From assembly GCA_015178975.1 (NCBI GenBank), contig WHVD01000010.1, forward strand, positions 248,001 to 312,000: a DNA stretch of 64,000 nucleotides, read 5' to 3'. Position 1 is the first letter of the stretch. The number at the start of each line of letters is the position of its first letter. The position numbers were made by a program, and so were the translations under genes. This stretch comes from Hysterangium stoloniferum. Its lineage: Eukaryota > Basidiomycota > Agaricomycetes > Hysterangiales > Hysterangiaceae. The notes below the pieces were generated by a model that had not been told where the DNA came from, did no database searches, and worked only from the letters and a program-made list of their open reading frames with translations. This document shows positions 1-64,000 of the stretch, piece after piece.

Positions 1-1957
1 TTCAAGTTCACCATTTAAGAATGCAGAAGAGATATCTATATTCTCAAGTTCCATATCCTCTAGTGCAGCCAAAGCTAGGACAGCATGTAAGGTGGCCCAT
101 TTGGCAGTAGGAGCAAAGGTATCAATGAAGTCAAATCCTGGTCGCTGTGCATAGCCTTTTGCAACAAGATGAGCTTTGAACTTGTCAATTGAGCCATCCT
201 TTTTATGCTTTATTACAAATACCCAACGAGAGCCAATAGCTTTATGACCCTCAGGTAATTTGGCAAGATGAAAGGTGCCATTTTCAAGCAAAGATTGCAT
301 TTCAGCATATGCAGCATCATACCACCTGTCAGCATCAGGACTTTGCAAGGCCTCTTTGAGAGTTCTAGGTCCATTATCATTGGCACTAGCCTTTTAAGCA
401 AACTCAAAGGCTTCATCTACAGAGATATAAAGATCTCCTTCACTGGCACCTAGAGTTTCCTCCTCAGACTCAACTGGTTGAGGAGAAGCTGGTACAGAAT
501 CCTCTGCTTCATCACTGGACTCAACTACAGGAGTAGATTCTCTATAGTTGTGGATGTTAGGAGGGTAACACTTAAAAGGAACTCTGTTTCTGGGTGGATT
601 TCAATGTGGTTGAGGGGGAGGACTTAGTGAATGCTCAGAAGCAGAATCAGAGCTAGAGCCTGAATCAGGAGCCAAAGCATTACCCTGATCATCTCCCACC
701 TGATTAGGATGAGCTCCCACCTGAGTAGACCCAGAGGGGCCAGGAATAAACATATGTATCAATGAATTGTTGGGTATCAGGAAAAACCTTAGGAATAGGT
801 GGTGGTGGTGGTGGTGATGGTGTAGTCTGCTTAGATAGTCCTGGCAAAACTCTCTCATCAAAAACAGCATTATTACTGACTATAATCTTTTTAGTCAGTG
901 GATTGTAAAATAACCAACCCTTATAATCTGAAGGATATCCAATGAAGACACACTTTTGTGTGTGAGAGCCAAGTCCAATATGTTGATCCTTCTGCACATG
1001 TACATAGGCAGTGGATCCAAATACTCTAAGATTTGACACATCTGGTTTTCTGCCATGGAAAGCAGTATAGGGAACAGAGTGCTTAAGAGCAGTAGTAGGG
1101 GAGCTATTGTGTGCATAAGTAATTGCAAGAACAACATGTCCCCAAAAAGAAGGAGGAAGGTGGGATTCAGTCAAAATTGAAGTAGACCCTTCTTCCAGTG
1201 TCCTATTAAAGCGCTGAGCCTCACCATTCTGGTGAGGCTCACTTCAGACAGTATGCTGCCAACTAATGCCAGCATTTTCAAGGAAGGTATCAAATTCCTT
1301 TGATATTTACTCTCCACCCTTATCATCCCTAAAAATCTTAATCGTCTGACCAAGTTTATTTTCAACACTGGCCTTGTATATCTTAAAAGCCTCAAATACA
1401 TCACTCTTGTTTTTGAGTAATGCAGTCATAGCATAGTGTGAGGCATCATCAATGAAGGTTACCCAGTAGCAAAACCCTTCCAGAGTTTGTGTAGGTAATG
1501 GACCATGAACATCACTGTGAATGAGTGCAAGTGGTTTAGTATAGCATGTTGTTGCCATCTTATTAACCACTCTGTTCTGTTTACCAGCTAAGCAAGGTTC
1601 ACAAATAGGATCTGGAGCAATCTGAGAGTCAATCTGAATACCAGTGACCAAGTCCCCTGTCATAAGCTTCTTTACATCAGCATGATTCAGATGACTAGAA
1701 CGATGATGCCAAAGTGTAGAGTCTAATGGACAGGTTGTAACGAGACCAGCATAATCTGTCATAGGTACTGTAATTCCATCTAAATAGGCCTTATTCTGTT
1801 CATTAACTGTTGCAGTGAAATGCAAAACCTTCTTCTGATAGAAAGACATGGTGGAACCAAAGATAGAAACATGGTAGTTCTTCTTCTTTGTCAAGTACAA
1901 GGCTGAGAGTAGATTGCTTGTGAGATGGGGAACATGAAGAACTATTTGAAATTCCAA
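1..1957 (-). pseudogene. copia pol: GAG-pre-integrase, integrase, partial RT
   Basis: The GAG-pre-integrase segment (about 1560-1760) has the pattern LWHHRSSHLN and the zinc-binding CEPCLAGK. The integrase core shows the DDE residues in SDVHGPLP, RDDKGGE and QNGEAQR. The integrase C-terminus (704-1170) has HGRKPDVSNLRVFGS. A proline-rich linker follows, then RT with GSRWVFVIKHKKDGS, LVAKGYAQ and SSAFLNGELE at the window edge. Damage: TAA just after GGE (near 1305), TGA before SEPHQ (near 1242) and TAA near 393 before the RT domain. It cannot make a complete Pol protein. RT is cut by the window, so its catalytic YVDD motif is not visible. Confidence 0.9.
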
Positions 1958-2588
1958 ATTATGTTGCCTTTGCCTTTAGGCTTAAACTGCACAGCTCCTC
2001 TTCCTGCAGACATCATGATATGTCCATTTGCAACTTGGATAGGAATTTGAAATGGTTTATAGCTTGAAAACCAGTGACGATGTGGTGTCATATGGGAAGA
2101 TACACCTGTGTCAGCTGTCCAATCAGAACTAGCATGATCAAGGAGAACACAAGATGGCTCAGAAGGATCAGGAATACAAGCACTTGCATTTCCAGCAGAC
2201 TCTGGCTGTTTCTCTTCTAAGACTTTATCAGAGATACTAGTATATGCTTTGGCTACCTTTCTCCTTTTATACTTCCTCTTCTTCTGCTCCACTTGTTTTA
2301 ATGCCTTCTTCTGTGCAAATTTGTAAAGATGGCAATTATTCTGTATATGACAGCGATGCTGGCAAAAGGTGCAAGTAGAATGTGCCTGGTGAAGTTTCAA
2401 CCACATACTGTATCATTAGGAGCATCATTAATATCAATATGACTGCTCTGGATAGATCCAATAGAGTGCCAAATCCTACCAGCTGCTTTGTTGGAGTGTT
2501 CCAACCAGGATGTAAGTAGTTTAACATCATTGGGCTGTTTTTCTTTTCCAAGGACAATGGAAAGGCAATTCTCCATATGCAATAAACC
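1942..2588 (-). pseudogene. copia gag C-terminal part and protease
   Basis: A CCHC zinc knuckle (CTFCQHRCHIQNNC, about 2340-2380) marks the nucleocapsid part of Gag. Downstream a lysine-rich stretch leads into the aspartic protease signature DTGVSSHMT (normally DTGASSHM; about 2085-2110). The segment 2397-2588 carries Gag core sequence in another frame, so at least one frameshift is present. The upstream end is cut by the solo LTR at 2589. Confidence 0.85.
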
Positions 2589-3302
2589 TGTTAAGGGTGC
2601 GTACATGGAGGGTTTCCGGGGAAACCCATGGGAAATCCAGTAGGACTTGGCTTCAGCTTATAGGCTGTGTCCTTGTGAGATCATGTTGTCCAATTTCAAA
2701 CAGGTGGACAGGAATCCTGGGGGAGTCCGTGCAGAGTTCATGGGTCAAGGGGTTGTGGGTCGAGAGGTTGTGGGTTGAGTGGGTGGGGAATCAAGATAAA
2801 TAAGTTGGAGGTTGAGAGATAGATGTGTCGGAGCCTGTGGGTTCCGACTAGTGCGAGCAGTGTAATTCAAAGAGGAGTTTAGAGCAGAAAATATACTAGA
2901 TTACTGGGGAGAATCTAAGCTGATTTTCTGACTGGATTGTATGTACAACATCTGCCAGACTATATATACTGTGGAATGAATGACATACCAAATCCAGTAA
3001 TAATGAAAACAAAACTAGCAAACATAAAATGAGATAAGTAAACACCAAACTTGGTGTTAGGAATGGAACGGAATGGAGCGGAGTCTGAATTGTGACAGGT
3101 CATTGGCTACAACGGGAATGGGGCTCAGTTAGAAGGATGATGGGTTTTCTGATGACTGATATGGGATGTAATGAAGTTGAACGTGGACAAGTCTGACGTA
3201 TGGAGTCCAGCAGGAATTCTGGTAAACTGACAATTGGTGTGTATAGGGTGCAGGTGCATCTAAGTTAGTGCCTGGAGTCTGGCAGGAATTCCAGTTATAA
3301 CA
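2589..3302 (-). repeat. solo LTR, family A copy 1, inside copia gag
   Basis: The element starts TGTTAAGGG, ends AGTTATAACA, and is flanked by an exact 5-bp duplication AAACC (2584-2588 and 3303-3307). Removing it and one AAACC joins the two copia Gag halves in frame, which proves insertion after copia. On the minus strand it has a TATA-type box and near its 3' end the conserved hairpin motif at 2654-2667. No internal retrotransposon sequence is attached, so it is a solo LTR (714 bp). Confidence 0.93.
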
Positions 3303-3375
3303 AAACCAATGAGATCATGATTCCAATCCTCATAGTTTGACTCTCCCAAAATAACACTATGTGTGAGGTATCAGC
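3303..3375 (-). pseudogene. copia gag N-terminal fragment
   Basis: The minus strand reads LGESNYEDWNHDLIGLL directly into the Gag piece on the other side of the solo LTR. This is the usual copia Gag N-terminal 'SNYxxW' region. There is no in-frame methionine before an upstream TGA, so the start is lost or lies beyond another break. Confidence 0.8.
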
Positions 3376-4800
3376 ATTATCTCATAATGTTCTCTTAATT
3401 TTCTTTGAATTATTTAATATTTTCTTGAATGTTTATTGTATTTTTTACTATGTTTATTGTGAAAAATAGGCCTTATTCCGTTTAACTTCCCATAAATAAT
3501 AGCATATATGGACTCATATTATGCTATTATTACTTAATTAATTTATCATAATTTTTAATTAATTATTTTATATTTTATCTACTTAGTTATTGCTTTTCGG
3601 CACCTTGCTGCAGCATGTTTGCACATTTTTGAAGTCATGTGACTTATTAGATAAGCCTCCGGTGTCGGGATGTCACACAAGTCACGGATGTGACTACCCG
3701 AGTCATTAATTGATTCCGCCGACTCATCATTTGCTTCCATCCCGGGACCGCGGCCTTGAACCTTCATGTTCAAGCAAGAGGTTAGAACCCTTGTCTCAGA
3801 GAGGGGAATCATGTGATAAATAAAGGGTAAATAATAAGTATAATATGAGGTCATTATGATCTAACTAGTGACCTCATAAACTAAATAATTAGCTAATCAT
3901 TTAGTTATCAAAATGTATATAAGGAGGGCCAAGTTTCCAATAAAATCATCTATCTCACACATATTTTACTGCACAGCTCAGAAGCTTATCTAATCATCCT
4001 AAGGACAATAATAGCCTTAGTCTGATACACTAACTGCAAGCACCTACACTTGCAGAATCTTGAATCTTTGTCAGCAACTCTTGAACTTAGCTAATCATCT
4101 AAGTTCCCCCAGCTTCACAGCTACCCTTTAGGCTTATTAATTACATAATAAACCTAATAAGTATCTAAGTATCCTTACTGAATTTCCCTGCCAATACTAG
4201 ATTATTCAAGGCCCAGCCCTAAGTTTATTGAATTAATCAAGTACAAGCACTCAGATAATCCAATACAAATTATTTTCTCTATTAATAAATTATTTAACAC
4301 CTTGTTAAATAACTATTAATAGTTACAAAGAAGCATACAAGAATCCGAAGCTTTATATCAAGTCTCTGCTAAGTTACTGCGCATATACTCAGCTTCTAGC
4401 CCCTATTCTCAAGGAATAGTTCTTTTATTTGCTAAAAGAGTCATACACAGTTCTATTGAACCTTTCAATAATCAAAATAAGCATTGATTTGAGTTGTTTA
4501 AGCTTAATAGCGCAGCTCATTAATCTATCAGTATTTAAATTACTGGACCTTTGCTTGTTTTATTGTTGAAGCTCTGTGCCACTATAGCATATATTGAGCT
4601 ATCTAAGAGAATCCCCTGAATACATTACACTATGGTGCTTATATGTAAGTATTGTTGGATGCCATGATAGGTCAATATCCACCAAGAATTTAACTGTGTA
4701 TCAAGAAGGACTAATTAATTGGAGAAGCAGTTGTAACACCGCCTTGCTCAACAGGGTTACTGTGATGTTGCAAAGAAGGTAAAAACACAGGCTGCACTAT
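3376..4800 (+). repeat. AT-rich LTR-like region with plus-strand TATA box
   Basis: No protein coding is visible. The first 250 bases are very AT-rich, then a GC-richer patch with GTCAC/GTGAC palindromic words (3660-3720), then a TATA box (GTATATAAGG, 3915-3924) and a C/A-rich leader. This layout matches the U3-R of the solo LTR at 44991-46922, so I read it as part of another LTR of that type. I found no matching termini or target duplication. Confidence 0.4.
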
Positions 4801-5933
4801 GCCAACAGTTCAAATCCAATGTATAAAAAAGACCCTGTGATAAAAGATAAAATAATGTGGCAAAGATGCAGACAACACTGGAAAGTTCCAGAAATGGTAG
4901 GAGGGAGTGTGACAGATGAGTCACAAGGAGTCACAAGAGTGACAAAAAATATGTTGACCTAAAAATGAAAATTGGATGACCAGGGTTTTGACTTTTGGGC
5001 ATGGAAATATATTTCCTTATAAGGCAACCGGCGCTGAGTGGGTGCTTAATAAGTGAAAATGCGCACAAGGGCAGGGGGGTGGGGTGAGTGCAGAAAGTGA
5101 CCAAAACAAGTGCCAAAACACAGAGATATGCCCACAAATAAGATCCAAACACGATGTAAAGTGTTCTGGATAATAGAATTTGTCAATAAAGATGTGGGAA
5201 GTGATGGATTGCACAGATAGCAACTGGATATAGCAGTTTAGAAACCGGGGCCCATAACCTGTTGAAACAGTTGAATAACACTTTGCAGAACACCCCTGTG
5301 AGTGTGATTGGAAAGTAAATACTAAGTATATGTAAGGTTCGGCTTTAGAAATAGGGTAATCCTTCGGTTTGAGCTTCTTACAAAGAGGAATGAACAGAGT
5401 AGGAATAGGCTCCAATTCGAAATGACTACTGTCACTAATGGGTGGCTTCCCTATTCATGCTAGCATTCGTAGACTAACCTCCTTAATGACAGATAATAGA
5501 AATGAAATGGTGTACTGATTGGAAAATAATCTACCCTCTATTTACCTCCTGAGACAAGGTGGTGGACCACCCCGTGCCAAGTCCACCACCAGGTCCACTC
5601 CCATTACAGTATATTCAACTGTAAAGACATACCTGTGAGTGTGATTGGAAAGTAAACACTAAGGAGACTTTCCCACACCCACAGTGGACTATACTAATAG
5701 GTACTTATCTAAGCACCTATACAGGAGGTACTGACCTAAGGTAACTCACACAATACTGCACCTACAGTGCTGGGAAAAATACTACAAATATCAGAAGAAT
5801 ATGGAGATCATAATAGACTATGTTAGAGCTGTAGTATCATACTCTAAGAGGGTGCTTATAATTACTATAATCTCAAATATTAGCAAGTATTTACATAACT
5901 TGGAAAACCATACACAATAGGTTCTATTCATTG
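4801..5933. repeat. non-coding, shares a repeat with 61.5-62.0 kb
   Basis: No convincing gene. The stretch about 5320-5600 resembles 61676-61940 (shared words GGTAATCCTTC, AGAGTAGGAATAGGCTCCAA, CACCTATTTATGCTAG-like, CCACCAGGT), so both are pieces of one dispersed repeat, probably an LTR. A roughly 30-base direct repeat (CTGTGAGTGTGATTGGAAAG) occurs at about 5286 and 5630. Termini not found. Confidence 0.45.
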
Positions 5934-6705
5934 TGTTAGGACCGGAAAACCTGCTGGGCTCCAGACCCCATCCTACATGCACCCAACTCTCTATACCCAC
6001 CAGGTTACAGTTAACTGGAAAACCTGCCAGCACCTGGACCCCACCCTATATGCACCTGACCCTCTATATGGTACCCAAAGTACAGTCACAACTGGAGTGC
6101 CTGCTGGGACCTGTGTATATAAAACCTGTCTATATCCAACTCTGTCTCACGCACCAGCCACTGGACTCTGCCCAGACAACCCATCAGCTCTCTAACTGAG
6201 TCACATTCACATTATGGTCAAATGACCTGTTATGTTTCACACCCCACTTCCATTCCATTCTGTCCCTAACACCTAGTTTGGTGTTTAATTGTCTTGTTTC
6301 ATGATTACTTGTTTTGATCTTTATTATTACTGGATTTGGTATTGCATACATTCCACAGTCTATATAGTCTAGCTAATGTTGTACATACAATTCAGTCAGA
6401 AAATCAACTTAGTTCTCCCCAAGTAACTTAGCATATACCCTGCTCAATTACCATCTCTCATCTTTGAAACACAACACTATCAACCTCATCAGAGCCCATG
6501 GGCCTTCTGACTGGCCTTCTGATCTATCAACTATTCAACCTATCGACCTATTGACTACTCCCAGACTCCCTGGGTTTCCCATCTGCCTTTTAAAACTGGA
6601 CACAATGATCTTGTGAGGGCACAGCCTATAAGCTGAAGCCAAGTCCTACTGGATTATCCACAGGTTTCTCCAGAAACCCTCTGTGAGCCTGCATGACCCT
6701 TAACA
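5934..6705 (+). repeat. solo LTR, family A copy 2
   Basis: Starts TGTTAGGACC, ends CCCTTAACA, flanked by the exact 5-bp duplication CATTG (5929-5933 and 6706-6710). It contains the family promoter (CAGTCTATATAGTC about 6356) and the U5 hairpin CAGCCTATAAGCTG. It has far fewer CpG sites than copies 7 and 8 and is therefore probably old. The two inward ORFs are not genes. Confidence 0.93.
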
Positions 6706-6879
6706 CATTGACTCTGAATTGTATAGGATGTAATTTGGAGAATTATTTCTCATGGTTGGTGATTAACAATATAATACTGTAGTCTCAGAATAGATACCAC
6801 TATTTAAAGATGAAGTTTGATAGCAATATTGCTTTTATTAGTAAATATTTGATATTATAATGATTACAGACAACCTCCT

Positions 6880-7133
6880 TAGTCCCAATGCAAAGCTGGT
6901 TTTACCCTGATAATCCACCACACTCCCAAAGCAGATCTCATTGTTCCTGGGTAAATACACCATAGTCCAAATTCATAGCTCATTTTATCCTGATAAATCC
7001 ACCCAGGTCCTAATGCAGATCTGGGTGTATCCTAATAAATCCACCTTAGTTCCAATGCGGATCTGGTTTTCTCTAGACAAATCCACCTTAATTCCAATGC
7101 AAAACTCATTTTGTCCTGATAAATCCACCATAC
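6880..7133. repeat. 42-bp minisatellite, left part
   Basis: About six degenerate copies of a 42-base unit built on TCCTGATAAATCCACCTTAG TCCCAATGCAAATCTGGTTT. The array is split by the LTR inserted at 7134 and resumes at 8479. Because 42 is divisible by 3, it gives open frames with 14-residue repeats (pattern PDKSTxVxMQIW). I see no promoter, start context or introns and do not call a gene. Confidence 0.85.
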
Positions 7134-8478
7134 TGTTAATATCTAAGCAAAGGGGGGCAAAAGGGATGATTTTCATGGGCCCAAAAAGGTAAATCATACT
7201 AATCAGGAGGTCCAATTCTACAAAACAAGTGGAGCTTGGCTTCAACTTATGTGTTGCACCCTTGCATGAACTGTTAGGGTGCTCTGGTATTTCAGAATGA
7301 GCAGGTAGTGCAAATTTAGACTTAAGACAACACTTAGCTGAATTGACCAGAGGGCCGAAATGCTAAGGGGTGTGAGAGGTATGGTGAAATACACTCAGGA
7401 AATATAGTCGGATGTGCTCTTACTATATTTCCTTTATTATTTCTATTTTCTCTCTTTCATTATATCTATAATTAGTTCGACGACCTATGTATGCAGTACA
7501 TCGACTCTTGTGGGTGCACACACGCCAGACTTATGTATTCTAGCGCCCGTAGTTTAGAACTCAGACACTTTTTACACCGCAACCACGACTTACCCAGACA
7601 CCTGTTAGTGTCCTGTAAGTTGTGATTGGTGTATCGTCTCGACCGTCACAGACGGGCTTTAGCTACTCATTCAAACTGAGTTTCAAACTGTATCAGTCGA
7701 AACTCAATCCCTATCTCAACTCGCGTGGACTACATCCACGCTACTCTATTATTCGACTCTCTAACTACTCTACTTGCACTCGAGCAGTTGTCCAGAATCG
7801 CACTTAACCAGTCGATTCTGCTTATTCGTTCTAGCTATCTACCTTACTTTAGATAGCTACTTCTCTCTACCGTATTGAACTAAGTAGTCAATACGTGTTC
7901 GGTCCGTATTAGACTTAGACAGTCAATACATCAGGGTATCGTACTTCAACGGTCGATATTCTTCGTATATAGAATGGTTAGAACTTCTACCACTCTTCAC
8001 AAGGGAGGGTAAGAGTCATGGCTGGCTGACAATGTCTTCAAGGGAATAGGAGGATAGTAGAGTAGATTAAACACAAGAGAGGGGTAATCTAAGGTAAGTT
8101 TCAAACTAAGGAACTGTAGCATACATGAGAAAGACTTTATACTAAGTAACAGATGATTGGAAGGCCAATTAGAGAAGTGAGAGATCATGACAGGTCACAA
8201 GAAGCATGGAAAGGAGCAAGGAACAAACTAGAACTAAATGTAATGTAACAAAAGTATTCTAAAAGATATGAGGTGCCAAATAACATTTACATGTAGAATG
8301 GAAGAGAGAGTGTCAGGACAGAGGTGGAGTGGAGTGGCTAAAGGGGTAATCTACTCTGACACAGGTTTCAGGGTGCTGAGGCAGTGGTGCCATGTCCTGG
8401 AGCTCTGATGTCAGGGTGCTAGAGGGTTACAAGGATAAGAACAAGTTGTGGGGGCCCAAAAGGGTGAGGATCCTAACA
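7134..8478 (-). repeat. solo LTR, family C copy 1, with nested LTR
   Basis: Starts TGTTAATATC, ends GATCCTAACA, flanked by the exact duplication CATAC (7129-7133 and 8479-8483) inside the 42-bp minisatellite. Minus-strand orientation is taken from the TATA box (TAGTATAAAG) and the conserved hairpin motif at 7243-7256. A different LTR (7371-8001) sits inside. It is related over its length to the copy at 10734-11462. Confidence 0.9.
7371..8001. repeat. solo LTR, family D, nested in family C
   Basis: Starts TGTGAGAGG, ends CTCTTCACA, with near-identical flanks AGGGG/AGGGA. The sister LTR at 10734-11462 lacks this stretch, which confirms an insertion. Its composition differs sharply from the host (many CpG, clusters of TACG/CGTA), so it looks younger or from a separate family. 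631 bp. Confidence 0.75.
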
Positions 8479-8812
8479 CATACTACAAATCCAAATCTGG
8501 TTTTATTCTAATAGATCCACTATAGTCCAAATATGAATCTGGTTTTATCCCAAAAAATCCACCTTAGATCAAATGCAGATGTGGTTGTAAACCAATCCAT
8601 CTACTTTAGTCCAGATGCCAACCTGATTTTACCCTTCAGAATCCATCTTAACCCAAATGTGAATCTGGTTGTATCCAGACACATCTACCTTAGTCCCAAT
8701 CCAAATCTGGGTTTATCCTGATAAATACACCTTAGTTTAAATGTCAATGTAGACTTATTCTGATAAATCCACCTTAGTCCCAATGCAAATCTGGTTTTAT
8801 TTAGATACTGTA
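8479..8812. repeat. 42-bp minisatellite, right part
   Basis: Continuation of the array interrupted at 7134, about eight more degenerate copies (for example AATCCACCTTAGTCCCAATG at about 8766). The reading frame gives the 14-residue repeat pattern NLVxSxxIHLxPNx. Confidence 0.85.
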
Positions 8813-9653
8813 AATACTATGTATATGGAATCATACTTGATAAATATAAACCCCACCAATTCATACTCAATCTTCCCAAACAATTGCAAATTGTAGTGTA
8901 GTGTAGTGTAGTGTATCCTCTTGAATATTTCCCAATCCTATTGGATCATACTGAATTTTCCTGAACAATTGTGAGTTGCAGTGAATCACACTGTACTCTC
9001 TCTACTATTTGTGAATCATGCTGAATCATACTGAATCATTGTAAACCACAATGATTTACACTGAATCCATACAAATTGGGAAAATTCAGTTCAGGGTTTC
9101 TCATCTTCAAAAACCTTCAAGAAACTCACATGAAACTATTAATTTCTTCAAAGATTTTTGAATTTCCATAGTGTTTATAACTAAGGATAATTTTGTTGAA
9201 ATATATAATTATTCAATGATTTCACACACAATTAAATTCTAAATTTCAGCATGATTTTCCCTTTGACACAACCTTAAGAAAACTTTGTCTTGGCACAAGA
9301 TTTTTTCAGGCAGACAATCACAGTTCTCACTCAATTCCCTGAGGGGCAAAATTCAGTAGAAATATGTGGTTTTCAATTGGTTTCTCTAAGCACATTATTA
9401 TGGCTCTCATAGGATTTTGTTGAGTGGAAAAACCCTAAAGAAATACAAGGTTTTTTAGGAGTTTTCTCATTCAAAAAGTTTATCAACAATATGCTATTTC
9501 CAACAATGTTTCCTCTGACTTTCCTAATGCAAATTTTTAGGGTTTTCAGATACAATTTTTGACCTCAGAAAAACCTACTAAAACTAAAAACTTTCAAACA
9601 ATCTTTCAGTTCAACAAATGCTTAGAAAATTTGGCTTCAAAAATCCTGGGATG
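8813..9653. other. no gene seen; simple-sequence rich
   Basis: AT-rich. Contains a short GTAGT tandem (about 8895-8914) and several imperfect copies of CTGAATCATACTGAATCATT (8900-9070). The rest shows no coding, terminal repeats or RNA-gene signal that I can defend. Confidence 0.5.
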
Positions 9654-10467
9654 AGTTATGACCGGACAATCCCACTGGACTCCAGGCACTAACCTGTATG
9701 CCACCACGCCCTACATGCACCAATTGTCTGTTTATAGGATTTCCCGCCCAGACTCTGTACTTCAAGACTTGTTGCATTCGACCTCATTACGACACATACC
9801 AGTCACCAGACTTCCCCTGGACTCTGTCTCTGTCTATGTCCATCTTCATCCCACGCATCAGTCACCGGACCCTGCTCAGAATCCCATCACCACTCTAACT
9901 GAGTCCCGTTCCCATTTTAGTCAAATGACCTGTCACGATTTGGACTCCACTCCCACTCCGTTTCCCATTATGGGTTATGCTTTGTCACGATTCGGACTCT
10001 GCTCTGTTCTGTCCCATTCCTAACACCAAACATGGTGTTCACTATTCCCGTTTTATGTTTTGTTAGTTTTCGTTTCATCATTACTGGATTTGGTATGTCA
10101 TTCACTCCACGGTCTATTTAAACTGGCAGATGTTGTACATACAATCCAGTCAGAAAATTAGCTTAGATTCCCCCCAGTAATCTAATCCATTTTCTGCTCT
10201 AAACCCTTGCTTGATTCACATCGCTCTCACTAGTCAGAGCCCACGGGCTCCGGCACATCTACCTCTCTCAACTATCTCAGCTCATGACCACGACCCCCGA
10301 CCTACGACCTCTCGACCATGACCCCGCCTGGACTCCCCGGGATTCCCGTCTGCCCATCTGAAATTGGACGACACGATCTAGCAAGGGCACAGCCTATAAG
10401 CTGAAGCCAAGTCCTACCAGATATTCCGTGGGTTTCTCCAGAGACCCGCCCTGTACATATCCTAACA
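9654..10467 (+). repeat. solo LTR, family A copy 3
   Basis: Flanked by exact duplication GGATG (9649-9653, 10468-10472). It starts AGTTATGACC, so the canonical first base T has been lost or altered, and ends ATCCTAACA. It contains the TATA/initiation block (about 10100-10140) and all three 3' hairpins. 814 bp, no internal region. The ORFs at 9658-10023 and 9698-9898 are chance frames. Confidence 0.9.
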
Positions 10468-10733
10468 GGATGCCTCTATTGCATCAACCTCAGTGAGCAT
10501 GGTCTACAATATGTATTTACAAGTACTTCATAGGAGGAGAAGGGTGGACTGCCCCTAGAGCTGTGGTATTTTATCACTATTTCTATGAGGGGGATTGTTG
10601 GATCATCAAGCATGTTGTAGTCTGTCTGGGAGCTATTGCAGGGACAAGACCAAAGTCCCACTACATATTGCTTATTTTTACTTGTTCTCTTGTTCCTTGT
10701 GTTTGAAACATTTCTAGCATGTTCCATGCATTG

Positions 10734-11462
10734 TGTTAAGATCTAAGCTGGGAGGAGGGGAGAAGCTCTAAGTCAGGAGGCCAATGATATGACATGAGTT
10801 AATTGGGGGGCCAACAATAGAGATTGTACTAGTTGGGAGGTCTGACTCTATAAACTGTAGTGGAGCTTGGCTTCAACTTATGTGTTCCACCCTCACATGA
10901 ACTGTCAGGGTGCTCTGGTATTTCAAACAGAGCAGATAGTACAATATGAATAAGAGTCAACACTTAGCTTAATTGACTGGAGGGCTGAAATACTAAGAGT
11001 CAAGAGACAGAGGGTCACAGCTTGCCAAAGACCACTCTTGAAGAGTATAATGGTGAGGGGAAAGGTGAAAAACTAAGAGAGGCTAATCTAAGTCAATTGT
11101 CAAACTGAAGAACTGTAGTGTACATGAAGAGAGCTTTATACTACATTGAGATGGGTGATCAGAAGGCCAATCAAGGAAGTGAAGTGTAGGGCAGATCACA
11201 GGGAAGTGATGATGAGTTGGGGAGATATAGAAACTAATGTATGGTACTAAGAAATGATACTAGGTGGCAAATAAGAGTATATGTGGATATGGAAACAGAG
11301 GAATGGGTGGAGTGGAGATGGAATGGGGTGGAGATATACTATAAACAAGTATCAGGGGCACTGTGAGGGTAATGACATAGGGTGGAGGCTCTGATAATGA
11401 GACAATGAAGGTTTTCTAGTAAGAAACTAGTTGCAGGGGTCTGAAATGACGGGATCCTAACA
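10734..11462 (-). repeat. solo LTR, family C copy 2
   Basis: Starts TGTTAAGATC, ends GATCCTAACA, exact duplication CATTG (10729-10733 and 11463-11467). It aligns with the outer part of 7134-8478 and so defines that family without the nested insert. The minus-strand TATA-like box is about 11140. 729 bp. Confidence 0.92.
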
Positions 11463-11746
11463 CATTGTCTCTTTTGTTACCACATTCTCTTTGGTTCCTT
11501 GATAGCTTAAATACAAGCTATCCTAATTAGTTTTACCTTAGCTATTTGATATCTACCATGCAAATACTGAGGTGAGATACTTGTTATTGACCTTGATTTC
11601 ATTTCTTCACTTATTGGATTTATCTAGTTATTACCATGTATCTAGTTATGTCAATGTTGGCTGTTTGGCATCTACAATGCAAATTAGGAGTTATTATGAT
11701 CTCACACATTTTCACCATTTAACCACATATAAACTATATTGTGAGA

Positions 11747-14700
11747 CTACAATGTTGTTAATAGTCCATGTCTATCCATTTGCAGGATCAAAGCCCGAAT
11801 GTGTTCAGAAGGAATATCCTCCATGAAATGTATTATGAAGGATAGGATCTGAGCAACTTCCAGAATGGTATGGCTTACACAAGCTACCAAGATCATCATG
11901 CACCACAAACTAGAGGATACAAACACTTACTAGATTTCAAGAGGATTTCAATCAGCGTACCACGATGTTGCAGAGGTGATTCAGGTAAATATAAGTGGCA
12001 CAATGCAGACAGGACTGTCCGCAGCTTGATATTGGTAAAGTGACCTGCAAGACGGTGAAAGGAGTCAATGCTGCAAAGAATTAAAGCTTACCATATTGAG
12101 CAAAAGCTACAAACAATTTGCCACCAGTTGATACAACTTCGTCATTGTCGGCATCAACCAGGGATATACAGTGATGTTCTAAGTTGCACCCAATAATAAT
12201 TCCACGAAGGCAATCTTTGAAAACATTGGTGAGGGGAAGGTGTTGACTTGCATGTCAAGGGACACACCATGGACGGCTAGCTGAACGAGGAGGTCAACAA
12301 CTTGTGTTTGAGTGTGTAAATATGTGTCTTCCAACCACGAAACGATGTCGGGAATGACCCCCGCAATGGCGGCTCGAAATTCGGCTGTGGTCAAATGTCA
12401 GCTGGATTCCCATCCCATTCTAACAAATCGCACCTTGCTCTGAAAGCTTCACCAGGGCCGATAATGTGTCTGATCGGACGAACTCATCAGAGTCCTTCAA
12501 CAGTGGAACAATGTAGGGAATAACACCCCCAATCGCGGCTCGAAATTCGACTATGGTCAAACGTCAGCTGGATTTCCATCCCATTCTGACACACCGCACC
12601 TTGCTCTGAAAGCTCTACTAGGGCCGATACTGTGTCTGATCGAACGAACACGTCAGAGTCCTTCAACAGTGGAACAATGTCGGGAATGACATCCGCAATG
12701 GCGGCTCGAAATTCGACTGTGGTCAAATGTCAGCTGGATTTCCATGCCATTCGGACACACCGCACCTTGCTCTGAAAGCTTCAACAGGACTGATACTGTG
12801 TCTAATCGAACGAACTCGTCAGATTCCTTCAACAGTGCAACAATGTCTGGAATGACACCCGCGATGGCGGCTCGAAATTCAGCTGTGGTCAAATGTCAGC
12901 TGGATTCCCATCCCATTATTACACACCGCACGTTGCTCTGAAAACTTCGCCATGGCCCATACTGTCCTTAATTGAACGAAAGAGTCAGAGTCCTTCAACA
13001 GTGGAACAATGTCGGGAATGACACCAGCAATGGCGGCTCGAAATTCGGCTGTGGTCAAATCTCAGCCGGATTCCCATCCCATTATCACACACCGCACCTT
13101 GCTCTGAAACCTTCGCCAGGGCTGATACTGCGTTTGATTTAAGGAAGTTGTCAGAGTCCTTCAACAATGCAACAATGTCGGGAATGACACCCGCAATGGC
13201 GGCTCGAAATTCGGCTGTGGTCAACTGTCAGCTAGATTCCCATCCCATTATGACACACCGCACCCTGCTGTGAAAACTTTGCCAGGGGCCATACTGCGCT
13301 TGATCGAAGGAAGTTGTCAGAGTCCTTCAACATTGCAACAATGTCGGGAATGACACCCGCAATGGCCGCTCGAAATTCGGCTGTATTCGAATGTCAGCTG
13401 GATTCCCATCCCATTCTGACACCGCACCTTGCTCTGAAAGCTCCGCCAGGGCTGATACTGTGTCTGATCGAACGCCCTCGTCAAAGTCCTTCAACAGTGG
13501 AACAATGTCGGGAATGACACCCGCAATGGCCGCTCGAAATTCGGCTGTGGTCAAATGTCAACTGGATTCTCATCCCATTCTGACACATCGCACCTTGCTC
13601 TGAAAGCGTCAACAAAGCCGATACTGTGCATGATCGAACGAACTCGTCAGAGTCCTTTAACAGTGGAAAAATGTCGGGAATGACACCAGCAATGGCGGCT
13701 CGAAACTCAGCTGTAGTCAAATGTTAGCCAGATTCCCATCCCATTATCACACACCGTACCTTGCTGTGAAAACTTCGCCAGGGCCGATACTGCGTTTGAT
13801 CGAAGGAACTCGTCAGAGCTCTTCAACAGTGCAACAATTTCGGGAATGACACCCGCAATGGCGGCTCGAAATGCGGCTGTGGTCAAATGTCAGCGGGATT
13901 CACATCCCTTTATCACACACCGCACCTTGCTCTGAAAACCTCGCCAGGGCCCATACTCCACGTGATCGAAGGAAGTTCTCAGAGTCCTTCAACAATGCAA
14001 CAATGTCGGGAATGACACCCGCAATGGCCGCTCGAAATTCGGCTGTGATCAAATATCAGCTGGATTCCCATCCCATTATCACACACCGCACCTTTCTCTG
14101 AAAAATTCTGTAGGGCAGATGCTGCGTTTGATTGAACAAAGTAGCTAGTGCCCTTCAACAATGCGAAAAGGTCTGGAATAGCCCCCGCAATGGCGGGTCG
14201 AAATTCGGCTGTGGTCAAATGTCAGCTGGATTCCCATCCCATTATCACACATCGCACTTTGCTCTGAAAGCTTCACCAGGGCCGATACCACTTTCGATAG
14301 AACGAACTCGTCGAAGTCCTTCAACAGTGGAACAATGTCGGGAATAACCCCCGCAATGGCGGCTCGAAATTCGACTGTGGTCAAATGTCAGTTGGATTCC
14401 CATCTCATTCTGACACACCGCACCTTGCTCTGAAAGCTTCAACAGGGCCGATACTGTCTCTGATCGAACGAACTCGTCAGAGTCCTTCAACAGTGAAATA
14501 ATGTCGGGAACGACACCCGCAATGGCGGCTCGAAATGGGGCTGTGGTCAAATATCAGCAGGATTCCCATCCCATTCTCACAAACCGCACCTTGCTCTGAA
14601 AGCTTCACCAGGGCCAATACTGTGCTTGATCGAAGAAAGTTGTCAGAGTCCTTCAACAATGCAACAATATCGGGAATGACACGGGTAATGGCGGTTCTAA

Positions 14701-17700
14701 ACCCGTCTGCAAATCCATGAATTATGGCAGTTTAGGAGGAATTGGCGTACGTACCAAACACATGTACAGCAGTGATCACTTTTACCAGAGCGAACTTTCC
14801 TCTTGCCGCTCTGAGGTTGAATTTGGGCAAGGGAAGGGAAAAATTGCGCGCTTTAAAGTGGCATGGAAGTTAATGAAAGAATAATACATGACCTCTCCTC
14901 ACGCACATGACATTTTTATGCATTGAATGATCTTGATGTCCGCATGACGAGAGATACTATCAGTACTATGGAAGAGATCTAGAGCTGACGATAGACGGGC
15001 CGGCAAAGGGGGGAAGTGTGGTATATTGGGCGCATTTGCTAGATAATCGCAATATGAATGAGAATGAAATGGCAAACAAGAGAGGATGGGGAGGCTTCGA
15101 AGTGAGATTGAAGGTGGCTCACTCAGCATTGGTCCTGTTTTCTCAGAAAAACCTACAGCCGCACGTATGTGCGCCCGGACGAGAGGGAGCATCTCCCCTA
15201 TGGAGACTTAAGACAATCCTTTACCAAGATTTATTGGATCACCTTGCTCTGAAAACGTGGCCAGGGCCGACACTGCGTTTGATCGAACAAAGTAACCAGA
15301 GTCCTTCAACATTGCAACAATGTCGGGAATGATAACCCCAAGAGCGGCCCGACATTCGGCTGTGGTCAAATGTCAGCTGGATTCCCATCCCATTATCACA
15401 CACCGCACTTTGCTCTGAAAACTTCGCCAGGGCCGATAATGTGTCTGATCGTACGAACATGTGAGAGTCCCCCAGCAGTGAAACGATGTCGGGAATGACC
15501 CCCGTAATGGCAGCTCGAAATTCGACTGTGATCAAATGTAGCTGGATTCCTATCCCATTAATCACAAACCGCACCTTGTTCTGAAAACTTCGCCAGGGCA
15601 GATATTATGCTTAATCGAACGTTATGGTTAGAGTCCTTCAACAGTAGAACAATGTCGGGGATAGCACACGCGATGGCGGCTCGAAATTCGGCTGTGGTCA
15701 AAAGTCAGCTAGATTCTCATCCCCTTAATCACACACCGCACCGTGCTCTGAAAAGTTCTCCAGGGCCGATACTGTGCTTGATCGAACGAACTCGTCAGAG
15801 TCCTTCAACAGTAGAACAATATCGGGAATGGCACACGGAATGGCCGGTCGAAATTCGGCTGTGATCAAATGTCAGCTATTTTCCCATCCCAATCCCATTC
15901 TCACACCCCGCACCTTGCTCTGAAAACTTCCCCAGGGCCGATACTGTGCGTGATCGAACGAACTCGTCAGAGTCCTTCAACAATGCAACACACCCTGGAA
16001 TGACACCCGCAATGGCGGCTCGAAATTCAGCTGTGATTAAATGTCAGCTGGATTCCCATCCCATTATCACACACACCGCACCTTGCTCTGAAAGCTTCGC
16101 CAGGGTCGATAGTGTGTGTGATCGAACGAACATGTCCGAGCCCTCCAACAGTGCAACAATATCTGGAATGACGTCCGCAATGGCGGCTCGAAATTCAGCT
16201 TGTGGTCATATGTCAGCTGGATTCCCATCCCATTAATCACACACCGCACCTTGCTGTGAAAGCTTCGCCAGGGCCGATACGGCACTTGATCGAACGAACT
16301 CGTCAGAGTCCTTCAACAGTGCAACAATGTCGGAAATGACACCTGCAATGGCGGCTCTAAGTTCGGCTTGGTCAAATGTCAGCTGGATTTTCATCCCATT
16401 ATCACACACCACACCTTGCTCTGAAAACTTCCCCATGGCAGATACCGCGTTTGATTGAACGGAGTAGCTACGGTCCTTCAACAGTAGAACGATATCGGGA
16501 ATGACATCCGCAATGGCGGCTCGAAATTCGACTGTGGTCAAATGTCAGCTGGATTCCCATCCTATTCTGACCCACGCACCTTGCTCAGAAAGCTTCAACA
16601 AGGCCGATACTGTGTCTGATCGAACGAACTCTTCAGAGTCCTTCAACAGTGGAACAATGTCGGGAACGACACCCGCAATGGCGGCTCGAAATGCGGCTGT
16701 GGTCAAATGTCAGCTGGATTGCCATCCCATTATCACACACTGCACCTTGCTCTGAAAACTTCTCCGTGGCCGATAACGCGATTGATTGAACGGAGAAACT
16801 AGAGTCCTTCAACATTGCAACAATGTCGGGAATGGCACACGCAATGGCGGCTTGAAATTCAACTGTGGTCAAATATCAGCTGGATTCCCATCCCATTCTG
16901 ACACACTGCACCTTGCTCTGAAAGCTTCAACAGGGCCAATACTGTGTCTGATCGAACGAACTCGTCAGAGTCCTTCAACAGTGAAATAATGTCGGGAACG
17001 ACACCCGCAATGGCGGCTCGACATTCGGCTATGATCAAATGTCAGCTGGATTCTCATCCCCTTTATCACATACCACACCTTCTTCTGAAAACTTCGCCAG
17101 GGCCAATACTGTGCTTAATCGAACGTTTTTGTTAGAGTCCTTCAATAGTAGAACAATGTCGGGCATGGCACACACGATGGCCGGTCGAAATTCGGCTGTG
17201 ATCAAATGTTAGTTGGATTCCCATCCTATTATCACACCACACCTTGTTCTGAAAACTTCTCCATAGCCGATACTGCGTTTGATCGAACGAGCTTGTCGGA
17301 GTCCTTCAACAGTGCAACAATGCCTGGAATGGCACCAACGATGCCAGTTGGGTATCTAGCTTAACACCGGCCCATATCATATTGTAGCCCTTCTCCACAT
17401 GGCATTTTCTTACCACACTCCAATAGCAATCGTTCTAGAGAATAATCTGCTTTTTCAACCACTTTCTTTATCCACTCTTGTTCTTTCCCTGTTGTGATAA
17501 TACACTAGCTGTATATGTTTTGAGTCATAGTAAACGCATAGTTTACCTGCCATTAAACCCTTTTCTTTGAGCATTCTCCGGCAATCCGCTGCTCATCAAT
17601 CAGTTTCTTTGCCCTAGCCGAGGAAAACCCCCTACTAAGATGCCAAAAAGCCAATATTAACCCTTCGCAGATTGCACGTAAGCCCTCCTTTTGTGAAGAT

Positions 17701-19297
17701 GTTCCATCGATAACCGCCGTTATCAATGTCCTTCGCTCGTATGGTGCTGCACCCATAGTGGCCACCACTTGGATCTGTGGACCTGTCGACACCTCCAGGC
17801 TGTCGTCATCCATGTTCACCCAAATACCAATATGAACTGCCAACCCCAACGTCTTCACGCAAGGATCCAGATTGACCAACCGATGTAATGGTCTCCCGAC
17901 ATGTAGGAGTGTTTTGAAGGGAGTAAGGTACTCTTTGTCCATGAGTTTGTCTGTTGGCGGCGATAGTACTCGTGACATTGCAAGGAGAGAAACTTCTGCA
18001 AGCGCTGGATCACGTACAGTGACGGCGCCCGCGGTGAGGTGAAAGCAGTCCTCCAAAATCTTGCACAACTTCTCTGTGACGACTCGATGGCACAAGGCAA
18101 TCCGCAACTGTTCAGATTGTTTAGCACCTGCTATAGCCCTAAGTGCCTCGTTAACTGCCTCCTCCGATGTGGATTTTACAATCACCCATGCCAGGACATC
18201 AGCTTCAAGTTCGGCCCGTTGAGGCTTGCGTTGCGTTTCGACCAAGAACCCAGAAAGGCTTTTAAACCATTCAGAAGTTCCGAATGTATACGTCCTTTTC
18301 GGTGATAAAGGCCCACAGTAGTCTGAAGTGGACGTCTCATACTTTGCGCTTGCAGCGACGACGGGGAAAACCCGTGACATTGTTGTCTGAAAGGGACAAG
18401 CGGGGGAAAACAAGGGCAAAACCGTGCCGAGGATATATAGCACGATTGCGACCATGGTCAAAAAAAGCATAAGAATGCCCAAAGCTACGCTGTTATTCCA
18501 TGTAAATAAGACGAGACCTGCAAAGAAAAGGAAGAGAGCTAGTTGAATCAAAAGCGGTATTCCAGTAACAATTGATTCGAGACGCCATTGCTGTGCTCTC
18601 CTAACACGAAGGAGACGTTGGCATGCATCACTTGAGCGACTCCCAAGGGATACAGGATTATACTTCGCTAGCCATTCCCTTGCAAGTACAGCACAAAGCG
18701 CACTGAAGAGAGTCAGACAGAGACTAGTGAACCACAAATAGTTGACAATAAGGGATGATTTGGAGACTTCAAAAGGCTGAGAGGTGGTTACAGCGAAATG
18801 ATTTTGAAGCCCCCGAAGGATTTCCTGAACAGGATCTACCTGCAACTCCTTCCTACTTTCGATCAGGAACGCGGTAAGAATCGCTCCAAACAAACCCGCC
18901 TGAAAAACTGTGGATTAATGGAATATCTACAAAGAAACGAAATCGCATTCAACATACAAATATGAGAAGCTCATCGACACCCACTTGCAATGAGTCGGCA
19001 AGTTCTTTATCCTCTTTTTCCGTTTCCTTCAGATATAATGACCATATGGTTGAATGTGATTGAAGGTGCTTGCTATAGGGGTTATCGTCCTCGCTTTCTA
19101 AACCATTATCGCCATTGGGTGCCGCCTCGGTTAGGCTTGAGGGAACCTTGGTATACGAAGGCTGACGGTTGATCGTTGCTTGTTCCGTTGCTTGCCTGCC
19201 TCAGTTTAAAATAAGTGTAAACTCTGATTTAAATACCTGACACAAACGGTATCTGTGATTCGGCGCAGCTAAGGTCTTGTGCATACTGCGAAGACAT
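11747..19297 (-). CDS. DUF6535 membrane domain plus HEAT-repeat array protein
   Basis: Function unknown; predicted membrane-anchored repeat protein. Proposed exon 1 starts at 19297 (MSSQYAQDL), exon 2 (19199-18958) holds the DUF6535 lead-in IWSLYLKETEKEDKELADSL, and exon 3 (18899 to about 17553) has four hydrophobic segments (near AGLFGAILTAFL, NYLWFTSLCLTLFSAL, GIPLLIQLALFLFFAGLVLF and ILMLFLTMVAIVLYIL). An exon at about 17410-17490 (KEQEWIKKVVEKADYSLERL) joins in phase to the first repeat exon. About 28 repeat exons follow, then C-terminal exons (GHFTNIKLRTVLSAL; ending QMDRHGLLTTL, stop at 11747). Oddities: intron 1 would be only 37 nt; exon 3 reaches a stop at 17553 in a frame different from the MLKEKGLMAGKEQ frame, so there is a 1-nt frameshift or an unseen intron; and a 0.5-kb non-repeat gap (14713-15235) could separate two genes. 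DUF6535 is confident, gene unity is inference. Confidence 0.7.
12232..14712 (-). repeat. HEAT exon-intron tandem array, downstream block
   Basis: About fifteen units with the same 117-nt exon plus 49-nt intron organisation and the same phase. Variation between units is concentrated in the inter-helix stretch and the second helix (LLKDSDEFVRSDTVSAL, LLKESDEFVRLDTVSVL, LLKDFDEFVLSKVVSAL, LLKGTSYFVQSNAASAL), while the first helix is nearly constant. The last unit (WLEDTYLHTQTQVVDLL) is the most diverged, as expected for a capping repeat, and leads into unique C-terminal exons at 12185-11747. Confidence 0.93.
14713..15235 (-). other. non-repeat gap inside the HEAT array
   Basis: Interrupts the repeats. 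On the minus strand a 48-nt intron (GTACGTACGCC to GGATTTGCAG) joins, in phase 1, a short exon (KFALVKVITAVHVF) to the first unit of the downstream block. The upstream block would end about 15212 if the last donor is not used (stop after INLGKGLS). Two readings fit: a longer linker inside one gene, or the 3' end of one gene and promoter/start of a second. No start codon is visible in frame with the short exon. Confidence 0.5.
15236..17345 (-). repeat. HEAT exon-intron tandem array, upstream block
   Basis: About thirteen tandem units of about 166-170 bp. Each unit is one 117-nt exon (39 codons, both borders phase 1) and one intron of about 49 nt starting GTGCGGTGTG and ending GACCACAG. The peptide unit is of the form EFRAAIAGVIPDIVALLKDS then DEFVRSDTVSALAKLSEQ, a two-helix HEAT-like repeat. 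Introns are as well conserved as exons, so whole units have been duplicated or homogenised. The first unit (about 17270-17345) is the most diverged and lacks the usual exon start. Confidence 0.93.
17553..18899 (-). CDS. DUF6535 domain exon
   Basis: A 446-residue open exon following a clear TTTTCAG acceptor at 18900. The start (AGLFGAILTAFLIES), the VNYLWFTSLCLTL segment and REWLAKYNPVS are the classic layout of the fungal DUF6535 N-terminal membrane domain. Two further adjacent hydrophobic helices follow. The rest (about residues 200-440) is soluble and alpha-helical in look (EEAVNEALRAIAGAKQSEQL), consistent with diverged HEAT-like helices leading into the array. The domain is common in Agaricomycete genomes and has no assigned biochemical function that I know of. 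Confidence 0.88.
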   Translation of the reverse strand, partial: AGLFGAILTAFLIESRKELQVDPVQEILRGLQNHFAVTTSQPFEVSKSSLIVNYLWFTSLCLTLFSALCAVLAREWLAKYNPVSLGSRSSDACQRLLRVRRAQQWRLESIVTGIPLLIQLALFLFFAGLVLFTWNNSVALGILMLFLTMVAIVLYILGTVLPLFSPACPFQTTMSRVFPVVAASAKYETSTSDYCGPLSPKRTYTFGTSEWFKSLSGFLVETQRKPQRAELEADVLAWVIVKSTSEEAVNEALRAIAGAKQSEQLRIALCHRVVTEKLCKILEDCFHLTAGAVTVRDPALAEVSLLAMSRVLSPPTDKLMDKEYLTPFKTLLHVGRPLHRLVNLDPCVKTLGLAVHIGIWVNMDDDSLEVSTGPQIQVVATMGAAPYERRTLITAVIDGTSSQKEGLRAICEGLILAFWHLSRGFSSARAKKLIDEQRIAGECSKKRV

Positions 19298-20339
19298 GGC
19301 CAGAGTCAGTTGGGCGCTGCAAAACGGGAAAACGGTCAATATAAATGTGTCCATTTGAATAAGCGCCGCAAATACAACGTCCCTTGAGGTGCCTGGGACC
19401 TTTTGGGGTCCTTGCAGTCGGGTCGTAAACCTTACAGAAAATACAACCACCTGTCTGATCCCATCAATCTTTCCTTCGGTTAGAGCGTTGGCCTGTCAAC
19501 CCAATGTCATTAGTCTTTCCCTATATGTCAATAATTCTCCCCCTCAAGTTCGTGTTCCCTGAGTCCTTCAGACGCATTTTCATGTCCGTGTATGAGCATA
19601 GTAATATATAATTTGTCTACACTTTTTGCTAGAGGGCATCTCTGAGCGTTCTGCTCCATGATAAAAGCGGAGTGTCGAGTAGGATACCAATGGACTTTAG
19701 TGGATGCGATCACATCTATATCCATCCTATCCATCTATCATATATATATATATATATCCCTCCATATATAGTAAAGTTGGGCTTTGTATTTTGGGCACGA
19801 AAAGGCGCTGAAAATCCAGACTGGGCATGAAAATCCCGATAGGGCCCGAAAATCCCGAAAAGCACCTGTGTATCTTCTGATCAACCTAATTCGCTTGCCG
19901 CATAGCCCCCCTGAGCTCCGACCTAATTAGAATGCATAAGCTATTTTGCCGCACCCTGCTGGATGGTCCTGCACTCCCGGCAGCTAGAGTCCACATGTGA
20001 CCCCGAATCCCTGATTGTAGACATCTGTACATAGCTGACATAATGTGTCTCCCCGCTTTGCCGCCATTTCATTCCTGGGCTTTGCTTTCCAATGATTTCA
20101 TGGGCAGGATGTGCACATTAGGGCTTTCTTCAAAGGTCTCTGTCTAGTGTTGGGCCAAACAGACATCTTGTAACTTCTAGGATTACTACTGTGCACATAT
20201 GTCAGGAAAGATTGAAATGTAAGTAAAGTACACTTTATTACATATAATAACATAATGACTTTATGATGCCAACCTCAAATTGTTTAGAGAAATTTAGAGG
20301 ATTTTGGATGCAGAAGATTTGTGTGCTGGTGTACCACCA
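19298..20339. other. upstream region of the DUF6535 gene; no gene seen
   Basis: Holds the presumed promoter of the minus-strand DUF6535 gene, but I see no clear TATA box. A (TA)n run lies at about 19738-19756. A short stretch at 19470-19500 resembles the D-arm/anticodon arm of a tRNA but does not close into a cloverleaf. Nothing else supportable. Confidence 0.5.
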
Positions 20340-20855
20340 TGTTAAGTTGTGTGTGAAGCTTATCAGAGGGTTTCTGGAGAAACTCATGGGAAAGCTGGTA
20401 GGACTTGGCTTCAGCTTATAGGCTGTGCCCTTGCAAGATCATGTTGTCCAATTTCAGATGGGCAGACAGGAATCCTGGGGAGTCTGGGAGTAGTTGGTGG
20501 GTTGAGAGGTCAGAGGGTCAACTGTGGGAATTCCACAGAGGTTGAGGGGTTGGGTGGTGATGAGTTGGAGGTCAAGTGATAGATGGGTCAGAGTCCATGG
20601 GCTCCAACAAGGTAAATAGTGTGTTTCAAAGAGGAATTTAGAGCAGAAAATATACTGAGATTACTGGGGGGAATCTAAGCTGATTTTCTGACTGGATTGT
20701 ATGTACAACATCTGCCAGACTATATAGACTGTGGAATGTATAACATACCAAATCCAGCAATAATGAAATCTAAACTAGTAAACATAAAACAAGATAAGTA
20801 AACACCAAGTTTGGTGTTAGGAACAGAGCAGAGTGGAGTCTGAAATGTGACAGGT

Positions 20856-21398
20856 TGTTAAGTGCCGTGTTGGGAACTTATTCTGGAACTATTGGAAAGT
20901 CACCAGGAAGTTGGGAACTATTGGATAGGGTCAGGATGTTGGCTTCAGCTTATGTGCTATGCCTCTACACAAACGCTCAAAGTCTTTAATTTCAAAGGTG
21001 AGACTTATGATGGAAGATATGGATATTCAGAGTTCCGAAGAGTTCCGAATATCGAGCATACAGAAAGATGGAAGAGGGAATAAGCCACTAAGTCGATATC
21101 AGATCTAAAGTAAAGTACAAATTCACGGAAACTAATATAAGTCTTCTCGTTATTGTACTACAAACTAAAACCATAATAAGATGGAAATAGGAGTATTCTA
21201 AAATGGGAATACAATAAGCCATATTGGGGAGACAATATTCCGAAATGGGAATATAATAGACGAACGAGTGAATACTTGTCAACGGACAAATTACCAAATG
21301 TGGAACAAGGGAAGAATGTGGAAGATACAGTAACTATGATGTTCCGTAGTTGGAGGTCAGGAGTCAGATATTGAAACATCCAGGAATGGGTTGTAACA
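20856..21398 (-). repeat. solo LTR, family G, inside outer LTR
   Basis: Starts TGTTAAGTGC, ends GGGTTGTAACA, exact duplication CAGGT (20851-20855, 21399-21403). 543 bp, unrelated to family A except for the conserved TTGGCTTCAGCTTATGTGC motif, which gives the orientation. Contains an inverted-word-rich middle (TTCCGAATAT / ATATTCCGAA). Confidence 0.9.
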
Positions 21399-21736
21399 CA
21401 GGTAGTTAAACCATAATGGGAATGGGGTGGGAGCGGAGTCCAAAATGTGACAGGTTGTTACAACCAGAATTCCCGCCAGACTCAGGGACTAACTTACAGT
21501 GGCTTCCAAAACTGTCCCAATGTTTTTGTAATTCTCAATAAATGCTTTATAACCTACCAAATAAATTTTCTAAAATAGTGAAAATACATTCTCACATATA
21601 CCTTAGCATACTAGCTTTGATATACCCACATATTACATAATATAGATGGAAATTGGTGTCACAGTGAATATTTAAAAATAGCCAATCATTGGGACAGTTT
21701 TGGAACCACCCTTTTTGAATTAGATATCTTGTTATT

Positions 21737-23525
21737 CTAGTACTTTGTATGGCCTCCCTTAGCCTTTATTACAGCATCAAGCCTTCTAGGAATACTTTCT
21801 ATAAGTTTCTGACACTTCTGAGGCTCAATCTTTGGCCATTCCACTTCCACCCTCTCCCATAACTCCCAAACTCCTTTTGGTGGTGAAGGATATTTTTGTA
21901 GTTGTTTCTTCAGGTGATTCCAAAGATGTTCTATGGGATTGAGGTCAGGAGACTGTGCTGGCCAGCCTAATACCTGAATCTGATTTTCAGAAAACCATTT
22001 TTGTGCCATCTTGGATGTATGCTTTGGGTCATTATCTTGCTGGAAAATGGCCTCATCTTCTGGAATCTCCAAATCTCCAATGCTCTGGGACAAATACTGA
22101 TCCAGGATCTCCACATATTGTGCAGAATCCATCCATCCTTCAATCTCTGCAAGCCTTCCCACCCCATTCCAACCCATACAGCCCCAGACCATGATATTTC
22201 CACCCATGCTTGACAGTAGGTTGGGTTGTCCTATCAGAAAGCGGTTCTCCAGTTTTCTTCCACACATATTGATGTCCATCTGACCCAATCCTATTGACTT
22301 TGGTCTCATCAGACCACAATACCCTCTTCCAATCATCCACTGTCCAGTTTTGGTATTTGAGGGCAAAACTTAACCTGGCCTTCTATGTTGAGCCTTGAGC
22401 AAGGGTGTTAGGATACACGTACAGGGCGGGTCTCCAGAGAAACCCGCGGGATATCCGGTAGGACTTGGCTTCAGCTTATAGGCTGCACCCTTGCGAGATC
22501 GTGTTGTCCAATTTCAAACAGGTGGACGGGAATCCTGGGGAGTCCAGGTGGGGTTCATGGGTCATGGGTCATAGGTCGGAGGTCATGGGTCGTGAGTCAA
22601 GATAGGTGAGAGAGATAAATGCACTGGAGCCCATGGGCTCCAACTAGCATGAGCAGTGTGATTTGAGTAGGGGTTTAGAGTGGAAAGTGTATTAGATTAC
22701 TGAGGGGAATCTAAGCTAATTTTCTGACTGGATTGTATGTACAACATCTACCAGTTGAAATAGACCTTGGAGTGAATGACATACCAAATCAAGTAATGAT
22801 GAAACGAAACTAACAAAACATAAAATGGGAATAGTAAACACCAAGTTTGGTGTTAGGAATGGGACAGAACGGAGCAGAGTCCGAATCGTGATAAATCATA
22901 ACCCATAACGGGAAATGGAGTGGGAGCAGAGTCCTAATCATGACAGGTCATTTGATTAAAATGGGAATGGGGCTCAGTTAGAGCGATGACAGGATTCTGA
23001 GCAGGGTCCAGTGACTGATGCGTGGGATGAAGACGGACATAGACAGAGAACGGAGTCCAGGGGAAGTCTGGTGACTGATATGTGATGTAATGAGGTTGAA
23101 CGTAAACAAGTCTGACAAACGGAGTCTGGGCGGGAATTCCTGTAAACTGACAATTGGTGCATCTAGGGCATGGGTGCATACGAGTTAGTGCCCGGAGTCC
23201 AGCGGGATTTTCTGGTCATAACAAAGGGCCTTTTTGCTTTGACTACAGCTTTGAAACCATGCTGTTTCAAGGTCCTCCTGACTGTGTTGGGTAAGACATG
23301 ATATTGATTGATGGAATTGATGTAGTGTGTGGCCTGGACAGCATTATCTAGCTTGCCAGAGGTGATTTGATGCATGATCCTCCTTTGGTCAGTAGGAGAA
23401 AGCTTGGAAGGACATCCTCCTTTCAGGTTCTCTTTTTCTATGTCCATCTCCTGACCAATTCTACTGATAGTAGACTTGCTAAGACCTGTTATACATAGAG
23501 GCCACATTCCTTTTGGAGAGTCCAT
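21737..23525 (-). pseudogene. Tc1-type DD34E transposase, split and frameshifted
   Basis: The N-terminal helix-turn-helix part (23229-23525: GLSKSTISRIGQEMDI, PNTVRRTLKQHGFKAVVKAK) is separated from the catalytic part (21737-22400) by a solo LTR. The catalytic triad residues are visible: D in LWSDETKVNRIG, D in FQQDNDPKHTS, E in SPDLNPIEHLW, i.e. DD34E. The first D lies in a different frame from the other two, so there are frameshifts independent of the LTR. Not functional. Confidence 0.93.
22406..23223 (-). repeat. solo LTR, family A copy 6, in Tc1 transposase
   Basis: TGTTAGGATA to TGGTCATAACA, exact duplication AAGGG (22401-22405, 23224-23228). Inserted in the transposase between the DNA-binding and catalytic parts. 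818 bp. Confidence 0.95.
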
Positions 23526-23816
23526 TTTGTAGGAGGGAGATAGCTTGATCTCTTTTGAGAGGAGAAATATTTTTCATGATAAGAGTGATAGTTAAGATGT
23601 GACTGTCACAGTCACACATCAATTAGAACATTGAATATATGTCACATGATTTGTTTTAGAATTTTATGATCCCTCTAGTATATAATATGATATAGTGAAA
23701 TCTGTGAAAAGATAGGGTTCCAAAACTGTCCCAATGATTGGCTATTTTTAAATATTCACTGTGACACCAATTTCCATCAATATTATGTAATGTGTGGGTA
23801 TATCAAAGCTAGTATG

Positions 23817-24642
23817 TGTTACGACCGGACAATGCCGCCGGACTCCGGGCACTAACCCGTACGCCCCCACGCACTACAAGCACCAATCGTCTGTTTATAG
23901 GATTTCCCACCCAGACTCCGTTATTTCAAGACTCGTTACGTTCGACCTCATTACGACACATATCAGTCACCGGAATTCCCCCGGACTCCGTCTCTGTCTA
24001 TGTCCGTCTTCATCCCACGCATCAGTCACCGGTCCCCGCTTAGAATCCCATTACCGCTCTAATCGAGCCCCGTTCCCGTTTTAGTCAAATGACCTGTCAC
24101 GATTTAGGATCCACTCCCGCTCCGTTTCCCGTTATGGGTTATGCTTTGTCACGATTCGGACTCCGCTCCGTTCTGTTCCATTCCTAACACCAATTTGGTG
24201 TTTACTATTCCCGTTTCATGTTTTGTTAGTTTCATTTCGCCATTACTGGATTTGGTATGTCATTCACTCCGTGGTCTATATAAACTGGCAGATGTTGTAC
24301 ATACAATCCAGTCAGAAAATTAGCTTAGATTCCCCCCAGTAATCTAATAATATTTTCCGCTCTAAAAACCTTACTCGATTCACATCGCTCGCACTAGTCG
24401 GAGCCCACGGGCTCCGGCGCATCTATCTCTCTCAACCAACTCGACTCACGACCCACGACCCACGACCCCCGACTTACGACCTACGACCCACAAACCCCGC
24501 CCAGACTCCCCGGGATCCCCGTCCGTCCGTTTGAAATTGGACAACACGATCTAGCGAGGGCGCAGCCTATAAGCTGAAGCCAAGTCCTACCGGATATCCC
24601 GTGGGTTTCTCCGGAAACCCGGCCTGTGTGTGTATCCTAACA
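23817..24642 (+). repeat. solo LTR, family A copy 7, in Tc1 right TIR
   Basis: TGTTACGACC to GTATCCTAACA, exact duplication GTATG (23812-23816, 24643-24647). CpG-rich (for example TTACGACCGGAC, GCCGCCGGACTCCGGGC), so apparently young. Complete promoter TCTATATAAACTGG and initiation block GATGTTGTACATACAATCC. 826 bp. Confidence 0.95.
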
Positions 24643-24749
24643 GTATGCTAAGGTATATGTGAGAATATTTTCACTATTTGAGAAAATTTATTTGGTAGGT
24701 TATAAAGCATTTATTGAGAATTACAAAAACATTGGGACAGTTTTGGAAG

Positions 24750-25589
24750 TGTTACGACCGGACAATCCTGCCGGACTCCGGGCACTAACCTGTACACCCC
24801 CACGCGCTACAAGCACCAATCGTCTGTTTATAGGATTTCCCGCCCAGACTCCATTACGTCAAGACTCATTACGTTCGACCTCATTACGACACATATCAGC
24901 TACCGGACTTCCCCCGGACTCCGTCTCTGTCTATGTCCATCTTCGTCCCACGCATCAGTCACCGGTCCCCACTTAGAATCCCGTCACCGCTCTAATCGAG
25001 CCCCGTTCCCGTTTTAGTCAAATGACCTGTCACGATTTAGGATCCACTCCCGCTCCATTTCCCGTTATGGGTTATGCTTTGTCACAATTCAGACTCCGCT
25101 CCGTTCCGTTCCGTTCCTAACACCAATTTGGTGTTTACTATTCCCGTTTCATGTTTTGTTAGTTTTGTTTCGCCATTACTGGATTTTGGTATGTCATTCA
25201 CTCCATGGTCTATATAAACTGGCAGATGTTGTACATACAATCCAGTCAGAAAATTAGCTTAGATTCCCCCCAGTAATCTAATAACATTTTCTGCTCTAAA
25301 ACCTTACTTAATTCACACCGCTCGCACTAGTCGGAGCCCACGGGCTCCGGCACATCTATCTCTCTCAACCAACTCAACTCACGACCCACGACCTCCAACT
25401 TATGACTCATGACCCCCGACTTATGATCTATGACCCACGAACCCCGCCCAGACTCCCCGGGATCCCCGTCGGTCCGTTTGAAATTGGACAACACGATCTA
25501 GCGAGGGTGCAGCCTATAAGCTGAAACCAAGTTCTACCGGATATCCCACGGGTTTCCCCGGAAACCCGGCCTGTGTGTGTATCCTAACA
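24750..25589 (+). repeat. solo LTR, family A copy 8, in last bases of Tc1
   Basis: TGTTACGACC to GTATCCTAACA, exact duplication GGAAG (24745-24749, 25590-25594). It interrupts the terminal 11 bases of the Tc1 inverted repeat. CpG-rich and very close to copy 7. 840 bp. Confidence 0.95.
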
Positions 25590-26868
25590 GGAAGCCACTG
25601 TATATGCATCCATGCCCTATATGCACCAATTGTCAGTTCACCAGAATTCCCACCTGGACTCCATACGTCAGACTTGTCCACGCTCAACTTCGTTACGTCA
25701 TGTATCAGTCACTGGAATACCTGCCAGACTCCATCCCTGTCTATGTCTGACCTCATCCCACGTGTCAGTCACTAGACCCCACTTGGAAAACCCGTCATCA
25801 CTCTAACTGAGCCCTGTTCCTGTTTTAGTCATTGACCTGTCACAATTTGGACTCCACTCCCGCTCCGTTTCCTGTTATGGTTTATGATTTGTCACAATTC
25901 GGACTCCACTCTGTTCCATCCCATTCCTAACACCAATTTGGTGTTTACTATTCTCATTTTATGTTTTGCTAGTTCTGTTTCATTATTACTGGATTTGGTA
26001 TGTCATTCATTCCATGCTCTACATATATAGTCTGGCAGATGTTGTACATACAATCCAGTCAGAAAATCGGCTTAGATTCCCCCCACTAATCTAATACCTT
26101 TTCTGCTCTAAACTTCTCCTTGAATTACACTGCTCCCACTAGTCAGAGCCCATGGGCTCCGATGCATCTATCTCTTTTATTTATCTCGACTCCCCGACCT
26201 CTCGACCCATGACCTCTGACCTACAAACCCTCGACCCACGAACCCTGCCCAGACTCCCTGGGTTTCCCGTCTGCCTATTTGAAATTGGACAACACGATCT
26301 TGTGAGGGTGCAGCCCATAAGCTGAAGCCAAGTCCTACTGGATTCCCCATGGGTTTCTCCGGAAACCTGCCATGTACATATCCTAACACAGGTCATTTGA
26401 CCATAACGGGAATGGGGCTCAGTTAGAGAGCTGTTGGGTATTCTGAGAGGAGTCCAGTGACTGGTATGTGGGACAGGGTCAGAGATAGACAGATGCAGGT
26501 TCCGGTGGGTATTCTGGTGACTGATACTGTACATGAAGTGATGAAGGTTGAGCATGGGCAGGTCTGATGTCCGGAGTCTGGTGGGTATTCTGGTAATCGA
26601 TAACTGGTGCATGTAGGGTGTGGGTGCATATAAGTTAGTGCCTGGAGTCTGGTGGGTTTTCCAGTCGTAACACCACACCTCTGCAGTTTTCCTGTTGATT
26701 TCAAAATTTGATGCCCATGCCCTTGACTGTTGCCCCTGAACTTTCACACACCATTGCCCACAGTTTGGACCATCACGATTACCATTTTCATGCCAATTCA
26801 CTCACTGTTGTTGCTACTGCATTTTTCCTGTTGCTGCTACATTTTGCACTGCTGCCACATCTTTCCAC

Positions 26869-27353
26869 TGTTAAGTGTGGGGCTCATGGGTGGGTCTCTG
26901 GGGAAACCCACAGAAGTTCCAGGAAGGATGCAGCTTCAGCTTATATGCTGTGCCTTCACAGATTGTGTTGTCCAATTTCAAACAAAAGTGGATGGGAAAC
27001 CCATGGGTTCCAAGAATGTGCAGGGAGCAAATGCCACATCAAAACTAAGTTGATTTTCTGATCAGATTGTATGTACAAATAACTATTGAGCTATATAGAC
27101 TAGTAGATTATTGTACTACTAGCTTAGACATACAAAAAGACATATCAAGAGTACAATAACACAATAAACCAGATGTCAAACAAATAGGGAAACACAACAG
27201 TAAACTAAACCAGATGACAAATGGGCAAAGACAGATTGAGAACAAAGGGGTCCAGAATGTCCAGGTGGGTTCAGTGCATCATTCATATGTAAGATACAGA
27301 GAGTCAGCATTATAGGATGGGGTCCAGGTCCTGTGGGTTTTCTGGTCATAACA
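26869..27353 (-). repeat. solo LTR, family A-related, short copy 9
   Basis: TGTTAAGTGT to TGGTCATAACA, exact duplication TCCAC (26864-26868, 27354-27358). Only 485 bp: the start (hairpin CAGCTTATATGCTG) and end match family A but the middle is shortened and diverged. The TATA-like ACTAGTCTATATAG block is recognisable on the minus strand. Confidence 0.88.
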
Positions 27354-27477
27354 TCCACCAACATCACTGTTTCACCCCTATTGCCCATTCCTCCAACATT
27401 TCCAGTGCATTTTTTCACTATTGCCACATTTTCCACTTGTCTTCACATTTTTCACTCACCATTATATTCTGGTTGCC

Positions 27478-28075
27478 ATGCTTGTCATGAATGTACAAGC
27501 TCAAATTCCAATAATATTCAATTTGACATTCCTTCAACCTTCTTTGACTTTCCTTTGACTTTCCTTTGACTTTCCTTTGACTTTCCTTTGACTTTCCTTT
27601 GACTTTCTGACTCAATTTCTGACTTGACTATATTTTTCGAGATCCTTCAACTAATCTTCAACTTGTCTCAGTTTGACATCATTGATGATTTCACTCTGAT
27701 ATCGTATTATTATCATAGGTAAATGATAAATAGCATAAAAGGACAAAGATAGGACACAGAAGCACACCAGTAATTATGTCAAAGAAATCTCAGATAGAAG
27801 TCAAATTAATAATACAATAGTAATAATACATATTATGGTACAGGTTTTCTGACTGACTTTCCTCACTCCTATCATTTCCCTTTTATGCTATTTATCATTT
27901 ACCTATGATAATAATATGATATCAGAGTGAAATCATCAATGATGTCAAACTGAGACAAGTTGTAGATTAGTTGAGTTGGAAATCAAATTGGAAAGTCAAA
28001 GGAAAATTGAAGAAAGTCAAAGGAATGTCAAATTGAATATTACTGGAATTTGAGCTTGTACATTCATGACAATGC
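27478..28075. mobile_element. foldback (MITE-like) element with long inverted repeats
   Basis: Arms of about 200-270 bp: left 27478-27755, right about 27880-28075 (TTGTCATGAATGTACAAGC at the left edge and GCTTGTACATTCATGACAA at the right edge). Flanked by TGC on both sides, a possible 3-bp target duplication. The left arm carries a small tandem array; the right arm has only a partly matching version. No coding capacity. Class uncertain. Confidence 0.7.
27537..27607. repeat. 11-bp tandem repeat
   Basis: Six near-perfect copies of CTTTGACTTTC in the left arm of the foldback element; the right arm has only two or three diverged copies, so the array expanded after the arms formed. Confidence 0.9.
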
Positions 28076-28232
28076 TGTTACTTGTCACAATATGTTCGAT
28101 TCCCCACCACTGCCAAATTATTGTGATGGTTTTCACTTGTCATTTCATCCTGGTTGGATCTCATTCACACAGGTTTATCTTCCCCTCCTCCCTGACTCCC
28201 AGATTGTTTTGATTTGCTGCTGTTCATCAATG

Positions 28233-28954
28233 TGTTACGACCGTGTCGCAACCCTATCGGTCCCGAGGTTATCGCCACTTGTCAACGTTTCAAGTCATCC
28301 TCTCGGAAACCATCGGCCCCGAAGCTGACGAATGTTTTCGCGAAGATCAAACTCTGTTTACGCCCACATCAAAATAACTCGTATTGTCTGGTCAAACTTT
28401 GATACGTCCCCTTTATTATGTTGATCCGTTCAATCTTATGTTTCGCATATGTGTATCTATATTTGTAGTCCTTGAACTATTTCCTTTTATCGTAAATCCC
28501 GCTCTCGGTTATCATCGGCCTCCAAACTAATCATAAACTTCCCGTTCCTAGTCAAGCTTATTGTTAATACCGTGTTCCGCCCTTCTCCCCATTAGTATTT
28601 TCCAGACGCCTGTTACTTGTATATGAACCCGCTGTAGTTGTAGTCACTAGGCAATCAGAATATCGACTCAGAACACCCTCGTACGCCTGTATCAGCCTCA
28701 TACTAAGAATCCCCCATCTGCCTTCGCATGCGCTCACCCACTCCCGGCCCCGACCCCTTGGCCCGATGCTCGACTTGTCTTTCGGTTCCGATCGGTATCA
28801 CGCCGAAAGGTACTCATTAGGATTAGTCTTCGCCCGCCCGAAATTTAAGGACATCCTACAGATATTTGCGAGGGCGCAGCACATAAGCTGAAGCCAAGTC
28901 CTTCCGATCGGTCCCTGTCGGCCACCGACATTAGTCAGTTTTCAGTTCTTAACA
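28233..28954 (+). repeat. solo LTR, family A subgroup, copy 10
   Basis: TGTTACGACC to GTTCTTAACA, exact duplication CAATG (28228-28232, 28955-28959). 722 bp. Shares with family A only the first bases and the U5 region (CAGCACATAAGCTG hairpin, AAGCCAAGTCC); the middle is different and CpG-rich, so it is a distinct, fairly young subfamily. Confidence 0.92.
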
Positions 28955-29065
28955 CAATGCCTGCATGCTGGAGCTAGAAAATTGAAGACTTGGAGACTTA
29001 TTTAGGAGTAAATTTCTTTTCTTTTCAATTGCTTTTAATTGGAAAACTTCTATATTTCAGGGAGT

Positions 29066-30030
29066 GCTTTGGGAACCTTGATTTGCTCAAGGGAGTGTGT
29101 TAGAATATAGGGCCATGTGTGAACATGCACAAGGTGCTACACTGGCAATTTGCCACCCCATTGTTCTTTTGATTTAGCTTAATTCTGTGTTGCTGCACAC
29201 TATTGTTCTCATGGTGTATATAAGTAGTATACATAGTTTGTTTGTAATTACACTATCCATTTGCCTCCTATGAGACACAGAGGTCAAATGGAAATTATAT
29301 TTATCTTTGCTTATGATTCTTATGAACTTTGAGAACTGATTTCAATAGTTTTAATCCACTTCTCATTATCAAAGTGTGGTACAAAAATCATAACATTGAA
29401 TTAACTATCCTGATCATTTCAACAGTTTTAATGCACTTCTGATTATCAGAATATGGTGTAAAAATCATAACATTGAATTAACTATCCTGATATTGCTTCT
29501 CAGTCCTCTCCTCTTCAAACAACCATGATCAACCATCAATAAATGCATCCTTCATATGTTGTCCATACACCATATATGGCTCCCATGTGTGATGTCATAC
29601 ATGTACATGTAATGCCATACCATAGCCTGACTGAAAAATCAACTAAAGAATTAGGTATCAAATATATTCTACTTGTCTATCACCAATATCAGGATAGTTA
29701 ATTCAATGTTATGAGGTTTTATACCACACTTTGATAATGAGAAGTGCATTAAAACTGTTGAAATCAGTTCTCGAAGTTCATCAGAATCATAAGCAAAGAT
29801 AAATATAATTTCCATTTGACCTCTGTGTCTCATAGGAGGCAAATGGATAGTGTAATTACAAAAATACTATACTACTTATATACACCATGAGAACAATAGT
29901 GTGTGGCAATACAGGATTAAGCTAAAATCAAAGACAATGGGGTGGCAAATTGCCGGTGTACCACCTTGTGCATGCTCACACAGCCCGATATTCTAACACA
30001 CTCCCTCGAGCAAATCAAGGTCCCCAAACC
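29066..30030. repeat. palindromic pair of copia-like LTR ends
   Basis: Two inverted arms of about 400 bp (left 29066-29494, right 29686-30030) around a 190-bp unique spacer. Each arm has a purine tract (GGGAGTG) just outside TGTTAGAATAT, a plus-strand TATA (GTGTATATAAGTAG, about 29213) in the left arm and its mirror in the right. The word CCTTGATTTGCTC outside the LTR start is also in both arms. This looks like two LTR+PPT ends joined head to head. The left arm also holds a tandem duplication of about 75 bp (29330-29490). Confidence 0.75.
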
Positions 30031-30245
30031 TCAACATGTTACAGGAATGATACGACACGTACAGGACGGATCCTGTGGAGTGAATCACTACGATAGTATT
30101 AGGGTTGACAGGGGCTACGCGTTCAATCTATAGTTTTTCAGTTAACATGCGGCCAATAATCACATATTTGATGTACCATCGATCCTCCTTGGAACCAGAG
30201 GTCTAGATCGGCCCTATCGCCCAAATTCCCATTTACATGCTGAAA

Positions 30246-31080
30246 TTATCCACTCATGGCATTGACAAAAACGAGGGCGACGTCTTGTCCAATTGCCGCT
30301 TCCGCAGCCTTATCGAGGTCATTTGACGGTGCGCTCGTAATGGCAGTTCCCGTCGCGTTAGATGCTACAAAGGCTTGGATAGCATCGATGGGTGGAACCA
30401 CAAAGTCCAATATGATTGACCCAGAGCCCCAGCTGTCGGTAAGTCCGTAAGTGACACGCTCACAGCGCATATATTCACCTTACCCCGAGACAACAGTGCC
30501 CCCGTCATATCCATCTAGAGAACGTCCATTTACGGGGCAATACTATCCAGTCCAATAACCGCTATCGTCTTTTCAGCGCCTTTCAGCGGAAGTCCACCAT
30601 CATTCTTCAGAAGAACGCTGCTCGCGCCAGCAACCCCAGCACTGACGTGGAGATTGAGCGGACCAGAGCCGTCGGGCTTTAACGCGTCAAAATTAGGGGG
30701 TGGGTAATCCGTGTCTTGGCCGAGACGAAACCATGGAGCAAGAATGTTCGAGACCATTTGGTCGAGGCGGGACTGAGGCACGTCTTTGAGGATTACTGCG
30801 GCTTCAAGAAAATCGCTGAAGACACCTCCGCCAATTAGAATGAAATCTCCAGGTTGTCCGTAGCAAGAATATTTGATGAAGTTTGAAAGAATCTAAAATT
30901 AGCACTTACTCCATGTCTAAGCCGGCATTGGCATATTGCGATGTAGTTGGGTGGGTAGCTCCCCAATCGCTCATCATGTAGCCTGCAGTCGTTTTAACTA
31001 GTCTCAATGACGCCTGACACGAAATAAGTACCTTGGGGAATCCGATTTGTTTAAGGGAGCCAGAGAAGATCTACAATGAC
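30246..31080 (-). pseudogene. GH3 beta-glucosidase fragment
   Basis: The minus strand shows the GH3 block around the nucleophile (GYMMSDWGATHPTTSQYANA GLDM, about 30930-30985), then SRLDQMVSNILAPWFRLGQD, then the start of the C-terminal domain (LLKNDGGLPLKGAEKTIAVI, WGSGSIILDFVVPPIDAIQA). The N-terminal half of the barrel and everything after about 30246 are missing. The border between the segment at about 31035 (SLKQIGFPK) and the SDW exon is out of phase. A functional enzyme would be secreted or vacuolar and cleave beta-glucosides; this remnant cannot. Confidence 0.88.
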
Positions 31081-31134
31081 GAGAGTACTGAAGGAAAGAC
31101 AGTGCGAGAATGATAGCATACTATTGTTAGAATA

Positions 31135-31620
31135 AAGACTGGACAATATATCAGTATTGGCTGGAGGGAGTGTAGTTGAGGTCTTCAACTAATTACGGTG
31201 TAAATTTCTACAGGTTCTACTAGTTGAGTACTAGTATAATCCGTCAGGGCTCGAGCCTTACAGTAAACGCATAGAGTAGGTATAATGCTCGTATTTCGGA
31301 AAGACTAAAAAGCAAACAACGCGGAACTTATCACAGGCATAAATAATTACCCCTAGGGGTGCCTTTGAGACACGATCACAGAAGAAAGAGGGGAGACGAC
31401 AAAGCCAAGCCTGCCGCAGGAAGAAGAACAAGTTTAACTTAGGATCAGAAGGCACGCAGTCTAAACTATTAACCTTATAACACACGAAATAAACCTATGT
31501 TAGACAAGGTTCAAACCCGGACGTCATAAAGAAAATCATAATTATGAACGACGACTTCAACTGACTTACACACCAAAAAATCAGACCTGAGGACATTCTT
31601 CTATCTAACACACGGGGAAA
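31135..31620. repeat. possible LTR interrupting GH3 upstream region
   Basis: Begins TGTTAGAATA and ends CTATCTAACA, 486 bp, close to the 483-bp family B LTR. I find no matching flanking duplication, so this is tentative. The following 400 bases show no recognisable gene apart from a short open stretch (KFGYEALNIMKGR, minus strand). Confidence 0.4.
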
Positions 31621-32135
31621 ATTAACCTGCCTTTCATGATGTTGAGTGCCTCATACCCAAACTTTGAGGCCTCCGTCTGTTTGGGATCTGGATTAGTACC
31701 TGCCCTTTATAGGATATTCAGGGGACCTCTGCTCATATCGCAATAATTTTTACTCCGAGTTATCGCCGTATCATTTGTACATAAATAGCCGTCAGAGCAG
31801 TTGTGTATTCAATACTCATATCATACGGTAAAGCTAAATCACCGTTAGAGGGGTCATGGGGTTAAGGGGGGATTTGTTGTTGCTATGGTTTATTTTCTTC
31901 CACGATGAAATTGCCACCAGACCTAGCCCAGAGTACATAGATTGTTTTTCGGTGCATATTTTCCATGGTTAACAGCTCTAGCTTTTCATAAAATGATTTA
32001 AACTCTCTTCTATCAAAATTTCTAGCATCAAATTATCTTAATCCGAGTTCCTGTGATCTGCGGAAATAATATCAATTGATGCATTATGTTAAGAGCTGGA
32101 ATTAAATGAAACTAAAGGGAAACACAAGGACTGTT

Positions 32136-32509
32136 AAGGACCAGGTTTACAAGGGGTTCCAGGCAGACTGTAGGTATGCTGAGGACAATTAGGACTTGGC
32201 TTCAGTGCTGCATCCTTGTGGAATTGTCAGTGTCCTAATGCCATATGGACAAGGACTTAGCATATTGTTGGACCCAAGGATACATCTGAGGATGAAGAGG
32301 GAGTTACATTTTCTAGTAAGAAAAGAGAAGACCAAGGACTTGTTGGAATTGGTGATGAAACCACCCTTTTCCTAGGGGCAGTTCACCCATTTCTTCACTT
32401 TTTCATAGGAGGATGCTAATTGTGGACCATGTTTTCTGAGGTTAATGCATGCCAGAACCAGTGTACACCTAAAATAGCATCCTACCTATCATGTCAGAAG
32501 GTGATTCAC
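32136..32509 (-). repeat. truncated LTR fragment with the conserved motif
   Basis: Starts TGTTAAGGACC and contains GGACTTGGCTTCAGTGCTGC, a version of the shared LTR motif in which the hairpin loop is deleted. No 3' end was found before the next LTR start at 32510. Confidence 0.5.
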
Positions 32510-33510
32510 TGTCAGGAACCAGAAAATCCACCAGCCTCTGGGCTCCTGGACCCCATCCTACATGCTCCTGACCCTCTATATTGTATAGTTACAACTGGAG
32601 TTCCCACTGAAGCCCGTATGTCAACTTGTTTATGCCTGACTCTCTGTATACACCCCACCTTCTCTGCCCCCAACTTGACACCTTCTGTTATGACCTGGAA
32701 TCCATCAGACTCTGCCCTTTGACATTTAACATGTCCTTGGTCATCTCCCAAACTGGACTCCAACCGGACTCCTGGGACCTGCACATCACCCCATATGCAC
32801 CAGTTGTCAGACTCCACCTGCCTTGTACCTCAACCTGTCTATATCTGACACTGTGTCATATACACCAGTCCTCGGACTCTGCCAGACCTGGACATCAACC
32901 TGCTTATACCCGACTCTCTGTGTCTCATGTACCCATCACTGGACTTCCAGAACCCCTCTAACAGAGCATAGAACCCTGCTCCCATTATGGCCAAATGGTC
33001 TGTCATGTGTCTCATGTACCAGTCGTCAGACTCCACTGGACTCTTAACTCCACCCTATATACACCTGACACTCTGTATCTCCTGGACCAGTCACCAGACC
33101 CTGACCAGACTCCCCGGAACCCCTCTAACAGAGCCCCATTCCCATTATGGTCTAATGACCTGTCATGATTCATTCTCCACTCCTGTTCTGTTCTGTCCCT
33201 AATTCCCAGTTTAGTATTTACTTGTTTCATTTTATGTTTAATACTTCTGCCCCTCATTAATACCAGATTTGGTATTATTACATTTCACAGTCTATATAAG
33301 TCTCCTATATTCATGTAATTACATAGAATCCAGTTTCAATCTCGAACAAGTTACACCCCTGATCCAGTCTCTGCTCCTCTCATCTGTCTGCATGCTCAAT
33401 TCCCAGAACTCCCATGGGAACTCCAGAATCTACATCTCCTTGTATGCATTCTGTCAGCTCAAAATTTGGACACCCAAATGAGTGTATGAAGGCACAGCCC
33501 ATAAGCTGAA
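32510..33510 (+). repeat. LTR, family A copy 11, 3' end not located
   Basis: Starts TGTCAGGAACC and follows family A copy 2 in sequence, with promoter CAGTCTATATAAGTC (about 33287) and U5 motif CAGCCCATAAGCTGAAGCC (about 33488). No ATCCTAACA end or flanking duplication was seen, so the 3' border is approximate. CpG-poor. Confidence 0.7.
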
Positions 33511-33647
33511 GCCAAGTCCATCTCATCAGTACCACCATACTTCTGGTAATTATTCTGATACCATGTTCCTTGTACTAATATCCCTGGCAACTCCCCTGGA
33601 CTTATTACCTGGGGACTCCATGGGACATTTCCCAGAAAAGAGGTGTT

Positions 33648-34474
33648 TGTTATGACCAGAATTCCCACCGGACTCCAGGCACTAACTTATATGCACCCGT
33701 GCCCTATACACACCAATTGTCAGTTTACCGGAATACCTGCCGGACTCCATACATCAGACTTGTCTACATTTGACTTCGTTACATTGTGTTTCAGTCACCA
33801 GAATAACTGCCAGACTCCGTCCCTGTCTATGTCCGACCTTGTCCCATGCATCAGTCACTGGACCCCGCTCAGAAAACCTGTCATCCCTCTAACTGAGCCC
33901 CATTCCCATTTTAGTCAAATGACCTGTCACAATTTGGACTCCACTCCCGCTCCATTTCTTGTTATGGTTTATGATTTGTCACAATTTGGACTCTGCTCCG
34001 TTCCATCCCATTCTAACACCAAATTTGGTGTTTACTATTCTCATTTTATGTTTTGCTAGTTCCATTTAATTATTACTGGATTTGGTATGTCATTCATTCC
34101 ACGGTCTATTTAGTCTGGTAGATGTTGTACATACAATTTAGTCAGAAAATCGGCTTAGATTCCCCCCAGTAATCTAATGCATTTTCCGCCCTAAACTCCT
34201 ACTTGAATTACACTGCTCACACTAGTTGGAGCCCACAGGCTCCGGCGCATCTATGTACCTCTCTTACCTATCTCAACTCACGACCCCTCAACCCACGACC
34301 TCCGACCTATGACCCCTCAACCCATGAACCCTGCCCAGACTCCCCAGGATTCCTGTCTGCCTGTCTGAAATTGGACAACACGATCTCGTGAGGGTGCAGC
34401 CTATAAGCTGAAGCCAAGTCCTACCGGATATTCTGTGGGTTTCTCCGGAGACCCACCATGTACATACCCTAACA
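33648..34474 (+). repeat. solo LTR, family A copy 12
   Basis: TGTTATGACC to ATACCCTAACA, exact duplication GTGTT (33643-33647, 34475-34479). 827 bp with standard promoter and 3' hairpins. The frame at 33643-34059 is not a gene. Confidence 0.94.
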
Positions 34475-34479
34475 GTGTT

Positions 34480-35268
34480 CAGAGTAATTACCAGGAAATC
34501 TGTGGGACTTCCAGGTCTTTGTTCGGAACTTACCCACTTGTAGATTGTGTATTACAATAAGCCAACTCATACTATTTTTAATAGGACTTAGGACAAATAG
34601 ATCAGAAACAGAGAATGAACTGGATTCAAAGTTGATATTCAAACTGAGGTGTAACTACTTTACATCACAGTATTTATACCAGGAGCAGGTATTCTGACAA
34701 ATTGAGAAGACAAGGGTGGAATAAAATGAGAACAAAGAGAAAAATACTCACAACTCACCACAGAGATAAGTAGACATGAACAATGGAACAGCTGGTACCA
34801 TTGCTGGTGTGAATTCAATGGGGGTTTTTGAAGTACTTTGCACAGACTCTGACAGTGATGAGAAATGTGAGGAGAACTGGAACTTCTAAATCCATCAATA
34901 TCTACATCTATGCTATCACAAGTACTCACCAGAACCTCACATATTTAAGCTGTGCTGTTGACAATTCTCAAACATTGGATATAAACCTTCATCCTTCCTA
35001 TCACACCATTCATACAGTACTTCCATTCTCACTGCCAAATCTGAACCTTCTCTTTCTGACATTAAAGGAATTCTCATTAGTCCAGCATCCTCTGCTATTG
35101 CCATCAAGTTTGAGCCAGTTGATTTAGCATATACAGCTGGTCCCAAGTGTGGAAATACTGTGAAGCAATCTGGTCAATTTTCTAGGTCAGGTACTACTCC
35201 ACCTCCTTCTCTTGAAGATGACAAAATTTTTCATTGGTGTGATCTCACTAATGAACATCATTGTCATT
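34480..35268. other. no gene seen
   Basis: Mixed sequence without recognisable coding, terminal repeats or RNA genes. The start (CCAGGAAATCTGTGGGACTTCCAGG) continues the host interrupted by LTR copy 12. Confidence 0.5.
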
Positions 35269-35433
35269 AGTGTCAGAGGCACCAGTGTCAGAGGCACCAG
35301 TGTCAGAGGCACCAGTGTCAGAGGCACCAGTGTCAGAGGCACCAGTGTCAGAGGCACCAGTGTCAGAGGCACCAGTGTCAGAGGCACCAGTGTCAGAGGC
35401 ACCAGTGTCAGAGGCACCAGTGTCAGAGGCACC
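35269..35433. repeat. 15-bp minisatellite, 11 perfect copies
   Basis: Eleven identical tandem copies of AGTGTCAGAGGCACC (165 bp). The absence of any mismatch indicates very recent expansion or active homogenisation. The unit is open in several frames on both strands (SEAPV, RGTSV, VPLTL repeats); none has gene context. Confidence 0.97.
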
Positions 35434-36503
35434 AAATGGCAGGCTGCTGGAAAGGTGAATACTGCATCCAGGGTCCTGAAATAATGGTTCCTAACACCTG
35501 AGGATTCTCCTAAAATATATTCATCACCTATCTTTGCTCCAGAACCCAAATCCTTTCTGAAAATACACTCACTTTACCTGGCTTGCCAGGAAGGAATGTT
35601 AGGAATGCATGCACGGACTGCAGCTCCCAAACATTGAAAAACCATCTGCAAAGGGGAGATGTCAAATTAATTGACTGTAAAGTCCAACAGTGAGTAGTTA
35701 TCCAAGGAAGTTGATCAGAGACAAAGAAGAATAATAGCTAGGGGTCCCAATCATCATGGAAACACCAGGATGTACCAGAAAGGCAAATAATATACAATGA
35801 TAGACACTGGTTCTACCAGGAGCATAAAGAGTCACATTGATTACCACTTTGTGTATGAAGAATACCAACTTGTAAAGTATGGTAAGAATTGTATTGACTG
35901 ACTTAGTACAACACATATTACTCAGAAGGAAGGGGAATAAAGCAAAGTAATAGTAAGTTGCTTGAAGTTTGAGACATCATTAGTTAGAGTTAAGGAATTG
36001 ACCTTTATGGTTCAATTCCTCACAAGGCTACATTTCAAACAAATAAAGATATGCCATGAAGAATTTGACAGGAGAGAAAAGAAGAGACTTGAGGTTGAGG
36101 AGTGGAGCAGATGCAACAGAGAGATGTAATGAGAACTCAAAGTTGATGATAAAGTCCTAAGTGATGACTCTTGACTTTTTGCAGTGTGATATCAACGACA
36201 ATGTAGAGTGTAGTCATGTGTGAACGCTGTCTGAAACAACTGAGATGGCACCCAAACCTCAACTTGCACTTAAGTTGCATGTTGGGGTTTTTGGATAAAA
36301 ATGTCTGTCTTCTCAGCATCTAGTGTGCCCACAGGTATACATACAGCTTCGAACTAATGTCGAACTAATGTAAGACAATATATTCAAAGAATATCTTAAT
36401 TAAAACACATCAATTTATAGGAAAAATTAGAATAAAATGTTAACTGGGCAAGAGAAAAAATAAGTGTAGAAATAACAGAAGATCACACCTACTCCCCTAC
36501 AGG
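35434..36503. other. no gene seen
   Basis: No defensible coding or repeat structure. Sequence immediately before 36504 does not match the permease locus, so the duplication breakpoint is about 36500. Confidence 0.5.
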
Positions 36504-37255
36504 GGGGATCGCTGCAGCCATGTTAAGTCCAGTTGGCGGATTTAGGATGTTTCTCCTAGTATCTCTTGCTCTCAATGTCATGGGAAACATCGCTCCCACG
36601 TTTTATTCCATCTCACTCAATGTCCAAATCATATCCCCCTTCCTGCTCAGGGTACCACGATATGTATGTGTTAGAATATGAGTATATACAATTAGCTATG
36701 ACCTCATATCTCGTGTTGCAACTGTATAGATTCAACTGGTTAACATCATGTGATAGTTATTATTAGATAGTTCCTGAGCAGATAGTCTTACAGATCAGTG
36801 CACAGACCATCTAGTACAGCATATAGTTAGTCCAGTTGAGGGGTAGAAACCTCAACTGGAAGCCCAGCTATATCACCGGTTTATATTCTACACCGCTCTA
36901 TCTAAGTTACTTAGTACCTAGATAGAGAGTCTCAAACTGTGATTCCCCGGCTTGCAGTTTATCCTAATAGTATGTTCACTCGTGGGAACAGCTATGTACG
37001 GAGTTTATCTACCCGGTGATATTGCATATTCTGATGTAACTCTAATAGTGTTATTCCCTAGCTATGGCGGGTGCGCATAGATTCTTCGACACGCTCAGTG
37101 ATTTCCTGGCTATAACAGCATAGTGGACAAGCGCCTACGCTATCCTCATGCAAGAGCATTTCAGCTTCACACGGGAATGCGGAACAATACGATATATCCG
37201 CGTAGAGTCGTGCCTCGAAGCTGCTGGACAGTGTGGTTGCTATCCTGGAGTAGCC
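36504..37255 (+). pseudogene. purine-cytosine permease fragment (left copy)
   Basis: Matches the 3' part of the intact gene at about 54935-55390 (AAMLSPVGG; ISPFLLRVPRY; later the helix after the last intron). A 301-bp LTR (36669-36969) interrupts it, and the reading frame is broken by substitutions. Similarity stops near 37255, just before the last transmembrane region. Non-functional. Confidence 0.88.
36669..36969 (-). repeat. solo LTR, family B copy 1
   Basis: Starts TGTTAGAATA, ends TTTATCCTAATA (terminal CA mutated to TA), exact duplication GTATG (36664-36668, 36970-36974). Shares blocks, in opposite orientation, with 39217-39699 (CAGTTGAGG / CCTCAACTG, the GATAGAGCGGTGTAGAA region) but has lost about 180 bp. 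Confidence 0.88.
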
Positions 37256-38168
37256 GCGCCACTCTACGTGATGTCCACTATTGGTCAACTGGCTTTTCTT
37301 AGGGGGAGATAGAAAAATGTGGAAAGGAGAAGAGCGAAGTGGGACTTGAAGAGCTTTCACCTTAGTAATTACTAAGTTCTCACGACTTTCACCGACACCT
37401 TTCTTGACACTTTTTCCAACAACTTCTCTGGTCGTGAATATGTGCCGATATATCGAAGATATACCCGCTCCGGAATCCACCACTGGCAATTCTTGCATAA
37501 CACAGGTAGAGCGCCAGACCCTCTGCTCTCGAGCATGTCATATGCGATACCATCGTCGGGGACAAGTACAAGCCTTGTTATGAAGTTAGGGACGGCTTGG
37601 GTCCGTCAATTAAATGATTAAATTAGGCCTCTCGGACGAATTAACAGGTTAATAATGCGATGGATTCGAAGTATTTAGCCTAATCATGATTATCTCTACG
37701 GCCAAGCAGTATCAAAGATTTGAGAGTACATAAATTAGTGTCACACTGGTGAGTCAATCATGTAGTGTTTGTGCGTTCAACACCCGCCAATGGCTCCTAT
37801 AAGTATTCAAGTCGACGAAGTACTTTTTTGTGATCACCGGGTGATAGTATAACATTTTTTTTAATTTATTATAAAAATAGACTAGCGTACGCACGGGGGC
37901 AAATTTGAAATTGTTTTTTCGGTACTACCAGTGCGGCCAACTAACTGGCACATGTGTGTACGTAGTCCACAACACTAAAGTGATAATAACGCACACCTCT
38001 TCATGGGCCGTGCGCCTTCATACAATATTCACCTCGCGGCAAAGTTGATTAATCCGGGGTACAAAAAATTGAAGATGACCAAGAAATATAAAATGTCGAT
38101 TTTTCGTGAGCGTCTTCCTTGATTTGCGTCCTTGTTTAGCGTTGTATTAGCTGATGTCGCAAAAATAA
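37256..38168. other. non-coding; right part duplicated at 49.94-50.25 kb
   Basis: From about 37750 the sequence parallels 49940 onward (GATAGTATAA, ATTATAAAAATAGACTA, CACATGTGTGTACGTA, CACCTCTTCATGGGC), i.e. the 3' flank of the F-box gene was copied with it. The left part (37256-37750) shows nothing I can name. Confidence 0.6.
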
Positions 38169-39855
38169 TCATGTCACACCTACTAGTACCGAATATGGCC
38201 ACTTGCCAATGACATATTCGTCATTGATACAAATACGATCATATTTGTAAGTCTTTCTACTGATAACTTCACGATATGGTAACGTGGTTACAACATCAGA
38301 ATGCCACCATTGACGATCGCTGATCACTGTGGGTGAAGAAGCAGGGTAGTTCTCAATCGACCACGGCAATTCGCCGTAGAAAATATCATCGTTGGTTTCT
38401 TGAATATTGTATTAGTGATGAGAAACATTTTATAAAATAATAGACTCACCTTCCCTGCACCGAATAGGATGAAAATCGAGGACGGCCAATCGACTCAACG
38501 GGGGCCAGGCATGGCCCATATTTACTTTAGGCTCCTTCATAAATGCATACCTAACAGCAAATGCCACGCCACGAAATTGACGTTGACAAGAGACTTCGAG
38601 CAATCGTGTGCGGCTTGGCGCCCAGACATTCCATGGGATCGGAGTATTATTGGATTGGAATGACGTGTCTAAAAGAGTGGATTGTGTCGTGAAAAGCTTG
38701 TATTTCCTCGTTCTTTCTTGTCCGTTGGTCCGTTGGTAAAGACAGTTAATAACCGGTAAAGCGGATCTGACCTGAAAGGGCGTTTTAAGGCTTCATATTC
38801 CTCTCTTGAATACCGCCTGATACCAATTTCCGCCTCGGTAATATCTGTACCGGAGGCCAGTGCAGGTAGTTGAAATGACAGTACAAGCCTTGGGCTTTGT
38901 GACTGAGCTGACTGCGGTAAATGGAAATCATAAACCTCGATTGTCAATAGACGCCTGCCAGACGTTAAAACCTTGGTCACCGCAAAGTGACGGCGAGAAA
39001 TTAAAACAAAGGACATCATCCGAAAATCGGGTTTCATTGATGACCATCTGTAATCCTGTGACAGTGTGGAAGTGATCGATTATCCCCCACTTTTTGTCGG
39101 AATGTACTCACAATCACAAGCTTTCCGGTTTTCCAATTCCAAATGAAGATCTCAGGCTTATTATACATTTCAGTGGAGTTGTGACGGATGAATAGTGCGA
39201 GATAATCCTGGTTTATTGTTGGAATATGTGGTTCGGAACCCTAAGTACCCACATGTATCCATAGTAGTCCTTATCCATGGCTTTGGTTCTGTCCACCATG
39301 CGGTCAATCTGAGTCTGAGTTTGAGTATGAGTGGTGGTCTATTTGTCCACTAGGGTCACTATTCTGTGCCCCGATCCCCCTTCCCTTCTTTCATTCTAAT
39401 AGCCTGGGGAGCAAGTTGAATGACTCTCTATATAGGGCAGAGAATGCGACTTAGATAGAGCGGTGTAGAAATAAACCGATGCTATAACTAGGCTTCCAGT
39501 TGAGGTTTCTACTCCTCAACTGGGGCTAACTATATACTATATTACATGGTTAGTGCATGGGTCTGTGCTCACAAGGAACTTGGAACTCCGTCACTAAACT
39601 AATAATACTATCACGGAAGTCCATGAACCAGCGATAACCTAAGCAGTCACAAGACAAGGTATGAGGTCATACTAATAGATGATACCTCATATTCCAACAT
39701 TTATGTGGATGACATAGCGATTGTGAAGAGGAGTGTTGGAGTGCGGGGTACAGCGAAGGGTATCGTGATCTGCTCTTGGGTGAGGTACTGATGTGTCCAT
39801 GGTAAGAAGATGAATTTCATGCTCCAGAGAAGGGGGTCCCCGCTGTCTGAACTTG
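38169..39855 (-). pseudogene. F-box-like protein, broken left copy
   Basis: Paralogue of the gene at 50255-52170. The last exon (38169-38369: MPWSIENYPASSPTVISDRQ), the large exon (38669-39037) and the upstream exon (about 39105-39216 plus 39700-39855) are recognisable. A 483-bp LTR interrupts the third, the large exon has a frameshift near 38675 (ends RHNPLF), and everything corresponding to 51620-52170, including the F-box itself, is absent. The RefSeq-style 'DFHPIR' block is also disrupted. Confidence 0.85.
39217..39699 (+). repeat. solo LTR, family B copy 2
   Basis: TGTTGGAATATG to CATATTCCAACA, exact duplication TTTAT (39212-39216, 39700-39704), TATA box CTCTATATAGGG at about 39427. The intact paralogue lacks it at the same point (GGTTTATCTGGATGAGG), which confirms the insertion. 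Confidence 0.95.
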
Positions 39856-40512
39856 GTCAAAAGGTGAACAGGAGTGAGTGACACATAACGTACTGTGGGA
39901 AGAATGTCTGATCTGTGATACATGCAGGGATCCCCTATTCATTGATCAACTACATTCAGGAAATAGGTTGGGCATTGTGTGACAAGAGGGTATCCTATAT
40001 TATCATGTTTGTGCTTCGGTCTCAAAGGAACAAGCTTCCTGGTGTTTTCATCACCAATTCCAACAAGGCCAACAAAGACTCCACTACTTAAAAGTCAGTC
40101 TACATTAATTGGGGCTCACTTGGGTTTTGGATACCAGAAACAACTCAAAATAATGACCGGCATCATTCCCCAACTAAATTCTATAATTAAATCTAATATT
40201 CCATCCTGTGCTCACCTAACGGTTCCAACTAAAGCGTAAGTAGCAATGGTGTATTCCCTATAATATACCTAATTAATGTATGTGTTTACATTATAGGTAG
40301 ATAATAAAGTTGCTCACCTAATGGGGCTTTCAATTATATAGTCTGCTTTTATCTCTGTAAAAGCTCCCTTGGAACAGTTTGTCATGCTGTTAACATTATT
40401 TATGCCAGATGTCACAAGCCCTGAAAAATGTAGAGAAGGACTTATGGGGTTTCCCAGAAACCTTGTCCAAATGGATTTTCTTTTCTTTTTGCCAACATAA
40501 GCACCCATTCGT
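39856..40512. repeat. duplicated non-coding segment (matches 53.25-53.59 kb)
   Basis: 40085-40250 and 40340-40430 parallel 53246-53400 and 53500-53590 (AAAGTCAGTCTACATTAATT; CATGCTGTTAACATTATTTA; GCCAGATGTCA). So this is the upstream flank of the permease locus following an F-box copy that lacks its 5' half. Confidence 0.75.
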
Positions 40513-40572
40513 TCAGAGACTACTATGTACCAGTCTCATTCTGGAAACCAGCAAGTTGTGAGAGCACTAAAA

Positions 40573-40985
40573 ACATTGATGTTGCGCCAGCATCGCCCTT
40601 ACACATGATACATTATACTCACAAGTTTCAAGTTTCTACATGTCCCCCAGGCACAGAAGGCACTGCCCTGGACGTTAAGGATGCTTTCACAACTCTCCTA
40701 TTCTTCCCACCCACAAGTGTTACATTGCATGTATGTTTGACAATGCCATTTATATTGACCATTGCACACCATTCGGTCTCACTTCTGTGATTGGTATTCA
40801 GGGCAAGGTTGCAGATGCCACTTGTGATCTGCTCCTGTGCCATTTTGTGGCAAAGTGGGTGGATGATTTTGCCCTTTTTAGGGAGCCATCACACTCCTTT
40901 TCCCACCCAAATGCCATATCCTATGTCTTTCAGCACTTACTCGCCGATATTCAGTCCTACACCCAATCACTGGGTATTCTGATTG
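40573..40985 (+). repeat. inverted partial copy of the Ngaro RT
   Basis: The plus strand reads CPPGTEGTALDVKDAF, the same RT block that lies on the minus strand at 43257-43690. About 410 bp match with about 90-95% identity by eye, giving a 410-bp inverted repeat with a 2.3-kb spacer. The copy includes the last 45 bp of the 995-bp insert found at 43638, so it was made after that insertion. A short deletion removes the bases around LAF in the catalytic region. Confidence 0.85.
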
Positions 40986-41306
40986 CCTGTCTGCTCACCA
41001 GCAGACAAACAGCCCAAGTGTGAGATGGAGGAACATGCCACTTCCCATCTACCCCCACACAGTTGGCTTGTTCCTACATCCATGCTGACTCCCCCAAATA
41101 AATAAATATAACAGTGATAGAATAAGCAAAAGCAGTGAGATAAATTATCTTAGAATGAGTTGAAAAATATGTCACGGTAACATCGCAGTATGGAAAGTAG
41201 CCATGGCAGAGCGTAATGACTGTTGGTCCTGCAAAGAGACACCAACAAAGGAAGCAAGAATCTCATCACAATGCCACCAATATGCTAAGAAGGAGGAAGA
41301 AGTCCA

Positions 41307-41934
41307 TCAGCCTACTGACATCACAATAAAAAGATCAACACCCATCAGAAGGAGATGAGTAGTGCCTCCAATGCAAAATGCATGACCCTTGTATAGGGGC
41401 AAACCCATGAGTGTCCAGATTTCGTAACAATGTTCCAAAAACCATGATTTGCACATTGGAGCATAGCCAGTGGGAGTTTTCCACACAAAAAGGGGAGCAT
41501 CGGGTGGAATGTCATGATTGACATGAAAATATGCAAGGAGAGCATGGTAGGGACTGGTATCATCACCTGTATCAGTAATGTTAAATGTCATCACCATGGC
41601 GAAGGCAATTTTTGGACCATGGAATATGAAATTTAGCGAAAGCAATATTCATGGAAGTAACACCCATAGAAAAAGGAAAACTGTGAGAGACGTGAAAGAT
41701 AGGGTCAAAATTCCCCATGGCCTTAATTGTGAGTTCACCAAGGCAACAGGAAGACCAGAAGGCAACACATGCAACAGTGAACACGGCGACATCAAATGAA
41801 TCACAAAGATCCAAATGATAGGCCAGAGCCCACACATGTGCAATGGTCAGAGCTTCATGTTTAGGTAAGAAGGTGGAATCTGGAGTAAGACGTATGATGC
41901 CTTTGATAGTGTGGGCTAACAAAGCACCACCCAA
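41307..41934 (-). pseudogene. tyrosine recombinase of the Ngaro-like element
   Basis: The N-terminal catalytic block reads AFWSSCCLGELTI, where the family has CRLGEL: the first catalytic Arg is Cys. The C-terminal block reads KGHAFCIGGTTHLLLMGVDL where the family has H-x-x-R with RIGGTTHLL: the second Arg is Cys too. Both are CGC to TGC changes at CpG. A frameshift separates the two blocks. The enzyme would normally integrate circular cDNA without target duplication. Confidence 0.85.
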
Positions 41935-42409
41935 CCAAGGGGCCCCATTGAGGATGTGCCAAAAGTGAATGCCTTGCAGCCACTTCTTGACTATACCACC
42001 CCCAACTAAGATGTAACAAAAAGGGAAAGGAGATCCTCAGAAGCTGGCATTCAGTCAGTCTCAGAGATGCCGGCATTATCACAAAGATTTGTGAAGTGAA
42101 GCAAACCTGCAGCATAGCCAGCAAGGGAATTGTCTGTTAAGGATGACAACATGACTGAATGCTGCTGTGCAATCAAAACTGCAGAAATGAGCATGATGCA
42201 TGATTGCAAAAGGTGTGAGCCATGTCAGAAACCGATCTTTGGCAAGGACATGTGGGTGAAGAATTGAAGGAGAAATAGTTGAGAAGGGATCAGTGGAATA
42301 TCAGGGCCATCTAAAGTGAACAAGTGAGTGCAGCAAGGAGGGAGTGGCCCCAACTCCCTCCATCTCAGATATTGCAGCATGTGCACAAACACATGCACCA
42401 GCAATGGAA

Positions 42410-42997
42410 CTAGACATAAAGGAGATAAGGGGCTAGCTCTGGTGGGAGCTGAAACTGAGGATGCAACCTCTCAACTTGGGAACCAAAAACACCACAGGAA
42501 ATCAGGTCAGCCAAATTGTCAGTAGAGAGAACATAGAGAGGGGAGACAGTGTTATTTGCTGGGACAAGGGAAGCTGCCATACATCTGACAGAATCATTGC
42601 ATTGCAGATTGCGTGAACGACCCAGATGGAAGGCCCCGATAACACCAGTGTTATCCCCATGAATAATAAATTCCGTGTTAGTGTAAGACTGGTGATCCAA
42701 CTAGTGGGGAGCAAGTTCCAGAGCAATACATTCGGCCCAACCAATGTCCTGCCCATGTGCTGCCCAACCCTCCTGCAAATGCCAGGCTGCCCATTTTGAG
42801 CCAACAATGAGGCCAACTCCCCAAGATGTAGAAGCATTGACATAAATATGTAAGTTCAGGACCACACGAGGTAAGAGGGAACATGTCAGGGCTGGATGTG
42901 TGAGTGCATCATGCCACCAGTGCAAATCAGCAATTAAAGAAGGTGACACATGATGACGAGCAAAATTATGTGGAAAGTGAGAAATGAAGGAGGTCAA
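42410..42997 (-). pseudogene. RNase H of the Ngaro-like element
   Basis: WWHDALTHPALT, VNASTSWGVGLIVG, DIGWAECIALELAP and HGDNTGVIGAFHLGRSRN mark the RNase H module of YR retrotransposons. The first catalytic Asp is Asn in VNASTSWG (CpG to CpA type change), and an in-frame TAG at 42701-42703 splits it. The second Asp (GDNTGV) remains. Confidence 0.85.
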
Positions 42998-43239
42998 TGT
43001 AACAAGATATGAATGGCCAGTGGTGAAAATAAAGGTAAGATGCTAAGATGCTGCAAGGAACCATGGAGGGAAGTTGCCTGTGGCCAAGTAACTGTCATGG
43101 TAGCAGCCACTAAAAATTGTTCAAGCTTTGCCTGATGCTTAAGGTGTTTCTTCTCAGGGAGAGAAACTGTGCAGTTCTGTAAATCCCACATGAAGCCAGC
43201 ATAAGTTACAGTTGAAGCAAAATCCTGGCCTTTGGATTG

Positions 43240-43690
43240 GATATCATGGAAAGGATACCCAGTGATTGGGTGTAGGACTGAATATCAGCGAGTGAGTGCT
43301 GAAAGACATAGGATATGGCATTTGGGTGGGAAAAGGAGTGTGATGGCTCCCTAAAAGGATGAAATCATCCACCCACTTTGCCACAAAGGCCAGAAAATGG
43401 TGCAGGAGCAGATCACAAGTGGCATCTGCAACCTTGCCCTGAATACCAGTCGCAGAAGTGAGACCAAATGGCATGCAATGGTCAATATAAATGGCATTGT
43501 CAAACATACATGCAATGTAACACTTGTGGGTGGGAAGAATAGGAGAGTTGTGAAAAGCATCCTTAACGTCCAGGGCAGCACCTTCTGTGCCTGGGGGACA
43601 TATAGAAACCTGAAACTTGTGAGTATAATGTATCATGTGTAAGGGCAATGCTGGCACAACATCAATGTGCCCATATTTAGTGCAACAACA
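43240..43690 (-). pseudogene. RT catalytic part of the Ngaro-like element
   Basis: ALDVKDAFHNSPILPTHK gives the first catalytic Asp, DHCMPFGLTSATGIQGK the substrate-binding region, and AKWVDDFILLGSH the catalytic pair (WVDD for the usual YVDD). This is the best-preserved block of the element. Its upstream part continues beyond the 995-bp insert (44633 on). Confidence 0.9.
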
Positions 43691-44632
43691 ACACGCCCAT
43701 ATGGGCTCAACAACAACATGCCATCTAGGCTCAACAACAACATGCCCATAAAGGCTCAACATCAATGTGCCCATAAAGGCTCAACATCAATGTGCCCATA
43801 AAGGCTCAACATCAATGTGCCCATAAATGCTCAGCATCAACATAGCCAAATGGGAAAGTGCACAAATGAATTGTCAGGGCAATATATAGATTATATATTT
43901 GCCATTTATTTTTTTATTTTTTATTTTGGGTTATTTTATTTTATTATATTTACATGTGCATATAGCAGTGCAGGCACGGTGCGAGAATGATTATATAATC
44001 GCACTGCTGCCACTGCCATTGAAAGTGGTTATGCTGTCACAATGCACAGGTATGCAGCAAAGTCACAATTTGTGCATTTTGCGTGGTGGCATGGCCAAGC
44101 AATGGCACTGACATAACATAACGATGATGGTGTCACCTATGTCCCGAACATAGCCACACAGCGGCACCACAATGCAATGCAGCATGGCATGGCCAAAGTA
44201 CAGCACCGATGTAAGGCCAACACTGCTGCCAATGCTCCAACAGACACATAGTGCTTCACACTGTGTGCCCATGGAGACTTCCTTGTGTGCCAGCACTGCA
44301 ACTGTAGTCGGTGCCTACGCAAGTGCCAGCATGCCGTGTGGACCTACACAGTGCCAGGCAGGATTACATAAGCACCAAAGTGTAGCTATGCACTGTAGGA
44401 TGCATACATGCCATTTTTAGTATTCTTCTCAGATTTTTCATAAATAAAAAATACTAAATAAATATTAAATTAATTATAAATAGGTGGCATGTACATAGCT
44501 AGTCTTTAGTTTCAATCTCTTAGGAATCCCACTAAAACAAGTGTGATCTCCCCTGTCATTGAGCTATCCCCTCTTCACTTCATATTTCTGTGTTTTATCT
44601 TGTCTTTGGTAGCCTTGTTAGTGTTGCCCTAA
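43638..44632. mobile_element. 995-bp insertion in the RT, unknown class
   Basis: The ends are inverted (TGTAAGGGCAA and TTGCCCTAA) and CATG lies on both sides (43634-43637, 44633-44636); removal joins RT in frame (…LIVFM then IHYTHKF…). No coding. It contains a 25-bp tandem array at one end and many short GCAC/GTGC words. A 4-bp palindromic target and short inverted ends do not fit a standard LTR; class unknown. Confidence 0.7.
43660..43850. repeat. 25-bp tandem repeat
   Basis: About seven copies of a unit like CTCAACATCAATGTGCCCATAAAGG, with diverged copies (ACAACATGCCATCTAGG) at the left edge. Lies within the 995-bp insert. The frame reading MGTLMLSLYGHVVVEP on the minus strand is produced by this repeat. 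Confidence 0.9.
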
Positions 44633-44990
44633 CATGAATACAATGAGAAGATAAGAAGAGCTCACATATTGTGCAACTGCTGCCACAGTATACCACTTAG
44701 TAGGCCAATCCACTGCATTAATCCATGAGTTAGTTGAATAACCCAAAGGATCTTTCTTGCTAAGATGACAAATCATCCACAAATTTGTTGACCAGGCTTG
44801 GCAATCAGACCAAGGGGAGCAGTGCAAAAATGTCCTCCAAAAATTGTATGTGCAGCCTCAATTGAAAAAGGACCAGACATCTGGCCAAGGTGAATCTCCT
44901 CCTGCAAATGTTGCAAAATAAATTCAGGATCCAGTCTAGCAGAAGGAAGATTAGGTGGAATAAAGGTAGATGTAAGAGAAGGGGGATTAC
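44633..44990 (-). pseudogene. RT N-terminal part of the Ngaro-like element
   Basis: The minus strand reads PNLPSARLDPEFILQHLQEE, GPFSIEAAHTIFGGHF, GLIAKPG, ICHLSKKDPLGYSTNSWI and DWPTKWYT, the N-terminal fingers region of Ngaro-type RT, ending at the CATG insertion point. It is continuous in frame with GSPIGN at 46923-46950 once the 1932-bp LTR is removed. Confidence 0.85.
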
Positions 44991-46922
44991 TGTTATGTAT
45001 TTCTAAGTTTTTTCCAATTTTTAAACAATTTCCCCTAACAAATTGCGAAAACAAATATTCAAATGTAATTATATTGCGACGATTAAATTGTACAATATTT
45101 GTTTGATTTATCTTGAATTTATACAATTTATTTTGTATTTTTATCTAATAAATTGAGCAAATTATTGAATTTCTACTTTTTATTCTTTTTTGATTAATAT
45201 GTCGGCGACTCAGCACTTATTCACAACGCGCGAGTAATCATGTGACATTCACATGATATTTCAAACTCCGACGCCGACAAAACGCGATTTGAAATACTCG
45301 CGCATTATCAAGGCGAAATATATATATATTTTTATATTATTATAATAAAATATTATATTTATAACTAACTAAAAGTAAATATAATAATTATATAATAATA
45401 TAAAACCGGCCTGGCGTTTATTACACGGCGCGCGGGAAAATCGTCACAACGAGTGACAACCGTCATAACAGGTGACAGTTGTCACAAGGGTGCGCGACGG
45501 TCACAGAGGCGCGCGACTGTCACAACGCGTGACAGTCACAAGACACGAAGGGTGTCATGCGCGCGCACAGGCGCGAGAGCATTATGTCATCATATATGCT
45601 ACTGCAACAAAAACAGGAAACTCTCTGGAACATTCCAGTGGCTTCCAATGGAACATTAGTTAATAGGTACTAATATTAGATAGAATATTGTAGAATATTC
45701 TATAAAATTCTACAATGTTCCATTATGCCAAGAATATTCTATAGTGTCTTAGAAGTAGTTAGAACCTTCCACAATGCTCTAGAAAATTCTAGAAAATTCT
45801 AAATGACATCACTCCTCCCAGAATGACATCATTAAATCTTCTAGAATCTTCTAAATGTCTCAGACTAAAATGTATATAAGGAGCTCAGCTCCAGCCTTGA
45901 ATAGAAAAACCAATCAATCATAATATCATATCATCTCACCACATCTGTGTGTGTCACTGCAGCAAGCAGGCTACTCCACCCCTATCTGGGCAGTTGGACA
46001 TCTAATTCCACCTCTATCTGAGCTGTTGGAAACCCTTGCCACCTCTATCAGAGTTGTTGGCCCAATCAGATCCCTTGTCACCTCAATCTGAGCTGTTGAC
46101 TGATCTGCTGTTCCCCTGTCACCTCAATCTGAGTTGTTGACTTTTGTTCCCCCTTGCCACTTCTTAATTGAATAGTTGGCTATCTTTTATATATTATTTC
46201 CACTTCAGTTAGATCTGTTGGTTATTAACTAATAATATATAAATAATCTTATACTATAGTCATCTCTTAATTGAGTATTTGATTATTAGTTTTCTCTACA
46301 TTGTTATTTGTAGTTTAAGACTTCAGTCACCTCTAGTTGAGTAATTTGACTGTTTATTACATTGCAAATAATCCCGTTCCTTTGTTCATTTATTGTGAAT
46401 CAGTAAAGCATATTCACATAAACAAATACTGAGAATATCCTTGCAGAATCCTTAAGACTACATTAAGATCCTGATAAGTTAATATCACAGTAGACCTTGT
46501 AGGTTAGTGTAAGTAAAGCATATATTAGCCAAATAGTGTTTTATTCTATATCTAATCTTTTGACCTGTTTATTAATATTTTTACTATTTGATAAATAGTA
46601 TAAAGTATATATAAACTAGCTAGCATTGAAGTTAAATCTAGCTTCGGAATCAGTAAATTGTTATTCTTATTTTAGTAGTTGTTATCACAGAAAAAGAACA
46701 AGCTTGCACAAGCAGCTCTCAAAACCTTCTTTGCGAAGTTGGGTGCATATATTCAAGTAAACTCTTGACTTCAGGGGTTCTAAGTCTATTTAGGCTGCCA
46801 CTGATTAATATCAAATACTTAAATTATTTTACCTTGCAGTGAATTGAGTATTTGCACATTTTGATAGAGCATTGGACTCCTTTTTCCAGAAAATAATATT
46901 AAAATAAGGCTAATACATTACA
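44991..46922 (+). repeat. very long solo LTR (1932 bp) inside Ngaro RT
   Basis: TGTTATGTATTTC to AATACATTACA with exact duplication ATTAC (44986-44990, 46923-46927). Removal joins the host reading frame (HGSPIGN then PPSLTSTFIPPN). Promoter: GTATATAAGGAGCTC at about 45872. U3 has a dense patch of GTGAC/GTCAC and GCGCGC words (45430-45580); after the promoter lies a degenerate repeat built on CACCTCTATCTGAGCTGTTG (about 45975-46350). No long ORF. Confidence 0.93.
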
Positions 46923-47197
46923 ATTACCAATGGGTGAGCCATGAATCATATCATAAACGAGAGTAGGGTAATGAGTGGACAAGCCTGCATCAAGCAGAGC
47001 TCTATGCCATGCATCTGGCACATATAGTGTTGGTAAAAGGCGTAAACAATCAGTTGTGGGGACAAGTCCATGCAGGATGCAAGGGTTTCACCTCAGAGAG
47101 AGCAAGCGTGGGATGGGTGCCTTGACCCCCACTGCTCACAGGCCCCCCGGGCATTGTACATGACACAGAGCTCAACACCAGAACCCTGTCACAGGAA
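46923..47197 (-). pseudogene. Gag-RT junction of the Ngaro-like element
   Basis: The minus strand gives RALLDAGLSTHYPTLVYDMI followed by HGSPIGN, the conserved start of the RT region, in a frame different from the preceding Gag part. At least one frameshift lies between about 47050 and 47080. Confidence 0.75.
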
Positions 47198-48641
47198 TCA
47201 ACCTCCCCACCACTCAGCAATGATGGGCTGATCCGGATGAGAGGACCTGGTTGCATGAAAGAAATGTGCGAAATGTGAGTTGTGCACACCACAGCAGATA
47301 CAGGAACCCATTGGGTCCTTTGCAGTGGGTGCTGGGGCCCAAAAGGAATCACTATGATATGGATGGTATGCAGACCCAAGGGTGTGGCAGGAATGGTCAG
47401 AAAGGGTGGTATCACTACTCCAAGCTGCCGGTGCAGGCAATGCAGCATGCACATTATGCAGTACCACCTGCAATGAATCACCAGGCTGGGCAGGAAGGCC
47501 TTGGCATGCATGCTGCCATTTTAAAGACAAAATGTAGAACATGTCAGAGGGATCAGGCACTGTAGGTGATGTTGAATTCCACTGAATGTGCAAGGCTTTG
47601 TCCATCTCAAACCAAGTGAGAAACCACATGGCAAAGTCGGGATCTGCCTGCATTTTGTCACAGTGTTTGTACCAACCTTGAGTGGCTGGCCCTTCACCAC
47701 ACGTATCCCGTATAATGGATAACCAATTGGCATAGGCTTGTAAGAAATCCACGGCAGTAAGCAATGCCTCTGAAGGAAAACAAGCGGTGTCAAGGAAATA
47801 TTTGCTGGCCCCGTACCCAACCGAGATTCTAGAATACTTAAGATCTACATTTCCACAAACCCGCTGCAAGGATTTTGTAGTCAACATAGACAAAGGAATA
47901 TATACCTTCTTGAAAGCCATATGTAAGATCTGGTTGGAAATGGATGCCAGATCCAATTCCAACTTATTATGCCGGATTTCATCGAAGTCATAAATTGGAG
48001 GTGCTTTCGAATAATCCACAGTCCGATATTTACTAGATGTTGAAGAAGATGCATTAGTCAATGCTAACAACAAGTCAGGTCCACTTATTGATGGCAGCCA
48101 TTAGAGGTGTGGTAATGCCTGCTGGTATGGGAAGTGTGGGGTGGAATCTGCCAACATCCCCTTTGCTAACCTGTTCTGACACATTCTGGGGTCCCGCATC
48201 CTGCATGTCAGATACTAAGGTGCCTGACCCAACCCCTCTTTCAGGTGGGTCCTGCCCCGTTTCTATACTCATTCCCCTGTTGCCTGCCGTGGGCGTTACC
48301 ACACTACACAAAGCTCCTTCGGAAGGCATGGCCTCCAATGCCTCATCGGCATCCATGTCTGACCTTCCTTCTGCTCTCAGTGAGGCCTGGACCTTGTTTC
48401 GGTCCCCCTTTTCACCATTTGCTCTGACAATAGCGTCCCGCATTGCATTAAAAAGGCTTTCGACAGAATTAAAGGTCTCGGCAACTGGTGCCTCCTCAAC
48501 ATTCGCAAGTCCACTCCCTACAGGCAGTGAGGAGGACCCTGCTCCTCCACTAGAGGTGTCGACCACCCGAGGAATAGCAGGAGGTAAACCCTGCCCCCTT
48601 ACGGAACGAGGCCATGTATTCTTTCCACAAGCCGAAGACAT
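47198..48641 (-). pseudogene. Gag-like protein of the Ngaro-like element
   Basis: N-terminal part 48641-48075 (188 codons, Gly/Ser-rich start, then helix ESLFNAMRDAIVRANGEKGD) and C-terminal part 48073-47198 (291 codons: ANWLSIIRDTCGEGPATQGW; YKHCDKMQADPDFAMWFLTW) are one nucleotide out of frame. The position upstream of RT and the CxxC…H-rich tail (CICCGVHNSHFAHFFH) support a Gag role. 48061-48750 on the plus strand is a mirror frame. Confidence 0.75.
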
Positions 48642-48886
48642 GTATGTATGCCGAAATGTTGTATATGCAGTTCAAACACGAACTGCCGTCGATAGACCAC
48701 CAAAAAGGTTCTACTCGAGCAGACGAGTGGTAGTATGTTATCTGAAGTAGGTGCCTTGTTTCCACCTTAGTCAGCACCTTCTGATCCCGAAGCTCTCATT
48801 GTTCGCAGTGGGTTCAGTAAGTATAAGACTACTACGTACCAGTCTCATTCTGGAAACCAGCAAGTTGTGCGAGCGCTAAAAACCCC

Positions 48887-50254
48887 ATGGTATATAAGTC
48901 GAGTTGAATTATTTGTAGTTCTTCATGCGTTTGGCAGAGCTCAGACAAACGCAATATATTACTCTTAACGCCGAGATCCTCACCGCAAACTTAACAAGTA
49001 CTCTTTCCATATTTCTCCTAAATTTATAATTCCGACTAAAGATAATCCTCTTCCATATTCCCAGTCAGATGAATCATCTCCTGGTAGTGAGACTAAGGAT
49101 TTTTCAAACAGAGTACCACCTATGGGCTCTTTGGCCTCCTCTCGTAAGAGATAAAAGCAATATGAATTTTCATTTACTAAAATAAAACCAGAACTTCCTA
49201 AATTGATGCTGAGGATTCCTCCAAGGCCCAGCGCGCCTGCTCTACTCAGAGTTCCGACGGTTATGACCAGTGTTTAGGTCGAAGAGCCTTCAGTGCCAGT
49301 GGCGGCTGTGATATTCAAAGTAAGGCAGAAGTCGCCCCTATAGTAGCGCGGGTGCCGCTAATGCATCGCGCTTGAAGCGAGAGGTAAAGCAAACTGAGGT
49401 CAACGATTCAGATGTCGACTCCGATTGGACGACTGCGTAGGAGGATGTACCGAAGGTTCTAAAGCTGAAGAAGGCTCGACTGGGAAATAAACAGGCACAT
49501 TTTTATGCTATTGTGCTGGAGATATTGAGAGAGTGCATCATAAATGTAGAGCAGCCTCCTATCAAAGTAAATAAAGGCAATAAGCCGAAGTTTATGAAGT
49601 AGGCTCTCATGACACTTGGTCAAGTCCATATTATCTCTGGCATTAAATGGAAAGCCTTCTTGACTATTATTAGTGAGGCATGTAAAACTACAAGTGTTTG
49701 TTTGGATATATCTTCAATAAAATGGCGGTGGATGGGCACCGAGTATACCTATGTCCAGTAAATTGAAAGGAGACCCCAAACAGGCTATCGGTATAAGGCC
49801 GGCAAAAACTGCCGCGATCTGGCGCTCCGACCGCGTCGTGTGTAAATGCATTTCCCCGGATGGCTCTATACATGCCCTCTACTGTACAAAGCTTCCCCCT
49901 CCCTCTTTCCCTGGGCACACTGGTGAGACAGCCGCATAGTGTTTGTGCCACCAACTTGAACTGCCGATGGCTCCCAATTAGCATTCAATCCGACGACCTA
50001 CTTTCTTTGTGAAAACCAAGTGATAGTATAAGAGCGCTTTAAATGTATTATAAAAATGGACTAACAACGTATGGACTGGGGTGATTCTGAAATTGTTTCT
50101 GTACTACCAATGTGTTCCATTAACCGGCACATGTGTGTACATACACGACACTACCGTGATGGTACACGTACCTCTTCATGGGCTGTGCACTTTCATACAA
50201 TAATCACCTGGCGGCAAAGTTGGTTAAACATGGGATATAAAAAATTGGAGATTC
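48887..50254. other. decayed sequence and F-box 3' flank
   Basis: 48900-49680 on the plus strand has coding-like but stop-ridden stretches (EVNDSDVDSDWTTA; EDVPKVLKLKKARLGNKQAH) that I cannot assign. From about 49940 the sequence parallels 37750-38160, the flank of the F-box copies. Confidence 0.5.
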
Positions 50255-52170
50255 CTAGAAATATAAGATGTCGACCTCTTGCGAGTGTCTTCCGCGATAT
50301 GCGGCCTGCTTTAGCACTAAATTAGCTGATGTCAATAAATATGTCGTAACTACTAGTACCGAAAATGGCCTTATGCCAATAACACACTCGTCACTGATAC
50401 AAATTCCATCATAGTTGTGCGTCTGTTGACTGATAACTTCACGATATGGCAGCGTGGTCAAAATGTCAGAATGCCACCATTGACGATCACTGATTACTGT
50501 GGGCGAAGAAGCAGGATAGCTCTCAATCGACCACGGCAATTCGCCCGAGAAAATGCCATCGTCGGCTTTATGAATTATTGTATGAGTGATGCGAAATATT
50601 GTTCAAAATAATAGACTCACCTCCCCTGCACCGTATAGGATGGAAATCCATGACGACTAATCGACGCGGCGGTGGCCAAGCATCGACCATTCCTATGTTA
50701 GGATTGGGTTCCTCAACAGATGCATATCTCGCAGCAAATGCCACGCCGAAAAATTGACGTTGACGAGGGACTTCGAGCAATCGTGTGCGGCTTGGCCCCC
50801 AGACTTTCCATGGGATCAGGGTATTAGATTGGAATGCCATGTCTAAAAGAGTGGACTGCATCATGAAAATTTGGTATTCCCTCGTGTCTATATCCAAGCC
50901 TGCGCCCCGGCCAAGGATAATGGACACAGTCAATAACCGGTAAAGCGGATCTGGCCTAAAAGGACGTAATGTTTCATACTTCCCGCTCGAATACGTCCTA
51001 ATATTAATTTGCGCCTTGATAATATCTATACCGGAAACTAACACAGGTAGCTGAAATGACCGTACAAGCTTCGGGCTTTTTGATTGATCCGACTGCGGTA
51101 AATGGAAATCATATACTTCGATTGTAGGTGGACGCATGCCAGACGTTGAAACCTTGGTCACCGCAAAGTGACGGGGAGAAATTAATGCAAAGGACATCAT
51201 CTGGAAATCTAGTTCCATTGATGAGCATCTATAATCCTGTGACAGTGTGGAAGTGACCTGTGGCAGCGTGGAAGTAATGATTATTTCCCGCTTTTGTCGG
51301 CATGTACTCACAATCACAAGCTTTCCGGTTCTCCAATTCCAAATGAAGATCTCTGGCTTATTATGCACTTCATTGGAACTATGACATATGAACAGGGCGA
51401 GATAATCCTGGTTTATCTGGATGAGGTAGCGATTGTGCCGAGCAGTGTTGAAGTGCGGGGTACAGCGAAGGGTATCGTGATCTGCTCTTGGGTGAGATAC
51501 TGATGTGTCCATGGTAAGAAGACGAATTTCATGCTCCAGTGAAGGGGATCCCAGCTGCCTGAAATGTATTCAACCAAAGGCGAACAGGGGCATGACTCAA
51601 AACTTACTGCGCAGGAAGGTGAACGACGGCCGCGACTAAATTCTGAGAAGGATCATGTGTGAGATAGTCGATTTCCATGCCTAAATGTGGCGTCGTCCAA
51701 TCCGTCGTATTATAATCATGGGCAATAGACCGGTGTCTAATAAATCTCATCCTAGTCATCGTCCTATGATCGGGGTCCTTGCGAATCCCATAACTCGAGA
51801 CATCTCCTACTGTCAGTGTCAGTGCACCCCAAGGGACGTCTATGGTCTCTTTTTCGCGGAACTGCAGACATGCCCAGTTTTGGGTCAGTGTTCTGGCTTC
51901 GCTAGATTTCGCCGCGAGTGATAACTTAGAGTTAGAACCTGTATCCTCTAACCCGTAGGCAAAGAGCTGAATCTTGTATTGCAATATAAGGGAATGTTGG
52001 ACAATTTCATGCAAGATATGACAAGTCTACAGCCGATGAGTTATCAAGAGAAGTGGTATGGAAGAAACACCCCGTACTGATGCAGTACATAATACACCCC
52101 TGACATCCAACGCTTGAAGTATTTTAATAATCAACTCATCTGGAAGGTCCTGAAAGATGATACCCGCCAT
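50255..52170 (-). CDS. F-box-like domain protein (right, apparently intact copy)
   Basis: Start at 52170 (MAGIIFQDLPDELIIKILQA) gives a standard F-box N-terminus, which would bind Skp1 in an SCF ubiquitin ligase. Introns by eye: 52077-52027, 51607-51559, 51311-51237 and 50620-50566, all GT-AG and phase-consistent. The middle has the pattern typical of this basidiomycete family (NQDYLALFI then EIFIWNWRTGKLVI, and VYDFHLPQ). The last exon (LPWSIESYPASSPTVISDRQ; TTLPYREVI; ISDECVIGIR) is shared with the left pseudogene; its stop at 50255 may be longer than the family norm. The substrate is unknown. It lies next to, and divergent from, the permease, and the pair was duplicated together. Confidence 0.82.
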
Positions 52171-53694
52171 TGAAAGCCAATGTCTCTATTTGTTGGACAG
52201 TGGCACAGAGAAAGTGGTTGCCAAGTTGCCTCAGTTGAGCCAAAAGAGCTGCATGTGTAAGCAAAGCTGTGCTTGCACAGCCTAAAAGGAGGAAATTCGT
52301 ATGATAAAAATAATTTGTTAATTAGTTATAGTACCGAATACTGTACAGCGATACTTAAAGAGAATATCCTCTTTACTATCAGACCGAAAATTAAAAGGCA
52401 AAGTTGATGATATTAAAGCCTTTTTCCCTCTTTTCGCGATATGCCGATAGTAATATCCGCATCTGCAATGGATGGCAGCCGGGTGTGCGATAAGGATCCT
52501 GATTTACTATTTCTGGCTCGTAATACAACGATCTTAATACAACCCGCCAGGATTTGAGGCAGTCCGTAGTGAGTGGATGAGTACTGGGTCTAGTAGCGTG
52601 GAAAATATTTCTGCACCGGAGCTTATACGTAGACAGCAGTTCGACTGTAGCGGTTCATGATCTGCGTGACGCGTGACACAAAGGAAGCAGAAAAATCCGT
52701 GACTTCACCGTGGGTCAATTGAACGACCTTCTAGCCTTCGAGATCCCAGTACAAATTATATTTAAATTATATGAAGATTAATCGCGGTATTTTGGATTAA
52801 TATCATAATCCACTTCTAACTACATGTAAGTCTACAGACAATACAAGGATATCCCGGGCAAACACAACAACGGGCCAAGCTGGGCTCAACATCAGAGTTT
52901 CATTTGAATATTTGGGTATAAGAATGCACAGGACGCGGCGAGCTAAAATTTATCTAGATTATATGGGAATACCAATTTTTCGTGATGGTTTTACTTTAGC
53001 TTTCATAGAAAGGTCCGTGACGCGTGACTGAAGCCATGGGGTTGGCAGACTATTTCAGGAGACGTATGCACTCAAAACAGCAGATGGAAGGTTATAATGA
53101 TACATACAGCGATAAGAAATTAATCCAAATTGAACTGAAGGTTTTAACGGTAAAAGAGAAGAGGCCAAATGGATACCAGTACCCTGGAGCAGTTGGTCGT
53201 CTGCGGATTTGAATGGACCTGGTTGTCGGGAAAGCCTTCATCCCTGCTTGAAAGTCAGCCTATATTAATTGTGCGTCACTTGTGCTTCGGATAACAGAAA
53301 TAAACTCAAATGGTGATCGGCGCCAGCCCCAATTAATATTCTGTAATCTAGTATTCCATCCCGAAGACCATATAAATTCTGGTTCCGCACCCAATCTCGA
53401 GCTGTGTTGTGTAACACGCCACGTCCCGCACGGTGCTTATTCTGATCGCTGCATAACTTCATCATTCGAAGTGTCTGAGCCGAAAAAGATTGGTTGAAGG
53501 TACATCAATCGTCGTGAAAGCTACCTTGGAATAGTTTTTCATGCTGTTAACATTATTTACGCCAGATGTCAGAGGGCGTGAAAGACAAAGAAGGATTTAG
53601 CCGACTTTGAAGATGAGAAAAGGAACGGTGCTGCCGTGGCGAGCGTTGATAAGACACATTTGGTCAGCGCGAGGTGGATCCATCGTCTGCTAAG
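52171..53694. other. intergenic between divergent F-box and permease genes
   Basis: Presumed shared promoter region; 53246-53590 is also present in the left duplicate (40085-40430), which shows the duplicated unit included it. I see no gene or RNA. Confidence 0.55.
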
Positions 53695-55551
53695 ATGGAG
53701 AGTCGAAACAAGAGGTATGAGGGAGTCATGAATTTATATCAGAATATTAAATCTCTATTACAAGGCATCTCCCCGATACCCCTTCACGAGAGGACCGATG
53801 TCGCGTACAGCCGCATGTTCACATTCTGGATGGCTATTAGTGTCAATGTCCTTCCGTAAGCCTGATAAGAAATTTCTCCCATGACATACCCAATTTCTTG
53901 ATTTTTTCGTAGGTTTTTTACCGGGCTACTTGGTCCCCTTCTTTACGGCCTGAGCACCCGTGATAGTTGTCTTGTCATTTTCTTTATAAACGTGTTATCC
54001 ACAATCCCTCCGGCGTATTTGTACGAATATCGTCTTTTCTAACACATCGTACACTTACGATATGTTTCAAAATCCACAGCGTTACTCTTGGTCCCAAGCT
54101 CGGTCTCAGACAGACGATTTTGGCTAAATACAGTTTTGGGTAGGGCTCTCCCTATATAATTAAGATAGCACCAACACCGGGATTAGACAGTATCTCGTTA
54201 TCCCTATTGTTCTATTCAATCTGGTCGGATTGTTGGGATTTAATATCATCAGTAGCATTCTTGGAGGTCAGACGCTTTCTAGTATCACGGACGGCCGGAT
54301 GAGTTGGACGTGAGTCCTTTACATCTTCGAAAGTTATACAACAAATAACCAACATGGCGTAGCGTTGGAATTGTTATCATCGCTGTCATAGCCCTAGTGG
54401 TTTCTTTCATGGGATATACAGTATTACACTGGTGATTCCCGCATCCCTTCTAAAGTATCTTCTCTCGATTAACGGTACGTTATTAGGTATGAGCGATTAT
54501 CATGGGTTCCAGTTCTCATCACGTTTCTCATCACCGTCGGAGTCGGTGGAAAACACTTGAAAAATCCTGTCGAATTCGCACCGGCGACAGCACCAGTTGT
54601 TCTATCGTTTGCATCGGCTATAGCCGGATTTATGGTCTCATACGTGTGTATTAGTGCGGATTTTGCGTGTTATATGCCTCCCGATGCGCCAAGGTATGTT
54701 ACTATCATGTATTATTCTCGGGTCCACAGCTCACACTTGGGTAGCAAACTTTTGTTCTGGTACACTTACTTTGGTCTACTTATCCCTACCGTGAGTCGTG
54801 AACATCATCCTCAGTCGATTATTTTGACATGTCCCCTTCGCAGGTGGTTCTACAATGTCTAGGAGCCGCAGTGGGCGCGTGCATTCCTAACGTTCCTTCC
54901 TGGCAAGTCGGGTACGAAAACGGTTCTACCGGGGGGCTCCTGGCAGCCATGTTAAGTCCAATTGGCGGATTTGGGAAGTTTCTCCTAGTATTGCTTTCTC
55001 TCAGTGTTACGGGGAGCATCGCTGCCGGATTTTATTCTTTGTCACTCAATTTCCAAGTCATATCCCCCTTCCTGCGCAGGGTCCCACGATGTGTACTTTC
55101 TATAGTGGGAACAGCGATGTACAGGGTTTATCTACTCTACCTGAGAATGTCGCATAGGCTGATGTGATACTATAGTGTTATCCCCCTAGCTATCGCGGGT
55201 GGGCATAGGTTCTTCGACACGCTCAGTGATTTTCTGGGTATTATAGGATATTGGACAAGTGCCTACGGTACGATCCTCGCGCTCGAGCATTTCATCTTCA
55301 GACACGGGAATGCGGCAGAATACGACGTATCCACGTGGGATCGCGCCTCGAAGCTGCCGTACGGTGTCGCTGCTATCCTGAGCCTGGCTATTGCGTTTGG
55401 CATTGCTGTGCCGGCCATGGATCAGGTGTGGTATGTTGGACCCATTGCAAAAACAACGGGCGATTTAGGATTCGAGTTGGCGTTCGTTGCGGCACTCGTT
55501 GTATACCCGCCTCTTAGATGGCTGGAAATTCGCTTCTCGGGGCATGTTTAA
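53695..55551 (+). CDS. purine-cytosine permease (NCS1/FCY2 type)
   Basis: Transports purines/cytosine with protons across the plasma membrane, as known for the fungal FCY2/FCY21 family. Exons by eye are separated by seven to nine introns of about 50-60 nt. Landmarks in order: DERTD-like PIPLHERTDV; FFTGLLGPLLYGLSTRDS; LGPKLGLRQTILAKYSFG; NLVGLLGFNIISSILGGQTL; WVPVLITFLITVGVGGKHL; SADFACYMPPDAP; KLLFWYTYFGLLIPT; GGLLAAMLSPIGGFGKF; AAGFYSLSLNFQVISPFLRR; RFFDTLSDFLGIIGYWTSAY; ending RWLEIRFSGHV. About 500 residues and 10-12 helices, normal for the family. The start (53695, MESRNKRYEG) is the first in-frame ATG after two stops. A fragment of a second copy lies at 36504-37255. Confidence 0.88.
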
Positions 55552-56057
55552 TAACTAGTATGATATTAATTTGGTATTCACGAATATCTTGCCATGTTAT
55601 TAAATGTCTAGTAGATCAAACTCTATATCTTTGGTCTTGACTGTGTACTTAGCTTTCGTGTTGATTCTAATGGCCGATAACCAGTGATTAAGCCCTGATT
55701 CTATCCATGTGATGCAATTAGCGTTCCTGTGAAGTCGGTCGGGCGCCAGTGGTTTAACCCTTAAGAGTATTAATTCTCATCGACTGACTGAGATACTTCA
55801 GACTACTTCACGTAATATGTAATAGATTCAACAGGGAGGAACTTGAAGACTATCCATACTAAGGCTCCATTTCACCGCAGATTTCGAACCTCTACTCTAC
55901 GGGTGTTGGGAGTTCTTACTAAGCTGTGGGAATCAAGCAACGGCGCTAAGGAAGCTAATTTACAACACCGACTCGGAGCTAATTTAAGGGTAGAATAAAG
56001 ACATGATTTAGAATCCCCACTTCCTCTCTCTCTTCCTACCATAACAATCAGATCGAC
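55552..56057. other. intergenic, no feature seen
   Basis: Between the permease stop and the cyanase start. No TATA box or repeat that I can defend. Confidence 0.5.
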
Positions 56058-56773
56058 ATGTCTGGAAGCCCTCAAGTATGTGCTAGTAACTCATGAAAGG
56101 GAATATAGTTCACTGTGTAACATCTGATAGCTTGCTTCTCACTTCGCGACCCTCCTTGAAGCGAAGGCCAAGAAAGGTTGGTTCCGTGTGTTAGGGGTGA
56201 TCAGACTAATAAGGGTTCCCTTCCAGGCCTGACTTTTGAGCAAATTGGACAGGCGATTGGGAAGGATGAAGTTTGGGTCGCAGCGTTGATGTATGGTCAG
56301 GTGGGAGATTCGTCTGGTTCTCGAAAGGCGACTGTATTCACGAATTGATAGGCAAAAGCCACAAATGAAGAGCTTGAAAAGCTGGTAAACCTTCTCGACA
56401 TTCAGAGCACCAGTCTCACGGCAGACTTGGGCGACAACTGGTGGCCCAACCGCGGACTCGGTCCCATGCCCCCAACAGACCCCGTCATCTACCGTCTTTA
56501 TGAGGCCGTTTTGGTTTATGGAGAGCCTTTGAAGGTATGTCGCGTTCTTCTTGCAAAGGCCAAGAACTGACGAGGCATGTAGGCTGTCATCCACGAAAAA
56601 TTCGGAGATGGTATCATGTCAATGATTGATTGCACAGTCCGCGTCGAGAGGAAGCCGCACCCGAAAGGAGACCGTGTTGTGTTGACATTCGAGTAAGCAG
56701 ACCAATGCGAGGGTTGTTGATGTTCTAACTTATAAATCCTAGTGGTAAATTCCTGCAATACGCCACGTGGTAA
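56058..56773 (+). CDS. CYN1: cyanate hydratase (cyanase)
   Basis: Catalyses bicarbonate-dependent breakdown of cyanate to ammonia and CO2; a cytosolic homodecamer in the family. Six exons by eye: 56058-56075, 56131-56176, 56227-56300, 56352-56534, 56583-56692, 56743-56773, all GT-AG. N-terminal helix-turn-helix-like domain ([36 protein letters not shown]), then the catalytic domain with Arg and Glu in [17 protein letters not shown] and Ser in [10 protein letters not shown], matching the Arg/Glu/Ser triad of E. coli CynS. Ends [15 protein letters not shown]. About 160 residues, normal. An 18-nt first exon makes the start less certain; downstream exons are solid. Convergent with the SDHAF3 gene. 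Confidence 0.93.
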
Positions 56774-56936
56774 AGGCGAATGTAACGTTAGAGACTCACT
56801 ATCTGCCAAGTCTTTTGTTTCCGGATTGAGAATACAACAATGAGTACATGAAAATGAACAGTGATTGCTTCAGCCATGAGCACTGTATAAGAAGTCTGAA
56901 GTTGGAGTCCGACCGAGCTCTATGGATGGGTATGTT

Positions 56937-57530
56937 TTACGAAGATTCATCGGATTTCCTTTCAGACTCTGCCGATACGGGTTTCCACACATCCTTTGTA
57001 GCATGCATAAGCTCGTATAATTGCCCAATTTGCTCCGCAGACATCTGAATCCAATCCAGTCAGCAATGGCTCATCTGATGAATAATTCAAGAAAGAACCT
57101 TCTCAAAGACGGCGGTATCAAGCTTCTTCCCCGTAAATGTTCCACTGCCCTTTGATGTCGGCAACGCTTCTAGATACATCTTCCATTGACTGAGAAATCC
57201 AATAATGTGTAGGGGATTATTAGTGTCCTTGTGTCGACGGAATTCTGTCATTTTTCCTTAAAAGTTTTGAAAATTCAAGTCACAAGTTCTAACATACCAT
57301 CTTTAACATAATTATCTCCTAAACTTCGCATCTCCAAAGGAAGGTTCCGGTGCGCACGAAGCAGTCGTCGCAAAAGTCTGTAGGAAGAAATGTCAAAATC
57401 CCACAACTCCTTGCGAAAAATCATATAGATTAACCTACGGAATTGGAGGGTAAAGCTGAGAGCTCGCCTCTCTTAAGTTCAATGGTCTAGTAGAAACTGA
57501 CCCAGCGAGGCGCATGAGTGTAGGACGCAT
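56937..57530 (-). CDS. SDH7: succinate dehydrogenase assembly factor 3 (ACN9/SDHAF3, LYR family)
   Basis: Mitochondrial matrix chaperone for the iron-sulfur subunit of complex II in the family. Four exons: 57530-57438+1, 57377-57298, 57244-57099, 57044-56937, all phase-consistent. The start ([18 protein letters not shown]) looks like a mitochondrial presequence. The core reads QLYPPIP then [37 protein letters not shown], and [15 protein letters not shown] is LLR here. The C-terminus ([20 protein letters not shown]) is acidic-ended. About 125 residues, typical. Convergent with cyanase, about 160 bp between stops. Confidence 0.9.
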
Positions 57531-58800
57531 GGCAACAGTGAGTGTTGACGTTTGAGCAGGCTAAGTTGAAAATTTCACGTGACTCGACGCGACGCAGTCG
57601 GAAAGATTTAGCTCGATGGGACGGTCTTCATAAAGTATCATGTACACTTGAAACCGTAATATTTAAAACATATTATTCTTGGATAATTGAGGAACTGTTG
57701 ACCGTGGGGAGATGAATAGTAGTAAGTAAGCCGCCCCCCGTAGATGCACCCTTTTGATGATATTTTTCAATTGTTGAGCTCACGACACATAGGGACAAGG
57801 AAATGAGCAGCCGTGGCAGTCATACCCATGCTATGGACGAACAAATGAACACTTCATTTGATATACATCATTACACCACCCCCAGAATTATCCAGTGAGA
57901 CTATATGGCCCGAAGGCTCACACCTGGAGGGTTGGCGTTGTTTGTGATGCTTTATGGGAGGGAGGCTTCTCTTTGACGAGAAGGATGTCGAGCTATTTTC
58001 GGTAAGACGAAAGCAGCTTCCTTGACAAGCCCCCTAATAGCTCCCTCGAAGCTGGCAATTTACCAGAACATGCTTCTTGTGGATGTTCAACAACGGATTA
58101 GCGTAGACGTTGGGTTATTCACCCTGATATACCCATTGGTACTCATTCTAACCCCCCGATATTCGTGACCAATCGTTTGTCTACCAATTCAAACCCAACG
58201 ATCATTACTGTACCATACCTCCCCCCTCCAGCGATAGACCCCTCACGCACCCCTGTAACCGACATCGTTCAAGAATCTAATCCACGCACGCGTCCATCTT
58301 GGTAGCCAAGTGCCTTCCAACGTCATCCAGTGTGACATCCTATCAGCCACTGCCAATCATGTCAGGTTGGGATGGGTTAATGGCGTCCAACGTCCACCTT
58401 CCCGCAAAGAGACTAAAAATCGCCTGCGGTATCAAACGTTTCATCTAACAATCCCGAAGCATTTTGAATGTTGTTGCTGTGGCAGCTTCAAGAACTACCG
58501 GTCCACCATCTGTCTTACTCTCCGTCTCCCTCTCAGTTACCATGTCCCCGCCGCGCTCGTTCCCCGCCTTTCTACGTTTTGTCTGGGATACACGTTTGCC
58601 AGAACATTCCTGCACTGAGGCATTTGCCTCTCGATATCACCTATCATCTTCATGGTATACATCTAGTCGCTAGTGTCGATGTGGCCGTGCCCGGTCCCCC
58701 TTCATCATATCTGCAGCATATTAGATCGAGGCATTGTCAAAATCCAGGGTCATATGTTCTATTATTAACGGGGAGCAGGCGCTGAGGGATATTGTTCCAA
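57531..58800. other. intergenic, no gene recognised
   Basis: Several short overlapping frames at 58310-58780 have no recognisable domain and a composition like intergenic DNA. It includes the upstream side of the hsp70 promoter. Confidence 0.5.
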
Positions 58801-58935
58801 GTTCTACCACCTTCTACCACCTTCTATACCCTTCTACAACCTTCTACAACCTTCTACAACCTTCTACAACCTTCTACAACCTTCTACAACCTTCCGCCAC
58901 CTTCTACAACTTTCCACCACCTTCCAGCACTTTCT
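58801..58935 (+). promoter_or_regulatory. step-type heat-shock element array, 14 TTC units
   Basis: Fourteen TTC triplets at exact 10-bp spacing (58803, 58813, … to about 58933), mostly as CTTCTACAAC. HSF binds nTTCn/nGAAn units; units separated by 5-bp gaps define the step-type heat-shock element. The array ends about 65 bp upstream of the TATA box of hsp70. Its identity as an HSE is inference from spacing, sequence and position; it is also a simple tandem repeat. Confidence 0.8.
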
Positions 58936-59000
58936 CAAAGACGCACAAATATGCCCGAGTGGTCTCAGTATTTCTCTGGTCTAAGGCTGTACTCGAACAC

Positions 59001-59008
59001 TATAAAAG
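59001..59008 (+). promoter_or_regulatory. TATA box of hsp70
   Basis: TATAAAAG, 96 bp upstream of the hsp70 start codon and just downstream of the TTC array. Confidence 0.8.
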
Positions 59009-59096
59009 AACGAGAATTATGTCTCGCTCAACAAACTCTCCCTTCGCCCTCATTAAAGACGGCCAGTACCAAACTTACTAATAATTCTCACTAAAC

Positions 59097-61414
59097 ATGC
59101 CAGCAACCAAAGCTATCGGAATTGATCTCGGAACAACTTATTCGTAAAGCCCCTTCTATGTATTTGATTTTGTTTTGTTTGCTGACGTCCATTTTATCTA
59201 GTTGCGTTGGCGTCTGGCAAAATGATCGTGTCGAAATCATCGCTAATGATCAGGGGAACCGCACTACCCCGTCGTATGTCTCATTCTCCGATACTGAACG
59301 ACTTATCGGAGACGCTGCAAAAAACCAGATTGCCATGAATCCTCACAACACGTAAGTAATGTCGCATATTGACTTGGTCTTCGCGATGTTGACAAAGGGT
59401 CTTGCAGTGTTTTTGATGCCAAGCGACTTATTGGTCGCAACTTCCACGATGCGGATGTCCAGTCTGACATGAAGCACTTCCCATTCAAAGTGGTCAATAG
59501 AGGTGACAAGCCTTCTGTCCAGATCGAGTACCGTGGGGAGACGAAGCAGTTTGTGAGTGTATTTACTTTCTTTTCTCCGTGTAAATTACTGATTTTATTT
59601 TTATTTTATAGACACCTGAGGAAATCTCCTCTATGATCCTCACTAAGATGAAAGAAACGGCCGAGGCCTATCTGGGAACGAGTGTCACTGATGCCGTTGT
59701 TACCGTCCCAGCTTATTTCAACGATTCCCAGCGACAAGCTACCAAAGACGCTGGTGTCATCGCCGGTCTGAACGTCCTTCGAATCATCAACGAACCTACA
59801 GCAGCTGCTATCGCCTACGGTCTTGACAAGAAAGTGGCCGGAGAACGCAATGTCTTGATCTTCGACTTGGGAGGGGGGACATTTGATGTTTCGCTGCTCA
59901 CTATTGATGATGGTATTTTCGAGGTGAAGGCTACCGCTGGAAATACTCATCTAGGTGGAGAGGATTTCGACAACCGTCTCGTTGATCATTTCGTCCAAGA
60001 ATTCAAGAGAAAGAACAAGAAAGGTGCGTTGATCGTATTTTTGGAGCGTCATTCTTCGTTGCTTATATTGTTTCTCATAGACATCAGTGATAACGCTAGG
60101 GCTCTTCGCCGTCTCCGTACCGCCTGCGAGCGCGCCAAGCGCACACTTTCATCCGCCGCTCAGACTAGCATCGAAATCGACTCTTTGTACGAGGGAATCG
60201 ACTTCTATACCTCCCTGACACGTGCACGCTTCGAAGAACTCTGCAACGACCTCTTCCGTAGCACCCTGGAGCCTGTTGAGAAAGTCCTTCGAGATGCCAA
60301 GATCGACAAGTCATCTGTGCACGAGATCGTCCTCGTTGGTGGCTCGACTCGTATCCCTCATATTATCAAGCTAGTTTCTGATTGTTTCAACGGCAAAGAG
60401 CCTAACCGTTCCATCAATCCTGACGAAGCTGTGGCTTACGGTGCTGCAGTTCAGGCAGCCATCCTTACGGGAGATACGTCTGAAAAGACTCAGGATGTCC
60501 TTCTGATTGATATCGCCCCATTAAGCACTGGGTGAGCTTTATTTTTATCCAACAACTCTTCAGCAACCGTACTGAGTTGTTTTGTAGTATCGAGACCGCC
60601 GGCGGTGTCATGACAGCCCTCATCCCGCGTGGAACAACCGTCCCGACCCAAAAATCGCAGACGTTCTCCACGTACGCCGACAATCAACCAAGTGTTTTGG
60701 TGAAGGTTTACGAAGGGGAGCGCTCCTTCACAAAGGATAACAATCTGCTTGGCAAGTTCGAACTTGCCGGGATCCCACCTGCGCCTCGTGGCGTTCCACA
60801 AATTGAAGTCTCGTTCGAGGTTGATGCGAATGGTATACTCAACGTGTCCGCTTCCGAAACGGCTTCTGGAAAGTCCAACCGTATCACCATCACGAATGAT
60901 AAGGGCCGTCTGTCGCAGGAGGAGATCAATCGCATGGTGGCGGAGGCCGAGAAATACAAAGGTAAGGAATATATCTTTGCTTAGCTTTCTATTTGCTAAC
61001 CGACATCTATCATTCTTTAGCTGAAGATGACGCTGAAGCATCTCGCATAGTCGCCAAAAATGGCCTTGAATCTTATGCTTACAATTTACGCAACTCACTA
61101 AGCGACGAGAAAGTTGCGAGCGCCATGGACCCGACTGACAAGTCGAAGTTGGATGCAGCAGTTTCTGAGATCATAAGATGGATTGACGCCTCCCATGCGG
61201 CTTCGAAGGAAGAATACGAGGTGCAACAGAAGGAACTCGAAGGGATTGCGAACCCAATAATGCAGAAGCTTTACGCTGCTGGTAGTGAGCGCCAGGCACC
61301 CTTTACTGCTGGCAGCAACGAGGGAGGTCCCAGTGTTGAAGAGGTGAAGTTTTTCTCTCATTTTGGCCTTTGGAATGATATGCTGACGGTTTTTATTCTG
61401 TCCAGGTTGATTAA
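59097..61414 (+). CDS. HSP70: cytosolic Hsp70 (SSA type), complete
   Basis: ATP-driven chaperone of cytosol/nucleus. Eight exons: 59097-59143, 59202-59351, 59408-59552, 59612-60023, 60081-60531, 60588-60961, 61021-61343, 61406-61414, introns 55-63 nt, GT-AG. Start [16 protein letters not shown]. ATPase motifs all present: [52 protein letters not shown]. Substrate domain [18 protein letters not shown] and [20 protein letters not shown]. The tail GPSVEE joins over the last intron to VD, giving the cytosolic EEVD end. The glycine-rich lid tail is short (about 640 residues in all). Promoter: step-type HSE array and TATA. Followed by a diverged tandem paralogue. Confidence 0.96.
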
Positions 61415-62546
61415 GCTTGCCGATAGAGTGGTTCGTCTAAAATCGCCTCAAATTCATGCCCAAGTCCAGTCCGATGGTCGGAGATATTTTATGAGACTAA
61501 TAACTTCGTAGGAATACTATGTTGGAAAATGTATTTTAACGGGAGCTTTATAATGGATCACGAATGGATAGTTTACAAAACTGCATCAAAGATATTTTCC
61601 GCTGAGATTTAGAAGGGAAAGTGAAGGTGCGATTGTGTTTGGACGAAAGATGAACAGTTTGACGGTGATGTGACTGTAAGCTTCGAGAGATAGCGTAATC
61701 CTTCAATGAGCTCTTACGAAGAGGAACGCGTAGAGTAGGAATAGGCTCCAATTCGAAAAAGTCCCCCTAACTAATGAGGAGTTCACCTATTTATGCTAGT
61801 CCTAGTAAGCTACATTCCCTAACGACATCTAATAAGCCTGAAACCCTTTAATGATCGAAAACTTCTAGTGTCCTATCTTTTACTCCTCACCATCTAAGAC
61901 TAGGGCGGTTACCCGCCCGATTCGAAGTCCGCCACCAGGTAGTCACGCAGAACATAATAGCACCAGGTAAAACGAGTCTACCTCATCAATTATGGTAAAA
62001 GCCTGATACCGGTTAGATGTAACAATTACTAGTCATTCACTGAAAAACTGTTGAAGTCATTTGTGCAGTTCTATATATAACCTCTTAGTGATAAACCTTC
62101 ACTATAACGTGTATTGTTATCTACCTATATAACCTAAGTAACAGTAAGAAAAGTATTAATGTAAAACAAGGGAAATGTGCATACCTCTCAGTGAGTGATA
62201 AACCTTTACTGAGAGGCTACACAATTGGTCTCCATTGTTAAGATCTAAACAAAAAAGGGGTGAAGGGGGGTCTATGTCCGGGGGCTGACGATAGAGATCA
62301 TACTAGTGAAGTGAGAGTATGGAAATTGAGAAAGAGAAAGTGGCACTTTCCCACACTTCCACTTCCCTGCCAAGAGTGAGCGCTCCATGACACTTCTTTT
62401 ACCACAGACGCGTAGGTGAACATATGTATGTACCCTTCTAGGGGCTGTGCCCGAACATCACAACAGGAAGGTCTCGACACAACTTTTAACATCGTCCACA
62501 TTTTCCTATTGAAAGTGTTTATCATCACTACTTATTCTGATTGAGC
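61415..62546. repeat. spacer between hsp70 copies with dispersed repeat
   Basis: 61676-61940 matches 5320-5600 in this window. The words CTCAGTGAGTGATAAACCTT and TAAACCTTTACTGAGAGG occur near 62095 and 62190. Likely an LTR remnant, termini not resolved. No TTC array is seen upstream of the second hsp70; 62340-62420 is C/T-rich only. Confidence 0.5.
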
Positions 62547-64000
62547 ATGGCACGGTCAGCCACCAAAGCTATCGGAATTGATCTCGGGACCATTTATTCG
62601 TAAGGCTCCTACTATATCTTAAATCTTGATTAATTTACTAACGTCCCCTTCTTCTAGTTGTGTTGGCGTGTGGCAAAATGACCATGTCGAAATCATTGCT
62701 AATGATCAGGGGAACCGCACTACCCCGTCATATGTGTCATTCTCCGAAACTGAACGACTTATCGGAGACGCTGCAAAAGACCAGATTGCAACGAATCCTC
62801 ACAACACGTAAGTGACCTCATACTCTTATTTGGTCTTTGCGATACTCAAAAAGGTTTTGCAGTATTTTTAATGTCAAGCGACTTATTGGTCGCAACTTCC
62901 AGCATGCGAATGTCCAGTCTGACATGAGGTACTTCCCATTCAAAGTCATCAACAAACGTGGCAAGCCTTCTATCAAGATTGAGCACCGTTATGAGACGAA
63001 GCAGCTTGTGAGTTTATTTACTTTCTCTTTCGCTTCTTAGTTACTGAATTTATTTTATTTTATAGATACCCGAGGAAATCTCCTCTATGATCCTCGCAAA
63101 ATTGAAAGAAACAGCCGAGGCTTATCTCGGAACGACCGTCACCGATGCTGTCGTCACGGTTCCAGTTTATTTCAACAACTACCAGCGACAAGCTACCAAA
63201 GACGCTGCTACTATCGCCGGCCTGAACGTCCTTCGAATCATAAACGAACCTACAGCAGCCGCTATCGCCTACGGTCTCGACAAGGAAGTGACTAGGGAAT
63301 GCAATGTCTTAATTTTCGACCTGGGAGGATGGTCATTCGATGTTTCACTGCTCACTATTGAAGACCACATTTTCCGGGTGAAGGCTACTGCTGGAAATAC
63401 TCATCTAGGTGGAGAGGATTTCGACAACCGTCTCGTCGATCACTTTGTCAATGAATTCAGAACGAAGAATATGATAGGTTTGTTAATCTCTCTCTCTCTC
63501 TTTTGGGAGGAGGGGGGGGCATTCCTCGTTTGCTTATACTGTTTCTCATAGACATCAGCAGTAATGCTAGAGCTCTTCGCCGTCTCCGCAAAGCCTGCGA
63601 GTACGCCAAACGCACGCTTTCATCCGCCACTCAAGCTTCCGTCGAAATTGACTCTCTGCACGAAGGAATTGATTTCTATACCTCCCTCACACGTCCGCGC
63701 TTCGAAGAACTCTGCGACGACCTCTTCCGCAGAACCTTGGAGCCCGTGGAGAAAGTCCTTCGAGTTGCCAAGGTCGACAGGTCCTCTATACACGAAATCA
63801 TCCTCGTTGGTGGCTCAACTCGTATCCCTCGCATTATCAAGCTTGTCTCCGAATATTTCAATGGCAAGGAGCCGAACCGTTCCATCAACCCTGACGAGGC
63901 TGTAGCTTATGGTGCTGCCGTTCAGGCTGCTATACTGGCGGGAGATAAGTCTGAAAGGATTCAGGATATCCTTCTAATGGATATTGTGCCAAGCAGCATC
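62547..64000 (+). CDS. Hsp70 paralogue with altered ATP-binding motifs, cut by window end
   Basis: Tandem copy of the gene at 59097. Exons 62547-62599, 62658-62807, 62863-63007, 63066-63477, 63552 to window end, with introns at the same positions as the first copy. No stop or frameshift in what is visible (about 480 codons). Changes at conserved places: DLGTTYS is [15 protein letters not shown] is DLGGWSFD (phosphate-binding loop), PAYFNDSQ is PVYFNNYQ. These suggest loss or strong change of ATPase activity, although the frame is kept. Could be a young pseudogene without stops, or an ATPase-poor paralogue. The substrate-binding domain is beyond the window. Confidence 0.88.

What the first reader, a model, noticed from the sequence alone, without database searches (positions are those of the whole stretch)
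12232..17345. HEAT-repeat gene grown by duplicating exon-plus-intron units
About 28 tandem units, each a 117-nt exon (39 codons, phase 1 at both ends) and a 49-nt intron. Because exons are symmetric, any gain or loss of a unit keeps the frame. Introns are as similar to each other as exons, so units are duplicated or gene-converted as DNA, not selected only as protein. Seen directly; the claim that it lets the protein change length between strains is inference.
Basis: partly seen in the sequence, partly recalled or inferred. Interest (0 to 1): 0.75.

Follow-up and report, generated by a model that had tools for sequence, protein, structure and literature searches.

The report
Fungal HEAT gene built from exon–intron units
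This is an intact-looking fungal gene whose protein has 28 similar building blocks, each coded by its own small exon, and it belongs to a large gene family in the same genome that gains, loses and mixes these blocks in the DNA, perhaps to change what the protein binds.

Summary
On the minus strand lies one 36-exon gene (19297..11747, 1777 aa, one terminal stop): a DUF6535 head, 28 HEAT repeats, a tail. All 28 repeat exons are 117 nt, phase 1 at both ends, stop-free in the coding frame; 26 and 25 of 28 have stops in the other forward frames. Inter-unit introns are 47–55 nt except one of 536 nt. A head search scored 40 places in this genome, the window included. Eighteen genes hold 545 units: 24–48 each, 16 in a decayed copy. 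Units cluster by gene (169 label changes; shuffles at least 367); exact repeats of 150–610 nt occur in 8 of 19 arrays; sister genes with heads 1.4% and 2.7% apart differ by three and two units. But the window array shows no recent duplication, and linkage fades within about 100 nt, so exchange seems mostly sub-unit. Family-wide the most variable residues sit at the helix turn and on helix B. Nearest parallels: Tetrahymena 90-bp-exon LRR genes and fungal NLR repeats. A recognition role is inferred; expression and strain variation were not testable.

The parts
11747..19297 (-). whole gene: 36 exons, CDS 5334 nt, 1777 aa, one terminal stop; all introns after exon 3 are phase 1
   Evidence: head and tail exon borders chosen by hand with the help of alignments of paralogues; the spliced protein matches DUF6535 over the full profile 1-177 at 154.9 bits against 112.8 for the open frame alone
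17414..19297 (-). head, exons 1-5 (19297-19237, 19199-18958, 18899-17636, 17588-17547, 17488-17414): DUF6535 (aa 73-236) with about four hydrophobic segments, then linker
12268..17359 (-). array of 28 HEAT units, exons 6-33, each 117 nt, phase 1-1
14707..15242 (-). 536-nt phase-1 intron between units 13 and 14; homologues in 16 of 17 fetched paralogues (two in C212, none in the decayed copy C2_144), 519-541 nt; the unit after it begins in a position-specific way (DAFGTAI type)
17243..17359 (-). first unit, position-specific N-cap (ARYPTG/ARFPTG type)
   Evidence: the 16 first-unit exons in the tree need 1 label change
12268..12384 (-). last unit, C-cap with divergent helix B (..TQTQVVDLLVQLAVH)
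11747..12214 (-). tail exons 34-36 (12214-12092, 12044-11931, 11883-11747), conserved in paralogues; no Pfam match has its best stretch here

Best explanation
A functional fungal gene for a membrane-anchored alpha-solenoid: a DUF6535 head with about four hydrophobic segments carries 28 HEAT repeats, one per symmetric 117-nt exon. It belongs to a family with about 40 scored head copies in the genome. Shown: the intact spliced frame in the window gene, whole-unit differences in copy number between paralogues, clustering of exons and of introns by gene, position-specific first exons and a long intron that stays as a landmark. Indicated: exchange tracts mostly shorter than a unit. Inferred: phase symmetry makes any unit gain or loss harmless to the frame, so unequal exchange and gene conversion keep re-dealing units while selection holds the hydrophobic core and lets (or drives) the helix-turn and helix-B surface vary. 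Inferred, weaker: the solenoid is a binding surface for changing partners, such as nonself or parasite molecules, working like the repeat domains of fungal NLRs.
For: Gene model and frame. Family. Homogenisation: nearest neighbour in the same gene for 252 of 481 units against mean 35, maximum 51 in 200 label shuffles; tree label changes 169 against at least 367 in 100 shuffles. First-unit exons group (1 change for 16) while the introns next to them do not (14 for 16), as expected if exchange breaks inside units, though 49-nt introns give a weak tree. Excess r2 falls from 0.084 at 1-5 nt to 0.007 at 111-165 nt. C2_1475/C200 (heads 1.4% apart) have 27 and 24 units in scrambled order; C2_1405/C32 (2.7%) have 25 and 27, the last six colinear at 0.95-1.00 with a shift of two. 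C212 carries two long introns 3.9% apart, so a block was doubled. Selection contrast between genes: head exon 3 pN/pS 0.45 (136 pairs, 17 genes), array units pN 0.187 and pS 0.193. Most variable residues family-wide 24, 23, 28, 22, then 35, 36, 32, 34, at the turn and along helix B of the predicted two-helix unit.
Against: No transcript, protein or strain data. pN exceeds pS in only 4 of 18 genes, so gene-wide positive selection is not shown; in 68 independent close pairs pN/pS is 0.77 and the intron rate equals pN. The excess of replacement changes at codons 22, 23, 24, 28 over introns (odds 2.06, p 2e-4) uses sites picked partly on the same data, and all changes in codons with several changes were counted as replacement. 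Third positions of codons 23 and 28 vary as much as or more than the first two. In the window gene codon 24 is not among the most variable. The four-gamete share is flat with distance (0.76-0.83), so it shows recurrent mutation rather than exchange; only the decay of linkage speaks for exchange. The window array shows no recent duplication and its own units have their nearest neighbour in the gene in 14 of 26 cases only. Function is inference.
Confidence: 0.72

Rival explanations
1. An ordinary intron-rich HEAT scaffold gene whose units look alike only because protein fold and splice signals constrain them; no ongoing exchange.
For: Window units average 65% amino-acid identity and carry no exact repeat of 150 nt; array introns are a little more conserved between genes (0.137) than head introns (0.171), as splicing constraint would give.
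Against: Introns cluster by gene, exact repeats up to 610 nt cross exons and introns in other arrays, unit number and order differ between genes with nearly identical heads.
Confidence: 0.13
2. A decayed or non-expressed repeat array (satellite-like) with a fossil frame.
For: No expression data; one copy, C2_144, is decayed (17 stops in its head exon frame; 7 flagged of 16 units); 10 of 18 genes, C2_144 among them, have at least one flagged unit.
Against: Window: 0 of 28 exons with a stop, no exon indel, full 1777-aa frame. Family: 533 of 545 exons are 117 nt and 541 of 545 stop-free, though borders were refined within 8 nt with a preference for 117; unrefined borders are AG..GT in 473 of 527. 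Head exon 3 pN/pS 0.45. Whole frames of the paralogues were not built.
Confidence: 0.05
3. Unit counts are assembly artefacts (collapsed or expanded arrays).
For: Near-identical arrays are hard to assemble (PMC12222747 passages); 8 of 19 arrays have exact repeats of 150-610 nt.
Against: The window array and 10 others of 19 have no exact repeat of 150 nt, so reads could be placed.
Confidence: 0.05
4. Same gene and dynamics, but the variable surface serves intracellular scaffolding or trafficking, not recognition of nonself.
For: Best solved relatives by sequence of four joined window units are PP2A A subunits, importin alpha and designed Arm/alpha-repeat proteins; the head has no solved relative and DUF6535 no known function.
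Against: Scaffold HEAT proteins seldom form families of about 40 copies with shuffled units (general knowledge, not searched).
Confidence: 0.25

Closest known systems
Tetrahymena group III LRR genes with 90-bp exon arrays (PMC6564038; outline, passages, sections 17 and 27 read)
   Same: Large solenoid-repeat gene family in which each repeat unit is an exon of one exact length plus a similar intron, symmetric phase, variable exon number, units scrambled within and between genes.
   Different: LRR not HEAT, 90 nt not 117, phase 2 not 1, longer introns (about 257 bp in T. thermophila), a ciliate; here a DUF6535 head, position-specific end units and a landmark long intron.
Fungal NLRs with highly conserved repeats, HNWD/HIC (PMC1805685, PMC4986451, PMC12222747; passages read)
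   Same: Fungal multigene family, repeats in concerted evolution, repeat-number variation, variable positions on a binding surface.
   Different: No NACHT/NB-ARC match in the window protein; membrane head instead; HEAT; every repeat is bounded by introns; most unit pairs are below 85% identity in the 18 genes.
Human LPA kringle IV-2 VNTR (PMC11462820, PMC4378929; start of abstracts in a search listing only)
   Same: Protein length set by copy number of a DNA unit that holds exon and intron.
   Different: Single human gene, 5.6-kb unit, little sequence variation reported between units.
HEAT repeats of PP2A A subunit and alpha-repeat designs
   Same: Two-helix repeat with a similar core pattern.
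   Different: Those natural repeats are more divergent, the designs artificial (recalled); exon structure not compared.

Membership tests
HEAT repeat proteins (PF02985/PF13646) | profile match above curated cut-off | tested here: met
   full spliced protein: HEAT_2 230.8 bits (cut-off 27.7), HEAT 206.4 (23.5)
HEAT repeat proteins (PF02985/PF13646) | helix-turn-helix unit | tested here: met
   AlphaFold2 model of one unit, mean pLDDT 88.9, helices at codons 3-19 and 23-38; the stacked array was not modelled
DUF6535 family (PF20153) | profile match above curated cut-off over full length | tested here: met
   154.9 bits against 23.9, positions 1-177 of 177
Fungal NLR with HIC repeats | NACHT or NB-ARC domain | tested here: not met
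   none among the 24 Pfam families at E<=0.001 for the window protein
Fungal NLR with HIC repeats | repeats over 85% identical | tested here: not met
   pairs at 85% or more: window 3 of 378; best of 18 genes, C157, 175 of 561; array C179 not counted
Fungal NLR with HIC repeats | concerted evolution of repeats within a gene | tested here: met
   for the window 14 of 26 units
Fungal NLR with HIC repeats | exchange of repeats between genes | tested here: inconclusive
   units also match across genes, but exchange was not separated from recent common descent
Fungal NLR with HIC repeats | repeat-number polymorphism among strains | not testable with these tools
   only paralogues of one assembly held
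Fungal NLR with HIC repeats | positive selection at surface codons | tested here: inconclusive
Tetrahymena-type exon-array repeat genes | exons of one exact length, symmetric phase, in tandem with similar introns | tested here: met
   (117 nt, phase 1)
Tetrahymena-type exon-array repeat genes | LRR, 90 nt, phase 2 | tested here: not met

The most novel reading that the evidence does not exclude
A fungal repertoire of membrane-anchored, hypervariable HEAT receptors without any NOD domain, in which the introns serve as the conserved homology that keeps recombination going between units while exons diversify, so that each copy and each strain carries its own length and surface.
Probability: 0.22. 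Interest if true: 0.85.

Novelty: new variant of a known kind. Interest (0 to 1): 0.58.

Why it matters
Concerted evolution of repeat proteins is hard to tell from protein-level constraint when repeats are all coding. Here nearly every repeat carries its own intron of about 49 nt, and the gene carries a single-copy head and tail, so neutral exchange, constraint and diversification can be measured side by side in 545 units. If transcripts and strain data agree, it gives fungi an exon-array system like that of Tetrahymena and a candidate recognition repertoire outside the NLRs.

Tried and rejected
Suspected a frameshift at the head (TAA at 17553): rejected, a 47-nt intron with counterparts in the paralogues lies just before it and shifts the frame. 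Suspected that nonsynonymous change exceeds neutral change overall (first and second positions against fourfold sites): weakened by full counting and close pairs. Suspected intact exon-plus-intron blocks as the main unit of exchange: not borne out by correlations and linkage. Looked for an RNA or reading frame in the 536-nt intron: no Rfam match at gathering scores in the window, stops in all three forward frames. Structure of the DUF6535 exon: mean pLDDT 44.5, not used for a fold search. NCBIfam gave nothing for the head and only sub-cut-off matches for the repeats. Organism: not identified; one paper search by assembly size found nothing. DUF6535 literature: one paper, a table row only. Other searches for print precedents. 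One search timed out and gave nothing.

Rows dropped: of 545 units 515 were clean (117-nt exon, AG/GT, no stop) and 481 of these had a following short intron; (distances), 37-41, 57, 58, 72 use these subsets. Linkage used genes with at least 15 such units. Of the 40 head places listed (the window's included) were taken as genes; array C179 (18 intact units and one broken end unit) was used only for exact repeats. C2_144 was left out of the between-gene counts.
Full report
WHAT IS THERE. The window is part of a 111-Mb genome in 554 contigs (G000:C2:248001-312000). DUF6535 and the short introns point to a mushroom-type fungus (recalled), but the species was not identified. The finding is the middle of one gene on the minus strand. 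I built the gene model by hand from splice sites, helped by alignments of paralogues, and got 36 exons, 5334 coding nt and 1777 aa with a single terminal stop. Exons 1-5 code a head with DUF6535 (Pfam 154.9 bits over the full profile once spliced) and hydrophobic segments near residues 98-116, 151-174, 215-233 and 239-257; one weak further segment lies at 1643-1661, at the end of the array. Exons 6-33 code 28 HEAT repeats. Exons 34-36 code a conserved tail. All introns after exon 3 are phase 1. Only the window gene was modelled whole; the frames of the paralogues were checked for head exon 3 (13 of the 14 scanned were open, C2_144 was not) and unit by unit.

CHECK OF THE UNITS. All 28 exons are 117 nt. 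Of 27 introns between them 17 are 49 nt, 9 others 47-55 nt and one 536 nt. No exon has a stop in the spliced frame; 26 and 25 of 28 have one in the other forward frames. Unspliced, no ORF of 120 aa or more from ATG, GTG or TTG lies in the array. So the frame is kept by selection and the introns are almost surely removed, though no transcript was seen.

FAMILY. A search with the head gave 40 matches (40 of 139 candidates scored), the tail 46 matched pieces (40 of 393 candidates scored), DUF6535 75 matches, some of them pieces of one gene (120 candidates, all scored), and a two-exon stretch of the array 520 matches (a lower bound). Eighteen genes, the window's included, hold 545 units: window 28, C377 29, C157 35, C24 25, C121 32, C2_372 27, C2_1405 25, C32 27, C2_1475 27, C112 35, C200 24, C2_1311 26, C527 24, C1_4289 32, C517 45, C201 48, C212 40, and the decayed C2_144 16. 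Of 545 exons 533 are 117 nt and 4 have a stop (three in C2_144, one in C200). These borders were refined within 8 nt in favour of 117 nt and AG/GT; without refinement 473 of 527 full-length matches are exactly AG..GT and 472 of 527 have no net indel. Thirty of 545 units carry a flag (wrong length, missing AG or GT, or stop): C2_372 9 (five with GC for GT), C2_144 7, C121 3, C527 3, C517 2, C2_1311 2, and one each in C157, C2_1475, C200, C212; the other 8 genes have none.

DNA-LEVEL COPYING. Within genes introns differ by 0.112 on average, less than pN 0.167 and pS 0.194 (pN above intron in 18 of 18 genes). Between genes the array introns differ by 0.137, head introns by 0.171, head exon 3 pS 0.171 and pN 0.077, array pN 0.187 and pS 0.193 (C2_144 left out). 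Units resemble units of their own gene: nearest neighbour in the same gene for 252 of 481, against 35 expected and 51 at most in 200 shuffles; gene-label changes on the tree 169 (exon and intron), 177 (exon), 230 (intron) against at least 367, 370 and 374 in 100 shuffles each. Genes differ: C112 32 of 33 and C157 29 of 32, the window 14 of 26, C2_1405 5 of 23 and C527 4 of 19. Exact repeats of 150 nt or more exist in 8 of 19 arrays examined, the longest 610 nt at a lag of 830 nt, five units, in C157; the window array has none.

GAIN, LOSS AND SHUFFLING. A long intron (519-541 nt) stands once in 16 of 18 genes, twice in C212 (3.9% apart, with 16 units between, so a block was doubled) and is missing from C2_144. 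Unit numbers on both sides of it vary (10-26 before, 11-31 after, C212 aside). Sister genes C2_1405 and C32 (heads 2.7% apart) have 25 and 27 units; 23 align, the last six at 0.95-1.00 with a clean shift of two. C2_1475 and C200 (heads 1.4%, tails 1.9% apart) have 27 and 24; 20 align at 0.87-0.97, hardly above the mean likeness of any two of their units (difference 0.119), and best matches are out of order: the array has been re-dealt while the head barely changed. Linkage between variable sites across units falls from an excess r2 of 0.084 at 1-5 nt to 0.007 at 111-165 nt, and exon distance hardly predicts the distance of the next intron (mean r 0.14). First-unit exons form one group (1 change for 16), but the introns that follow them are spread (14 changes for 16). 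Exchange tracts are therefore probably shorter than one unit. Against this, the four-gamete share is flat with distance (0.76-0.83), which points to much recurrent mutation, and 49-nt introns carry little signal.

WHAT VARIES. Codons 3, 11, 17, 18 and 33 hardly change (pN 0.03-0.07); codons 23, 24 and 28 change most (0.33-0.50). By amino-acid diversity over the 18 genes the order is 24, 23, 28, 22, 35, 36, 32, 34; codons 23, 24 and 28 are among the six most variable in 17, 16 and 13 of 18 genes, codon 22 in 8. In the window gene the order is 28, 23, 34, 16, 29, 22, and codon 24 is lower (0.44). The predicted unit has helices at codons 3-19 and 23-38, so most variation sits at the turn and along helix B (100-degree periodicity p 0.02 for codons 24-36, which I chose; helix A p 0.046). 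That this side faces the ligand in PP2A A and in designed alpha-repeats is recalled, not tested. Diversifying selection is suggested, not proven: codon 24 varies at first and second positions (0.51, 0.45) more than at the third (0.21), but codons 23 and 28 do not show this; pN exceeds pS in 4 of 18 genes; close pairs give pN/pS 0.77.

KNOWN PARALLELS. Tetrahymena LRR genes with tandem exons of exactly 90 bp and phase-2 introns are the nearest known design (PMC6564038: outline, passages, sections 17 and 27). Fungal NLR repeats show concerted evolution, length polymorphism and positive selection (passages of PMC1805685, PMC4986451, PMC12222747); the word intron is found 1, 0 and 0 times in the main texts of these three. 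The only held paper naming DUF6535 has it in a table row. I found no paper on this family in the searches; most subscription journals are not held.

VERDICT. A real gene with a complete frame; observation confirmed, interpretation partly supported. New variant of a known kind. Function as a recognition surface is inference.

Noticed in passing
window 14707-15242 (-) and homologues in 16 of 17 fetched paralogues: A 519-541-nt intron kept inside the array, mean column conservation 0.86 in 18 copies, no Rfam match, stops in all three forward frames of the window copy; role unknown.
   Followed up: partly
G000:C179:618800-625800 (L049): A very uniform array: 18 intact units with 49-nt introns, then a broken unit. 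One search lists no DUF6535 match on this contig; a 483-aa open frame upstream was not searched.
   Followed up: partly
G000:C2:143800-149800 (L029): Best match of the window head (90%) is a decayed copy with 16 units and no long intron.
   Followed up: partly
G000:C2 and C1: Family heads on C2 (near 144, 260, 372, 1316, 1405, 1475 kb of 1501) and C1 (4.13-4.30 of 4.44 Mb) lie toward contig ends; subtelomeric placement not tested.
   Followed up: no
window 1307-1957 (-): Copia-type retroelement open frame (gag_pre-integrs); neighbouring frames in 704-2406 not scanned.
   Followed up: no
window 21737-22366 (-): DDE_3 transposase stretch.
   Followed up: no
window 59633-60535 and 63087-63551 (+): Two neighbouring HSP70 stretches, perhaps a tandem pair.
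   Followed up: no
window 35269-35434: Perfect 15-bp tandem repeat, 11 copies.
   Followed up: no
window 24442-24499, 25375-25436, 26184-26241, 34272-34332: Scattered short tandem repeats of CGACCCA type, perhaps one dispersed element.
   Followed up: no
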